From Planoprotostelium fungivorum (Eukaryota; Evosea; Variosea; Cavosteliida; Cavosteliaceae), in NCBI GenBank assembly GCA_003024175.1, contig MDYQ01000088.1, forward strand, positions 35,688-99,687: DNA of 64,000 nt, in the 5' to 3' direction. The position numbers were made by a program, and so were the translations under genes. Positions within the stretch are counted from its first letter, which is position 1, and the number at the start of each line of letters is the position of its first letter. Under the pieces are notes generated by a model. That model was not told the origin of the DNA and ran no database searches. It saw only the letters and a list, made by a program, of their open reading frames with translations. Shown here piece by piece: positions 1 through 64,000 of the stretch.

Positions 1-534
1 AATTGAGACGGTGGAGGTCAGCCACAGCTCTCTCCAAGAGAGACATGTTCTCACGATTCAGGTTGGCATGCCTGACGTTGTAGCGATATACGATCTGATT
101 CTCATCCCCGCAGATTCCAGATGTTGTCAGAGTATCGACATCGAAAGACCATAACTGTGAATTCGCTCTAATATGATGTCAGTCCTATTAGATAGAATAA
201 AGGTACCTTGTGACTGTCTCTTCTAAACGTCGTCTGGCTTGTAAAAACGTCTCGTGCAGGGAGGAAGATCTCTGTAGGTGGGCGAGGTAATCATCGCACA
301 AGGAAGGATCAAATTCCGTGTCTGGTGGGGGTTGATTGGAGTATGAGGGAGGATCAGGACTCTGTTAGAATGACGTCACGATGCATTACACCGCTGCTGA
401 TTCAATACCTGTTGGCTTTGCTCGAAGAACAGGAAGTCATCGATGCCTTGATTGTGTCCTCCTTGGTCAGTATTTGAGTGAAATTGAGGGGAGGTGGGTG
501 GTCCCTCAAGGTCTATGAGGGTGGGTTCGTTCAT
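1..534 (-). CDS. Unknown protein, N-terminal part (cut by window edge)
   Basis: I do not recognise this gene. The ATG at 532-534 opens with MNEPTLIDLEGPP and a Pro/Ser/Gln-rich stretch. Three exons can be joined through two introns: donor CAACAG/GTATTG with acceptor TAACAG/AGTCCT, and AAG/GTACCT with TATTAG. The reading continues as a helical, charged segment (YLAHLQRSSSLHETFLQ, then ETV) and a second helical piece (NMSLLERAVADLHRL) that runs off position 1. About 130 residues are visible. There is no signal peptide or membrane segment. The mix of disordered N-terminus and helices fits a cytosolic or nuclear scaffold, but no function can be assigned. Splicing in a consistent frame and absence of stops support a real gene. 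Confidence 0.6.
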
Positions 535-656
535 CGTCTCGTGTGCAACTGATGATTGCGTTTACTCGTGGGCCTGCAATGAGATGAGACTGTCTCGAAA
601 AATCACCAAAATTTGGCTGTTCAACGAAACAAGCCGTATTTCATCCAAAAATCAGA

Positions 657-662
657 TTTATT
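657..662 (-). terminator. Poly(A) signal of ACY1
   Basis: AATAAA on the minus strand begins about 10 nt after the ACY1 stop codon, so the 3' UTR is very short. Confidence 0.6.
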
Positions 663-671
663 GTGTTTTAT

Positions 672-2337
672 TCAGCACTGCTCGGAGCTCAGATCTCTGA
701 TGAGGCGAGTGTACACGTCGATTCCTTTCAGAAAGACCTACCCGATTAGTTCCTCTCATCGCACACGCATCAACTGACCTTCTCATTCAGATATTCGTTG
801 TGGTCGTGCAGCAACACGGGTGTGTGATTGATGGGACTGAATCCGAAGGCAGGAATGTTCATGTTTCTAAAGAACCTCGAGTCTGTACCAGCTGGAAAGA
901 TCTGAGGATCTACCTTCAAATTTCTGCAGACGTGTCGGTGATGGGCGGTGATCATCTGAGCTCACATCGATTGCATCGAATTCTTCAAGACCTTCCACCA
1001 CTTTGCATCCTCTCCGATGTCCGTCCTTCCGTTCTTGAAATCACCACTGAGTAGATCAATCGTGCAGCCCCTCTCTTGAGCCCATCCTCTGATCATATTC
1101 ATGAATCTCTCCAAGTTCTCTGATGCATGTGAGTCCTTTCTATCGCACGGTCTCACCTGTGGGGGGTATCCTCAGATCAAAACCTGCTTTGGCCACGGTT
1201 GGAATGACATTAACGCTGATGCTACCCTTCTCCATGTCTTTCCCTTCTGGTGTTCTCGTCACTCCCGCCTGTCTCGCTTTCAGTTTGTTCACGATCGTCT
1301 CGTTCGATCGAAATGGTTCCGCGGATGAATTCATCGTCTTACGTTGAGGGATGTGAGTGTGACGCTGATGACGTCTCCCAATTGGGTGCCACACGAGTGT
1401 TGGTCTCTCTGATACTTTTCGAATTGTTCTTCTCTGAACTTCATCATCTGGTCCACTAGTCCCATCTGATCCCATCATCAGCTCATCGCTCACGATGATG
1501 TGTCAGACCATGTGAGATAATTCCATCGAATGAGACGCTCACCAATTTCTGAGTGGCTGTTCCCTCGATGAATCTAGATCCGTGCCCGGCGGCACCTTCA
1601 GCCGTAGCCTCGATCCCTGACAATGATGAGAGGCTGAGAATCTTCACCTCACATACACCAAGTGGCACGCTCTCCGTAATACACTTTGAATGAGTCATCG
1701 GGGGAAGCCAATCCTTCATCCAAGGAAACACCGACGTTCATCTTCTTAAACGTGGGACTCTGAACGAACAGACTCATCCCCAACTTGCCTCCGATCTCCT
1801 CGTCTGGCACGCAGACGATGTAGATCGTTCGAAGGGGTTGATATCCTTCGGTCTTGAGGCGCTTGAGAGCGTAGATGTACTGGATGCCCACAGACTTCAT
1901 GTCTTGTGTCCCTCTGCCAAAGATGTTTCCCTCTCCATCTTTCTCGGCCGCCCACGGATCGCACTTCCACTTGTCCTGCATGTTCGTTCACAGCCATTCT
2001 GTTTCGCTCTTCTCACTTTCTGTACGGGGACTACATCATAATGATTGCTGAGCAGAACGGAAGGCAAGCTTGGATCACTTCCCTTCCAGGACAAGATCGC
2101 AACAGGTCGGCCTGGATGAACCTGTTGACCTTCAATCATTTGTAAGAGAAGAATACGCACTTCAATGACTTCTGATTCCAATCCTGCTTCTTTTCCCAAA
2201 GCAATTAGAAAGTTGACCGCTTCTTCATTTTGGGGTTGTGGATGGTCTGTTCGAATTCTCAAGAAAGAACGAAACGATGTCACAGCAGTATCTATTGCGC
2301 ATCAATAACCCACATTGCCACGCGAATCACCTTCCAT
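672..2337 (-). CDS. ACY1: Aminoacylase-1 (M20 zinc metallopeptidase family)
   Basis: Hydrolyses N-acyl-L-amino acids to free amino acid and carboxylate in the cytosol. The start ATG (2335-2337) gives MED, then an intron (GTGATTCG...CAATAG) leads to TAVTSFRSFLRIRT. The M20 zinc ligands and catalytic residues are visible in order: NHYDVVPV (His, Asp), RGTQDMKSV (bridging Asp), PDEEIGGKLGM (catalytic/ligand Glu pair), LDEG, and near the C-terminus FPAGTDSRF and HDHNEYL (last His ligand). The dimerisation domain reads through DKEGHGSRFIEGTA-like and RSNETIVNKLKARQ segments. The last exon ends RLIRDLSSEQC. Length and motif order fit ACY1 (about 400 residues) rather than bacterial ArgE/DapE. An AATAAA lies 10 nt past the stop. 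It shares a 126-bp divergent promoter with the downstream-facing LDHD gene. Confidence 0.93.
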
Positions 2338-2463
2338 GTCTGATGTGTGGACAAATCTCGAATTTGCTGTTGTAGTGGGAGCCGTAAACACGTGAAACCC
2401 GCGAGTTTTCGCAGTCTTCGAAATCCGTGCCCACAAAGCTGACCACACGATAAGAGCACCATC
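2338..2463. promoter_or_regulatory. Divergent promoter region, ACY1 and LDHD
   Basis: Only 126 bp separate the two start codons of the head-to-head genes, so core promoter elements and 5' UTRs of both must lie here. No clear TATA box is seen. Confidence 0.5.
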
Positions 2464-4853
2464 ATGTTTCGACGCCTATTTGCAACTCAACGTTTGGTGT
2501 CACCTTTCAGAAGGAGCCAGCCAATCACATCTTACCACAACATCTCTGGAAAACAAAACACTCTGAGCCGTGGATTGTTCAGACCCTCTTTGCTCCTCTT
2601 AGGTACTGCTGCTTGTGCTGCCACACTCGTTGGTCAGGTGAGGATCTCCTTCTTCCCACAAACTCACACCACACAGAGTTGCTTGTACGCTGATGAAGAG
2701 AAAGAGGAGTACGGAAATGACAAGAGGTGAAACCAAATTGAGAGTCGTAGCTCATCAGTCACAGGGCGACTGAGCTTGCGGAAGACGCAAGTCACGCTCA
2801 CGGTTCTAAGCGGGCTTCAGCAGCGAGACACGTTCCAGAGGAGATGATCCAACAGCTGCAAGAGATCTTTGGAGAGAATTGCATTCTGGTGACACCATCG
2901 ATTGCTCTCGTAGGTGTGATTGATGACGGTGATTACAGGATCAGTCTGCAAGAGAGCCCTACGGAAAAGATTTTTCGTACAACAAGGGAAAGACACCAGA
3001 TGTAGTTGTCGTGCCTACCAAGGTAGAGCAGATACAGAAGGTCGTCGAGCTGTGTGCCAAGCACAAAGTACCCATCGTAGCATACGGGTGAGTCTATGGT
3101 GATAGCGTAGAGCTGAGATCCCATAGAGCGGGTACGTCACTCGAGGGTCACATCAATGCAGTTGAAGGAGGTGAGATTATGATCCTCCATGCCGATGACT
3201 CATTCTGAAAGGTCTGTGCATATCCTTTACGAAGATGAAGGAGGTGAGGAGGAAGAGAGTGAGGGAGGTGAAGTTCCACAGATGATCGAAGTGCACGCGG
3301 AAGATATGCTCTGTGTAGTGGAGCCTGGTATCACTTACGATGAGTTGAATCAGAAGCTGAAGCCTTACGGATACTTCTTCCCCATGGTGAGGAACGACAC
3401 AAATTATAATCATATCATCACCGTGAATGCTCCTTCACCACAACTTGTTCACTCGTGCTTCATCTCATGATCTTCAATAGGACCCAGGACCAGGAGCATC
3501 CATTGGAGGAATGTGAGTCCATCTACAGATGATGTCCCTCTATTTCGCTCTACGAAGCGTTTCTGTAAGGATGGAGAAGTGACTGAATGAAGGGTGGGAA
3601 CCAGCTGTTCGGGGACGAATGCGTACAGATACGGCACGATGAAGGAGAACGTCTTATCACTGAATGTAGTTCTACCCAGTGGAAAGATGATGAAGACGAG
3701 ACAGAGAGCCAAGAAGAGTTCAGCCGGTTACGATCTGAATCACTTGTTCATCGGAGCTGAAGGTACTCTCGGTGTTGTGACACAGGTCACTCTCAAGATC
3801 CAAAAGGTTTTACACCCGCATCTGAATGAACACTTACATGAGTAGATCCCACAAAACAGAGCCGTTGCTCTTGCACAGTTTGAGACGATCAGGCAAGCAG
3901 CGAATGTGGCTATATCTGTGGTTCAAGAAGGTGAATACATCATCGATGGCCTTCTCAAATATTTAAAAAAAGGTATTCAAATCGGTAAGATTGAGCTCTT
4001 GGATGATGTCATGATGAAGGCGGTGAATTTAAACAACGGCACGGAATACAAAGAGTTGACCACTCTTCTCTTCGAATTTGCAGGTAGAGAATGCCGCTCA
4101 GATCGAATGTGAACATCTCAGGTTCTGAGCTATCCATCAAAGAACAGAGGAACAGAATAGAAGAATTGACCAAGGAGAACAATGGATCCAAGCTCCAATT
4201 CGCAACGGAGCAAGAGGACAGAGAGGCCCTCTGGATGGCGAGAAAGACCGCTCTTTGGTCTGCTCCAATTCTCAAAGAAGGATCTGAAGTGCGTTCGGCT
4301 GCATCTGACTCCATCTCACTGTGATTAGGTGAAAATCACAGATGTGTGCGTCCCCATATCAAAGATCGCAGACTGCATACAGCAGACAAAGGATGACATC
4401 AGAGATTCTACACTCCTCGGTCCCATCGTGGGCCACATGGGAGACGGAAACTTCCACTCCTTCATCTTACTGGATCCCAACAACCCGAAAGATCTCGAAG
4501 AGACACACAGATTAGATCACCGCATGATCGAAAGAGCTATTTCGATGGGAGGAACTTGTACTGGAGGTGAGATGGATCATCATCTTCATGTGTACTCATT
4601 CGTCACAGAACACGGAGTGGGTGTGGGAAAGAGGGTGAGTGATAGTGGATGATGGGAGACTGATTCGAGAAGGATTATCTTCCACTGGAGTTAGGAGAGG
4701 AAGCCGTTGAACTGATGAGGACTTTAAAGAGAGCCATTGACCCAGACAATGTGAGATGATTTCCAATATCGACATGAATTACTGAAAATGGAACAGATCA
4801 TGAACCCAGGAAAGGTGATGCCAGACAAGGAACCAATAAAGAAGGAAGATTGA
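2464..4853 (+). CDS. LDHD: Mitochondrial D-lactate dehydrogenase (FAD, LDHD type)
   Basis: Oxidises D-lactate to pyruvate with FAD and passes electrons to cytochrome c or ubiquinone. The N-terminus ([19 protein letters not shown]) is basic and amphipathic, followed by a hydrophobic stretch ([14 protein letters not shown]), as in inner-membrane-sorted mitochondrial proteins. The FAD-binding type 4 domain reads [61 protein letters not shown] and [19 protein letters not shown]. The C-terminal FAD-oxidase domain holds the substrate/metal histidines in [11 protein letters not shown] and EHGVGVGKR, and ends [14 protein letters not shown]. At least nine introns are present. The stop (4851-4853) is 40 bp from the stop of the convergent BRCT gene. 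Confidence 0.94.
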
Positions 4854-4892
4854 TGATGCTGCTGCAGACCGAATTATTTATTTCTCCAGTGT

Positions 4893-7754
4893 CAGAAGGC
4901 GAGCGATAGTTGAGTTTCGAACTCCGCCTCAGATGGGGCGATACATTTGATCTGGTATCCTTCCAAGGGCAACTGTTGGTATCTGGAGATCGTATCTAAC
5001 AACCACAGAATATCCACGGGGTATCTTCCGGTCTGAAAGAAAACCTCCTGAGCCTATTTCTCCTTCAGTGTCGTCCAAAGGCTCACAATCACCTCTTCCA
5101 CATCGAAATTCGAAGGGCACAATACGAACACGTTGTCTTGGCTGAAATCACACGTGTTGATCAGAGGTTTGGGTAGTCCTTGAGAATACGTCGCACCACC
5201 AAACTGAGCGAGCATATCGATCTCATCCTCAGACGGTGCAGTGTTAACCCCTGCTGCATAAAAGTGGAGACCACTCAGTAGTTTGGTACCTGAACCATCA
5301 GAAACTTGTTCCTCTGTCTGTCTCACCTTTTAACGCTGCGTTTCTGGATTTAGCGGGAGTGTCCAGTCCCCTCGAATCGCCCGAAACTTGAAATTTATCT
5401 TCATTGACCCATTTACCCTCAGAGAAAGAAGCCAAGATCCCTTCAGAAGATGATCAAGATGAAAGAAAGCCTCGAATCCTCACAATCGAAAGAAACGATC
5501 CACTGGCCAGCGAGCACAGCGCACGCATATTTGATCGTTCGCTTCACAGTGAGGTTTTCGTCTGTGATGGCTACCAGGTGGGTGACCTCTTGGCTCATCT
5601 TCTGAACGAGCCTCCCTCCAATGCGCTGAACGAGAGCTTGCACTTTCTCCTGCTCATCGTTCGCTCTACGTAGAGAGTGGAATGAACTCACCAGCATCGA
5701 TGCCTTCAATCCTGTCCCTAAGATGACGGGGCCCTCGGTCGGCTTGTTCTTCAACTTCTTCGACCGAATCATTTCTTCAGGAGCTATGCTGTTCTCTCGA
5801 ACTCTGGGCTCAGGGGTGTCCGGTAGGATGAAATCGTCCTGTTCGTAACTCAGCAGAGTGGATGGATGAATCCTCACAACGATTGGATCAGCAACGATTT
5901 CCGTGCTATCGAATGCCTCTGTGACGGCCTGCTTCGCTTGTCTCTTCAGAGCTGCTCGTATGGGCTGTGACACATCAGAACAGTCTATCTGTAATCAATA
6001 CCTGTGCATTGATTCTGTCCGCCTCAATATCATTCGACCTCCACGAGATCCACTCGTTGTTCTTGGATTCCTTTTCCTTCGTTAATCCAACATCCTTCTT
6101 CGTTCTCCTGTTCGGCTGCTCGTTTTTAGCCAGAGAATCAATTCTGAGTGTCACCTTCTTCGTCTGCGTGACGCCGGGTACCGAATTGAAAGGGATCGTC
6201 GTCTGTACAGGGTTTCCTTTCGGCTGTTTGGCTGCCGACTGCTCCGGTTTATCTGCGAGGATCAATCCACACGATGAGATCGATGATCGAGCCACCCATC
6301 AGTTTCGGTCGTTTGGTGCCCTCCGTACCTGGTTCTTCTTTGATCTCTCTCGTCTCGATCGGCTTTTTCCTCTTGTTACCCTGACCTGTGCGAATCGCAT
6401 GACTTATATTGGGGTCACTACCGATCGAGCAGAGAGGTGGCATGGAGGATGAGATGTCCTGTCCCATTGAGTCTTTTCCTCTGAAAGTCACCTACCTCTT
6501 GTCGTGATGATTGGTCGGGTACACTACTGGTCGGTTGACAGCTCTCTGATACAAGTTCTTCTCTCTCCACAGTGGCCTCTTCCTCCACATCCTTCTTTCT
6601 CTCCCCCCTTACTTCTTCCTCTTTCCCTCCTTCTCTCCTTTGCTCTCCCTCTCTTTCTTCTCCCTTTTCTTTCTCCCCTTCCTTCTCTGCTTCCTCCTCT
6701 TCTTCTGCTTCTTCCTCTTCTTCTACTTCCCTCTCTTGTTCACCCTTCTCTCTTTCATCTCTCTCCGCCTTTTCCCTCGCCTCCACTTCCGAATGAAGTC
6801 TCGCCTTCTCTCTTTCTGAGGCACGTTCCATCCTCCTTCTAGTTTTGCTTTTGATGGCCTCTGATCTGGCATTGTACTCGTCATACACCATCCTCGATAT
6901 GGACACTCCTCTGCACAAGACGTGGTCCAATATCGTCAGTTCTTGCGTCTTCCTCTTCGATTCACCCTTGGACTTTGCAATCTGTGGAGCATCAGAAGGA
7001 TAAATAATGAGCCACGCACCGCGCAACACCACGTGGCGATGGAGGGATACTTATCGTCTGTGGATGTACAATCGATCCATCCATCGCGGGTTAAATATCC
7101 TTAGACGATCAGTCGAAGCCGATTCACCTTGAAATAGTCACCGGTGCACTCTTGGTACTTGATCTCATCGCCGATGGATAACGTGCCAGAATTGAGGAGA
7201 CTGGAGAGAGAATAGTGGAGCACCTCTCTCTGCTCCTCCTCTAGTGTAGTCTCCTCACCTTGGTACACGATGCGCCCTCTTCCCCTCTGACCCTTATCTC
7301 TCGGCTTTGTGGTGGGTCGGAGACGTGCACTTCGTCTGGCCTGGAGAATTTGAGTGTCCATCGTCACGATCTGAATCACTTGTTGAGGTCGAATGGTTGT
7401 CGTCTGTCGAGAGACATGTTTGTCGGTACAAGGTTGCTCGGAGGGGGTCTCATCTGCGGAGACTTGTTCATCTTTTACTGTCGTATCTGTTTCCACTGAA
7501 ACTTCAGCCACCATCGCTTGCATTATACCCTCTATCTCTCGATCAGCCGATTGAGACTTCGCGTCTTCCGAAGGAGTTGGGGATGGACCATCCATCTGCT
7601 GATGTGATTCTTCCTGTTCTTCGGAAGGGGGATTTGACTGCTGTGATGCTGCTTGTGGAGGGCATATGTTGACGTTTGCAAAGTGTTGGGAGTCCGTGAT
7701 ACTCGGCTGAAAAGTGGTTTGAGACAGTGAACCGTGATTCAAAGAGCGTTGCAT
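4893..7754 (-). CDS. RAMA-like plus tandem-BRCT nuclear protein
   Basis: The first ATG (7752-7754) opens a disordered, acidic N-terminus, then a basic RGRGR patch. Next comes a module reading YSLSSLLNSGTLSIGDEIKY, GYLTRDGWIDC, YPSIATWCCA and LDHVLCRG. This matches the RAMA domain pattern (Leu-rich helix, 'G.L..GD.I', 'dGwI', 'yPS...W', 'v.crG'), a proposed reader of modified DNA; the match is by eye. The RAMA reading needs a 42-nt intron (ACCG/GTGACT...CTAAG/GA). A long Glu/Arg coiled coil follows (6560-6850), then a Ser/Pro linker. The C-terminus is a BRCA1/BARD1-like BRCT pair: EKVQALVQRIGGRL, THLVAITDENL, KYACAVLAGQWIVSFDC, then KLLSGLHFYAAG and DMLAQFGGATYS, ending in VDILWLLDTIS-like text. 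No RING finger is seen. Likely a DNA-damage or chromatin adaptor. Confidence 0.72.
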
Positions 7755-7836
7755 TGAAGAATGCACCACGGTGGTTGATGATGGGCGGGAGATTTTGAAT
7801 TTGAAAAAAAGAATCCGCCAGTGCGAAAATTCTCAT

Positions 7837-7842
7837 TTTATT
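7837..7842 (-). terminator. Poly(A) signal overlapping the stop codon
   Basis: Minus-strand AATAAA contains the TAA stop (7838-7840) of the PH-SMP gene. Confidence 0.6.
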
Positions 7843-10800
7843 GTTTCTCTCGATACATTGAGCCACCTGCACCATCCACAACGGGACAATACTGCATGAT
7901 GGTAGCTGGTGTCCAACTCAACCAGATCTGATGGATCTGTGCCGCTTTCATCCTACACACGCAGGTGGCCTCTAGATAGACTGCATTCGTGTGCTCCGTA
8001 GCTCTGAACTCCCAGAAGGGCTTGGTGAGTAGCCCGTGGACGCTCAACTTGCAACAGACAAAGTCATTGTTGACCACCAGATCGCTCGATTGCATGCTGG
8101 CATTACCAACGAAGCAAGATCGAAAGTTTCGCAGGTACAGCCTGATATTGTCTTTTCCTCTGATCTGTAACCGTTTAGATAAAGTATCTACGTCACACAG
8201 TCACCTCTGAACTGTGTCCCACGAGGCCGAGGATCTGGGAGTCTTCTGCAAACAACTCGAAGACCGAAGTGAAAGAGCCAAAGGACCACATGTCTGTGAA
8301 ACGGTTGACAATGTCCCTGCACATGACCTGGTACTCTTGGTTGAATTGATGTGGATCCAATTTCTACGAAGGAATGAGTGACATGCACCATCACTGACGC
8401 ATCGTTCGCAAGACGATCACCTCTCTTCGAGGGTAGCGGCTGGGCTTTCCGGTCTTAATCGTGGCAAACTTCATCTTTCTACCGGGGAAGGGCTGCCACT
8501 ATCAGTCTCTCGACAGAAGAATAACATCTCACGAGGTTGAAGATCATCCGGTTCGGGTATACAGTTCGATCGAAGAATGATTTCCTCAGCGTCGTCTCCA
8601 GAAACTCTGTGAACTTTGGCATTCGGTTGGCAAATACCTACTCACGCGTGAGCCATACGATCGACAAGTGTGACCCACCGATTCGTTGACTTCTACGTGC
8701 GTCTTAAAGTCCACGACGGGTTGTTCTGCGAAGAAGGCAGTGCAAGGCTCCATCAGTATGGGGCTAGCGTAGATGTACATCCTTCCGATCTACATCGCGT
8801 GAGCCGTCGTGCAGTCGATGTCTCACCAGGCGTGTCATCGTTACGGTGAAGGAGATAGGCAGAGTGAAGGTCTTGCCGATGGATACGACGACCGAAGATT
8901 GTAATGCGAAACTGAAGCCTCCCGTGTATTCCATGGCGATCTCTCCCTTCTACTCTTGTTAATTCGGACATTTCGATCTCCTCACGAGTTCTCCCGGGAC
9001 GGAAGAAGGTTGCAGCCTTATGTTGGAGATCTTTGGTGCTTGTGAACCGATGTTCATGTCTACGATCTTGATCGATCCGAGCCATTCGGGTCTTCCTGCA
9101 GTGTCCAACCTCTTCTGTATCTTCTCTTGCACCTATCTTGATCAATGGTCGTCTCTTCTCATCTCTCACGTGATTGAAGAACGTAGAAGAGTTCTGCATG
9201 TCTTGAAAGTTTCTCGACAAGAGCAGATTGAGCCAATTGCAACTCTCTGCGGCCCCCGCTTCAGATTCCTCCCACACCTCATCCAGTTGAATCGATATAA
9301 ATGTCATGATACATACCTCCGTTGGAATGGAACCAGAGTGTGGATCATTCTGAAGGATGGAGATCCTCTTCGTGAAGGTACCAATGGAATGGACCCATCG
9401 ATCGAAATCATCTTCGTCTCTGGACCTGAACATGAAAGATGCCTCGGATCTTGCCATCTTTGCTTCTCCCTTGTCCTTGTAGATGGTCTTCTCTGGCTTG
9501 GAGTTGTTGGACAGTTCGAATGTGAGAGATGCTCTGTGGATGAGCAAGTCCCATCGATTCAATCGAAATACACCAATTGGGGATCGAGTGCTCTGTATTT
9601 GTTCAGTCACCAGGACAATATCGATACTATGTCATAGAGAATAGAGAGCGCGTCGTAGTGTGTTGATATCATCTATGACTCACCCTAACGGGGATGGAAT
9701 ACCAATACATCTTTCCATCCGCTCGAAGTATAATCATCGCCATCTTCGATGCGTTCTGTATCAACAATCGCAATGATCCTGTCTCCATTTCAGTCAACCG
9801 TCTGATCTACACACAAGAACAGAGAGAATGATGTCTATCGACAGACAGAGAAGAAGCGTGACCGATGACTCACCTCCCTTCAGCGTCGAAGGGTCGTTGA
9901 TCAACTCGAGAGAAGCGTCGGACACGTAGTCATCCGATGTGTGCTTCGAGTAATCGGCCATGTGTTCGTCCATGGAACTTCTCAAGGGGCTCCCTTCTGA
10001 CGTTCAGATCTTCCTCCCCTCTTCACGGTCACCTGACGTGAACGAACTGCGAAGGCCAGAAGGAGTTGGAGTGGAAGTGATAGAGGGGCCGCCCGCGTCA
10101 GATAAAGCGACGAACCACCTGCATCAGGTGATGAGATGATAAAGATAGAGCGGTCGATGAAAGGATAAGCACCTCTGAGCCAAAGAGGGATCTGTCATTC
10201 TCATGCGAAAGGAATAAGCTCTGCTCCGTGTGATCTTCTCCTTCTGATGTTCGCTGCTGACGTAGAAGATGTGCTGCTTGGTCGGGTGATAGACTTCGAG
10301 TAATAATCCTCCGTCTGTGTCCGAACTTGTGCGTAATCCGAAATGTCTGCGAGTTTCCGCGTTGATCGACATCAACTGTCGCACCATCAATGAAAGATCT
10401 AGAATAATCATGGTATCCTCAGAACAGAAGGAGATGAAGATATTTCTTCATCGTGAATTCACCTCTACTTTACAACCGTTGATCTGTATGAATCCATACC
10501 GATTCCTCTTCTTCTTCCTCGCAGACTTCAACTCTTCGAAACGACTCATTCGTGGACTGGAGACATTCTCCGACGGCATATTGACGAGTCCATTCGCCTC
10601 TCCTTCACTATTCAGACGTCGATGTACGAACCCCCTCAGCCGTTTAAAATGGTGAGGCCTCCTGGCCCCGGCTGATTCTCGTCACACCGTGAACGACGAG
10701 GTTAACTCACATGAAGGATCGAAGGTGTCCTCAGCGGAAGTCTGACGAGAGAAAGTGTAAGAGCTGTCGTTGGTTCCCACGCTGCTTCCTCCATCGGAAT

Positions 10801-11693
10801 CGACTTCGGATCCCATTTCCTCCGGATCGTTTGGATTTCCCTTGAAGTAGACCAACTGTCTTTGCATCAGTCGATCACGTCCATCACATTGTCCATCACT
10901 CCTGATGTGATGATCGGTGACACACACGTACCTGAGAACCGAGGAGCTTGAAGTATCTCAACTTCCATCTGTGTTCACCGGAGGATCGAATGTGTGGGCT
11001 GTTGGTGTTACTGCCACCGTCTGAATGGAGAGTGTTGTTGGAGAATTTAGAAGGTGTCATCATCTCTCCCCAGCCCTCGATCTTGATGACCCCACTCTCA
11101 TCCACACTTCTGCCAGTGCTCATGGTGTCTAATGTCGTTCTCATCGACTGCGACTGTCAGTTCTACATTCAAAGATGATATTCGATCACCTGGATGGAAG
11201 GTGAATCAACAGATGAAGGTTGCCAGCTGCTCGATGCCACCTGTGTCTGAGAGCTTACCGGACGAGTATTGATGGACTCCCTCAGATTGAAGCCCCTCGT
11301 TTCACCGTTTCGATTTCCTGGCTGAACCATCTCAGGCGCTTGCCTTGCAGTGGTGTTGAACTGTTCAAATCAGAAACTCTGAGTGAGATGGAGTGTCACC
11401 TGCGGTGCGATGAATCCCATCTCTTCTGCGGGCACAGCAGCGACGGCGGGAGCTCGCTGCTCTCCGAAAGGAATGGGTGTGAGATGATCTAGTTCACCCT
11501 CCGTGTTGGATGCAGAAGCATTACTTCGATTCATCCCAGAAAATCCACCTGGAAAGCGTCTGAAGCGGTACGCATCGATCTTCTTTTGATTTGCGGCAGT
11601 TTTAGATGTGAACAATTGGGTGAGGGCATATAATGCCAGGGCAACTGCCGAAGAGAAGCCAATAAAAAACCAAAACAAAGCCTCAATCAGCAT
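7838..11693 (-). CDS. TEX2/Nvj2-type PH-SMP lipid-transfer protein with NTF2-like C-terminus
   Basis: The N-terminus (MLIEALFWFFIGFSSAVALA) is a single membrane anchor. PH-type strands follow (EHRWKLRYFKLLGSQ, LVYFKGNPNDPEE, NRYGFIQINGCKVE, FRSRDEDDFDRWVHSIGTF). The SMP domain then reads ESCNWLNLLLSRNFQDMQ, LGSIKIVDMNIGSQAPKIS, MEYTGGFSFALQSSVVVSIG, MYIYASPILMEPCTAFF and FFDRTVYPNRMIFNL. SMP domains move lipids at ER contact sites, and anchor-PH-SMP order is that of TEX2/Nvj2. The SMP frame meets a TAG at 8479-8481, but splicing GTGAGATGTT...GTAGAAAG joins it in frame to MKFATIKTGKPSRYPRRE and a clear NTF2/SnoaL-like fold (RDIVNRFTDMWSFGSFTSVF, LGLVGHSSE, IRGKDNIRLYLRNFRSCFVG). If that intron is not used, the NTF2-like part is a separate gene starting at 8474, only 4 nt past the first. 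The stop lies inside AATAAA. Confidence 0.78.
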
Positions 11694-11964
11694 TCCTCAT
11701 GAATCATGCTTTGTCCAATGCTGCCTCGTTGTGTTGATTTTTGGAGAAATTTCGGATTCTACAACGAGTGGTATTGATTGATTGACAACCAATACCACGT
11801 CGAAGAGTTAGCTCTTGAAACTGACCTCTGGTGATTCTCAACTATTCTGAGGAGAGTATTACGTATGAGACATACTGGTGTTGGTTATAAAAGACAAAAA
11901 ATCTCAGGTTCGTCCGTTGTTTGACGCCGATTTTCGTTTTCGTAGATCACATTCATTGATCAAC
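11694..11964. promoter_or_regulatory. Divergent promoter region, SMP gene and RTF2
   Basis: 271 bp between two outward-facing start codons. A CCAAT-like box (ACCAATACC, near 11790) stands in the middle. No TATA box is obvious. Confidence 0.35.
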
Positions 11965-12723
11965 ATGGGAGCAGATGGAGGCTCTATTCCTCGTCGCGAG
12001 GAGCTCGTAAAAGTAAAAGCAAAAGCAGAGAAAGCGGACCCCAAAGAACTAGAGCGCATCAAATGGTCGATCTGCTCTATCAGTAAGCAACCTTTGAAGG
12101 AACCTATTGTGGCCTGCTTCCTTGGAAATCTCTACAACAAAGAGGTGGTGCTCAAGCACTTGATCGAGAAGACAATGCCTGAGACCTTCTCCCACATCAG
12201 ATCTTTGAAAGACACACTCAACCTCCAATTGAAAGCCAACCCATTGTTCGTTTCTGATTCCGCAGAGGAAGTCCCAAAATTCATCTGCCCCATCACTGCA
12301 GTAGAAGTTGGAAAAAACTACAAGTGAGTCACATCTGTTGTCTATAGCCCATAGAATTAACATAATCAGATTCGTGGCGAACAAAAACTGCGGATGTGTG
12401 TTATCAGAGAGAGCGGTGAAAGAGTGCCCATCTGAGGTTTGCATGGTTTGCAACAAGCCGACAACAATGGATGACTACCTCAAGATTCACCCTGAAGACG
12501 AAGAGAGAGAGAAGATGAAAGAGAAGCACAAGAACGCTTCCAAGAAGGTGGCGTATGATCATCGACTCTCGGTTGATAAGTTGAACAGATCAAAAAACGA
12601 AAGAAGGATGGAAAAGAGAAGGAAGTCGATGGAACGAAGAGATCGAAGAAGGGCAATAGTGCAAGTGAACCACTCAAGAACGACACGATTCAGTCGAAGG
12701 AAGTCATCACCTCAGTTGTATAA
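11965..12723 (+). CDS. RTF2: Replication termination factor 2 homologue
   Basis: RTF2 acts at stalled or terminating replication forks and in RNA processing in the nucleus. The protein starts MGADGGSIPRREELVK, the hallmark N-terminus of the family. It continues with the RING-like zinc module: WSICSISKQPLKEPIVACFL, GNLYNKEVVLKHLIEK, then CPITAVEVGKNYK, intron, FVANKNCGCVLSERAVKEC and CMVCNKP. A second intron (AAG/GTGGCGTATG...TTGAACAG) skips to a Lys-rich tail (IKKRKKDGKEKEV) and a short Ser/Thr end, stop TAA 12721-12723. About 215 residues, somewhat shorter than human RTF2 (306), mainly in the tail. Cys pairs of the second half-site are intact. Confidence 0.92.
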
Positions 12724-12975
12724 AATTCCGTTTTGTTAGACTCTCGCGAATCAACGTCTGTACTAGTATCGTGATTGTGAACTCATCAGCGAAACACCTT
12801 ATTTAGGTCTCCATGAGAGTAAATAACATCCGTTTTTGTAAACTCCCTAGTGACATTGTGGCTACCATAGTGAGCTTGGACTCCACAGGTCGCCAAGATG
12901 GTGTGGCAATGACCAAATGGCCATCTTGTCTACAACGTTACAGTTTCAATTTGCGGGCCGAAAAATACGATCACC

Positions 12976-13802
12976 ATGAGGTCTCAGCGTGCATCTCTCT
13001 CTAGGCATCAATTGACGACTTATTTGTCAAAAATTGGCTACGTCTGCAGGAAATTAGTGGATGATAGAGTCTCCATCATTCTAGCCGCACTCCACTTGGT
13101 GAGTGGATCGGACAGACGCATCAGCTGAACAGGTTCCAGATTGCATTCATTCTCATCGCGGTTGGGTTTTCGATTTTTTTCAGAGGTTACGACTTCTCTG
13201 TCGACCAGAGCGATGAGAGGTGGATCTACCCATTCATCTGGACTTTTGTTGTCATCGGGCTGTTTATTGGCATAGGCTCTCTCATCGTCTCGTCCTTTGA
13301 ATTCCACTCCAGGACATTGATTGCCATATCCTCTTCCCCATCTGTACGATCGATGATCTTTAACTGATGACACTATCCCTTGATCATAGCTCTACACACC
13401 CTTTTCATGACCTTCCTCTGCTTCATCATGTTCCGTTCAGAGGAAGACAACCAGGCTAAATCAGCCTGCGGCGAGTCTGATGCAGGTATCAACCAACGTT
13501 GTGTTTATACAAAAGATGGACAGCAGATCTGTGGACTCGAGGTATTTTCACTTCTTCATCTTGTATATTGAATCGATTTACAGATACGAAACTTGTGTCT
13601 TCAATTACAAAATGGTTTCTGGACGTCGTTCTTCGGGTCTATACTCATGATCGCCACTCATGTGAGTCCACCCCAGCGACAGAGTCACTCATGTGAACAG
13701 GTCTTATTCATCACGATACTGTGCGTAAGAAGAGCCACGAAGATGGGAGAGAGGAAGTCAACGACGCGGCCGCTGATGGCTTCGAGAGAGGCAAACAGAT
13801 AA
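12976..13802 (+). CDS. Tetraspan membrane protein, unknown family
   Basis: Not recognised. The likely start (12976) gives a short basic N-terminus (MRSQRASLSRHQLTTYLSK). An intron (TTG/GTGAGTGG...GTTCCAG) leads to the first membrane segment (IAFILIAVGFSIFF). Then come RWIYPFIWTFVVIGLFIGIG, LHTLFMTFLCFIMF, a Cys-bearing loop (CGESDAGINQRC, CGLE) and a fourth segment (FFGSILMIATHVLFITILCV), ending with a basic tail ERKSTTRPLMASREANR. Topology resembles MARVEL/claudin-like tetraspans, but no signature decides this. The join between the second and third membrane segments (13330-13390) does not keep frame with any GT-AG intron I can see, so an exon border or a base there is uncertain. Confidence 0.5.
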
Positions 13803-13862
13803 ACTTTTACTCTCTCTTGTTCCTCTCGTTGAAAGAAGATGAATTGCATCGACTCAAATGTA

Positions 13863-15984
13863 TTAAGAAGAGAGAGATGCGATGGAGGAGAGGACCTTCT
13901 CAGAGAGGGGATAGTGTGTCTTCAATTGCAAGAGGTCCAGTTGAGATTGTAAGAGAGAGACGACCTGCTCGTGTCATGAGACACGATGAGACAAGATAGA
14001 GACAGATAGAGACGATGAGACATGATGATGCAGATGAGACAATATAAAGACGATGAGACATGATGATGCACCTCCGTCTGACGTGATGAAAACTGTATGG
14101 CAACGGAAGAGGGAGAGGGATAAGTGGGCGCGATGTCAACGGAACACTCGATCTCTTCCTTGTCTCTCTTCAGGATGCCCTTGCATCGAACGTAGCCCTC
14201 TTTCGGGGAGGGGACTTCCTTCCAGGACATCAATTGGACGGACACGCTGCCCGGGGTGGATGGATGAGACTCTCGGTATTCGTTCTGTGCTGCGTCCATG
14301 ACTTTCGTCTTCTCTTGGAGGCTGCTCAGCTCGTGCTGGAGGGACACTCGATCGTTGTATCGGTTTCTCAGAGCTAGACGTGATTCGTCAATACGGTAGA
14401 GTAGTAATGAATCGAGTAGATGGTAATAAAAAGCAGATGAAGAGTGTAATGCAGTAGATAGTGAGTAGATAGTGGATGCAGTGGATGACTGATACAGCAG
14501 ATATGTATGTAGTGTAGAAGATGATGAATATAATGAACACAGTAGATAGTGAATATACATATGTGATCTCACCATGGATGGCAGTGAGCACGGGGATGTT
14601 GATGAGGTGACTGTCCATCTCCTCTCTGTTCCCCGTATCCGAGGGAAGAAAGTACAACTTGCAAAGTCCTTGCACCCACTTGTACGGTCTCCCGTACTTC
14701 ACATTCTTAATCTCATAATCCTCCCTGTCCTCGTCAGTCTCTCCCTCTTCTCTCCTCTCACTTTGAACTATCCAGTGGGTTCGGTGAATGACTTCCCTCA
14801 TCGAATGGAAAGAGGGAGGTCAGCAGGCCCACCGTGTTGCTTCGTACGGTGACGTAATTTCGCTGCGTGTCGTAGAAGAAATCGACGGCGTACGTCTTCT
14901 CTGTGATGCGTCAGCTGATCCGATGATGAGTCATCACCTTTCGAACTCATCGTTATGTAAGAGGGAGACATCTATCGAGGTCATTTGTCATGTGTGAAGG
15001 ATGATGATGAGATCACCTGATCGCCCTTGTGTGAATCATCGAGTGCATGGATGGTCACTTCCATGGAGATTTCTTGACGAATCAGTCGAAGTCTCTTCGT
15101 CGTGCCCACCTGGATGGCTCTCCATGGCAACGAGTGTGGAGTGGTACAAGATGTAGAGTGGGGTGGGTAGATCCTTTGCCAGTGCGATCTGCTTGAGTTG
15201 AGGCACTCCGCTGGATCCGTAGACGGCCTCTTGTATAGTTCCACTCAACTGAGGTCCTTCAGTCAAAGATGATGCATGGAGATGATGATGCATAGAGATG
15301 CATCGCATGCGGAGGGTCTATGTGAACCACACGTCACCTTGTATATGGTATCGATCTTCGATTGGAGTCCCAACAACATCTTCCTCTGGTTCATCGTCTT
15401 CTCTGTCAGTTCCTTCTTTTTGCTGGTCAACCTCTCTGACTCGATGCATAATCTTGTATCCCTATCAGAATGTTTCGTGATTCACTTGGTACCTCTTTCG
15501 TTCTTGCATCTCGTGGTGATACTGTTGGATCCTCTTCTGGTGGGGATCCGTGGATTTACTCTTCAACTCAGTGGAGGCCACTCGATCAAATTCTTCTTCA
15601 GATATCAATTGCACCTGATTTTATGTCAATCTCAATTCGATACACAAATCATACTCGATCGATGGCGGGTGTTGAGAAGTTTTGGCAGCTGTTGATCTCT
15701 TCCCTCAATCTTGCCTCTTCGTATCGCAGAGATTTCTCTTTCTCCAACAGACTCTTCAAAGATATTCCTTCATCTGATTCCGTTTTGATCTGCGATAGCT
15801 TCTCTTTGTGTTTGTCGATTCTCTGATAGAGTGATCTGTTCTCCCCTCTCAACAACAACACAATTGCCTGTGCTTGTTGTTCCAGCTCTTTGGTCGACGC
15901 ACCATTTTTCTTGGCTTCGAGGATCTTGATGAAGGTAGTCTGTAACGATTGGATCTTCTCCTCTAGGTCTCTGCAGACTTCCAT
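13863..15984 (-). CDS. THOC5: THO complex subunit 5 homologue
   Basis: THOC5 is a core part of the THO/TREX complex, coupling transcription to mRNA export in the nucleus. The start (15982-15984) gives MEVCRDLEEKIQSLQTTFIK, and an N-terminal coiled coil follows (KELEQQAQAIVLLLRGENRS, LSQIKTESDEGISLKSLL, ARLREEINSCQNF). It ends in FDRVAS-type text and HQKRIQQYHHEMQERKRY, the region of THOC5 that binds THOC7. The C-terminal part reads RVSLQHELSSLQEKTKVMDA, VQLMSWKEVPSPKEGYV and VDIAPTYPSPSSVAI, a beta-rich RWD-like domain. The last exon ends LDLLQLKTHYPLSEKVLSSI. One intron (about 14395-14570) and another (about 13985-14085) are enlarged by simple repeats. It shares a 125-bp divergent promoter with transketolase. 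Confidence 0.82.
13985..14085. repeat. Simple repeat in a THOC5 intron
   Basis: Imperfect tandem copies of GACGATGAGACATGATGATGC-like sequence enlarge an intron to about 100 bp, twice the local norm. Confidence 0.6.
14395..14565. repeat. GTAGAT-rich low-complexity intron of THOC5
   Basis: Degenerate repeats of AGTAGATAGTG / AATGAATCGAGTAGATGG type. Reading frames across it are not conserved-looking, so it is taken as intron. Confidence 0.5.
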
Positions 15985-16109
15985 CGCGACCTGATGTGAT
16001 GAACCTCCCGAGGCGGGCCGCTCGGAGTACTTGATTCTGCGACTTCCGAAGGTTTTTCCTTTGACGTCACAAGGCCTCTCAGAAGAAAACAAAACCAATC
16101 AACACCAAC
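15985..16109. promoter_or_regulatory. Divergent promoter region, THOC5 and transketolase
   Basis: 125 bp between head-to-head start codons. It contains a TGACGTCA palindrome (16065-16072), a perfect CRE/ATF-type site, in the middle of the interval. Confidence 0.5.
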
Positions 16110-18488
16110 ATGGAGCAGAAGGCAATCAACACTATACGTTTACTTGCAGCAGATACTGTTCAGAAGGCCAGCAGCGGACATCCTGGAGCTCCCATGGGTA
16201 TGGCACCGATGGCCGTGGCCCTGTGGACCAGACTGTTACGCTACTCACCTCACAACCCTCGCTGGGTGAGTCTCTTCCACTCCATTCCACTCACCTTCTA
16301 CAGTTGGGAAGAGACAGATTCGTTCTGTCTAACGGACACGCTTGTGCCCTGCAGTATGTTCTGATGCACTTGACTGGATTCGAAGAGTTCACTCTCGATG
16401 AGCTCAAGAACTTCCGTCAGATCGGCAGCAAGTGAGATCCTCTACTGTGTGAAGTCACTCACTTCATCTCAGGACCCCCGGACATCCAGAGAATGCCATG
16501 GTAGAGAAGGGAGGTATCGAGGTCAGCACCGGTCCTCTCGGGCAGGGTCAGTCTTGATATACATCGAGCGTCACTGATTCAGATGAAAGGTATCTCCAAT
16601 GCCGTCGGTCTCGCAGCTGCAGAGGCCCATCTGGCAGCCGTTTTCAACAAGCCCGATTTCCCCATCGTCGACAACTACACTTACGTCTTCTGCGGTGATG
16701 GTTGTCTCCAAGAGGGTGTCTCGAACGAGGCCTCTTCCATCGCCGGTCATCTCGGTTTGGGAAAGCTGATCGTCCTCTATGACGACAACAACATCACCAT
16801 TGACGGAGAGACCGAATTGTCCTTCACAGAGGATGTCCTCGCTCGTTACGCCGCCCTCGGCTGGCACACTTCATCCTTTGCCGACGGAGATCACGATGTC
16901 GATGGTCTAGTCAAGGCCATCGAGGCCGCCAAGGCAGTCAAGGACAAGCCATCCATCATCAAGGTCAAGTGAGTCTCTCCACCCCATCCGCATCACGCCA
17001 TCTGATCGAACGACAGGACCACCATCGGATTCGGCTCAAAGAACCAAGGAAAAGAGAAGGTACACGGAGCTGCCCTGGGTAACGACGACATCCAAGAGAT
17101 CAAGAAGAAGTGGGGATTCGACCCCCAGCAGACCTTCCAAGTCGATGACGACGTCAAGTCCTTCTTCCTCTCTCAAGTCGAGAAGGGAAAAAAGAACGAG
17201 GCCGAGTGGAACAAGTTGTTCTCGGCCTACGAGGCGAAATACCCCGCAGAGGCGAAGGAATTCATCCGAAGGACGTCGGGCAAGCTACCAGAGAACTGGA
17301 AGGCATCCCTTCCCACCTGGAAGCCGACCGACCCTGAGAAGGGAACTCGTCAGTTCTCTGAGACGGTCATCGGTAAGCTGGCCGAGGTCCTCCCCGAGCT
17401 CGTCGGTGGATCAGCCGATCTCAACCCTTCTTGTCTCACGTACCTAAAGTGCTCTACTGATTTCCAGAAGGTGAGAGGGAGAGGGTGGATGGTTTCTGAG
17501 GGAGGGTAGGGTGCGTACGCCGGAAGAAACTTTAGATTTGGAGTGAGAGAGCACGGTATGGCGGCTTTCCTCAACGGTCTTGCGGCTTATGGAGGCCTCA
17601 TTCCATTCGGATCTACCTTCTTGAACTTCATCAGGTGATCTCTCCCTTCATCTCATCATCATCATCATCTCATCATCATCTCATCATCATCATCATCTCA
17701 TTCCCTCATCATCATCTAATGATCATCATCATCTGATCGTCTCAGTTACGCCATGGGAGCCGTTCGCCTCTCTGCCATCTCCGATTTCGGAGTCCTCTAC
17801 ATCATGACCCACGACTCCATCGGTCTCGGTGAGGATGGACCCACCCACCAGCCCATCGAAACCCTCGCCATGCTCAGAGCCCTCCCCGGCATCAACGTCC
17901 TCCGACCCGGAGACGGTAACGAGACCTCCGGTGCCTACGCCGTTGCCATAGAACACAGACACCGTCCATCCGTCCTCGCCTTCTCTCGTCAAGCTTGTGC
18001 AAATCTACCGGGGACATCCATCGAGGGTGTCGCCAAGGGAGCTTACATTGTCAAGGAGGCTGATGGAGGCAAGCCACAGCTGACCATCATCGGTTCCGGC
18101 TCGGAGCTGTGCCTCGCGTACAAGGCAGCCGAGCTGCTGAGCGATCTGAAGGTGAGAGGGTGTCCTCTTTAGAGGTTGACGGGAGTAGGTCAGAGTCGTG
18201 TCGATGCCATCGTGGGAGCTCTTCAGAGAGCAGACGGAATCGTACCAGGAGTCCGTGCTGACTGCTGGCGTTCCAGTTCTCGCCGTGGAGGCCGCTTCGT
18301 TTGTGGGATGGAGGGAGTACTCGCATGCAGTCATCGCGATGAACTCGTTCGGTACGTCTGGACCTTACAAGGAGGTTCTGAAGAAGTACGGATTCACGGT
18401 GGAGAACGTGGCAGAGAAGGGAAGGAAGGTGTTCGAGTACTACCAGTCCCACCCGGCTCACGATCTCGTCAAGCGTGTTCCCTTCTAA
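16110..18488 (+). CDS. TKT: Transketolase
   Basis: Transfers two-carbon ketol units with thiamine diphosphate in the pentose phosphate pathway. It opens [20 protein letters not shown] and [18 protein letters not shown]. The substrate and cofactor motifs follow: [25 protein letters not shown], then [20 protein letters not shown] and [19 protein letters not shown] (the GDG...N thiamine/metal motif). The pyrimidine domain has [34 protein letters not shown], and [20 protein letters not shown]. The C-terminal domain ends [14 protein letters not shown] to [11 protein letters not shown]. About 690 residues, full length. Seven introns are visible, including one enlarged by CATCAT repeats. Motif order is the eukaryotic/yeast type. 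Confidence 0.97.
17640..17742. repeat. (CAT)n-rich intron of transketolase
   Basis: Tandem CATCATCATCT units fill an intron lying between the exons ending FGSTFLNFI and starting [10 protein letters not shown]. Confidence 0.7.
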
Positions 18489-18643
18489 AGAATAAATGGT
18501 TTGGAGATTTGATTGATGATGGGTGCATGATGTTGATCGGTGTGATGATGGAGGTGTTGTCTCTTGAATGGTGGAAAGAAAGGGGTGGGCCGAAATGTGC
18601 AACTACAACGGGGACATTGTGGTAGTTCAAAGAAAACATCACC

Positions 18644-19423
18644 ATGCAAACGGAGGACACAGCACACGAGAACATTGCATCTCAGGTGCCGCACGAAGAA
18701 ACAAACGATATCAGAGAACAGTCAGGTGCTTCACAGACGACGCAGGCCAATCATACTACAGCGGAGAAGACAGCTCATACGTTCGATTGTAATATCTGTT
18801 TCGATTCTGTGAGTTCACCTGTGATATCTCTTTGTGGCCATCTATTCTGGTGAGGCGAGATGTGAGAATGAAATTTGACATCAGCAGCTGGCCTTGCATA
18901 GCTCAATGGTTAGAGGCACCGCACAACGCGTCACAGACTTGTCCAGTGTGTAAGTCTGTACTGACTATCGACAAACTCATACCCGTCTACGGAAGGGGTG
19001 GCGATTCTGTCGATCCAAGGTGATTGAGAATCGATCTTCCATCTGAAAGATCTGATCGCCCATAGATCCACTCCTAGACCAGCTGCCAGAAGAACAGAGC
19101 CTCCCAGCAGGGTGACACCTCATTACGTCTACACATCAGACATTCATTTCCTTCATGTTTGTGGCTCATCTTTGCTGTAGGGTTCGTATTATCCTGGATT
19201 TGGAGGTGTTCAAGTTGGATTCGGTCCACTCCTGTTCGGTCCCTTTGTTGGTTATCAATATGTGAGTTGATTTCATTTGCATCCACGAATGCAAAGATGT
19301 TGATCGATCGAATAGCAATGGCCACCGAGAGATGGGACAGAGCCTCGATCGGACAGCGAGATCATGTCGCAGCGTCTGCTCATCATCGGCCTTGTTTTGG
19401 TCTTCCTCCTCTTCTTCCTCTGA
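18644..19423 (+). CDS. RNF185: RNF185/RNF5-like membrane RING E3 ubiquitin ligase
   Basis: Small tail-anchored E3 of the ER and mitochondrial outer membrane, acting in ER-associated degradation. After a disordered start ([13 protein letters not shown]), the C3HC4 RING reads [21 protein letters not shown] (across an intron), [33 protein letters not shown]. This spacing and the IPVYGRG tail are the RNF185/RNF5/RMA1 signature. A Pro/Gly linker follows ([19 protein letters not shown]), then a C-terminal membrane anchor ([16 protein letters not shown]). Four exons. AATAAA begins 6 nt beyond the stop. Confidence 0.9.
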
Positions 19424-19966
19424 TGAAATAAATCGTCATGTACATAAGGATCAACTGTGCTGGGCAGTGGGTTGATCAACAGAGACGATCCACATTGTCG
19501 CGCCGTTCTATCTCGTGATGTGTGTCCGACTTCAAATGAATGCAAATCAGAAACACACGCATTCATTCGCACCGGTCAATATCGATGGATTGATTATTCA
19601 GTCCTCTCCATCCTATATCCTCTCTGCCTTCTTCAAGGTACCCCTACGCATACACTTATCCGCCTTTTACTCGTCCGTCACGTGTCTCGTGAAAAAGAAT
19701 CTCTCACCCGTCGACATGGTCGAGGGCACAATGGCTGCTCCGCATGTGTACGTGCATCCTCTATAACGTGAAATAACATGACAGGGCACCGCGTCACATC
19801 TAGATTGTTGGTTCTGAGAGACAGGAGATTGTATCGCGTCCATTTGTTAACAGCCGTAGAACGAATTTCCACGTTCTGTTCTGCTTCTGACAATGAAATG
19901 TGTTCGGGTCGTCATCGAAAGTCTCATAAGCAGCCATCCGCCCTTAAAACAGACACGAAGCCCAAC
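19424..19966. other. Intergenic, 543 bp, nothing supported
   Basis: Short open frames on both strands lack domain signal, consistent splice sites or codon pattern. It must hold the promoter of the secreted-protein gene at 19967. Confidence 0.4.
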
Positions 19967-20685
19967 ATGAGAAACCTCATTATCTTGTCACTGTTCTGTT
20001 TGTGCTCTGCTCGCTTCATCGAGACCACTCTCCACCGACAAGAGTCCTGTGAAACGGTCAGATCCAAACGCTACTATGCTCAGCCCTCTTGCCAGCTCTA
20101 TGGACCTGTGACCGTCCTATTCAATGTTTCAGGCGGTGGAGACACCATCACTCTCACACGCGTGACGGACAGCCCCCTAAATCCCATCACTGGTCCTTGT
20201 CAGACGACTCACGATAGAGAGATCTCCATCACGACTCTCGGACTTCATCGATGCAGTGGAAACTACAGCTTCGCTCCGAATGAGACGTTCGCCACGGTGG
20301 ATGAGATCCCATTACAGTATGGCAACGAATCAGTGGTCATAGGGTTCTATACCGATTCAGCTTGTACCACAGTAAGGATTTCCGTTCATCCACACTCTGA
20401 TCCCCGCAGTTGGGATTCATCCAAACTCAAGATGCCAAATGCAACTCCACCATGTATGGCGTCAACGAATGTGTCAAGATCAACGATGACGCTTTCTATC
20501 GGAGGATGTGTGGAGATGGACTGTCAGAGTTGCAGAAAGGCCTCCTTCCATTTTCTCCCATCACACCTTCTACCGATGTTTCAAGATCTACAAGGGCCAC
20601 ACCTACTGAGACGCAAAGCGGTTCCAACTTCATTCTTCCCTCTCTGTTCGTGATGGCTGCAGCCACTGTGACTGCTTTCCTGTAA
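19967..20685 (+). CDS. Secreted or GPI-anchored Cys-containing protein, unknown
   Basis: Not recognised. The ATG at 19967 gives a signal peptide (MRNLIILSLFCLCSARF). The mature part has evenly spaced cysteines (QESCETVRSKRYYAQPSCQL, GPCQTTHDREISI, LHRCSGNYSF, YTDSACTT, then an intron, AKCNSTMYGVNEC) and several N-glycosylation sequons, as in extracellular proteins. It ends with a Thr/Ser-rich stalk (STRATPTETQSG) and a hydrophobic C-terminus (FILPSLFVMAAATVTAFL) with no charged tail, which fits a GPI-anchor signal. One intron is placed at about 20372-20409. About 225 residues. Confidence 0.65.
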
Positions 20686-21115
20686 GCACAAATGAAGCAG
20701 ACGGAACACTCTTTGCATCCATTCTTCTATTTTCATCCATAGTCTTCGTATGCAATTGTTCTCTTGAATGCAATACGTATGCACAGTTCTCATTGTGTGG
20801 AGTAGGGATAGTGAACGGGAGGCAATTCATCTATGCATCGGTTCGTCCGTTCGATCAGAAGTGGTCGCTAGGAGGCCGTCAAGAGGGATGACAAGGATTT
20901 GAAATGATCCGGCAGTTTGAAAAGAGGGCAGACCATTGAATCTCCGGTGAGGAATGGTGTCCTTTTCATACTTAGAACACGAGTGATGTATTGGACCCGT
21001 TGTAGTTGGACAGATGAAATCGCAGTGGGATGACAGTGTGCTTGCGACACCACACACGAAAAGTTCCGAAGACACACCCGCATCAGAAGACATCAATCGC
21101 AAGCATCCTCGAGCG
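20686..21115. other. Intergenic, 430 bp
   Basis: A minus-strand open frame of 155 codons (20827-21294) overlaps the signal peptide of the next gene and shows no recognisable content. Taken as chance; the promoter of the LRR receptor should be here. Confidence 0.4.
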
Positions 21116-24100
21116 ATGAAACTAGAATCCTTCCTGCCCGTCATCTTCACCTTCACCCTATTTGTGACGGTGTCACAAGCCGATATTGCGGCCTTAATGC
21201 AGGGGATCTGGTCCTCTTTGGAGGGTGAATGAACCAAAGGTTTATCTATTCTGAACTCAATGACAGGACCGTCTATGTACTGGCGGGGTATCAACGTGAG
21301 TTCATCCGCCCTCGTTCCTTCTTGTCATCTGCAGCCGCACGATCTTTTGGAGAAACTTCTCATCATCTCTCCTTCATCATATTCAACGATGGAATCAAAT
21401 TTCGAGTGAATCTCTTCCAGGTCTGTAATTCCACTGACTACGTCGGCGTGGCCTGTGATACCACCCAATCCTGGCCGGTCAGAATTGTACTTCGCCAGAA
21501 TCTCAACGGAACTATTCCTTCCTCCATCGGTAGCTTGATCAATCTCACCACCTTGGACCTCTCCACCAATTCACTCGCGGGGCCCATTCCATCCTCCATC
21601 GGCAGCCTCCGCTCCCTCCAATATCTCAGATTGCGCTCCAATCGACTCGATGGTCCCATTCCATCCACCGTTGGAGATCTCTCCTCCATCAGAGAGTTGG
21701 ACTTGAGCAACAATCGACTGCAGGGATCGATCGCGGACACCATCGGTCACCTCAACTCTCTCCTTTCGCTCGATCTCAGTGGCAACAGATTGAACGGATC
21801 GATCCCCACCTCCCTTGGAAGTCTTTCCTCCCTCACCGCATTAGATCTCTCTTCCAATTCGCTGACGGGATCTATTCCGTCCCTCATCGGTAACATCATC
21901 ACCCTACAATCTCTCAACCTCTACTACAATCAGCTCGGTGGATCCATACCATCTTCCTTCAGCAATCTCAGCTCTCTCAACAACCTCGCAATGTATGGCA
22001 ATCAACTCAATGGAAATATTCCATCACTGATGGACGGTCTCACCCAACTTGAATTTTTGGATCTCTCTTCGAATCAATTTGATGGAATCGTTCCATCCCT
22101 CGGCGGATTGCGAAACCTTCAGACTCTTTCTCTCGTGAGATTCATTCTACTTGTCTGTAGATCGGCGTGACGAGCGACAGGCCAACAACTCGTTAATTGG
22201 TTCTCTCCCTGATTTCGTCTACAATCTGACGGGTCTCACGTCTCTATACCTCGATACGAACCGATTCAACGGCACTATATCTCCGTTAATCGGTAACTTG
22301 GCAAAGCTCACCACTCTCTACCTGCACGACAATCAACTCGGTGGAAATATTCCCTCTACCCTAGGTAACCTCAGTGCCCTGCAGTTCCTTCACATGTCCA
22401 ACAACCAATTGAACGGATCGATCCCTTCTTCGATTGCGGGCCTATTTTCTCTTAAATATCTCTACCTGTACAATAATCAGCTGAGCGGTCCGTTGCCAGG
22501 TGATGAATAGTGATTCACCAAACACTGAATGATGAGTTGCAGGCGATTCGATCATCAATCTACCACAACTGAGGGATCTGAATCTGCAAAATAATTCCCT
22601 GAATGGCACCGTGGTGGGAAGGAATGCCAGTCTACCCGCTCTACTGTATCTCAATCTGTACGACAATGATTTCACTTCGATGCAGTTCATCAATGTCACT
22701 AACGCCTGCAACATCGCTGAAAATCCCTTCAATTGCTCTCCTCCACCGAACGTGTCTTCCAACTGCGCTCAGAGTATCAGTGATCTCAATTGTGCTTCTA
22801 CTGCCGACCCTGTCACTACACGGTCCACTATTGAAATAGCCACTGCCTCGATCACTATATCATCTTTAGACTCCCCTCAGTCAACGACATCAATCACCTC
22901 TATCATCGGTACTCTGTACTCTAACAACACGATCATTTCAACTGCACAAGCTCAGGTGAAAGAAACATGAATAGAAGATGGATTGATCATGGAAATAGAA
23001 CATATTGAATAGCACGGTTCAAAGTGCGGAGGTGAACCAGAGGAGAGATGCAGAAGGAATCCTGAATCTTTTTAGGCCACCCAGATCATTTCAGCCGTCA
23101 TTCTCGCTCTTCTACGCAACACATCGTCATTTGAATATCAATCACGAGATGTGTTGATCAAGCTGCAGACGTTTAATCTCACCCATATCATCCAACAGAA
23201 GATACAGAGCAGCATCACCGATCGAAACATATCCGTATCCCTTCCAGCTTCTATATTCACATCTCAGAGAGGTGATCACCTCTCATCCCTAAATGGCTAA
23301 GCTTTTCAGATTCAATCTCCGTATCTCTCTCCTCCATATCTTTCAACCCCTTCACATCCATCAAGAACGAAACGATGTGATTCGTTGCGACCCTTCGCAT
23401 CATCTGTTGACATCGTACAGATACAGTGATGTGGTAGGTGTTAGCGTATATTCTGGAACGAGAGAAATCGAGGTCAGAGGAACGAACGAGCTGATCAACA
23501 TCTCCATGGGCGCTATCCGTGATATCCCTTTGGCTTACGGTGAGATGAAATACATCTTCACATCGCAAAACAAAGTAAACTGAAATGGAGATTAGCTCCG
23601 ATGTGTCAGTATTGGAACGAGAATGATTCTCAGTGGTTGAGGGACGGATGCAGTCTCGTTATAGACGGTAACGTGGGCATCTGTCAGAGCACCCATCTCA
23701 CGAATTTCTCCATCGGAATCGCACCCGTGGAAGCTGCACCGACGTCAGATGGGAGCTCAAAGAAATTGATCATCATCATTGTCTGTACTGTGATGGGAGC
23801 CATTTTACTCTCCGTCGTCGTTGGCTTGATCATCTATCTCCGATTGTATCGATACGAGAAGGTGAGATGTTATCAGACATATGATGATCGTTGTCTCACT
23901 CTGAAACAGGGAGAAGAGGATGTGTCCATGTCGATGGTTTTAGACATCGATGGAATCGAGTGGAAGGAGAAGATTGCCGAGACGAATCACGGCCAAGTGT
24001 GGAGGGGTACGTACAAAGAGACGACTGCAGTTGTTATCAGAAAATGTCTACCAATCTTCGGCATTGCGAAGGAATGTGATGTATTGAAGGTAATGTGATT

Positions 24101-24927
24101 GGTGAGAAAGGAAGAAGATTGAAATCAAGTCAGGGATTACATCATCCGAATATCGTACAATATCTGGGTTGCAAACTCGCTGGTGATAGAATCAGATACA
24201 GAATTCGATCTGAATGCCTCTCAGACAATTACATCGTGTTTGAATGGATGAACGATGGTACTCTTCACAACTATCTCACACATCACCCACAACCCAATAT
24301 GATGACCTTACGTTCGATGTGAGTGCGATGACTTGAAAAGAGAGTGAAGAGGCAACAGAGGGAGAGATTTGAGCAGTGCTCTCTCTTATTTATCCTCCGT
24401 GGGATTTGTCCACACGAGTGTCATTCCTGGGAAGGTGATTACATTCTTCATGGGAGGAAATGTGAAGAGACGCAGATTCTGCTATCGGATCGAAATTCGA
24501 TGACGGTAAAGCTTCAGTGTCTTTCGTGTGTTGTCACAGAATCAACGGCTTACCAGAGCAATAAGAATCAATTCTATATGGTGATGAATGAAGACTGGAA
24601 GATGAATTTGAGACGGAACAGGCACCGGAGATCATAAGGAAGAAGCGATACAGTGCAAGCGGACACGTATATAGCATCGGAGTGCTATTTTGGTCCATGG
24701 CAACCAACAATCATCACCTGTACAACGATACGGAAGATAATCACGACGTCACTTTTGTCACCCACAATTTGGTCGACGGGAGGATGGTAGAGATCATCTC
24801 CGAGTGTACGAATGAAGAAGGGAAGCGGCCGAGTCTGAGTGAGCTGAGCAAGAAGATGGAGAAGATAGAGGCAGTGGTGCATACAGTAGAGAAGACACCC
24901 CATGATTTGTACGCGTTCACCCCTTGA
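21116..24927 (+). CDS. LRR receptor with GAIN/GPS-like module and cytoplasmic pseudokinase
   Basis: Signal peptide MKLESFLPVIFTFTLFVTVS is followed by a Cys cap (CNSTDYVGVACDTTQ). About 15 plant-type leucine-rich repeats of the GxIPSSIGSLxxLTxLDLSxN type come next (21480-22700), then a Ser/Thr-rich stalk. Next is a GAIN-like region (ISAVILALLRNTS, SVSLPASIF) closing with a GPS motif: CQYWNENDSQWLRDGC and CQSTHLTNFSIG (23605-23711), where the HL/T autocleavage tripeptide is intact. A membrane span follows (IIIIVCTVMGAILLSVVVGL). The kinase domain (23940-24900) keeps the fold (GQVWRGTY, HHPNIVQYLGCKL, NYIVFEWMNDGTLHNYL, EIIRKKRYSASGHVYSIGVL, NEEGKRPSLSEL). It lacks three catalytic residues: VAIK is VVIR, HRD is HTS (24411-24419), and DFG is QCLS. 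Ten or more introns. AATAAA follows the stop. Confidence 0.85.
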
Positions 24928-25063
24928 AAATAAAATCTCCCAATCGTAGTTTATTATGATTTCGTCTCACAGTCATCGTCTACTCATGAGCTTGTGTGAA
25001 GCGCGATTAGCTATTCTCGTGATAGCAATCCGAAAAGCAGCTGAACTTAGTTTAGGGTTGTAG

Positions 25064-25393
25064 ATGACGACACAAAATATCGTCAAGACAAACACCACCA
25101 TGTCCGCTTCGGCTCTGAAGGCAGCTCACGAGAAGAAAATCCAAGAGGCAAACGAGCCACCAGGTGTGTATGAGACGACACATTCAGTAGATGTTAAACC
25201 GAGAAGGAAAGAAGGAAGTCGTATGGACACCTACTGCCAACAACACAACCGGAGCACACAACAACACCGGATTCAAGACTCAGACTGCGAGGAAAGTCGC
25301 AGGGGGTCCCCCTCCAAAGAAGAGCATCGGCGATCTCCCTTGAGAGAGTGGATGATAAACACGTGTAACAACAAGAGGCCTTCGATCTTGTGA
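25064..25393 (+). CDS. Small basic protein, unknown
   Basis: Not recognised. The ATG at 25064 gives MTTQNIVKTNTTMSASALKA and KKIQEANEPP, then the frame stays open to 25393 with Arg/Ser-rich, unstructured text. A second frame starting inside (about 25191) reads more like a folded tail (KKEVVWTPTANNTTGAHNNT, RKVAGGPPPKKSIGDLP, stop near 25340). Joining the two would need an intron of only 25-27 nt (GTGTATG...CAGTAG), shorter than any other here. Which 3' part is used is unresolved. The convergent TBC gene ends 18 bp downstream. Confidence 0.35.
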   Translation: MTTQNIVKTNTTMSASALKAAHEKKIQEANEPPGVYETTHSVDVKPRRKEGSRMDTYCQQHNRSTQQHRIQDSDCEESRRGSPSKEEHRRSPLREWMINTCNNKRPSIL

Positions 25394-25410
25394 TTCGAGA
25401 CAACATTTAT

Positions 25411-28400
25411 TCACAACTCTTGACTGGGTCCAAGAGATCTTGACGAGGCCGATGCAGCAATCGATCGGAAGGTTGGCTCCCGATTGAAATTGGGTTGGTT
25501 CAAAAAGAAGCATTTCGACATGATGGGTTGCATGGGAGCGGCTTCCATGAACTCTCTCAGGTCTAACAGCCCGTCCTTGTTCTCGTCCGCCACCTCATGC
25601 GAGTCACTCTCCACCGTTCATCGATATCCTCACCTGAAAGATCATCTCGACGGAGAATTGTATCTGTTCTTCTACTTCATCATCCTCTTGTCCATCAGTA
25701 TCCATCACATGGTAGATGTTCAAGAGTCCCTCTCTCAAATCTTCCGGCCCTATCGCCCCCTTGTTCTCCACGTCGAACGTCTTAAAGAAGACTGCCACGT
25801 CATCAGCTGGTGCCCAGGAGACAGAGACTCACGAGCGAGTCTCTCCTCTTCGGTTCCCTTGCAGAGAGTGGAGAGACCAAAGATCAGATCTCTGAACTCC
25901 AAGTGATGGTTGCCGTTTCTGTCCATGAGTTTGAAGAGTTTGGAGAGGAACGTGCCTGATCCTCCCCACTCGGGGAAGATCCTCCGCAGTAACATGACGA
26001 AGATCTGGTACAGTCAGGTCTAGATCAAGTGATATAGAGATATGGAAACAGTAGTGGAGATCATGAGGGGGATAATGAGAGAGGTAGTGAGGAAGATAGG
26101 TGATGAGAACAGTTCCATAGTGAAGAATAATCAGAAAGATAATGAAGATACGATAAGATAGTGAAGATAATGAAAACAACAACTGAATAGGATAGATGCA
26201 CCCACATCTTCTGTGATACAATCGTGAATGGTATGAAGAGTCATCCACTGCGATCGTAAATCCAGAATGGTATCGACGCCGACTGCATTCGAATGAGATG
26301 ACATCCTCCTCTCAATGTGACTCACAATTTGTGTTCTTCTCTAGATCAGAGTGTTCCACCATCCACTGTCGCGTCTTCGTGTCTAATTCAATGTCCGCTC
26401 TGTACTTCTCCCTTAACTTGGAGATCTTCTGATTATCTAAAGGTTTCGATATGTTCTTGATGACCTGATCACACTCTTCACTCTCTCTCCTCCTTCACTC
26501 TGACTCACTGAAAAGACGGAATCGGCTTCGTACAGTCTCGCCGCCTTCTTAGCGACGTACAGGGCCAGCTCCGTATCGTCTTCTATCTCTAACAGATCCT
26601 TCTCGAAGAGAGACAATATGGCAAGAGCGATCTACCTCTCCTTCAGCTCGTGACATTTGAAATTCAAATATTTCAGCTCGTGACATTTGAAATTCAAATA
26701 TTTCAGCTCGTGACATTTGAAATTCAAATATTTCAGCTCGTGACATTTGAAATTCAAATATTTCACCTCGAAAATCATGGCGGGACCCTTGTAAAAGATC
26801 ATATCCCAGAATCGAAACGCAGTCTGTTCACATCAGTCAACTGGAACCATCGATCGATTCTACCTCGTTTGGTACCGACGTGACGTACAGACACATGAGC
26901 CACTGAGCGCTGATGATGAGGATGTTGAACTCCATCTTCTCCATGTGCTTGTGGAGCTTCGGTAGTCTCTTGCTGCAGTACTTGGACAAGATGTAAGCGT
27001 CGACGCGTGAGCCGCTGACGTTCTGAACGAATCAGGTGAATGTAAATCCAGACATATGCACCTGATCGAAATAGTCGGGTAGTAGTCTCTCTACCACGTA
27101 AGCCAACATCCAGAATGCCTCTTCTTCGTCCATAAAGATGAGTAACCCGGCGGCGACAAAGTTCATCGCCTGGCAGTATCCCACCTTTGGGTTCTTCCAC
27201 GAATAAGCCACGAGGACTGATTTCGTTCAACCGATGTAATTCGATGCATTCGAAGGTCTATACATGAAGATCGTGACATCGATTTCGATTGAGGAATAAC
27301 GTCACCTCTTTTGAGTGATCCCCTGGAAAAACTACCGATGTTGGAAGAGAAAGTCCTCGTGATGTCTTTTTCGATCTGTACCAAGGCTTCACTGTTCTTG
27401 TGTGCGTTGTCTTTCAGCAGAGTGAGGTACAGACCCGTACTCATGCTCATGACCTGCATCACTCGTCAGATCATCATCTCATCTTCCGTCGAGAACGTAA
27501 ATATATCTCACCTCGTTTGTACCAGAGAATAATTTCCAGAATAAAGGTCTGTATTTGGGAGGGATACCTCTTCTCACCATCTCACTAAAGTGCACCTGTT
27601 GCTGTTGCTTCACCGAGAGAACCTCAGGACTCCTCGTCACTGTGTTCTGTATCTGTAGATGTCGGCGTGTGTCCTCCTCTGTCTTCTCACCCTGGCAAAG
27701 AGGGCAACCATACTGCCCGTGCGAGTTAAAGGTTTGGGTGTACCGAGAGCGTTGTAGACGGTGCCTTCATCTCCTGATGTTCTTAATTCGGAGGAGCGGT
27801 GGAGGGGGCTGATCTTCCCGTCTTCTCCTGATACTCTGTTCATGTGCTGTCGGATGGCTGTTTGTAGAGGTGAAGCTGATGGATTCTGTCAGAGTGACGT
27901 GACATGAGATGAATGATCGAAGAGGAGAGAGAGGGAGAGAAGAGAAAATAGAAGAGAGATATGAATAACATGAATAGATAAAAAGCATAAGAGAGAAAGA
28001 AGAAGAGATGGAGGAGAAAGATAGAAAGAGAAGAAGAGGAAGATGGAAAGAGAAGAAGAGAAGAAGAGGAAGAGAGAAAGAGAAGACAGAGGAGATAAAG
28101 AGAGAAAGATGAGGCTCACTCTTTGGTACAGGAGGAGAACGAAGGTTAGGAGTGTTAGGTGCACTGATCCCCACGAAGGGTAATTGTCCTGCCTCCAATT
28201 CCGTCGAATGATTCTCCACGTACTCTTGGAACCTTCTCATGTCACACTTCATCATCATCACATCTCACGTTTCGATCTGGTGCTGGAGGCTGAGCAAATA
28301 ACCATCGACGTAATTCTGGTACTCTTCGATGTGTGCTGAAGGTATGACGAAGCCGTACAGATCTCTCTGCTGCTCTCTCTATCAATTCTTATTCCGTTGA

Positions 28401-28877
28401 TTCGACTCACGTTCTCTTCATCGCTCGTCGAATTCTTTCGATCACCCGTCTTGATTGGTTCGGGCTCTGGTTTGGATGGAGGCGATGCCTCTCTCTCTTC
28501 CTTCTCTTCTTCTGTCTCTTCGTTTGGAGTCTCTTCATCGCTCTCCTGCATTGTGTCATGGCGGATGTGATTGTGATGACGGAGGACTCACACTCGACCA
28601 CTCTTCTTTCGGTGGCTTCACGTTCCTACGCATGGCTGTTTCGATGGAAAATGATGACTGAAGAGAGTCAATCGAAGGAGTGTAAGATGTGACATACGAG
28701 CTGACGTTGGATCCTTCGAGGTCTTCGGGGAAGGATGCTCGGTGACCAACCCAATTGTTGTGGTTCCATGTGACTGGGTCCACTCATTGTTCTGTTGTGG
28801 AACTTGATTAACGCTGATTCTCTGTTTCCCTTGCCCGTTGTTTCAACTTTGGGCATCTTGATCCCCTCAATCTGCAT
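25411..28877 (-). CDS. TBC-domain Rab GAP with EF hands (TBC1D8/9-like)
   Basis: TBC domains accelerate GTP hydrolysis on Rab GTPases. The N-terminus (ATG 28875-28877 or internal 28787) is acidic and disordered (SDEETPNEETEEEKEER), then DLYGFVIPSAHIEEYQNYVD. The TBC domain starts VRRGIPPKYRPLFWKLFSG. It keeps both catalytic fingers: IEKDITRTF (IxxDxxR Arg) and VGYCQAMNFVAAGLLIF (YxQ Gln), followed by EEEAFWMLAYVVERLLPDYF and RFWDMIFYKGPAMIF / ALAILSLFEKDLLEI. The C-terminus has EF-hand-type units KLFKLMDRNGNHHLEFRDLI, FFKTFDVENKGAIGPEDLRE and ENK DGLLDLREFME, as in TBC1D8/TBC1D9. A GRAM domain was not found. Two introns are enlarged: a 30-bp minisatellite (26632-26766) and a purine/pyrimidine tract (27900-28115). 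Confidence 0.82.
26641..26770. repeat. 30-bp minisatellite inside a TBC-gene intron
   Basis: Four perfect copies of a 30-nt unit (26641-26760) plus a partial fifth. The unit carries the near-palindrome ATTTGAAATTCAAAT. The array fills an intron spanning 26632-26766 between exons ending GPAMIFE and starting ALAILSLF. Confidence 0.9.
27900..28115. repeat. Purine-rich intron tract
   Basis: GAGAGAGAAGAAGAGGAAGA-type low complexity on the + strand (pyrimidine-rich on the coding strand) enlarges one TBC-gene intron to about 215 bp. Confidence 0.6.
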
Positions 28878-29226
28878 CTGGTTACGTTCTTCTTCTCTAA
28901 CTTACAGCCACCTCATCATCGTCTAGATTCGTCATTTCAATGTGAATGCAAAATGATACGCTTCAATTCGATTGAGTGTTGTGAATCAGATTCTGATTCT
29001 GTCTTCGGGCGTGTTGCGTATGACACGTGCGTGGACTCCTCTGAATGGGTGAGGGATATCAACTGATGGGAGACACCTCGCAGATTTGTCCTCCTCCTCT
29101 TGGTTTCCTGCTTGTTGTTGAAGAGCAGAGCGTTCTGGAGAGCGAAAACTCGTGCAATAAATCTTTCCTAAAATTTATTGAAAACGGCACTAAGTGGAGA
29201 CAGGAGGGGGAGATCGTCCTCTTTGC
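28878..29226. other. Intergenic, 349 bp
   Basis: Upstream region of the TBC gene. It also carries a minus-strand AATAAA (near 29157) that could serve a small minus gene ending at 29227. Otherwise nothing is seen. Confidence 0.35.
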
Positions 29227-29711
29227 TCATGTGACTCCCTTCTCTTTGAGATCAGATTCTTCCTCCTTTGTCAGAATTAGTAACCGTGGCTCATACAGTC
29301 CTGTGACGTAGGTAACTGCGGAATGAAGGCGAACTCTATTCAATATCCTCCCAAAACTTGGTTTCCATTGAGTTCTTCTGTCATAGCATGGTGAACTGAG
29401 ATGCAAAATGCAACCTGTGAATGGTGTGGAGGTATGATTGATGTTCAATCCACTAAGTTCTATGTACGCCAGAAATCGACCATCGGTCTACGCCCAAATC
29501 TCCACCGGTTGTCATTCTGCATTACATCAGCTGCGTCACATCGACAGAGCCGAGCCGATGGACGTCCACGATTCATCGTGTCCAAGAGGAGATAGGAAAG
29601 AGAATACTCACGGGTAGTTCGAGTCGTCCGACCGTGGAAACGATGCGTCCAAGTGGTTTGCGTGGAAGTTGTGTTCGGAGGTTTTACCCCTGAGGTCTTC
29701 TCATTCAGCAA
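29227..29711 (-). CDS. Possible small spliced gene, structure unresolved
   Basis: A minus-strand frame ends TYVTGLYEPRLLILTKEEES, DLKEKGVT and stop (29227-29229), preceded by a good acceptor (CATTCCGCAG) and followed about 65 nt later by AATAAA. Upstream minus-strand text (29590-29711) reads Thr/Arg-rich with a GTGAGT donor. I could not connect these pieces in one frame with an ATG. It may be a short gene or chance. Confidence 0.2.
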
Positions 29712-29758
29712 GGCACGCCCTTCACAGCAAGATCCTCCTCACTCCTGACTCCTTTGAG

Positions 29759-31019
29759 ATGACACGCTGGACGAACGAGAGAATCTCATTCTATGAAGAA
29801 CTATCGGCCGACATTCTCTTGTGCCTCGTGGCCTGTGTGACCATCGCTTTCAGCGTCAGGCTGCAGGAGAAGAGAAGATCTCGTGTCAGCCGAGCCAACA
29901 TGGACCTGCCCCGTGCTTTGGACTCTCCTTCCCGATCTGAAGGGTGAGACATTCAACCCTCCCTCATCATCTACCCTCTCGGTCTCATCATGACCCTCTT
30001 TGACGTGTCGCAGCTCTCAAATGCTGACGGCAGCGTGCAATCTGAGCCCCCTGCTGATCAGCTTGGCTTTCGCTTTGGAGAGACATTACACCCACAACCC
30101 CTACGCACAGAACGGAAACCTCATCCTCATCGCAGGTATCCCGTTCACTGCTCAACTCTACCGCCTCTTACGTCTCATCTCGGAGAGGCTGCCGGATCTA
30201 CAGGCCGAGTTCTCCGGAGCATCTGAAAACTCCATCATCAGGAAGCTCTCCGCCACATTGGGTGCACAGCCCATGAGCATCCTCCTCCTCCTTCCATCCG
30301 TCGCGGCTTATCTATCTTGGTGCGTGTCGTCCCACTGGCTACTGGCCAACGTTCTCTGCCTCGGCAACGCCATCATGTTGGTCGTGGACCTCGCCAGGAT
30401 CCGTTCTCTCAGGTCCGCTTGCCTCCTAGCGGTGAGTCTTTGTCATGTGCGACGTCTCACCTGACGCAGCTCGTCGCCTCGGTAGCCTGCTACTCGTGGG
30501 GAGTTTTCGAGGAGTTCTCCACCATCACTTCAGCGTTAGACCGCACCCCCCTCCCCCTGACTGTCTTGGCGCCCACCAATTTGAACATGAGCTCCTTCTT
30601 ATCTCTTCGATTCGTGGACCTCATCGTCCCCGGAATCATCGTCTCTTTCTTCAGAAGATTCGATATCATCTGCGGTGAAGTGATGCAGAAGGTGAAAATA
30701 CATCGTCAGATCGAGACTCATCCAACGATAGAACATGGGAGACTTAGCCACGACTCGCTACACTCCTCTCTATTTCTTCTCCGTGTTTGGATCCATCATC
30801 GGTCTGGCCATCTCTCTCGCCGTGGGATTTGGCTACCGCACCTCTCAAGGAACTCTTATCTACACGTGTAAGTAGACTCACCTTCTCTCACCTCCTCTTC
30901 TCATCTCTCGTGAAGGTGTTGGCTCCGTCCTACTCCCTGTCCTGGTGGCAGTGATGCAACGGAGGATCCGCACGTTAACGTCATTCACCGCAGCGAAATC
31001 ACCCTTCATTCTCTGCTGA
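29759..31019 (+). CDS. Signal-peptide-peptidase-like membrane protein without catalytic motifs
   Basis: The ATG (29759) gives MTRWTNERISFYEELSADIL and a first membrane span (LLCLVACVTIAFSVRLQ). Many hydrophobic segments follow over five exons (about 350 residues), matching the nine-span SPP/SPPL topology. The family active site is YD in TM6, GxGD in TM7 and PAL in TM9. Here the equivalents are ACYSWGVFEEFS (YS, 30491-30496), LSLRFVDLIVPGIIVSFFRR (Asp kept at 30617-30619, glycines replaced) and SQGTLIYT (PAL lost). The DLIVPGIIVSFFRRFD segment after it is strongly SPP-like. It should therefore be proteolytically inactive, and may be a chaperone-like or binding paralogue. It ends RTLTSFTAAKSPFILC. 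Confidence 0.75.
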
Positions 31020-31797
31020 GCAACATAAACATGAAAACAATAGGAACAAAGGAATGAAAAGGAGTCGCGTATGTGACTAGATAAAAAAATCACGATCACA
31101 ATCTGTCAATCGTATCCCACTGGATAACCGTTGCATTTATCACATTTTCTCTTCCACCACTATCGATGCGTTCACATACCACACCTTCCTTCGTCTCTCT
31201 TCAATGTGGGCGGGTCAGTTGGCAGTGTCCCGAGTGCCACAACATCATGTCTCATCCTTACTCTGGTAGCCGACTCAAGGTGGCTGAAGGGTAGGCCATA
31301 TCTTCTGGTCAATGAATCACCATCACAGGTGGATTTGGAATCAGCACCTGAATCGCCTGTTCGTGGTCAGTCTTCACAAGGCAAAGATGAGAGGAAAACT
31401 ACCGCAAGCAGAACAAATCTTATCGGATATGATGGAGATGGGGGCACCTCAGAAGCTGCACAAGATAGTCGTTAGCTATCAATTGCAGAGGTTCATGTGT
31501 CGACTAAGACAGAAAGCGATGACCATTAGAATAGACGAAAATCGTCGTTATCTTATTATCTTGTATGAAAACAGCCTCCGTACGTGCTTTATATACTATT
31601 ACCATCTATCTCATTACAAGATTGTAGATGATGCCATTTTAATCGCTATCAAAATTTGTCGTGAAGAAATTTCCGTCCGAAACGGGCCATTCTTTCGAGC
31701 GCACCTAGCGGGAAGCCTCCTCTCTTGTCTTTTTCTTCATCTATTCCCCTCACCAGTGAGCCATCTGGACCACACCATCTCTAACAACTGCTCAGAA
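31020..31797. other. Intergenic, 778 bp, weak open frames only
   Basis: A plus-strand frame (31131-31475) ends in a polar tail (SQGKDERKTTASRTNLIGYD) but has no ATG. An overlapping frame runs from 31312 into the start of the next gene. Neither shows a domain. A small gene cannot be excluded. Confidence 0.3.
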
Positions 31798-33416
31798 ATG
31801 ACAAAGAAGGTGCTCATACAGGCGAAGCAGGCCGCTCTCCCATCTGGATTGGCTGACGATGTTCTCATTGAGGTAACAGGATCTGAATTCCTCTTTTGAA
31901 TGGGTGCCCAGGTTGAAGGGGGATATATCACAAAGGTGACCAGCAATGCGACCCACGCTGAGTTTCAAGCGGCTAAGCAGTCCTCTCCTGATGCTGAGTT
32001 TCACGAAACAGATCTGGTTGTCGCTGGCTTTGTGGACATCCATACTCACGGTTAGCCACCTCCATAGAATGAGTCGCATTGACTCTTCCGTTTAGGTGTC
32101 GGTGGTAATGATGAATTGCTGGAGTATTGGCTTTACCCAGAATTCTCCTCCTCTCGTGTGGTCAAGTATGGAACAACCTCCATCGTCGCTTCTATCACCT
32201 TTCCCAAGGACGACACAAAGAATATTGACGACGTGATTGGAACTCTCGTGAGTTCTCAGATTCTGAAAATGGGAGATTAGAATGACACCCAACAGGTGCC
32301 AATGATCGGTAAACCCTTCCCCAACCGGGCTGTCATCGATGGTATCCACGCAGAAGGTCCAATCGTCGCCGATCTTGGAGGTACCCCACCGTGATGATTA
32401 TCCATCTGATTCCCATCCACAGGACTCGTACCCGGCGAAAATCAGATGCCCGTCGAGGATTTCACACGATTGGTGGACAAGATGGGATCTGCATTAAAGG
32501 TTATGACCATCTCTCCATCCATGGACTCTGCCAGTGGTTTTTCCAGGATGAAAGTCCTCAAAGAGAGAAACGTGACGAGTGAGTCTATCACACAGACGAA
32601 GTGATTGAAGACGAACAGTATCCATCGGCCACGATCGCAATGCGACGGAGGATCAGATCAACGGTGCGTTCCGCCTTGGAACAGAAGAGAGTCCTTGTCA
32701 CGTGACCCACATCTTCAACGTCCAATCGTTCCATCATCGTGACATGGGCATCGCCAACTTCTCATGCTTCTCCGGATTTCCCAACCTCCCCGAGTTCGAG
32801 GGCCTGGTGGAGCCTACGGTGGAAGTCGTGGGCGATCTGCTCCACGTTCATCCTTTGGTCATACAGCTCATTCTCAAGGCAAAGCATTGGTCGAAGATTG
32901 CGTTCATCACAGATTCGTTCTTAGAGCCCTCGGCCGACCACTCCATCTCTTATGGAGGTGAACCCCATCATCGTCTCGTTTCTCATCTTCATCATATCAT
33001 CATCACGATCATCACCATCGCAATCACCGACACGATGATGCATCACCCTCTTTCTCTCCTCATTCTTCCCTAGGTAGACAATTGGAAGTGGCCAGAGTCA
33101 AGTCCAACTGCTGCCCCAGAGTCGTCTTAAAAGGTACAAAGACCATGGCCGGCAGCTGCACCACGATGATCGCCATGTTTCAGTATCTCGTCAACGTCTT
33201 TCGAGGTGAGATCCACTTGCCTCCAGCCATTTGACTCGAACAGTTCCGATCGACCAGGCCTCGCAGATGTGCTCTGCCAACCCCGCACGCATCACAAAGT
33301 TGAAGAACATCGGATCGATCGGTTCGGGTTACCGAGCGGATCTGTTGCTGTTGAACAAGGACCTCTCGCTGAAGAAGACGATCATCCACGGTGATGTCGC
33401 CTTCGAGGAGAAATAA
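31798..33416 (+). CDS. AMDHD2: N-acetylglucosamine-6-phosphate deacetylase
   Basis: Removes acetate from GlcNAc-6-P in amino-sugar salvage (amidohydrolase fold). It starts MTKKVLIQAKQAALPSGLAD. The amidohydrolase metal motif reads VVAGFVDIHTHGVGGND. The metal-binding Glu is in VIDGIHAEGPIVADLGGLVP, and ligand histidines are in SIGHDRNATEDQI and HVTHIFN. The catalytic Asp is in IAFITDSFLEPSAD. It ends GYRADLLLLNKDLSLKKTII and a TAA that lies inside AATAAA. Nine or so exons, about 420 residues, complete. Confidence 0.93.
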
Positions 33417-33417
33417 A
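33412..33417 (+). terminator. Poly(A) signal overlapping the stop codon
   Basis: AATAAA contains the TAA stop (33414-33416) of the deacetylase gene. Confidence 0.6.
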
Positions 33418-33636
33418 GAGTCACGCGATCAATTGTGAGATGATGATGATGGAGGTTGAGCTCATTTCAAAATTGAGAAGGTGATGAGCCAGAGTTGGGG
33501 CAGCTCACAGGGTACGTTAAATAAGAGAGAAACCGAATGGAGTACGGTCTCAACTTCTGACATCGCACCACCGTAACAAGAGATCAAAACGAAAGAAGAC
33601 ATTACGAGCCCTTTCGAAGAGATCAAACAAGCTGAT

Positions 33637-34200
33637 ATGAATATGAATACCACCGTAAGGCCTCTTAGGGCGACCCTTTTCGAGTCTGCTCGATCTGAAG
33701 CCCGAAGAAAACACACCACGACAGTGGCACTCCGTCTCCACGCAGGCACACAGGCGACTCGTCCGTACTTGGCCGAGAAGAACATCAAAACGATTCTCTC
33801 ATCTCCGATGGACATCACGCAGCTGCTCTGTGATCCACTACCGACGGAGGAAGCTCTGAAGAGGAGCCCTCGTGTCTTCTTCTTCCACCGATCATCTGGC
33901 ACGTCACGATCGCAGAGAGAAGGTGAGATGGGGAGAGAGGCTACTTTTCATCATGTGCAGTCTTTTCCATCCATCAATTGAGGATCCTCCATGCAGCCTT
34001 TCAGAGCAACTGTTATCCATCCTACCTACACAGACAGCAGCTGTCTCGTCAATTGAACACAACACCCAAGAGGTGACCCTCTTCATCACTCTACGATGAT
34101 GACGGAAGAAAGGATTCAAGTGTGGTTTCAAAACAAAAGACAGAGAACAGAGAAGACGGACACGTGTCCGTCCGATTTTTCAAACATCGTGATCACATGA
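33637..34200 (+). CDS. Divergent homeodomain protein
   Basis: The ATG at 33637 gives MNMNTTVRPLRATLFESARS, a basic leader. After an intron near 33921-33993 the text reads AFQSNCYPSYLHRQQLSRQL and NTTPKR. A second intron (AG/GTGACC...GAAAG) continues IQVWFQNKRQRTEKTD. This is helix 2 plus the DNA-recognition helix of a homeodomain with the invariant W, F, N and R. Helix 1 (VFFFHRSSGTSRSQRE) is weak, lacking the usual RRRT..Q..L pattern. About 150 residues, a short nuclear DNA-binding protein. It ends IVIT, 22 bp from the convergent DDX23 stop. Confidence 0.68.
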
Positions 34201-34221
34201 GAGACACACGACCGCCACCTC

Positions 34222-34227
34222 TTTATT
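34222..34227 (-). terminator. Poly(A) signal overlapping the stop codon
   Basis: Minus-strand AATAAA contains the TAA stop (34223-34225) of DDX23. Confidence 0.6.
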
Positions 34228-37009
34228 TGTTCGAATAGATGACCGTCTTACTCCTGCTCTGCTTCTCCGGAACCGTTCCCGGCTTATACTGTGCGGCCGG
34301 GTGGTTCACCACCTCCTGTGGCAACTTGGCGATATTGCCCGACGCCTGCATCATCCCCTTCAGGTCATAGAAGGTGGCTTCATCATCTCCCGTGATGAGT
34401 GTCGTCGCCACACCAGACAGACCGGCTCTTCCTGTTCGACCGATACGGTGAGTGTAGTCTTCGATGTTCTTCGCCATGTCAAAGTTGATGACGTGTGTGA
34501 CCCCCTTCACATCTAAACCTCTTCCTGCCACGTCGGTGGCCACAAGCAGCTGGTACCTCTTGTTTCTGAAACCTGAAGACGAGTCAGCTACCTCTTAAAA
34601 GGTCTCGTCTACCGTCGATGGCTGCCTCTCTCTGCTGCTGGTTCTTTCCTGAATGCAAGGCGACGGCCTTCAGGTTGAGCTGCTGGTCGACCTTCCTGCA
34701 GATGGTGTCACACATTCCCTTCTTGTTCGTGAAGATGATGATGGGAGGTGGTGGTCCCTCTTGTAACAGCTGCATCAGCTTCTTCAGCTTGCTCTCTTCA
34801 CTCGTCCAGATCATGTTCTGCTCGATGCGATCCACCGCCTTGCCCACCTGTACCCCGTTACATCCATCTACAACGCGCCATTCACCTCTCCGATGATGAC
34901 GTAAGCAGGCCTCCTCAGGTACTTCCTTGCCAGCCTCTCTACACCGGGAGGCATGGTGGCAGAGTACATGGTCGTGATTCGAAACCTTCCCCTCTGGTTC
35001 TCTTGTTTAGAAGCCTCCGTCTCGTCTTCCGATTTGAGATGAGTAGAAGGCATGACGTCTAAGATGCCGTTGACCTGTCGGTTGTCGGTGTGGGAGGAAA
35101 AAAAAGGGACCCACTTGAGGCTCGAAACCGAGATCGATCATGCGATCGGCTTCATCGAGGACGACGTACATGCATTGGTTGAGGACTAGATATCTCGATT
35201 GGATGCAATCTAAGAGTCTTCCGGGTGTAGCGATGACGACCTGATGATGTCATGATGGACATGCGATGGTCGTGTGATCACCTCGCAACCTCTTCTGAGC
35301 TGGAAAGCTTGTTCTTCGATGGAGAGACCTCCGATCACACCCACTGAACGGATTCCACAGAAGAGAGCAAACTTTTGCACCTGCATGCGTTAGACGATGC
35401 ACGAGATGATGCATGAGTCGTGAAGAGGTCTCAGAATGGCTCACCTCGATCTCGATCTGCTGGGCCAATTCTCTCGTGGGAGCCATGATGACAGCGTAAG
35501 GACCATCTTGTTGGTTGTCTTCGTTGAGAGGTGGAAGGTTCAATATGAAATCCAACATGGGAATGACAAAGGCAGCTGTCTTTCCAGATCCTACGTCACA
35601 TCAGTCTCTCTACCATATACAAAATATAGATAGAGAATATATTCTATAGAAATCGACCGAGTATGATCGTACGCTATTGTAGATGAACGAGTTCTCACCC
35701 GTCTCTGCGATGCCCATGACATCCCTTCCTTGCAGACCAATTGGAATAGCTTGCCTCTGAATGGGAGTGGGATCTGTGTATCCCACCTTCTCCACGGCAT
35801 CGAGGACTTTCTGATTCACGTTGGCCTCGGTCCAATAACGAATGGGTTTCGGAATATTTCCTCCTGTTCACTGTCAATTGTCTCCTTCTACTTTTAGATT
35901 CACCTCGAGTGCTGATGTTGAACTCCTCGCGGAAAATTCTCCAGTCTCGATCGTTCATGTCGTCCACCTTCTTGTTTCTCCACTCTTCTGGTACTTCTTG
36001 CGACTTATCTTTCGCCCTCTCGGCAATCTTACCCTGTTCGTCACTTGAGTCGAGACACTTGTCATCACCTCTCACCTTCTCATCAGAGATCTGTGATGCC
36101 TTGTCGATACCGGCGATAAATCCTCTGCCAAATTGAGGTTTGATCTCGTAGCGGCTGTTGTACAAGTCTTTTGATGTGTCTTCTCCGGCATCCCAGTCGA
36201 AGACAAATTTGAACTTGTCACTGGGTCTCATGGCCTTCTTCTTTTCGGTCTGTTGTTGTCAGTCGATCGAACTCTCTTGTGTATCTTCACCTTTTGACCG
36301 AGGTACTGTTTTCTGATTTCGTCTTGCTGCTTCTTGTCTTCTTCCTCTTGTTTTCTTCCCTCTCTGTTCTGAGTTCTCTCCTTACTCTCTTTTTCTTTGT
36401 CTCTGTTATCTCTGTTGTCTCGGTTATCTCGGTTGTCTCTGTTATCTCTGTTGTCTCTTCCATCTCTGGGACCTCTTCGATTGTCTCTGCCATCTCTGCC
36501 ATCTCTGCCGTCTCTGCTATCTCGATCGTCTTTGTTGTCTTTTTTATCTTTCACATCGCGCATTTGATCGTGTCTGGCGGCCTGGGAGAAGTATCAGAAA
36601 GGATGTCACCTGCATCGTCTGCGACGTTTGAGTCTGACAGAACGAGAGAGTAGACTCACTTCATTCGCCCTAGACATCAGCTTCTTCTCCTCCTCCAATC
36701 GTGCCCTCTTCTCCTCAGCTTCTCTCGCCCTTCTCTCTAGCGCTAGTTTTTCTCTTTCTTGCTTTGATATGAAGAGGGGTTTGTTCTTGGCAGCCTGTAG
36801 AATGTTATGTTAATCACTCCAAATGGCAACCCAAATCTCACCTCTTCTTCTTGTCTCTTTTTTATGAGCTCTTCTACATCCATCGCCGTCTTCTTTTGTG
36901 TATGAGCTGAGATACATTCAGACTCCTAGCTGATTAAACGCTTGATATCACCTCCATCTCCGTTGGATAGCTCATCATCCCTCTCCTTTCTCTTTCTATC
37001 TTCATTCAT
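34223..37009 (-). CDS. DDX23: Spliceosomal DEAD-box helicase DDX23/Prp28
   Basis: U5-snRNP helicase that displaces U1 from the 5' splice site. The start (37007-37009) gives [16 protein letters not shown], then [13 protein letters not shown] and [20 protein letters not shown], the Prp28 signature. A repeat region of [10 protein letters not shown] / DNRDNRDN units follows (36400-36540). It continues [20 protein letters not shown] and [12 protein letters not shown]. The helicase core motifs are [30 protein letters not shown] (split by an intron), [94 protein letters not shown] and [10 protein letters not shown]. It ends KTVIYSNK. All catalytic motifs are intact. Confidence 0.95.
36395..36540. 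repeat. Coding triplet-multiple repeat in DDX23
   Basis: Tandem 9-nt units encode repeating Arg-Asp-Asn and Asp-Gly-Arg triplets in the N-terminal arm, replacing the RS-type domain of other DDX23 proteins. Confidence 0.75.
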
Positions 37010-37219
37010 CTGGTCGATTATTGTGACGATGCCAGCTCACAAACAACAGAGAAATATTCTCCGAATCTTCCTCCATCAACTTCAAATATTTAATATTCTA
37101 TCTCACTTCTGGTTGAACGAGGACACCAAGAGCCTGTGTTAATACCTTTTGTGTATATCTGTATATTGAGTATGTACAAGCCGCAGATATAATTACAACA
37201 GATGTACATATCATGTGTC

Positions 37220-37225
37220 TTTATT
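37220..37225 (-). terminator. Poly(A) signal of the PPxY gene
   Basis: Minus-strand AATAAA one nt beyond the TGA stop. Confidence 0.55.
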
Positions 37226-37226
37226 C

Positions 37227-38102
37227 TCAGTTGATGATGTTGTAGAACGAGATGATCAAGTGAGCGTCCGGTCGCTTGTTCCACTTCTTTCTTCGGCTTT
37301 CTTTTCGCCGATTTCGTTCGTTTGTATGACTGAGTCAGTCAGATGACGTGTCTTTGTTCACGTCAGACTCACGCGGATGGTGATGGTGGATTGTCCATCT
37401 CGATCTGAGCAACCAGGCCTTTCGATCGTAACACCTACCACCTTTCATCATCCTGGACCATCATCTTTGAACCTTCACCTCTGTGTTAGCTGCAGCTATC
37501 GCCTCTTCTAGATGTTCTTGGGCAGTGTTTACGGCGAGTTCTTTCACCTGCACATTCCATCACCACAATGATGCAAACAGACAGGCGTCCACCTTTCCAC
37601 CGATGGGTGAAGCGGCCAGTCCAAGTATGGGTATCATCTGCAAGACACTGATAGTACCGATGGCTGCATCTTTCCCCGCACTCTTCTTCACAGAATGATT
37701 GATCCCCTTCATCAACACGATCCATTCTTCCTCTTTCAGATGAAATGATTGCAATTGAACTCTGGGGTATAGCTATAGGGACGTGTCAGATCAGTTCTCG
37801 TCATAAAGAGGATCATCACCCTGTTGAAACCCTTGTGGATGTCTCCCGATTTCTTCTGACGCAGACAGAAGAGAGGTTGAGAGGAGATATATTCTCTGCT
37901 GTCGCCATCTTCGATTATCTGAACGTTTCTCAGTAATCGAGGGATGTGCATTACTCACGTTGATGGATGGGTTTTGCGGAGGATACAGCTCATCGTACGT
38001 GGGAGGGTGAGACACTTCTATGTCTGTCGTCTTCAGGTCAGTCTCATCCATGGAGGGGGCCGAAGGCTTCGGAGCTACGTAAGGCGTCTCATTTACAGTC
38101 AT
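37227..38102 (-). CDS. PPxY-motif protein with glycine-zipper-like hydrophobic segment, unknown
   Basis: Not recognised. The ATG (38100-38102) gives MTVNETPYVAPKPSAPSMDE. Next come a WW-domain ligand motif, HPPTYDELYPP, and exons reading IIEDGDSREYISSQPLFCLR, KSGDIHKGFNR and HLKEEEWIVLMKGINHSVKK. A hydrophobic Gly/Ala/Ile-rich stretch follows (AIGTISVLQMIPILGLAASP, IGGKVDACLFASLW), then a helix (VKELAVNTAQEHLEEAIAAA). The C-terminal exon is very basic (ERNRRKESRRKKWNKRPD) and ends HLIISFYNIIN, stop 37227-37229, with AATAAA one nt later. Six exons join in phase. The PPxY suggests recognition by NEDD4-type ligases or WW adaptors; the hydrophobic part may insert in or bind membrane. Confidence 0.62.
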
Positions 38103-38458
38103 GCGTGTTGTTGGTTGTGTCTTGACCTTGCGTGAATGTATAGAGTAACCAGTCCCGGATATTTTCAATGTAGAGAATGGTGTCGTGCTTTCTGGCCATT
38201 CCAGGAATGCACCAATAGCACCACCGCACGAACCCGATGTCTGTCATCTGACATCCGTTCGATCACAAAGAATACAGCATCATCGCACATCACATCGCCT
38301 GGAAAGTCATCGAATTCAATGCATCGATCAGAGTAAAGAATCACATAGTAACATAGGCTCAACAGCACGTGTGACGATTGCTCACATGACAACGTATGAG
38401 CTGAGGCCTCTGATGATTATCATGTTCATTCACAGTCACGAAGAGGCAGTGAAAAAAG
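38103..38458. other. Intergenic, 356 bp, nothing supported
   Basis: Lies between the 5' end of the PPxY gene and the 3' end of the RasGEF gene, both on the minus strand. Open frames here are short and unlike proteins. Confidence 0.4.
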
Positions 38459-41400
38459 TTAGGCGACTTTATCAGCACCACGAGGCTCTCTTGTGAGTGA
38501 CATATCATACAATTCAGACGAGAAGAGCTTCTCCTCCCTCGCAGGTAAAAACTTGATGTGATTCTCTATCTCTGGGTGCTTCGCAAATCGATACACCGAC
38601 GATCTGAATCGATCGATCTCCGTGATGACCCTGCATCATCATCATCGTCGGCTCTCTCTCGCTTGAACTCACCTGTAGACGAGTATCCTCTTTGTCATGT
38701 TGATGAGTTTGTGTTCTCCGATGTAATCGGGATTCCCGTCATCGGTGAAGGTGAGATCGGACAGGTGAACCCCGATGAACGGGATTCCGGGGGGTAAGGC
38801 AGTTCGGAGCGCCGATCTGTACTTCTGAAACGAAGCTTCCGAGCTCATCTTGGCTTCTAATCTCGCCAGTGTCTAAAAATCAAGTCAGTCACATCATCGA
38901 TGATGATCATGATCATGATCACGATCATGTTGATGATGATCACGACTCACGTCTTGTGATTTCTTGGGTAAGAGTGCTTTCGTAAACTTGAGACGAGTGA
39001 CCGCAGAATTATTGAAACCACCGAGAAANTACTTCTGAAACGAAGCTTCCGAGCTCATCTTGGCTTCTAATCTCGCCAGTGTCTAAAAATCAAGTCAGTC
39101 ACATCATCGATGATGATCACGATCGTCATGATCATCACGACTCACGTCTTGTGATTTCTTGGGTAAGAGTGCTTTCGTAAACTTGAGACGAGTGACCGCA
39201 GAATTATTGAAACCACCGAGAAACGCCATCAGAGTGGAGAAATTGTTCATCTCGTCGAGGTACTGCGTCACACGTGAGCCAAAGGGTAAACCTGCCTACT
39301 TCACCTCCGCAATCTTGATCAGCCTGGAGAATCGGTGGGCCCTGACTTTCACGGTGAAGGGTCGGATGACCTCAATCGCCACCCAATTCGACACCGCGTT
39401 GATCCTCTCGATGTGTCGAATGACATTCGGCGCCAGATCCTGGTTCTTGCTCCAATTCTGGTTCAACAGTTCGGACGGCTGATGTCTGTTTCAATCGAAC
39501 GTATGACAAGAGTGAGTCACCATGATATCGGCAAAGTAGGGTGAATCGGTGAGGCAAAATTGTCGCGCCGTTTCTTCTTCGTTTGAATCGTAAAATGTCT
39601 TCTCTTCTTCTCGGACGGAGAGGGCCAGGGAGGAACGAGAGGACTGGGAGAGTCAGGGACGGAGATGGTGAAAACTCACTGAAGTTTCGCTGTTCGCGGG
39701 ATTATCGGGTTGGTATCGCAGAGTGCTCGGCGCGGTATTCAGTCGAAGCGTCTTGTTGGCACACGTCTGCTCTCGTTCAACAATAAGATACAATCAAAAT
39801 AAAACGGAATAAAACACAATCAAATCAGATGAAGAAAAGACGCCTCACCCTTTGAAGCACGACATTTCTGAGTGAAATGGATAGATTCGACAGAGAGGGA
39901 GGGATCGTATCACAGAATCGAATGACAATCTGCGTCGTCTCGAAATCGAAATCCTGAGGGTGATTCTCCATCCACGCCTTCAGGGCGGCTCCCACTCTCA
40001 ACTGTGTCGGTATGACAATCCTAGCGGTGTACTCTTTCTTCTTCTCTTCCGAGAGTTCGGAAGGAATGGGGACATTGTACCTACACCACACGTCAATCTC
40101 AGGCGTTCCATTTCTCCCTCTCACCTCTCTAACAACTTGGCCAGCATGATCTGCGGTGTCGTGAAAGAGGCTAAGGTCATCAAGGCCGCTTTCATAAACT
40201 CTGGTTGTGGATTCGTGTACGATGTCATCTGCTGGACGACCATGTTCAGTGTGCCGGCAGAGAGGACGGCGAGCTCGCTGTTTCCCTCGTATTGTGCCGT
40301 CTGTGGAGACACGATTTCTTCCCAGATGTTCACATCGTTACGCGTCGATGTCTTCTCTGTTTGTAGTGTGAGGAGGTGGCTGGTTGTAGACGATCACTTC
40401 ACCTTGATTTTCGCTCTGGTCGATCTTGAGAGAGATGGCTGAATTGTGTGGAATGCACTGTGACGCCAGCGATTTGTGTTTGTCAATCTCTGCATCTGCT
40501 CATCGTTAAGACATCCACTCGCGAGAAGACAAAGACATCGAACACGGGCGAGTGAACAACTGACCTGGACTGAGCCTCCTCAGATTGTACTCGTTCTCCT
40601 TCTTCGGTGCGATGCCGAAAGCGAGCCAGATCGACATCATGCACTTGTGAAGGGGGACGGAGTAATCGATCATGAGATTCTTCTGTTTGTTTTGGTAGAA
40701 CACGATCAGTGGTTGGGGGGCACGCTGTACGATCATTTCCTGTTCGAATGAGAATGCTTCCACGGTGACGTAATGATGACGTAAGTGTGACGTAATATGA
40801 CGTGTCACACCTGTGCGGCACACGACCATACAGTCTTTTCACCTAAAAGAGCGCTTCCTATAGGTATACTCATTTGGTACTGGTGTCCATCCGGAAACAG
40901 TTCTGAAGAGTGTCAGCCGTTGGATTCGTGTCCACCATTCACCTGGAAAATCTTTCTTGCACAGAGACAAGAGATCGTCTATGGTGACGTCGCAGGCCAG
41001 ATTGAGGCTCAATTTCGTCTCGTCGAAAAACTCGATGGAAACTCCGCGAGATCTCGCTCTCAGCTCCAGCGTCAGAACCTGCCCCGTTCAACACCATCGT
41101 TCGCGTCGCACGTTCAACATATACACTCACGTTGTCTTTCGTCTGCAGGGCATAATGAGATATCGGGTCGTTATCGTTCAACCAGGATATTGAAGAGTCT
41201 TCGTCTTCGATGGGAAGGTGCAGCCCCCATTCAAATAGCCCGACCGATCTCAATTCGGCAGAATGTTTCTCGGTCGATGTTTTTTCGGCTTGTACGGTGG
41301 CCACCTGAGAGGGTCAGCTCGGTCTTGACTTCTCTTCACCTTGATCAGTTGCATGAGAACGTTGTAGACGGTCTGACGCAGGTTGCAGTTGAGATTGTAC

Positions 41401-43142
41401 TCGCTCGTTTTGTAACGAACGACGATCTGAAGGTCCACCTCTGGAGGTTGTGGATTTCTCCTGAATCTCAATTTCTACATTTCCCCGTCAAAATTCAAAT
41501 TTCAAAAAACGGGCGAAAATGTCACCTTGCCGTAGTGTGATTGATATTTAGACATGAATTCCAGCTCGTCTAACGTTTCATCTTCTCCATCAAAGGAGAG
41601 ACCATAGTGAGAGATCTCGTCTGGCGTGATAGAGGATTGCAGCTTGCGTAGAGGTTGGATCATAACCGACCAGACGGCCGTGGCTTCGTCTACAACTCGC
41701 TTCGACGAAGTCTGCTGCTCGGTGACGAGTTGGATCATGTGGCTAGAGTGCTTCACCATGCGAAGCTCTAACGTCTATTTATGTCAGTGTCTCTTCTATA
41801 TTCTTCTGCGTTATCTGTCGTCTCTTCTAATTGGTTGTCGTCTCTTCTTCACGATTCGATGTTTCTCCCGTTGAAATAGTCTCCCGAAAAAATAAATCAC
41901 CTTTAAATGTTCTCTGTAATGTAACACGGCCCGGTCATTATCCAGCATGAGGTCACCCGAGAAGAGATAAGGAACGTCTTTCTTCTCCTCTTTCAGATGG
42001 GGTGTAGTGTTTCCATAAGCCTTCTTCAAGATGATGCTCAGCAGCTGCCCCACTGATGAAGTGCCAAATATACTCAGGCGGTGCAGTTTCTCCTTCACCG
42101 TGTCGTCCACCACCACCACCATCACCTCTGTGATTCCAAAGCCGTTTTCGACTGCTAGGCTTAACGTGGAGACTCTGACCTGGAACTCACCCATCGTCAC
42201 GCTGGCTCGATCTTTCATCCTGCCGATCTCCACCGTTCTCCTCTCAGATCTGTGCGCCATCCTCTTGTTCCATCCTGTTTCACCATCAGCACACACGATC
42301 GCGATGGAATGTGTCCGTGATGGAGATGGAATCAGAGTCCGAACGCATCGACTCACCTGAGTCAGAATCTCTTGGAGAAGCCAAAGGACTGGGTGTGTTC
42401 GATGGGGAGGGTGAGTTGGTTGACACTTGTAATGGAGACAATGGTGTCTTCAATTCTTCTTCACTCTTCTTGTGTGTGGGTGATAGAGGGCTCCTCATGG
42501 CCAGTGGGATGTTGATCTTCTCCTTCAATGCACTAATGTTGACACCCGATATCACTGGCGGCTTCTTCGGCAGTGGCTTCTCCCTCTGCGTATCTGAAGA
42601 AGAAGATGAGCGAGCGAGGACCGCTGCGGCCTTGGGTGGGCTCGATAAGATGGAAGATGAGCTGCTGGCTAGACTTCCAGCCGATTGACTTGTGGGAGGA
42701 GGGTGATGCAGTGTGGGTGAGTTGGATGGAAGGGCCGGTATGGCCGGACGAAAGGGAATCGGTTGTCGATGGGCGCCGAACGCTCGATTGGTTATGACGG
42801 CGACATCGTGTGACCTGATAGACATGAGCTACAGAGAGAATAGATCGAGTTGACTCACGACCACTTGGAGACGTGAATCTCTGTGCTACATGTGCTGCAG
42901 AGATTTTGGCTGCATTCCTGGCAGCGAAGAGTGGCTTCTGCTTCATCGCACTTTTCACAATCTAAACGACTGAGTGTTGTCCTTCTGAGAGGCGAGCTCT
43001 CGATCTGAGGTGAAGGCTCCACTGGAGGGAGAGAGGAGCTATCGAAAGATCCAGAACTTGTGAGAAAACTGCCACGTGGTGGTCGAGGAGGACGTGCTGG
43101 CCTCGGCGGTGGGACACCATTAGTCGTGCGGTTAGCATCCAT
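38459..43142 (-). CDS. B-box / ubiquitin-fold repeat / RasGEF giant protein
   Basis: The start (43140-43142) gives MDANRTTNGVPPPRPARPPR, Pro-rich. A B-box-type zinc finger follows (CEKCDEAEATLRCQECSQNL, CSTCSTEIH), then Ser/Pro linkers. Several ubiquitin-fold modules like talin F0/F1 or RA domains come next: HRLSIFGTSSVGQLLSIILK, VWSVMIQPLRKLQSSI plus SHYGLSFDGEDETLDELEFM, VGLFEWGLHLPIEDEDSSIS, VSIEFFDETKLSLNLACDVT and MIDYSVPLHKCMMSIWLAFG. The RasGEF N-terminal motif reads GTLNMVVQQMTSYTN, FMKAALMTLASFTTPQIMLA and RVGAALKAWMENHPQDFDF. The catalytic Cdc25 domain has ARQFCLTDSPYFADIMPSEL, AVSNWVAIEVI, MAFLGGFNNSAVTRLKFTKA, PPGIPFIGVHLSDLTFTDDG and ends LYDMSLTREPRGADKVA. It activates Ras or Rap by GDP release. 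One exon is present twice around the N at 39029. Estimated 1,300 residues. Confidence 0.83.
38820..39223. repeat. Near-identical duplication flanking an N (RasGEF exon)
   Basis: 38820-39028 and 39030-39223 are the same segment, carrying a RasGEF exon and its flanking intron. They differ mainly by a 15-nt change in the GATCATGATCACGATCATG-rich intron. A single N (39029) separates them, so this is most simply an unmerged assembly overlap or two alleles. Confidence 0.9.
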
Positions 43143-43833
43143 TAGACAGTACGATATCTGTCCGTTTGAATCGCTGACGACCCTGGGTGTTTATATCCTC
43201 TATATGACCTCAGATGGAGGTGTCAGAAGCGAAAGAAATGAACCTCTCTTCCCTTCCTCCCTGATGATCGGCTCCTGTCTCCGTTTCGGATCAAAAACTA
43301 TTTTTCCATTTCTACAACATATGCTGACATTGCTCACGTCTAAAGGACAAGAACAACCGGTCGTCCGGTCTCTGTCGATGGTCTGCCATGCCATGATGAT
43401 CTCGACCATGTGCGATGAATAGGATGAAGCTGGGTGAGCTTGTGAGAGTTTGACTTTCGCGTTTACTTTCGCAATTTTCAGTTAACCGGGCATCACACAA
43501 TTTTTGGCANAGGTGTCAGAAGCGAAAGAAATGAACCTCTCTTCCCTTCCTCCCTGATGATCGGCTCCTGTCTCCGTTTCAGATCAAAAACTATTTTTCC
43601 ATTTCTACAACATATGCTGACATTGCTCACGTCTAAAGGACAAGACGGTCATCCGGTCTCTGTCGGTAGTCTATCATGCCATGATGATCTTGACCATATG
43701 TGTTGAATCGGATGAAGCTAGGTGAGCTTGTGAGAGTTTGACTTTCGCGTTTACTTTCGCAATTTTCAGTTAACCGGGCATCTCACAAATTTTTGGCAAC
43801 TGTGTCATTCTTCGCGCGTCGCGTGCAATCAAC
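43143..43833. promoter_or_regulatory. Divergent promoter region, RasGEF and sterol desaturase, with duplication
   Basis: 691 bp between outward-facing starts. Two copies of a roughly 290-bp segment (43218-43509 and 43511-43798) flank an N at 43510. They differ by about ten substitutions and a short indel. The real promoter is probably about 400 bp, with one copy. Confidence 0.5.
43218..43798. repeat. Diverged duplication flanking an N (promoter of SC5D)
   Basis: Both copies start AGGTGTCAGAAGCGAAAG and end near TTTTTGGCA. Differences include CGG/CAG, a missing four-base stretch in copy two (AGAACAACCGGTC against AGACGGTC) and several transitions, i.e. roughly 3-4 percent divergence. Confidence 0.85.
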
Positions 43834-44838
43834 ATGGACTCCGTAATCACATTGCTAGACCCATATGTCTTCGACCCTATGTACGAGAGAGTGGGCCTTC
43901 CTCAGCCCTTTGTCAGCCACGACCATTGGGTTCGACAATTGATTAGTACATATCTCATCCTCTTTGTCGGTGCCTATCTCATGTACTTCACCGGAGCTGG
44001 TTTCAGCTGGTACTTCTTCTTCGATAAGAACCTACGCAAGGATAAGAGATGGTTAAAGAATCAAGAACTACTGGTGACTCACGTTCGGTCAAACAAGGTT
44101 TCACTGAACGACTCGTAGGAGATGGGTTATTCTGCGAGGGCAATGCCCGTGATGGCCATTCCAATGTCTCTCATCTTCTTGGCGGAGATAAGAGGATACA
44201 GTCAGCTGCATGAGAACCCCATACATGGTGTGTCCGGCTGGATGGGTGTCGCCGCTCAGGTAAACCTTTCCATCAGACGACACACTGATCGTCACAGATC
44301 TTAGCTTTCTTGGCGTTCACAGACATGTTGATCTATTTCATCCACAGAGGACTCCATCTGCCCTGGTTGTACGTGAGATTCCACAAGCCACACCACAAGT
44401 GGATCGTCACCAGCCCATTCTCTTCTCATGCATTCCACCCCCTCGATGGATTTGCTCAGTGAGTCTCCTCTTATCACTCTCATGTGTATCTGATGCCATG
44501 ACAGAGCCCTGCCGTACCACATCTACGTCTTTATGTTTCCAATGAACAAATGGGTCTATCTCAGTTTGTTCGTTCTCGTCAACTACTGGACGATATCCAT
44601 TCACGATGGCCTCGGTGTCTACAGTGGAGAGGTGAATCATCTCATGCATTATCACCACGTCGCTGATGATCGAAAGGTTCTGAATGGATCCGATCATCAC
44701 GTCATCCATCACAGACAATTCAACTATAACTACGGTCAATACTTTACTCTGTGGGATAAGCTATTGGGAACACACAGGAAGCCAACACCGAAGAACTTAT
44801 TTGCGGCTGAGCCTCCTCGTGGTGTCAAGGAAGAATAA
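43834..44838 (+). CDS. SC5D: C-5 sterol desaturase (ERG3/SC5D)
   Basis: Introduces the C5(6) double bond in sterol synthesis; an ER membrane di-iron enzyme. It starts [20 protein letters not shown], aligning with the yeast/animal N-terminus. Membrane segments include [40 protein letters not shown] and [17 protein letters not shown]. The three histidine clusters are all present: HRGLH, HKPHH ([20 protein letters not shown]) and SDHHVIHH. The segments [33 protein letters not shown] and [20 protein letters not shown] are diagnostic. Five exons, about 290 residues, complete. The TAA lies inside AATAAA. Confidence 0.96.
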
Positions 44839-44839
44839 A
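44834..44839 (+). terminator. Poly(A) signal overlapping the stop codon
   Basis: AATAAA contains the TAA stop (44836-44838) of SC5D. Confidence 0.6.
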
Positions 44840-45143
44840 CGTTCTACTCTGTATTCAATCTCGCTCTTTGTGTTCATCCATTGAGCAGGTACTGTACTCT
44901 ACGTGGATCGTATGTGGCAGGATCCACAGCCGAAAGGAAAGAAGAAGATTACGCATAGTTGTATCGTTGATATAGGACCGTTGTGCTTGCAGTAAGCTTC
45001 ACGAAATCGACTTGCAGCTTCTCCTATTGGTGCTATGATTCATCTTCATATTTATTTGGAGCGAAATCAAGGGCCGACTATTCTCCACTTTTTCTTGGGC
45101 CATCGGGTCGTCTCAAACATTCGCATCAGATCAGGTGACAGAC
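44839..45143. other. Intergenic, 305 bp, nothing supported
   Basis: Between the SC5D stop and the KTI12 start on the same strand. No open frame or element of note. Confidence 0.4.
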
Positions 45144-46336
45144 ATGCCTCTCTTATTGATGTGCGGTATTCCTTGCTCGGGGAAGTCACAGAGAGCAAAG
45201 GAGATTCATGATTACCTCAAAGAGGCCGGAAGGCGTGTGATGTTGGTCGGCGAAGACACACTGAACATACCTCGCAATGATGGCTATAAAGGTATACTGA
45301 TGGTCTCCATTTAGAAGGTGACAATAGACAGATGCAAGATTGGAAAAGTCAACTAGGGGCTCACTTTTGTCAAACACTGAGAGATATCTGGACACAGAGA
45401 CGACCATCATTGTCGATTCTCTCAACTACATCAAAGGCTTTCGATACGAAGTGAGTTGTTATACCGACATCAGACATCTGATACTTCTCAGATCTTCTGC
45501 AGATCAAGATCATTAAGAACTCCCAACTGCGTGGTGAGTCGTCACATGTTCATCTCTTCTTTTTGATCGAACGATCTAGGTCTATTGTGAGACACCCAGA
45601 GACGAGGCGAGAAAGTGGAACGTATCGAGAGAAGAAAATGCTAGATGGGACGATGCATTGTGAGCCATTAGAACATCTATCTCAATCATTTACACATCCC
45701 ACAGATTCGAAGACATGTGCAACCGATTCGAAGTGAGTGACACAGCTTTGCAGAGATGACAACTCTCGATCGATGAAAACGAGATCATCATCATCGCGAC
45801 ACCGCATTCAATCCAATCAGGTTCCCAATCCAAGGAACAGATGGGACAGACCTCTCTTTATCTTGCGGCCTGAAGACGTGACACCATTAGAAGACATAAA
45901 GAACTCTCTTCACGAAACAGCAGAGAACGTGCCGAAAAATCCTGCCACCGAATACGTGTGCATTTTATTTCTTTTTGACGATCTACAACTGACCATCAAT
46001 CAGGAGAAGATGGAAGAGCCGAATTTCGTCTACGAGATGGATCAGATGACACAGACCATCATCAACGCAGTGTTAGAGGCCAGCAATCAAGGTCTATCGG
46101 GAGACATGGTCGTCCCCAAATCGAAACATAGGATATCCTTTCTCTTCATCGCGTTCGTGCATCGTGCATCATGAAGACCTTGACGGTGAAACGTTAGACT
46201 GACTCGAATGGTGAACCTGGCCGAGTTAAGGAGAATCAAGAAACAGTTTGTGAAGATGGCCACACAGAATCCTCAGCCGGTCGATACCATTGGAGACGCT
46301 TTCGTCCTCTATCTCAACAGTAACATCAACTCATAA
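45144..46336 (+). CDS. KTI12: KTI12, Elongator-associated P-loop protein
   Basis: KTI12 is a tRNA-binding ATPase that regulates the Elongator complex, which modifies wobble uridines. It begins MPLLLMCGIPCSGKSQRAKE with the Walker A motif GIPCSGKS, as in human and yeast KTI12. Then follow EAGRRVMLVGEDTLNI, ETTIIVDSLNYIKGFRYE (Walker B-like), VYCETPRDEARKWNVSREEN and MCNRFEVPNPRNRWDRPLFI. The C-terminal helical tRNA-binding part reads ILRPEDVTPLEDIKNSL and ends LAELRRIKKQFVKMATQNPQ and DAFVLYLNSNINS, stop 46334-46336. Eight or so exons, about 300 residues. The join near 46130-46200 was not fully resolved. Confidence 0.9.
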
Positions 46337-46892
46337 ACCATCTCCTCTTCGTGATGATCACCAATGATGTTGAGGGAATGCCTGGAAGAACAATCATCGA
46401 ATGTGTGTAGACAATACAACAGTGATGCATGTGCTGTATGTCTAAACGGTGATGCGTAATGAGAGTGAAAGTTGGAGCAGTTGACGAGAAATTCAGAAAC
46501 GGTGAATTTTCTAGAACATTTCTTATTCGACGTTGATGCGACAGAGGAAACGAAACGGTAAGCATAGACACCATCAGTCACGTCAACTCTTTTGATCTTC
46601 TCGCTTCGTGCGAAATACTGCACGATGTGATCCACGGCGATCCGATTGGTGTCATCAAGTCAGATTCATCTGATGTCGAAGCAGGTGCAGCGAGGACTCA
46701 ACACATCAGATAACGACATCAGAGCCGTTTGATTCCGTAGTCTAGTCAGACGAAGGTAACCCTGATCCGTCATCTTCTATGACTTGACAATCATCCAGAA
46801 GACACGATACAATTACAAGAAAACCTAAGAGAAATAGCCAATTCGAGAGCAGAGATGACAGAGGTGTGTGTGATGTCCTCAAGTCACATTCC
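46337..46892. other. Intergenic, 556 bp; possible minus-strand exon
   Basis: A minus-strand frame (about 46640-46310) reads IAVDHIVQYFARSEKIKRVD and DGVYAYRFVSSVAS, which looks protein-like. But it has no ATG, no matched splice sites and no poly(A) signal, and it runs into the convergent KTI12 end. Left unassigned. Confidence 0.3.
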
Positions 46893-48635
46893 ATGCACAT
46901 AGGACAACAGTTGACTGATCGATTCCAGTCGATAAAAGATCAACCCAATCTCACGACACATCGCGATGAGCCATCCGATTATGAGGACCCCACCGCCAAT
47001 GCAGACCCCGCATCTCAATCGAACGAAGAAGATGATCACGAGACACCATCTCATTCCCACCGTCCGACAAAGAGGAGAAAGACCGAGCCCAAACGAAAGT
47101 TTCATTCACCCGAGACCGTCAGACTGTTAGAATCTCTCTTCCGCAGCGACTCCGCTTTCACATCCGAAGAACTCGACACGATCATCCGACACACTGGTTT
47201 GACTACCCGGCAGATCAAGTACTGGTGGACCAACAAGAAGAGAAGGAGGACGAAGAAGGACAGAGAGACCATCAAGTTCGAGAAGACCTCCCCCGATGGA
47301 CATCGTGCGAGATCTCATCTTGCTCCGAGGAGATTGGCTCAATACGATACACTGTGGGAAGCCTATCACAGAGACGGGAGGAAGGATATCCCCACTGCAG
47401 AGCGTTCGATCTTGTCGGAGCAACTTAGCATCACGGTGAAGCAAGTTAGAGACTGGATCTGGAACCACAGGAAGAGGAGTAGGTGTGAGTGGGGTGGAAA
47501 ATGCTGGAGGAAGAGAGGGGTGAGGAGGTAAGGGGGGAGTGTGTTGAAGGAGAGCAGAGTGTCGGTGATGATGATGAAGAGATGGAGGACAGTGAGAGCG
47601 AGAGGGAAGTTCAGGGAAGTGAAGGAGAAAGTGAAGAAGGAGAGAGAGTAAGAGAAGAAGAGAGAGGAGTAGAAGGAAAAGAAGAAGAGAGAGGAGTAGA
47701 AGGAAAAGAAGAAGAGAGAGGAGTAGAAGGAAAAGAAGAAGAGAGGGAAGGACAAGAGAGAGAAGAGGGAGTGGAACGAGAAGAAGAAAGACAAGAAGAA
47801 GAAGAGAGAGCAGCCAGCGAAGACGACTACAGCACGGAAGAAGATCTAGACGCCATCCACCTCTTCACTCATGAACCCACCGTGAGTCCTCTCTCCTCCC
47901 CTCCTTGACCATCCAAAGAGAAAACTCTTGACGCCGAATCAACTGCGAGTGTTGGAATCACACTACGACGAGTCCACACCCTTTGATGATCGATCAAAGA
48001 GCGAAATCAGTCACCTCACCGGCCTGACTCCCACACAAATCGTCAATTGGAGGACGAACCGAAAGAGGAGGGGCCCGACGAGGGAGAGGAGGATTGAAGA
48101 GGAAACAGACGAAGGGACGCCTTTCGTTCCCCGACAGAGAGGTAGCCCCGTGGATCTGTTCAAGGAAGAGGTGAAGGAGAGGGAAGAGGAGAGCTGATGA
48201 TGAAGAAGACATTCCTACCGGATGGCAGCTACAAGAAGGGCTACACGTTTCCGAAAGAGATGCAAGTCTTGCTCGAATGTTGGTACAGAAGATCACACAC
48301 CTGGGGACCGGAAGACAGAGACAAGCTGAAGAAGGTAAGAGGACGTGTTCTTCTACACGCTGACGAGTGTCTTCCAGCTGACTGGTATGAACAAACTCCA
48401 ACTGCAAAACTGGAAGTGTAATCGGGGGAGGAGAGGAATCAACAAGAGTCTGTTGGAAGCCGAGGGAACACAAGTGTATTACGCCTTCTATCGAGAGGGA
48501 AGGATGGATATTCCAGAGGAGGAGAGAAGTGTCTTGGCGGATGAGATGGGGGTACCTCTAGATGATCTGGAAGAGTGGTTGAGGAGGAAGAAACTGTTTG
48601 TGTCTGAGAGGCTGGGGCGAGGGTGCTCAGAATAA
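46893..48635 (+). CDS. Five-homeodomain protein
   Basis: The start ATG 46893 gives MHIGQQLTDRFQSIKDQPNL. Homeodomain 1 (47085-47265) reads HSPETVRLLESLFRSDSAFT, LTTRQIKYWWTNKKRRRTKK. Homeodomain 2 (47300-47480): YDTLWEAYHRDGRKDIPTAE, ITVKQVRDWIWNHRKRSR. An acidic Glu/Arg linker follows with a 9-residue repeat (EERGVEGKE, three copies). Homeodomain 3 (47925-48085): LTPNQLRVLESHYDEST, LTPTQIVNWRTNRKRRGP. Homeodomain 4 (48235-48430): FPKEMQVLLECWYRRSHTWG, NKLQLQNWKCNRGRRG. Homeodomain 5 (48435-48615): VYYAFYREGRMDIPEEERSV, VPLDDLEEWLRRKKLF. The Trp and Asn of helix 3 are kept in units 1-4. Units 1-2 and 4-5 look like a duplicated pair. Nuclear transcription factor by inference. The stop lies inside AATAAA. 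Confidence 0.8.
47664..47745. repeat. 27-bp coding repeat in the homeodomain-protein linker
   Basis: Three tandem copies of a 27-nt purine-only unit encode EERGVEGKE in the acidic linker. Confidence 0.8.
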
Positions 48636-48636
48636 A
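48631..48636 (+). terminator. Poly(A) signal overlapping the stop codon
   Basis: AATAAA contains the TAA stop (48633-48635). Confidence 0.6.
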
Positions 48637-49000
48637 AGATGAAGCGGGAGGTGTCATCGCTTTCTCTCATTTCGAAGACTCTAGCTCATACGGGGAGATG
48701 ATGATGAATGCCTTCCGTCCAGTATCTCTCACTTCTCTTCACGGTGGCGCTAGGAGATTCCACTTCAATCGGGTGAGATGATCACTCCTGAATATCACAT
48801 TAATGTCAGAATCATCATAGTCTTCTTCGATGGAATTATACACATAGAGTCTCGTGATGATGCGATTGTGCCACGAAATTTTGAAATATCGCGAAGAGAA
48901 TTTATCTTTCCTTCGTGAGAAGATGCGAAAGGTTGACCCACATCATCAAACATAACCAAAGACAACATCAACGAGCAACAACAGTAGCAGTACAAAGAAG
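48636..49000. other. Intergenic, 365 bp
   Basis: A short plus-strand frame near 48705 (MMMNAFRPVSLTSLHGGARR, then a GTGAGA donor) looks like a possible first exon, but no continuing exon was found. Probably leader and promoter of the next gene. Confidence 0.3.
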
Positions 49001-50236
49001 ATGGGATTCTCTCAACAACCTCTACTCGGTGGCGAAGACCTTCACCTGTCGCCCTCTGAAAAGGATGAAGTTCTGCACAAGATCAACAGCCAGTGAGTGA
49101 TGAATCCTCTCTATCTCTTCGCTGATTTGCATCAGGTGGAACCGACTCAAGCGCGTGATGCCCTTCTTTATGGTTCTCACCGTTTGTGGCTGCATCGGAC
49201 TCATCCTGGCGGCCATCATTCTCAAGAATGCCCGACTTCTGATCTATCTTCCTGGACCTGCCGTTGGCGTTCTCGCATACGCATTCCTGAGTTGGCTGTG
49301 GATGAAAATCGCGGCCAAGTGAGACTCACCTGACGTCATCATGGGACTGAAACAAATGCAGGCACCAGGCAGTGGCGGCCCAACTCTTCGAAGAGCAGTA
49401 CATTGGATCGTGGAAGTTCGAGCCACACACGTGGAGGGATTTTGCCAAGTACCTCTTCCAACAGAAGATGAAGGCGATGAGAATCTTGGCCATCTTGTCC
49501 GTCTTCGTCTTAGCCATGGGCGTTATTCCCTTCGGTATGTCATTAGGCGGTCGTTCTTTCATTGACCCTATTTAGTCGTGCTCGCGGCAACCGCTCATAA
49601 TCTGAGCGTGGGCATCATCTTCTGTATCACCATGATTGGTCCACTCTTTGCGTTTACCCTGCTCGCCTCTCTCATCGGTGGTCTGACTCTTTACCCTCGT
49701 TACAGAAGGTGATATTATCCTCAGTACTGATGCTGACGATATTGCAGTTACTCTCCTATCGTCCACTGTTGTGTGTTGGGTAGAGGCTCCGTCTACCTAC
49801 TCGGCAACATGTATACTCTGCAACCTGCTGCAGCGTGTTCCGCTACGATGGTCTACAACTTGATGTCCGTCACCTTGGAGGAGAAGATGATCGAAACCAA
49901 CATGACCAAGATACTTCGTTTCGATACGAAGACAAGGGTGAAGGACGGGGAGTCAGCCCTCACCTTAGAGGTGAATCAGAAGAGTGGAAGGAGATTGACC
50001 ATATCAGGTTCCAGTGCCAGATCAGTTGGTGCACAACGTGAGCCAATGGATGTTTACCCTCGTAGAAGGATACACGGATGATGTGAGGAACACGATTGGA
50101 GAACCGGCAGCGAAGAGAGAGGTGAGAGGAAGAATGGTCATGCAATGAGAGGTGGAAGCGATGATTGACGAGATAGCAGACTGTGCCTCAAGCTGTATCA
50201 ACAGTGTACGTGAGAGAGAACGACATCACACCATAA
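49001..50236 (+). CDS. Multispan membrane protein, unknown family
   Basis: Not recognised. The ATG 49001 gives MGFSQQPLLGGEDLHLSPSE, a cytosolic leader. Then come LKRVMPFFMVLTVCGCIGLI and RLLIYLPGPAVGVLAYAFLS (two spans), a soluble loop EEQYIGSWKFEPHTWRDFAK, MRILAILSVFVLAMGVIPF (third span) and GIIFCITMIGPLFAFTLLAS (fourth span), with YPRYRR behind it. The C-terminal soluble part reads YTLQPAAACSATMVYNLMSV, LRFDTKTRVKDGESALTLE, PDQLVHNVSQWMFTLVEGYT and ends TVYVRENDITP. Seven exons join in phase, about 330 residues. The soluble tail is beta-rich by eye and might be a lipid- or protein-binding domain. Confidence 0.62.
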
Positions 50237-50305
50237 GAAGTAGAATGTGACATCGTGAACATTCGGGTTGTGGATAAATGTATTTGAAAATGATTTCTAT
50301 CAAAT

Positions 50306-51448
50306 TTATTCTGCAGCGTTGGCGATCATGGGAAGCGAACGATAGCTGGATGATGTTGGTGTGACCTCTTGATGCTGATTCGAAGACGAGGTCGTTTCTG
50401 GATGGATCCACTCGCTCATCGGCCGATAGTAACCGTACTTGTGGATGCAACCTCTCGCACATGCTTGTCTGCAACCTCTCGCACATGCTTGTCTGCAACC
50501 TCTCGCACATGCTTGTCTGCAGATTCTGCTGATGGATCCACCCGAGGATGAGTCAAAAGGAGCACCACTAGATAATGTCCCTTCGATGCCGCCTCTCAGA
50601 CAGCTTTGTTGTCTACTGCTGATGGGTCCACGCCATACAGTCTCAGTTTGGCCGCGCCTAGCCGCCTCTCTGATGGTATCATTGTCTTCTGATGATGGGT
50701 CCTGACCTTCACGTGCTGCTATCATGATAGCCTCATCTATTGCGCATCTGATGGTCGCATCATCATGTGCCACCAGATCCATACGTGAATCGGACAAGAG
50801 CAGCCGTATAATCTCAGCATGGCCTCCTATGGAGGCCAATACGATCGATCTATATTCGTGTGCTGATGAGTCCACGCGTGGATTGGACAAGAGCAGCCGG
50901 ATCATCTCAGTATGGCCTCTACACAATGCTGCCTCTCTGATGGCATCATTGTCTCGCGCTGACGGGTCCACACGAGAATAGGATAAAAGTAGCTGCACAG
51001 TCCCACTGTGACCTTCATGTGCTGCGTATATGAAGGCCTCATTGCTTGCCGCTGATGGGTCCACACGGGGATGGGACAAGAGCAGGCCTACAATCTCCGT
51101 ATGACCTCTGGAAGCCGCTATTCTGATGGCATGATTGTTAAGTGCTGATGGGTCCACACGAGGATCGACAAGAGCAGCCTTACAGTCCCACTGTGACCCT
51201 CCGGGGCTGAATATATGATAGCCCTGTTGTCTTGTGCTGATGGATCCACACGTGGGTCGAACAAGAGTAGTTCGACAGCGTCGACTCGACCACGTATGGC
51301 TGCGATGATAATGGCTGTCCACTGAGAACATCAGAAGGGTTCGTTTGCCATCGAATGTCTCACCTATGTCTTTCCACAGCTTGCACGTCAGGCGAAATAC
51401 GGCAAACAGTCGCCTCAATACATCGATTGAGTCAATTGCACGAAGCAT
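50306..51448 (-). pseudogene. F-box-like / ankyrin-repeat gene with frame breaks
   Basis: The start 51446-51448 opens an F-box-like helix pair (MLRAIDSIDVLRRLFAVFRL, TCKLWKDIGE). Then come ankyrin repeats with the local consensus EIVGLLLSHPRVDPSA..N.AI..AA..GH (51330-50560). The frame changes at least twice: between 51330 and 51160 repeats read correctly only in another frame (VELLLFDPRVDPSAQDNRAI). Near 50640 the repeat text GVDPSAVDNKAV lies in a shifted frame and meets a stop. Either the gene is decaying, or unusual introns or base errors are present. A 24-bp triplet repeat encodes CRQACARG three times near the 3' end. F-box/ankyrin proteins serve as ubiquitin-ligase substrate receptors. 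Confidence 0.6.
50447..50518. repeat. 24-bp tandem repeat, three copies
   Basis: Three identical 24-nt units (starting GCAACCTCTCGCACATGC) at the 3' end of the ankyrin gene. Confidence 0.9.
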
Positions 51449-51640
51449 AAGATGAGTTTTGTAACATCGTGACTGGAGATGACTCCGTTAGTCATCAGTT
51501 GTCTCGTTGTTGGAGTGAGGGATGATTGATGCTCTGATCTCGCGGATTTCAGAATAAGAACTGATAGAATAAAATGTATTTGTACACAACCACCATTTTG
51601 AACGAAAATTCAGTTTACGCGTTGGCGAACTGCTCGCAGA
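51449..51640. promoter_or_regulatory. Divergent promoter region, ankyrin gene and RhoGAP-like gene
   Basis: 192 bp between outward-facing start codons. No clear core element. Confidence 0.35.
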
Positions 51641-52868
51641 ATGCGAACGGTCCGCAGGAAGGAGCACATCACATCACCCAACACGAACACGATGAACTAC
51701 CTCTCTAATTTGAAGAATTCTTATTCTAGCGGCAATTTGCCCGCTTCACTGACGCCTTCGCCCGTGGGATCCACCTCTTCACTCAAATCGAGAGTCCCAT
51801 CCATTATGAACAACCTCAGCTCCTCTTCGTTATCGACGATGGGATCTTCTTACGCAGGAGCTTCAAACATCACAACACAAGCGGGAACTCATATCAGCCG
51901 AGGCCAATCTGCCTCCGAACCAGTCATTCTATTGGGAAAGCTCATTCGTTGGCTCGAGACGAAAGGTAATTTCTTTCAAACCTCAACCACTTGACATATC
52001 TTGCAACACGATAATATTGGACAGCATTGGTTCAAGATTCAGCGGCAGACGATCTATTCGACGCCAGTGTCACCGCTAAATTCACGAAAGAGACAGAAGT
52101 GAGTTTCCCGCCATCTGCCATTTACAAATTTCGAACGTCGCAGGCACTGCATCAGTTGATCCAGAAAGATGGAGATGTCGGCACCCTCTCTGGATTCAAT
52201 CCGGTCGTTGTGGGAGAGGTGATGAGACGTCCATCCATCATCATCGAATGCATATCATCTCCACATGTAACGTAATCGATCACGAAGAAGATATTGACAC
52301 GCGAACAAAGGTCTTCCGCAGGTGCCTCTTGGAACTCGAACCCTTAACAACAGAAGAGATGTACGACGCCTTCATGCTGACCCACAGTGACGTACCTCCC
52401 CCTCTCATCACTCTAACTCCACCAGCTATCCTCAACTACCAAGACAAAGTCAAATACTTACGGTCTGTCTTAATGGTACTACCCAAATATTCTCAGATAC
52501 TGCTGAGACAGACGATCAATCTACTACAGAGCTTAGTTGACTATCGCAACACAAAGATGACGAGCCACGATGACAAAGAAGTGTCGTCTGTCATCACGAA
52601 GAACGTCTCACCCATACAAGAGGTGGAGGTATGTTCTATTTTTAGAACTCAGAGGGGTAGGTATCGGAGATATTCGGTGGACTGTTGTTCCGGCCCAGGG
52701 TGCCCGTGTATTACATGACGAATGATGACGTCATCACGAGAGAGGTGAAGAGTAGAGGGAGGACGTGACTGATGATGGAAGGTGATGGAGATCATGATCA
52801 GAGAACACGACAGCCTGATGAAGGCCATCGATGTAGAGGCTCCACATCTCATCGTTGGAGCAGTTTGA
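51641..52868 (+). CDS. RhoGAP-like protein without arginine finger
   Basis: The start at 51641 (MRTVRRKEHITSPNTN) or the internal ATG 51692 (MNYLSNLKNSYSSGNLPASL) opens a Ser-rich disordered N-terminus. The RhoGAP fold follows: FRTSQALHQLIQKDGDVGTL with SGF, VFRRCLLELEPLTTEEMYDA, YQDKVKYLRSVLMVLPKYSQ, ILLRQTINLLQSLVDYRNTK, MTSHDDKEVSSVITKNVSP and VSEIFGGLLFRPRVP. These match the helices around the canonical LPEPL and NKM motifs. The arginine finger (usually G.FR.SG) reads GTLSGF, with no Arg, so GTPase activation is doubtful; it may bind Rho/Rac without turning it over. It ends DSLMKAIDVEAPHLIVGAV. A further open frame (52866-53031, RVLNEINEEKMDVNMSMMDT) could be an alternative 3' end. Confidence 0.65.
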
Positions 52869-53170
52869 GCGATTGGCTCGTTGTAGTTTCAGAATCCGTG
52901 TACTGAATGAGATAAACGAAGAGAAGATGGATGTGAACATGTCAATGATGGATACCAAGTTCAGATCTACTATCGTCTCATCAGATGCAAACTTGCTTTT
53001 CATCTCAATGCACCCTTCTATTAAGAGTCGATAACATGCATCGCACGATGTCTAAAGCGTTGTGTGTCTACTTACGTTTTGGTCAGCCCGAACATTTGGT
53101 CCAGGTTTGTAGAAGATTGACTTTTCGTGTGATATTTTTCTAAAGACGTCAGAACCGATCACCAGACACA
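52869..53170. other. Intergenic, 302 bp, with an open helical frame
   Basis: The plus-strand frame to 53031 (SLEQFERLARCSFRIRVLNE onward) is protein-like and may be an alternative last exon of the RhoGAP-like gene, but no in-phase splice was found. Confidence 0.3.
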
Positions 53171-54262
53171 ATGAATCCCAAAGACATCCTCGTCAGAGGA
53201 TCTTTCGTGGTCGTTGCACTCTTTGGTGCACTGTTCTACAATCCACCTAACATGAATCCTGCAACTGAAGTTACGTTGAAAGAACAAGCTTACACACACA
53301 AGCACCAAACCGCTGCATTCGATCAGGTAGTCCCTTTCACCTCTCACACGATGATACAACGTTCGATGTTGATTCATACTGAACTTGAATAGGCTGCTGC
53401 ACCTTTTCAAGGTCTAGAAAATCCCAACAGTATCAAAGACAATCCTTACAGCCAAGGAGACAAGATCGATTTGAATCCAAGAAATCCTGGAACATCTCAG
53501 GGTGATGCACACGATTCAGGATCCACCTCGAGTCAACCTTCAGACAGAGGTGACCACCTCTGACCTTGATCGAATCTGAATCGTGCAGCCACCTTAGCAG
53601 ATCACCAGCGACCCGCCGCAAGACATGGTGACAGACCCTCTAAGAACGCACAAGGAGACAAGCCACACGATCGATCTGCATCCTCTGATGGATCAGATGG
53701 TTCTTCTCATTCGCGTGAGGATCAAGATGAGCAGCAGAATCAAAGAGATCAGCAGAGCCAAGCAGAGAGACAGAGAGAAGAGAGTAGACAGAGACAAGAA
53801 GGAGAGAAGGAGGGTCGAGATGCTGGACAGAGAGAAGACAAGAGACACAGACAAGAAGAACAAGAGAGAGGACAGAAAGATAGAGAAGAGAAGCAGAGAC
53901 AAGGCCGAGAGAAGGAGGGAGAAGAGAGACAAGGCAAAGACAAGGAAGAAGAGAGACAAGAGAGGCATAGACAAGAGGGAGAGAAGGAGAGAGAAGAGAG
54001 ACAAGGTAAAGGCAAAGAGAAGGAGGGACAAGGCCAAGAGAAGGAGAAGGATAGACAAGGCAATGAAAGGGAAGAGGAGAGACAAGGCAGAGATAAAGAG
54101 AGACAAGGCAGAGAGAAGAAGAAAGAGGGAGGACAAGAGAGAGAAGAAAGAGAAGCAGACAACGAGAGACAATCGAATAGAGAAGGGAGAGAATCAGACA
54201 AGGACAGAGAGGACGACGGCACAGCCGCGACTTCTCGAAAGAGTGAGCGACATCTACTCTAA
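53171..54262 (+). CDS. Signal-anchored Gln/Glu/Arg-rich low-complexity protein
   Basis: The ATG 53171 gives MNPKDILVRGSFVVVALFGA, a signal anchor. After an intron the text is AAAPFQGLENPNSIKDNPYS and polar Ser/Asp-rich sequence. A second intron (AGAG/GTGACC...GTGCAG) leads in phase to HQRPAARHGDRPSKNAQGDK, then about 170 residues built from Gln, Glu, Arg, Lys and Asp (53750-54250), ending TSRKSERHLL. Another frame (Arg/Lys-rich, 53625-54350) is also open throughout because the DNA is almost pure purine. The Glu/Gln frame is preferred since it follows from the spliced N-terminus. A long charged helix or disordered lumenal/extracellular tail is expected. Confidence 0.55.
53750..54200. repeat. 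Purine-rich degenerate coding repeat
   Basis: About 450 bp of GAGACAAGGCAAAGAGAAG-like units, almost free of pyrimidines on the + strand. It encodes the charged tail of the preceding gene. Confidence 0.7.
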
Positions 54263-54473
54263 CCTTGCCTCATCCATTCAGGTACAATCGATCACAAACA
54301 ACACCAAGACCACATTCCCATCCACAACGAGCACGAGCACATCAGATTAGAAGACCCCCTCCACCACCCCCACCACTCCACAGAGAATCCCTTCTCTCTC
54401 CCCCGCGATCTACAACGTGCCAATCTCATGTCCATCGCGTCGATTCATTTCTCACTCGAATTCAGATTTCAAG

Positions 54474-56543
54474 ATGCGATTCAAGTACTGGTTGAGATGG
54501 TTGGTGGGACAGATACCACAGAAGGTCAGAGACACTCTAAAGTGGATACCTGGGTTCGATCTGGACGATTTCAGTCTGCGGAGTCTTCTATTATGGTCTC
54601 TTCCCTGGCTCTTCTTGTGGCTGTACAAGAAGATGAGAGACGCGAAGAAGATAGAGGAAGAGGTGAAATTTCACGGAAATTTCTAGCTGATGGAAGTAGA
54701 ATTCGAGATTGAGAGGAGAAGTGAGGCAGTTGACCAGAGAGAACGCCGATTCAGTGAACGATTCGAAGGCAGAGATGAAAAAATTGAGAACAGAGGGAGA
54801 TCGACTCAAGAGAGAAGAGGAAGAGACGAAGAAGCAGTTGGATCAAGTGAATTTGAAATTTGAATGTGGCGGGAAACTGACGTGAACAGTTGAACGAAAA
54901 GTTGAAGCATCAATCCGAGGAAGCGAAACAGTGAGTCCACACATTTCAAATTTTAAATTCTCATTTTCCCGCCACTTCTGACCCAACAACAGAGCCCACC
55001 AGCGTGACACCGACAAGCTGAAGAAGATGGAAGAGACAAAATCAGATGTCACTTCTAAACTCGAACACTCGAAGAAGGAGCTCGACGCTGCCAACAAGAA
55101 GCTGAAAGACACACACGGACAATTTGAAGAGACGAAGAAGAAGCTGCACACAGTAGAAGAAGAGAAGAAGAAATTAGAAGAGCAGCAGAAAGAGACCGAA
55201 CGCCTCTTCCAAAAGGAGAAGGAAGACAACCGCAAGGCGAGGGAGATTTCGGCGGAATCTCAGAGAAAACTCGATGAGATTTCGGGTCGATTGAGAAAGA
55301 AAGAAGAAGAGAGTGAGAGCCTCAGAGGACAACTTGATCAGGCCGTACAATCCGTGGAGAAGGTGGAAAAGGAGAGAGAAAATTCCGAGAAGAAGCTGTC
55401 GGAAGAATTTTCCCGCTCGGAGAAACTCGCGCAGGAGGCCGAGGAATACGTTTCCCGCCTCGAAAATTCCGAGAAAAAGTTGGAGGAGGTCAGACTACAA
55501 CTCGCCAAGTTAGAGAAGGAGAGGGGAGAGAGAGAAGAAGAGAAGAAGGCTTTAGAGGAGAAGCTGTCGATGGCACATTCTTCAGTGGAATCTGCAGAAG
55601 AGGCAAGGAAGGAAGTAGAACAAGTGAAGGAGAGGCTGAATGAGGTGGAAGAGAAACTGCAGAGTGCCACACGAGACAACGACAAGTTGAAGGAAGAGAT
55701 AGAGAAGCAGAGAGGAGAGATAGAGCAGCAGAGAAGAGAGATAGAGAGACAGAAGGAAGAGATAGAGAAGCAGAGACAAGAGATAGAGAATCAGAAGGAA
55801 GAAGAGAAGAGGAGACGAGAGCTAGAAAACGAGTCCAAGGAGACGGGCGAGAGTGCCAAACAGTTGGCAGAAGAGAACGAGACCCTCAAGAGAGAAAACT
55901 TCGAACTCAACTCCCAACTCGAAGAAATTTCCAAGAAAAAGTGAGCCTCCCTCTTGACTATCCTGACGCGTTGTAGATCGGACAATTCCCGAATTCCGAG
56001 TCTCTCCCTTCCTAAGACCCCGAAGGACGAACCCGAAAAAGGTGAAGTCCGATCCCGACGTACCGACCGTACGTACGTACTCACTGTCCCAGGACCCACC
56101 CCAAAGAATACGCCTCGCGGTGCCCTCCCCGAGCCCGGCTTCGCTTCTACGGAGAAGGTCCGTTCTTTATCCGATTCCCCGAAATTTCACTATATATCCG
56201 AATCTCCGAAACTTCAACATTTATCCGAATCCCCGAAATTTCACTCGAATTCTGCTCCCGCCAGCCCCCGCAGGCTCAATCGCTACTGCAGGACCTGCGA
56301 GGGCGGCGGACATTCACACGAAAATTCGGCTGACGTCTTGCAGGGAGAAATGATGGGACACACCCACGGTAAGTACCGTGACCGCCGTCGTGAAGTGTCT
56401 CGGTATGGACTGACCGTGGAGTAGGTAATGGAGAGGAGAATCAAGTGACGCCGAGGGGGAAGCAGAGGTCCATCAGTCAGACTCTACCGACACAAGAGAG
56501 GTCGGGCATACCAGCCCCTTCGAAGAAGAGGGACGTGTCATAA
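54474..56543 (+). CDS. Membrane-anchored long coiled-coil protein
   Basis: The ATG 54474 gives MRFKYWLRWLVGQIPQKVRD, then a hydrophobic anchor (SLRSLLLWSLPWLFLWLYKK). A coiled coil of about 350 residues follows (VRQLTRENADSVNDSKAEMK, KLEHSKKELDAANKKLKDTH, KLEEVRLQLAKLEKERGERE, EEIEKQRGEIEQQRREIERQ, ENETLKRENFELNSQLEEIS). The C-terminus is disordered: LSLPKTPKDEPEKGEVRSRR, then a three-copy motif SDSPKFHYISESPKLQHLSE with SPKFHSN, and a Cys/His patch (YCRTCEGGGHSHEN). It ends SGIPAPSKKRDVS. Six exons. Layout resembles organelle tethers or golgin-like and kinectin-like proteins; no specific family is claimed. Confidence 0.7.
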
Positions 56544-56544
56544 A

Positions 56545-56665
56545 CATGGAGATGATGACGATGAGATGGTGACGATGATGTGGATGTTGAGGTGATGATG
56601 ATGTTGAGTTGACGATGTTGAGTTGATGATGTTGAGATGATGTTGAGATGATGTTGATGTTGAAC
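56545..56665. repeat. GATGATGTTGAG-type simple repeat
   Basis: Imperfect tandem copies of GATGATGTTGAG/TTGATGATG just beyond the coiled-coil gene. Confidence 0.7.
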
Positions 56666-57061
56666 GTGTGGCGTGACGGTCTGATGTTCGAGGGTGGTCA
56701 TGTCAGATGTTAAAGGAGATCCCAGGGTCCCTTCTCCTATCACCATCAACGACGTCAGATATCTTCCGCTTTGTCTGTGAACAGAACGGCCCTCGAGCCA
56801 CGGGAAATATTTCCGGTCGATTCGTTGTGGAACGACTCACACTGCTCCTCTCTTACCGCGTGTATATCTCTCTGAGCTAAATGACTCTGTTATAGCACCT
56901 CCGATGCTTCTCATCGTCCCAGGGACGTATTCATACTACAGGAAATGAAGAATAATAGAGTCAGTGTCTTGTCAAGGCGGACCACCTTAACGTCATATAT
57001 TGTGCGGGCAACTGTCCGAGAGTGAAAGTTAGCACGAGTACGCTGGCATCCCGCACGTCTG

Positions 57062-57067
57062 TATAAA
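57062..57067 (+). promoter_or_regulatory. TATA box candidate
   Basis: TATAAA in a GC-rich setting (GTATAAATCCCCGGCGCC), 204 bp before the start codon of the EGF/7TM gene. Confidence 0.4.
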
Positions 57068-57270
57068 TCCCCGGCGCCTCTCATCATCTGTGTTCCCCGC
57101 TAGGCCCAAGCTCCTACCACATGCTCTTAAGACCATTACGAACCTTAATGTCCCACCCATCTCAGACATCGTACGCTCTGATACTCTGTGGGCCGTGCCT
57201 CCACAGTTTTATAGAAGCTCAAGCATTTTCATCCGAACCTCTCTTCGTTCAGCCGCTCATCTGCACCACC

Positions 57271-58722
57271 ATGCTCTTTCATCTGTCCATACTCTTCGCT
57301 CTCTGCGCGTTCGTCTTGGCACAGACCAACGACACCACATCCACAAACTATACGAGCATTTATGTGCCTGACTGTAACATGAGGAACCCCGACTGTGACG
57401 GAAGAGGTGTCTGCCTGACTGACGGGACTTGTCGCTGCTGGTATGGGTGAGAATGCGGCACATCACGAATGCATTTCGTGACCTCTTCAGATTCTTTGGG
57501 TCGAGTGACAAGTTGCCGTCCTCTGCTTTCAACACAGGGGGGTTGGATAACTGTGCTCTGAGTAAGCATGTTAACGTGCGAACGATCTCTGATGTCTATA
57601 GGGGCCGATATGATTCCGGGGTTTCGAGAAGCCTACACAAATATCAGAATCTACCAAGGTGTCTTCTTTGGATTTTTGGCGTTGGTCATGCTGTATCGCA
57701 TCATTCTGGAATACCTCATCTCCTTCTCTCGTGGCTCAACGGACGTCGTCACAAAGTATACGATGATCCTCTTGACCTTCTTGTGTGTCTGTGAGTCTTC
57801 CTTCAACTCACTCTTCGTCTTACGTCTGCCAGGGGTGGCGATCCTTTCTGGTGACTTCTTCGGTGCATTTGGAACAATGAATGTCAAAGCGTACTACGTA
57901 ATGTACTATTTCAAAGACAATCTCTTTCTGTTCGTCTTCTCGGCACTTCTGTTTCACTGGTGAGATCATGCCATCATCAAATCATCGACTCATGTTTACC
58001 GGACGTCAGGGCGGAGTTATATTACGCCAGCATACGAAAGATGAAGAAAGAAGAGATGTTAAGAAAGATCAAGCCTGGCTACGAGCCAAACTTGCAGATG
58101 GAAGACATCTTACTCAAGATATCGCTCGTCTCCAAATTCAGATTTGGTTATGTGGCTGTGTGTGCTCTCTCACTGTTAGTGTTCGTGGGTCAGGTGAGCT
58201 AACATCATCTCACCCGCCAAATTGATGATGTCAGATTTTGTTGGAACTTTGTGGCAGGAGTTACAGTGCATGGGACTCGTACTCCATCTTCTACTACGGT
58301 TTCTACACGGGAGTCTGGATCCTGTTCTCGATTGGCTATATCGTCTATGGATTAAGACTCATTCAGATCATCCCCGAAGTCATGCAGGGGAAGATCGTGA
58401 TCGTGATGATTCTCATGGGCTTCTTCACCCTCTTCGGTGTCATCATCGCTTCTACAAACATCGCCTTCCACGCCAACCACGCCACCATCAGTCTTGCAGT
58501 GAGTCATCGACTTGGCATCGAGACCAGAGTTGACGATGTGTGCAGAGTATATACGCTCTGGCCACCATGACATGTCTCATGGCCTTCTCTTCTGTCAATG
58601 TTTTCATTCCAATCTGGCAATGGCATCGATGGCTGAACCCGAGAGTCATTCGATCCATGATCCGTTCCACAAACACCACTGGAAACACTTCTGGGATGAA
58701 GACGCAAGATATCGTGGTTTAA
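57271..58722 (+). CDS. EGF-like, seven-transmembrane receptor-like protein
   Basis: Signal peptide MLFHLSILFALCAFVLAQTN, then N-glycosylation sequons and an EGF-like cysteine unit (CNMRNPDCDGRGVCLTDGTC, RCWYG, intron, FFGSSDK, DNCAL). Seven membrane segments follow: VFFGFLALVMLYRIILEYLI, YTMILLTFLCVCESSF, DNLFLFVFSALLFHWAELYY, FGYVAVCALSLLVFVGQ, FYTGVWILFSIGYIVYGL, VIVMILMGFFTLFGVIIAS and TMTCLMAFSSVNVFIPIW. The cytosolic tail is short (NPRVIRSMIRSTNTTGNTSG). Topology is GPCR-like. I see no E/DRY, NPxxY or other class signature, so the family is unknown; a THH1/TOM1-type protein is an alternative. Eight exons, about 370 residues. Confidence 0.68.
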
Positions 58723-59056
58723 ATGTACATCTGATGTGAAGTATAGTCAAGAGCCATTTCATCTCGTCCGATCGAGGATGAAGCGCTCCACTCATAAATT
58801 TGTTATATTTGATACACGCACTACTTGCGATGTTTGTAGAACTCTGTGCAGAGTTGCGCAGAAGGAACAACAAATTCTGATCAGATGATTCTGGTGATCA
58901 TGTGATCATGTGATAATGAGCCGATGTTGGCGACGATCACGAACTGACCACCTTATAAACTCACAGACGCTGCGCTCGATGACTCGACGGTGGCTGCCTT
59001 TCTGGACGGGCGTTGAACGCTGGTTCTCAAGGTAACCCGCTCAGATGTCTTTATTG
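58723..59056. other. Convergent intergenic region, 334 bp
   Basis: 3' flanks of two convergent genes. It holds a GATCATGTGATCATGTGAT short repeat. Nothing else seen. Confidence 0.4.
59050..59055 (-). terminator. Poly(A) signal of the SH3 gene
   Basis: Minus-strand AATAAA one nt past the TAA stop. Confidence 0.55.
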
Positions 59057-60204
59057 TTAAATGCCTTGTAGATCAGATTCGTCAAATATTTTCGAGCCGC
59101 TTCCCTTCAATCGCAATTGGAGGTCTTTGATCTTGTTTGTCACCTTCTCATCGTCAATCATGCGCACAATTTCCTCTCACCTTAGCCCTGTTGATGTTCA
59201 TGTTCGCCGTCTCCGTCTCATCTTCATCTTCGGCTGCACATCGTTCAGCGTCGTCTCTAAAAAGAATAAAATCGATTTCACCTTCCGTTGATTCTTCTCC
59301 GTTGAGAATGGCACCCAGTCTGACCACCTGCTCCGTATTCTTTACGTAATTCGAAGGAAAATAACCCAAGAATGAATTGTTAAGGTTCTGTCCTCGCGGC
59401 CAGCCGTCGGCAGACTCTGATAGTACGGCCACCTGCACATGAGATGAGATGATGTTGGAGAGATGGAGGTTCTCACAGTGTCTCCCACTTTGAGATCGAG
59501 TTCGTTGTCACTTCGTGCGGCGTAGTTATAGAGGACCTCTACGACCTGGATGGATGAGAAATGGTGTCACGATCTGTTGAATCACTCTGTAGGATACGAG
59601 ACCGTCTTCAGCGACAGCTGCTGCCTTCGTTTCTGATGTCTAAAGGATGTCGGTGTGGATTCGAACGAGTCTGTCACCTTCTCAGATGCTTTCTCTTCCT
59701 GCTTCTGTACTTTCTCTTCTTTCTTTTCGACTTTCTCTTCCTCCTGCTTCTCTTGCTTCTTCTCTTGCTTCTCTTCCTTCTTCTCCTCCTTCTTCTCTTC
59801 CTCCTTCACTGGCTCATTGGTTGCGTCATCGGCTGGTAATTCGAAGGTCAATCCTTTGATCGTGTTTACATCGGTCGTCGGCTCTTCTGAAGATAGCTCG
59901 AATGAGAGCCCTTTGATGTTCGCCGGTGTGGTGGGAACCACATCTTCAGCGGGCAGCTCAAACGATAAGCCTTTCAGCTGAGACGAATTAGAGGTGGGTT
60001 CTTCTGCTGGTAATTCGTAATGAAGGACCTTCGCTGCAGTTTTGGGTGTCTCTGGTTTCTTCTGAAAGAGAGACTTGGAAAACCAGCTGGTGCGATGTCA
60101 GCTGATACACGTGGAAGAGAGAGTAAAGAGGATGGTTCGCATGCGAAAAGACGATACCTGATGACAGCGATGGCGACGATGCCGACGGCTATGGGAATCC
60201 ACAT
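59057..60204 (-). CDS. Single-span SH3 protein with repeated KGLSFELPAE motif
   Basis: The start (60202-60204) gives MWIPIAVGIVAIAVIRYR, a membrane anchor. A linker then carries four related copies of a short motif (KVLHYELPAEEP, LKGLSFELPAED, IKGLSFELSSEEP, IKGLTFELPADD), followed by a Lys/Glu-rich helix (KEEEKKEEKKEEKQEKKQEK). The SH3 domain reads VLYNYAARSDNELDLKVGDT, VAVLSESADGWPRGQNLNNS and FLGYFPSNYVKN, with the ALYDY-, GW- and PSNYV-type ligand residues kept. The C-terminus ends DLQLRLKGSGSKIFDESDLQ. AATAAA is one nt past the stop. Probably a membrane-tethered adaptor for Pro-rich partners. Confidence 0.75.
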
Positions 60205-60456
60205 GTCTGAGGATGATCGAAGAGGTGAGGTGAGTTGGTTTCGACTGGAATGTGGCTGCCGATCGATGGGTGCAGTGCGAAAATTCAACGGCTTTCATCA
60301 TTGTAAAGGAGACTTTGATGAAATATTTTTCTCGATTTTCGAACCATTCAATTTCCCACCATCCATCGAGAGCTAATCAGCAACACTTTTCACTCCAATC
60401 ATCACCATTAGATGCACAACATACACGAAACAGACATCTATACAGATCCTTTATCT

Positions 60457-62307
60457 TCACTTCTTGGCCTTCTTCTCCTTTCTATCCTGGATCTCATCCA
60501 CCTTTCTTCTCATTCCTTCGACTGTCGCCAGCTGTCCTTCGTTTCCCCTCTCCGCAATGAGCCTCAAGATGTTGTCCGAGAAGCCCGTCACGAGCACGTT
60601 ACCCTCATCCTCTAAGTCGATCTCGTTGACGGCGGTGCCTGCTCCTCTCAAATCGACCGATACAAAGAGTAAGCCGGGGTTGACCTTCTGTCTATACTCT
60701 CGCATGATGCCGCCGATGGAGAGGGGGCCGTTTCGATTGGGCGCGATCATCATGTCCGACAGCACGACCAGCGTGTCGATCTTCTCCTTGCGATCGATGG
60801 CGTCTCTGATGTATTGGAACGGAAAGTCTGTGCCTCCACCCAGCAGCCTCTTCTTCTCTAAGATCTTGTTGACGTTGTCCAAGATGGAGTCTCCGGAGAG
60901 ATCATCGACCGGAAGATCGGGTCGTCCATTTCCGGATGGAGATGAGAAGATGCGAAGGTGGCAGTCCTCGGCCGAGTGGTGGATCATGAGACCGATGAGG
61001 GCGGCGACGTCCATGGCTTTCTGTAGAGAGGGGACCTTGTTGCGGGTGACCGGGGTGTCCATCGAGCCGCTCACGTCTACAAAGACGACGGTTCTGCCTG
61101 CGATGGGAGGGAGGTTGTTCTGTGTGGACAACTTGACGGCGGTGTCGATGCTGTGGCGGTATCTCTCGATGAGAGGAAGATCGGGCATGTGATATGGGAT
61201 GATTACCCTCTTCTTGATCTGTCGGACGCCTCCGAGTGCTTCTCCCTTCTTTCCCTTGACCTTCACCGTGACGATCTTGAACTCTGAACCGTCGTGGTCG
61301 AGGATGTCATTCATAAGACCCTCCAGATCGATCTTGATGGCATCGTAGGCGGATAAGAAGCGCCAGGGCAGTTGCTTCGAGTTGGTGACTGATCTCTCGT
61401 CGGTAAGCCTGGCGATGACCTTCTCATGATGATCGGGGGACACGCCGCTGATGATGAAGTTTCTGATGTTCCTCAGCATGGCCATGAAGGGCAATTTGTC
61501 GTGGTCCATGAGCTCCTCCCACGTTGTGTTTCTGTTTCCCTTCGCGGACACTTGTGTCTCCCATGTCTCAGGTGTGGGCAGCTTCATGCGGGATCCTGCC
61601 TTGGTGGAATCGAAGCTGCCGGGCAGGCCAGACTTTTGAAACTCCTCTTCGTTGGCTGGGTACTTCTTTCCAAGGATTCTCATGACTGTCTGCGATGGTT
61701 CCGAGATGTGAAGTCTTCGAATGAGCTGCTTGAGAGTCATCTTGTTCGTGGCGGTGATGTGAACTCCCTTTCTCTCTTCGTCTGCGGCGGCCGCTGGCTC
61801 GGCATCATGCACCTTCTGCTTCTTCGCGGCTCTCTTCTTCTTGGACTTCTGGGCTTTCTCCTTGTTGTACTTGGCGAGGGAGAACTCATCGTACTCGGCA
61901 AACTTTTTCGCGGCGGCCTTTCTGAGGCAGGTGGGGATGGACGTGTTGTTGAGCCAGACGGTGACCATGCTCATGACGTCTAAGAGGTCGGAGGGAAGTC
62001 TGACGGTGGCGGCGAAGTAATGCTTGACGAACGGCTGGCATTCCTTTCGGATGGAAGCCCAAGCTAAGAGGTAGTTGGCGGTCGATCTCACGTTGAGCTG
62101 ATCTCGGACGTAGAAGGCGGTCTTGAGGATGAACTCTGGATCGGAGGTGACGACTGCCTGGCATGCCTCGTTGATACGCTGTTGGATCTGATCAGCAGAG
62201 GTGTAAAAATCGGGCTCGTGGATAAGAGCGGCGCAGACGTAGTTGAGAAGCTTCAACTTGTTGTCCTTGGCCATCTTGATGTCTCGTTCTTCGTTATGGA
62301 TGGACAT
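60457..62307 (-). CDS. RO60: Ro60 (TROVE domain plus von Willebrand A domain)
   Basis: Ro60 is a ring-shaped RNA-binding protein that binds misfolded small RNAs and, in many lineages, Y RNAs. One intronless frame of 616 residues. The TROVE part (about residues 15-370) has LLNYVCAALIHEPDFYTSAD, KTAFYVRDQLNVRSTANYLL, TWEELMDHDKLPFMAMLRNI, RNFIISGV and LPWRFLSAYDAI. The vWA domain has a complete MIDAS: VVFVDVSGSMDTPV (near residue 410), GGGTDFPFQYIRDAI (near 490) and LVVLSDMMIAPNRNGP (near 520). A Lys/Ala-rich insert (KAQKSKKKRAAKKQKV) interrupts TROVE. It is the only long gene here without introns. An upstream ATG-proximal TATAAAAA fits its promoter. Confidence 0.94.
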   Translation of the reverse strand: MSIHNEERDIKMAKDNKLKLLNYVCAALIHEPDFYTSADQIQQRINEACQAVVTSDPEFILKTAFYVRDQLNVRSTANYLLAWASIRKECQPFVKHYFAATVRLPSDLLDVMSMVTVWLNNTSIPTCLRKAAAKKFAEYDEFSLAKYNKEKAQKSKKKRAAKKQKVHDAEPAAAADEERKGVHITATNKMTLKQLIRRLHISEPSQTVMRILGKKYPANEEEFQKSGLPGSFDSTKAGSRMKLPTPETWETQVSAKGNRNTTWEELMDHDKLPFMAMLRNIRNFIISGVSPDHHEKVIARLTDERSVTNSKQLPWRFLSAYDAIKIDLEGLMNDILDHDGSEFKIVTVKVKGKKGEALGGVRQIKKRVIIPYHMPDLPLIERYRHSIDTAVKLSTQNNLPPIAGRTVVFVDVSGSMDTPVTRNKVPSLQKAMDVAALIGLMIHHSAEDCHLRIFSSPSGNGRPDLPVDDLSGDSILDNVNKILEKKRLLGGGTDFPFQYIRDAIDRKEKIDTLVVLSDMMIAPNRNGPLSIGGIMREYRQKVNPGLLFVSVDLRGAGTAVNEIDLEDEGNVLVTGFSDNILRLIAERGNEGQLATVEGMRRKVDEIQDRKEKKAKK

Positions 62308-62715
62308 GATTTCGATGCGGGTGTGTGTGGATGTGTGTGGATTTAGACGGACTGCGAGGTAACTGCTTGTTCTCCTCTTTGCCTCCTTTAAATTGTGATT
62401 ACACCGTGAAGAGTTCGTGTGTTCCTTCGGTGAACGGATTCTCAGTCCCGTTCAGGGAAAAGGCAACAAGAGCCAAACCAAGCGATTATTTACCTTTTTA
62501 TAAAGCGCGTTAAGAAGACGAGTATGGTTGGTGATTTTGCGTTATCGTACCGAGTGCTAAAGAAGGGTCAAGATGGTCTCAACCCTGAAGCGTCATATAG
62601 ATGGAGCTACCTCTAAAGAACAAAGGTATCTCTAAAGGATGAGGCTACGTCGTCGATGATCATCGTTCCGATCCATCATCATCAACTGGCGAGACGAGAA
62701 GAAGAACGTCCACGT
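62308..62715. other. Intergenic, 408 bp, Ro60 upstream region
   Basis: Holds the Ro60 promoter (TATA candidate at 62495-62502) and the 3' flank of the acyl-CoA synthetase gene. No Y-RNA-like or tRNA structure could be established by eye. Confidence 0.4.
62495..62502 (-). promoter_or_regulatory. TATA box candidate of Ro60
   Basis: TATAAAAA on the minus strand, about 190 bp before the Ro60 start codon. Confidence 0.4.
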
Positions 62716-64000
62716 CTATTTAAACAACTTGACCAGCTCCTTCTTGTTTGTCTTTCCCATGGCATTCCTGGGCATCTCATCCAACACCAGCAGCTGTCTG
62801 GGCACCTTGTAGCTGGCCATCTTGTCTTTCGCCCAATGCTTCAGATCTTCCACCGTCATCTCCTCTCCCTGTCCGAACATTAAATCCCATTTCACTCCAT
62901 TTTAAAGTCCATCTACAATACCTCGGCCAACACGACGATGGCTCCCATGACCTATTTGAAATTCAAACGGTGGGGGTTGGCGGGAACACACCTGTCCATA
63001 CTCTTCGTTGGGGATACCGACGACGGCGATCTCTCTGATGTGGGGGTGCTCCAACAGCTCCCTCTCTACGTCTAAAGCGGATATCTTGTAGCCTCCACTC
63101 TTGATGATGTCCACGGAAGCTCTACCTAGGAGTCGATAGGTCTTCTCCTTCTCACTGTAGGAGCCTGAGAGGGTAAGGATGCATCATCGATGTGATGTGG
63201 ATGTGATGTGGATGTGATGTGATGTGGATGTGATGTGATGTGATGTCGATCAATCACCGATGTCTCCAGTCTTGAACCATCCTTCAGAATCGAACGTCTC
63301 AGCGGTAGCATCCGGTCTATCCCAATACCTTCCTTCTGTCACTCTCCATCACATCACATCCACATCCCATCCCATCCCATCCACATCCACATCCACATCC
63401 CATCCCATCACATCCACATCACATCACATCCCATCACATCACAGATCAAATCGACGATGACTCACTTGATGAACACCGTGTCTCCCTTGATGCGAACCTC
63501 ACCCGGCTCTCCCGATTTCGCCTCTCGATTTGCAGCCTCATCCCACAGCCTCACCTCCACCCCAGGCAGGGGCTGTCCAACCGCCCCCTGTCCCAATTCA
63601 GTCCCAATTTTTTGGCGGGAAAATCACCGCGATGCGTTCCCCGTGGAGCGGATTCGACAGGGCCATGCCGATCTCGGACATACCGTACCTCTCTGTTCTC
63701 CGTCAGTTTTCATCGAGTTTTCCATTACAAACCCAGTAGTCGGTGGCCAGATAGCTCGGCCCATTTTTTCATGACGGACTCTGGGAGGGCGGCGCTACCG
63801 CTGACCATGAGGCGAAATTTCTGAGAAGCTTCGCGGAATTTTCTCCTCTCTTCGGCGTCGACAGTTTCAGCCTCGTGGGACAGCTTGGCGTAGATGGTGG
63901 GAACGGCCATGAAGAGGTTGAGGGTGTCGGTGGTGTCTGTTCCTCTCATCATGATCCTCTTCCACACCTGATCGAGATGAGTCATCGTCGATCGGATGGC
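62716..64000 (-). CDS. ACSF3: ACSF3-type acyl-CoA synthetase, C-terminal part (cut by window edge)
   Basis: AMP-forming acyl-CoA (malonyl-CoA) synthetase, mitochondrial in animals. The window holds the 3' exons. They read [60 protein letters not shown] (core A5 motif), [52 protein letters not shown] (A7), [20 protein letters not shown] (A8, the ACSF3-like GGYK.SALDVE signature), [17 protein letters not shown] and [20 protein letters not shown] with [10 protein letters not shown] (A10 catalytic Lys). Stop 62716-62718. The 5' end and any targeting peptide lie beyond 64000. Two introns are filled by GATGTG/CATCCA repeats. Confidence 0.88.
63185..63248. repeat. GATGTG simple repeat in an ACSF3 intron
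   Basis: GATGTGATGTGGATGTGATG-type units inside an intron. Confidence 0.7.
63340..63446. repeat. CATCC/CACATC simple repeat in a second ACSF3 intron
   Basis: CATCACATCCACATCCCATC-type units; complementary in composition to the repeat 100 bp away. Confidence 0.7.

Follow-up and report, generated by a model that had tools for sequence, protein, structure and literature searches.

The genome of Planoprotostelium fungivorum encodes single-pass receptors in which a GPS motif with an intact HL/T cleavage triad, one membrane span and a mostly degenerate kinase-like domain follow one another. We describe one such gene, with a leucine-rich repeat (LRR) ectodomain, in the window, that is, the whole stretch of 64,000 nucleotides analysed (contig MDYQ01000088.1, positions 35,688 to 99,687); all coordinates below count from its first letter. 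The architecture had been proposed for this gene in a first-pass annotation, and it is strengthened by the finding that the gene is no lone oddity but one member of a family for which 150 GPS matches are listed across the assembly. We consider it probable that these proteins form a lineage-expanded family of cleavable, GAIN-type single-pass receptors with a mostly dead kinase-like tail, in which force or a ligand would remove the LRR fragment and the pseudokinase would signal. The parts are known, and their combination and scale were not found described in the open-licence literature searched.

The gene occupies positions 21116-24927 of the (+) strand. Its ATG at 21116 and its TGA stop at 24925-24927 were confirmed in the raw sequence and, like the HL/T codons at 23694-23702, lie exactly where the first-pass annotation had put them. 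The gene was modelled manually with short GT-AG introns, and the kinase exons were refined by profile-guided spliced alignment to relatives, which gave 16 exons and a clean spliced ORF of 1050 aa. Refinement shifted one intron to 24090-24133 and introduced a new one at 24183-24224, and the Pfam kinase match of the protein rose from 1.6e-24 in the first model to 1.6e-27. Exons 1-2 (exon 2 has 21 bases) and the exact start are the weakest and less certain part of the model. The features are as follows.

21116..21181, + strand: signal peptide (MKLESFLPVIFTFTLFVTVSQA), recognised by eye
21466..22703, + strand: about 15 plant-type (GxIP) LRRs (Pfam LRR_1 7.1e-37, LRR_8 4.5e-36)
22999..23597, + strand: GAIN-like region upstream of the GPS, exons 6-9 (paralog profile including the GPS; weak hhalign)
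23598..23714, + strand: GPS motif with Ser in place of the fourth Cys (PF01825: 39.1 bits by six-frame search, 33.7 bits for the spliced protein)
23694..23702, + strand: HL/T cleavage triad, intact (raw sequence and motif table)
23760..23861, + strand: single membrane span and basic juxtamembrane stretch, both in the exon that holds the GPS (hydropathy scan, which gave one segment downstream of that motif)
23955..24855, + strand: kinase-like domain, degenerate (PF07714 1.6e-27, ABL1 alignment, motif columns)
21116-21224, 21267-21287, 21335-22134, 22181-22499, 22543-22955, + strand: exons 1-5 (GT-AG model)
22999-23031, 23076-23271, 23310-23376, 23421-23539, + strand: exons 6-9 (GT-AG model)
23596-23861, 23910-24089, 24134-24182, + strand: exons 10-12 (GT-AG model, kinase exons refined)
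24225-24318, 24359-24434, 24476-24580, 24622-24927, + strand: exons 13-16 (kinase exons refined)
23544..24098, + strand: unspliced open frame of 184 aa without a stop, carrying the GPS, the span and the N-lobe/glycine-loop region of the kinase

By eye, the ectodomain contained 15 full LRRs and one partial repeat. The GPS of the spliced protein was recognised by Pfam at E 5.4e-8 with a score of 33.7 bits (cut-off 22.5), and the PK_Tyr_Ser-Thr match covered aa 797-1027, with the kinase fold running to the stop codon. Signal peptide, LRRs, single span and kinase fold thus lie in one protein, in the layout of a receptor kinase. From the letters, the first-pass annotation had read about 15 LRRs, one span and a kinase fold, which Pfam and hydropathy bear out, and a signal peptide, which was seen again by eye. 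It had also proposed HMM searches, and models for LRR, GPS and kinase (LRR_8 4.5e-36, GPS 5.4e-8, PK_Tyr_Ser-Thr 1.6e-27) all hit the same protein. Its view that these domains belong to one gene agrees with the single modelled protein and with the open frame 23544-24098, through which intron 23862-23909 reads in frame. As GPS, span and kinase start all lie in this frame, their join is independent of splicing.

A profile of the GAIN-like region and GPS was built from 12 paralogs (about 220 residues) and run against the PDB. The first 23 of its 27 matches were adhesion GPCRs; 10 of these 23 reached back to column 148 or further, and the other 13 barely exceeded the GPS. The alignment to ADGRG2 (3.7e-14) spanned columns 105-221, that to ADGRG6 columns 13-221 and that to the BAI3 GAIN structure 4dlo columns 26-223. 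When the region before the GPS was searched alone, no adhesion GPCR was returned from the PDB at E up to 10; since removal of the GPS erased all such matches, the upstream part is not recognisable by itself in a profile search. Direct hhalign comparison with two adhesion-GPCR GAIN pieces gave P = 0.007 and a probability of 5%, against an E of 0.9 for a control comparison with a kinase alignment; despite the weak score, the register was as expected and included a common S-x-I-x-F-x-x-F stretch. To us a GAIN-B-like fold before the GPS is likely, and the GAIN module named in the first-pass annotation is supported in part: the profile aligned beyond the GPS to solved GAIN domains, while the part upstream of the GPS found none when taken alone. 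Pfam recognised the GPS in 12/12 of these regions. Four other Pfam families (best 0.021) and four NCBIfam models (best 0.0019, a fimbrial chaperone) matched one member each and were judged to be chance.

The search of the 36.86-Mb assembly lists 150 PF01825 matches, each scoring above the curated threshold; of 176 candidates, 150 were scored. Some pairs share equal scores and frame lengths (e.g. C86, C467), so the number of distinct loci is perhaps below 150. We modelled 65 GPS genes with a GeneWise-like custom script: 24 from a first set of regions (rank 43 and, except for rank 3, ranks 1-24), 40 hand-picked at roughly even steps from rank 25 downwards, and the window gene. The 65 include near-identical copies, and L003 (rank 3), which did not align, stands outside all counts. 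A kinase-like domain lay downstream of the GPS in 64/65 genes, and the order GPS, span, kinase-like domain was found in 39/40 of the stepwise-sampled loci and 24/24 from the first set. One membrane segment was predicted after the GPS in 61/65 and two in 3/65; none was predicted in L015, where a span is visible in the raw frame. No 7TM was present in the aligned part of the 65 genes. An exon-by-exon search of the assembly for 7tm_2 also gave no match, a weak test in which the control genomes likewise gave none. Pfam confirmed the kinase fold in all four divergent members tried.

Several loci deserve separate mention. L061 (C304) has a GPS and a span, and visual inspection of 1.8 kb revealed no kinase-like domain; it may be a truncated copy or another architecture. 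In L051 a contig end cuts the gene after the kinase N-lobe. L015 (C221) has a low-complexity repeat coding for His/Ser/Ile between GPS and span and a decayed kinase-like domain, and its model is unsure. Dense clusters of GPS matches with close copies were seen on contigs C1, C196, C335, C351, C58 and C388, and some GPS genes have near-identical copies on different contigs, as does a myosin on C35 and C112. The clustered copies point to tandem expansion, perhaps also to assembly haplotypes. A myosin II exon from the assembly scored up to 192 bits against entries such as 1fmv and 1mma, which are Dictyostelium discoideum myosin II, and no more than 127 bits against myosins of other kinds (best 60 of 146 matches), a result that points to Amoebozoa.

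The cleavage triad was unchanged throughout the sample. HLT was present in 65/65 modelled copies, as was a Phe two places after the T, and Leu, Ile or Val stood two positions beyond that Phe in 64/65. We do not think that the search forced this invariance, because the listed matches include scores as low as 31 bits (cut-off 22.5) and the cysteines vary. All four GPS cysteines were kept in 55/65 copies and at least one was missing in 10/65, counted over the stretch read. Cys4 alone was lost in 5/65, among them the window gene, which keeps Cys2 and has Ser for Cys4. Both Cys2 and Cys4 were absent from the stretch read in another 5/65 (in L048, Cys1 lies outside it), and Cys2 was never lost where Cys4 was kept (0/65). 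The pattern agrees with a disulfide between Cys2 and Cys4 of the GPS. The comparison suggests that one GPS disulfide was lost stepwise while HLT persisted; if the pairing is right, Cys2 of the window GPS would be unpaired, and its own cleavage may fail even if its relatives cut.

The kinase-like domain of the window gene has lost its catalytic residues. At the motif columns Lys is replaced by Arg, HRD reads HTS, its partner Asn is Lys and DFG reads CLS; the catalytic columns (Lys, HRD Asp, DFG Asp) thus hold Arg, Ser and Cys, and an ABL1 alignment shows the same region. The domain is a predicted pseudokinase, as the first-pass annotation had called it. Family kinases are mostly degenerate too, in counts for which the column alignment of the subfamily that diverges most (C1, C196, C335) is uncertain: the HRD Asp was kept in 6/63 (4/63 if the His is required as well), its partner Asn in 14/63, the DFG Asp in 23/61 and the ATP-site Lys in 46/63, and the C-helix Glu was found in 47/51, the other 14 copies having a gap at that column. 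Lys and both Asp residues occurred together in 5/60, two of the five being identical copies, and in 3/60 (L047, L060, L068) His and Asn were present as well. Kinase-domain dN/dS was 0.07-0.33 in all 25 pairs, out of 35 listed, for which dS was defined. The pairs were 60-98.5% identical over at least 180 codons and excluded L003, L051 and L061; they are non-independent, and gene conversion in the arrays is possible. No pair included the window kinase, and none of the 25 an HRD-Asp copy. The kinase domains of the relatives measured in these 25 pairs are under purifying selection. Among solved kinases, ABL-type tyrosine kinases were best for the window domain, and a six-member family profile had EGFR, JAK1/TYK2 and ABL entries on top (best 60 of 2702 PDB matches), one of which we take to be JAK1.

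A kinase tree was built without L003, L017, L027, L051 and L061, which were left out by name, and without items that measured less than 250 aa counted from the GPS; from the 57 input sequences the program dropped six, L060 among them, which left 51 rows. The three HRD-Asp copies in the tree sit in one five-row group (100/99), and the label needs two changes. The window gene falls in a seven-row group (99/95), and three of its six group-mates, L019 and two L011 genes (those read upstream), have LRRs upstream. In the sister group, L014 has a TIG domain (1.7e-10) and L022 has LRRs; a weak LRR_ComC match there (4.7e-4) is below its cut-off. L009, L018 and L025 represent a subfamily with non-LRR ectodomains, L009 being placed by eye and by the tree; L025 has a mannose-lectin (B_lectin) match of 2.8e-4, below the cut-off, and L018 has no such match.

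On the reading that we favour, the LRR ectodomain would bind a ligand (prey or another cell) that is either soluble or on a surface. Maturation would include self-cleavage of the GAIN/GPS module at HL/T, after which the two fragments would stay joined non-covalently. Binding or pulling would then strip the LRR fragment and leave a membrane piece in which a short stalk of about 20 residues and one span precede the pseudokinase, which may act as a scaffold or an allosteric partner, perhaps of the few members that keep the catalytic residues or of separate kinases. The tethered agonist that the first-pass annotation had named does not transfer literally, as a 7TM bundle to receive it is missing; with only one span, agonism of the 7TM type is impossible here.

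Other explanations concern the cut, the catalysis, the role of the tail and the gene itself. Changes of Cys or Trp in the GPS of human ADGRG1 block cleavage, and the Ser at Cys4 of the window GPS, together with the other Cys-deficient copies, would suit a non-cleaving adhesion module in an ordinary LRR receptor-like (pseudo)kinase. We find this somewhat unlikely, because an unused site should drift and all ten Cys-deficient copies keep HLT. Activity by an unusual catalytic arrangement is known from WNK kinases and from non-phosphorylating pseudokinases, and the frequent ATP-site Lys and C-helix Glu and the strong constraint in the family would agree with it. The scarcity of the HRD Asp, its partner Asn and the DFG Asp, the varied replacements at these sites, and the loss of all three in the window copy, with Arg for Lys, make an active kinase-like domain quite improbable.

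It is also unlikely, in our judgement, that the only role of GAIN/GPS is to help the protein fold and leave the cell's interior or to free the LRR fragment as a secreted product, with the pseudokinase a mere anchor or trafficking adaptor that sends no signal after cleavage. The one span, the mostly lost catalytic residues and a signalling partner that is only putative would suit such a role, and PMC4810088 terms the cleavage of polycystin-1 at its GPS a post-translational modification of the juxtamembrane site. However, the strong constraint in 25 pairs and the presence of the kinase-like domain in 64/65 genes exceed what an anchor alone would seem to require. That the window locus holds two adjacent genes, or a join made in assembly or annotation, has a negligible chance of being right: the single-gene reading comes from a predicted gene model and L061 has no recognised kinase, but GPS, span and kinase start share one open frame and the same order recurs at 64/65 loci, on which grounds we reject a two-gene locus. 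In view of the recurrence of this order across the assembly we likewise reject a lone fusion or an assembly artefact. A wider form of the cleavable-receptor reading appears doubtful to us. GAIN/GPS may be a general cleavable switch, coupled in this amoebozoan-like lineage to single-span pseudokinases without a 7TM, and shedding might leave a short stub whose conserved TxF-hydrophobic segment drives self-association or marks the fragment for somewhat Notch-like intramembrane cutting that would free the pseudokinase.

Adhesion GPCRs (ADGRG2, ADGRG6, ADGRB3/BAI3 and others) share with the family a large modular ectodomain, a probable GAIN-like region, a GPS with HL/T and a TxF-hydrophobic stretch beside the membrane. 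The window protein has a GPS above the PF01825 cut-off with the triad intact, the first-pass assignment that holds across all modelled copies; it lacks the class B2 7TM of those receptors and has one span followed by a kinase fold. Polycystin-1 carries LRRs, and its family resembles the present one in having a membrane-adjacent GPS outside the 7TM class. Plant LRR receptor-like kinases have GxIP-type LRRs, one span and a cytoplasmic kinase fold, and some are catalytically dead, all of which is found here; we know of none with a GAIN/GPS, whereas the window protein has a GPS and its nearest solved kinases are ABL-type tyrosine kinases. Dictyostelid surface proteins of the ComC type combine LRR and TIG, as do L022 (LRRs) and L014 (TIG) between them, with GPS and kinase-like domain added here. 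Polycystin-1 is a multi-span protein, with 11 spans according to a passage of PMC9672506, whereas in the window protein a single span is followed by a kinase fold that reaches the stop codon. The TxF-hydrophobic stretch of the family is close to the 'TxFAVLM' consensus in an excerpt of PMC12716839; the same excerpt describes GPCR-TKL/K receptors in choanoflagellates and states that 7TM-kinase fusions have been reported in oomycetes and amoebozoans. Those proteins also end in a kinase-family domain but have a 7TM, which is absent here. The 150 listed GPS matches outnumber the predicted adhesion GPCRs of choanoflagellate species, of which some have up to 41 according to PMC13197933. A term count of the Physarum genome paper (PMC4758236, main text) found neither 'GPS' nor 'GAIN', and the titles and abstract openings listed from the open-licence PMC literature gave no description of a GPS with a single-span kinase. 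Such proteins may sit unremarked in public databases.

The GAIN module has so far mostly been studied as a trigger of 7TM receptors. The present family is one large class of GAIN/GPS partners outside animals, in which the triad is unchanged in all 65 copies modelled and there is no 7TM recipient. It can now be tested whether 7TM activation arose later than cleavage and shedding, and by what means an ectodomain that cuts itself could drive a pseudokinase. If the remaining matches resemble the sample, a single cell would have more than 100 receptor pseudokinases.

Two minor observations were made beside the window gene. A small predicted secreted protein at about 19967-20685 (+) has a hydrophobic C-terminal tail that looks GPI-anchor-like by eye, and its hand-made model had no Pfam match. 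Positions 26642-26770 hold a near-perfect 30-base minisatellite of 4.3 copies with open frames on both strands.
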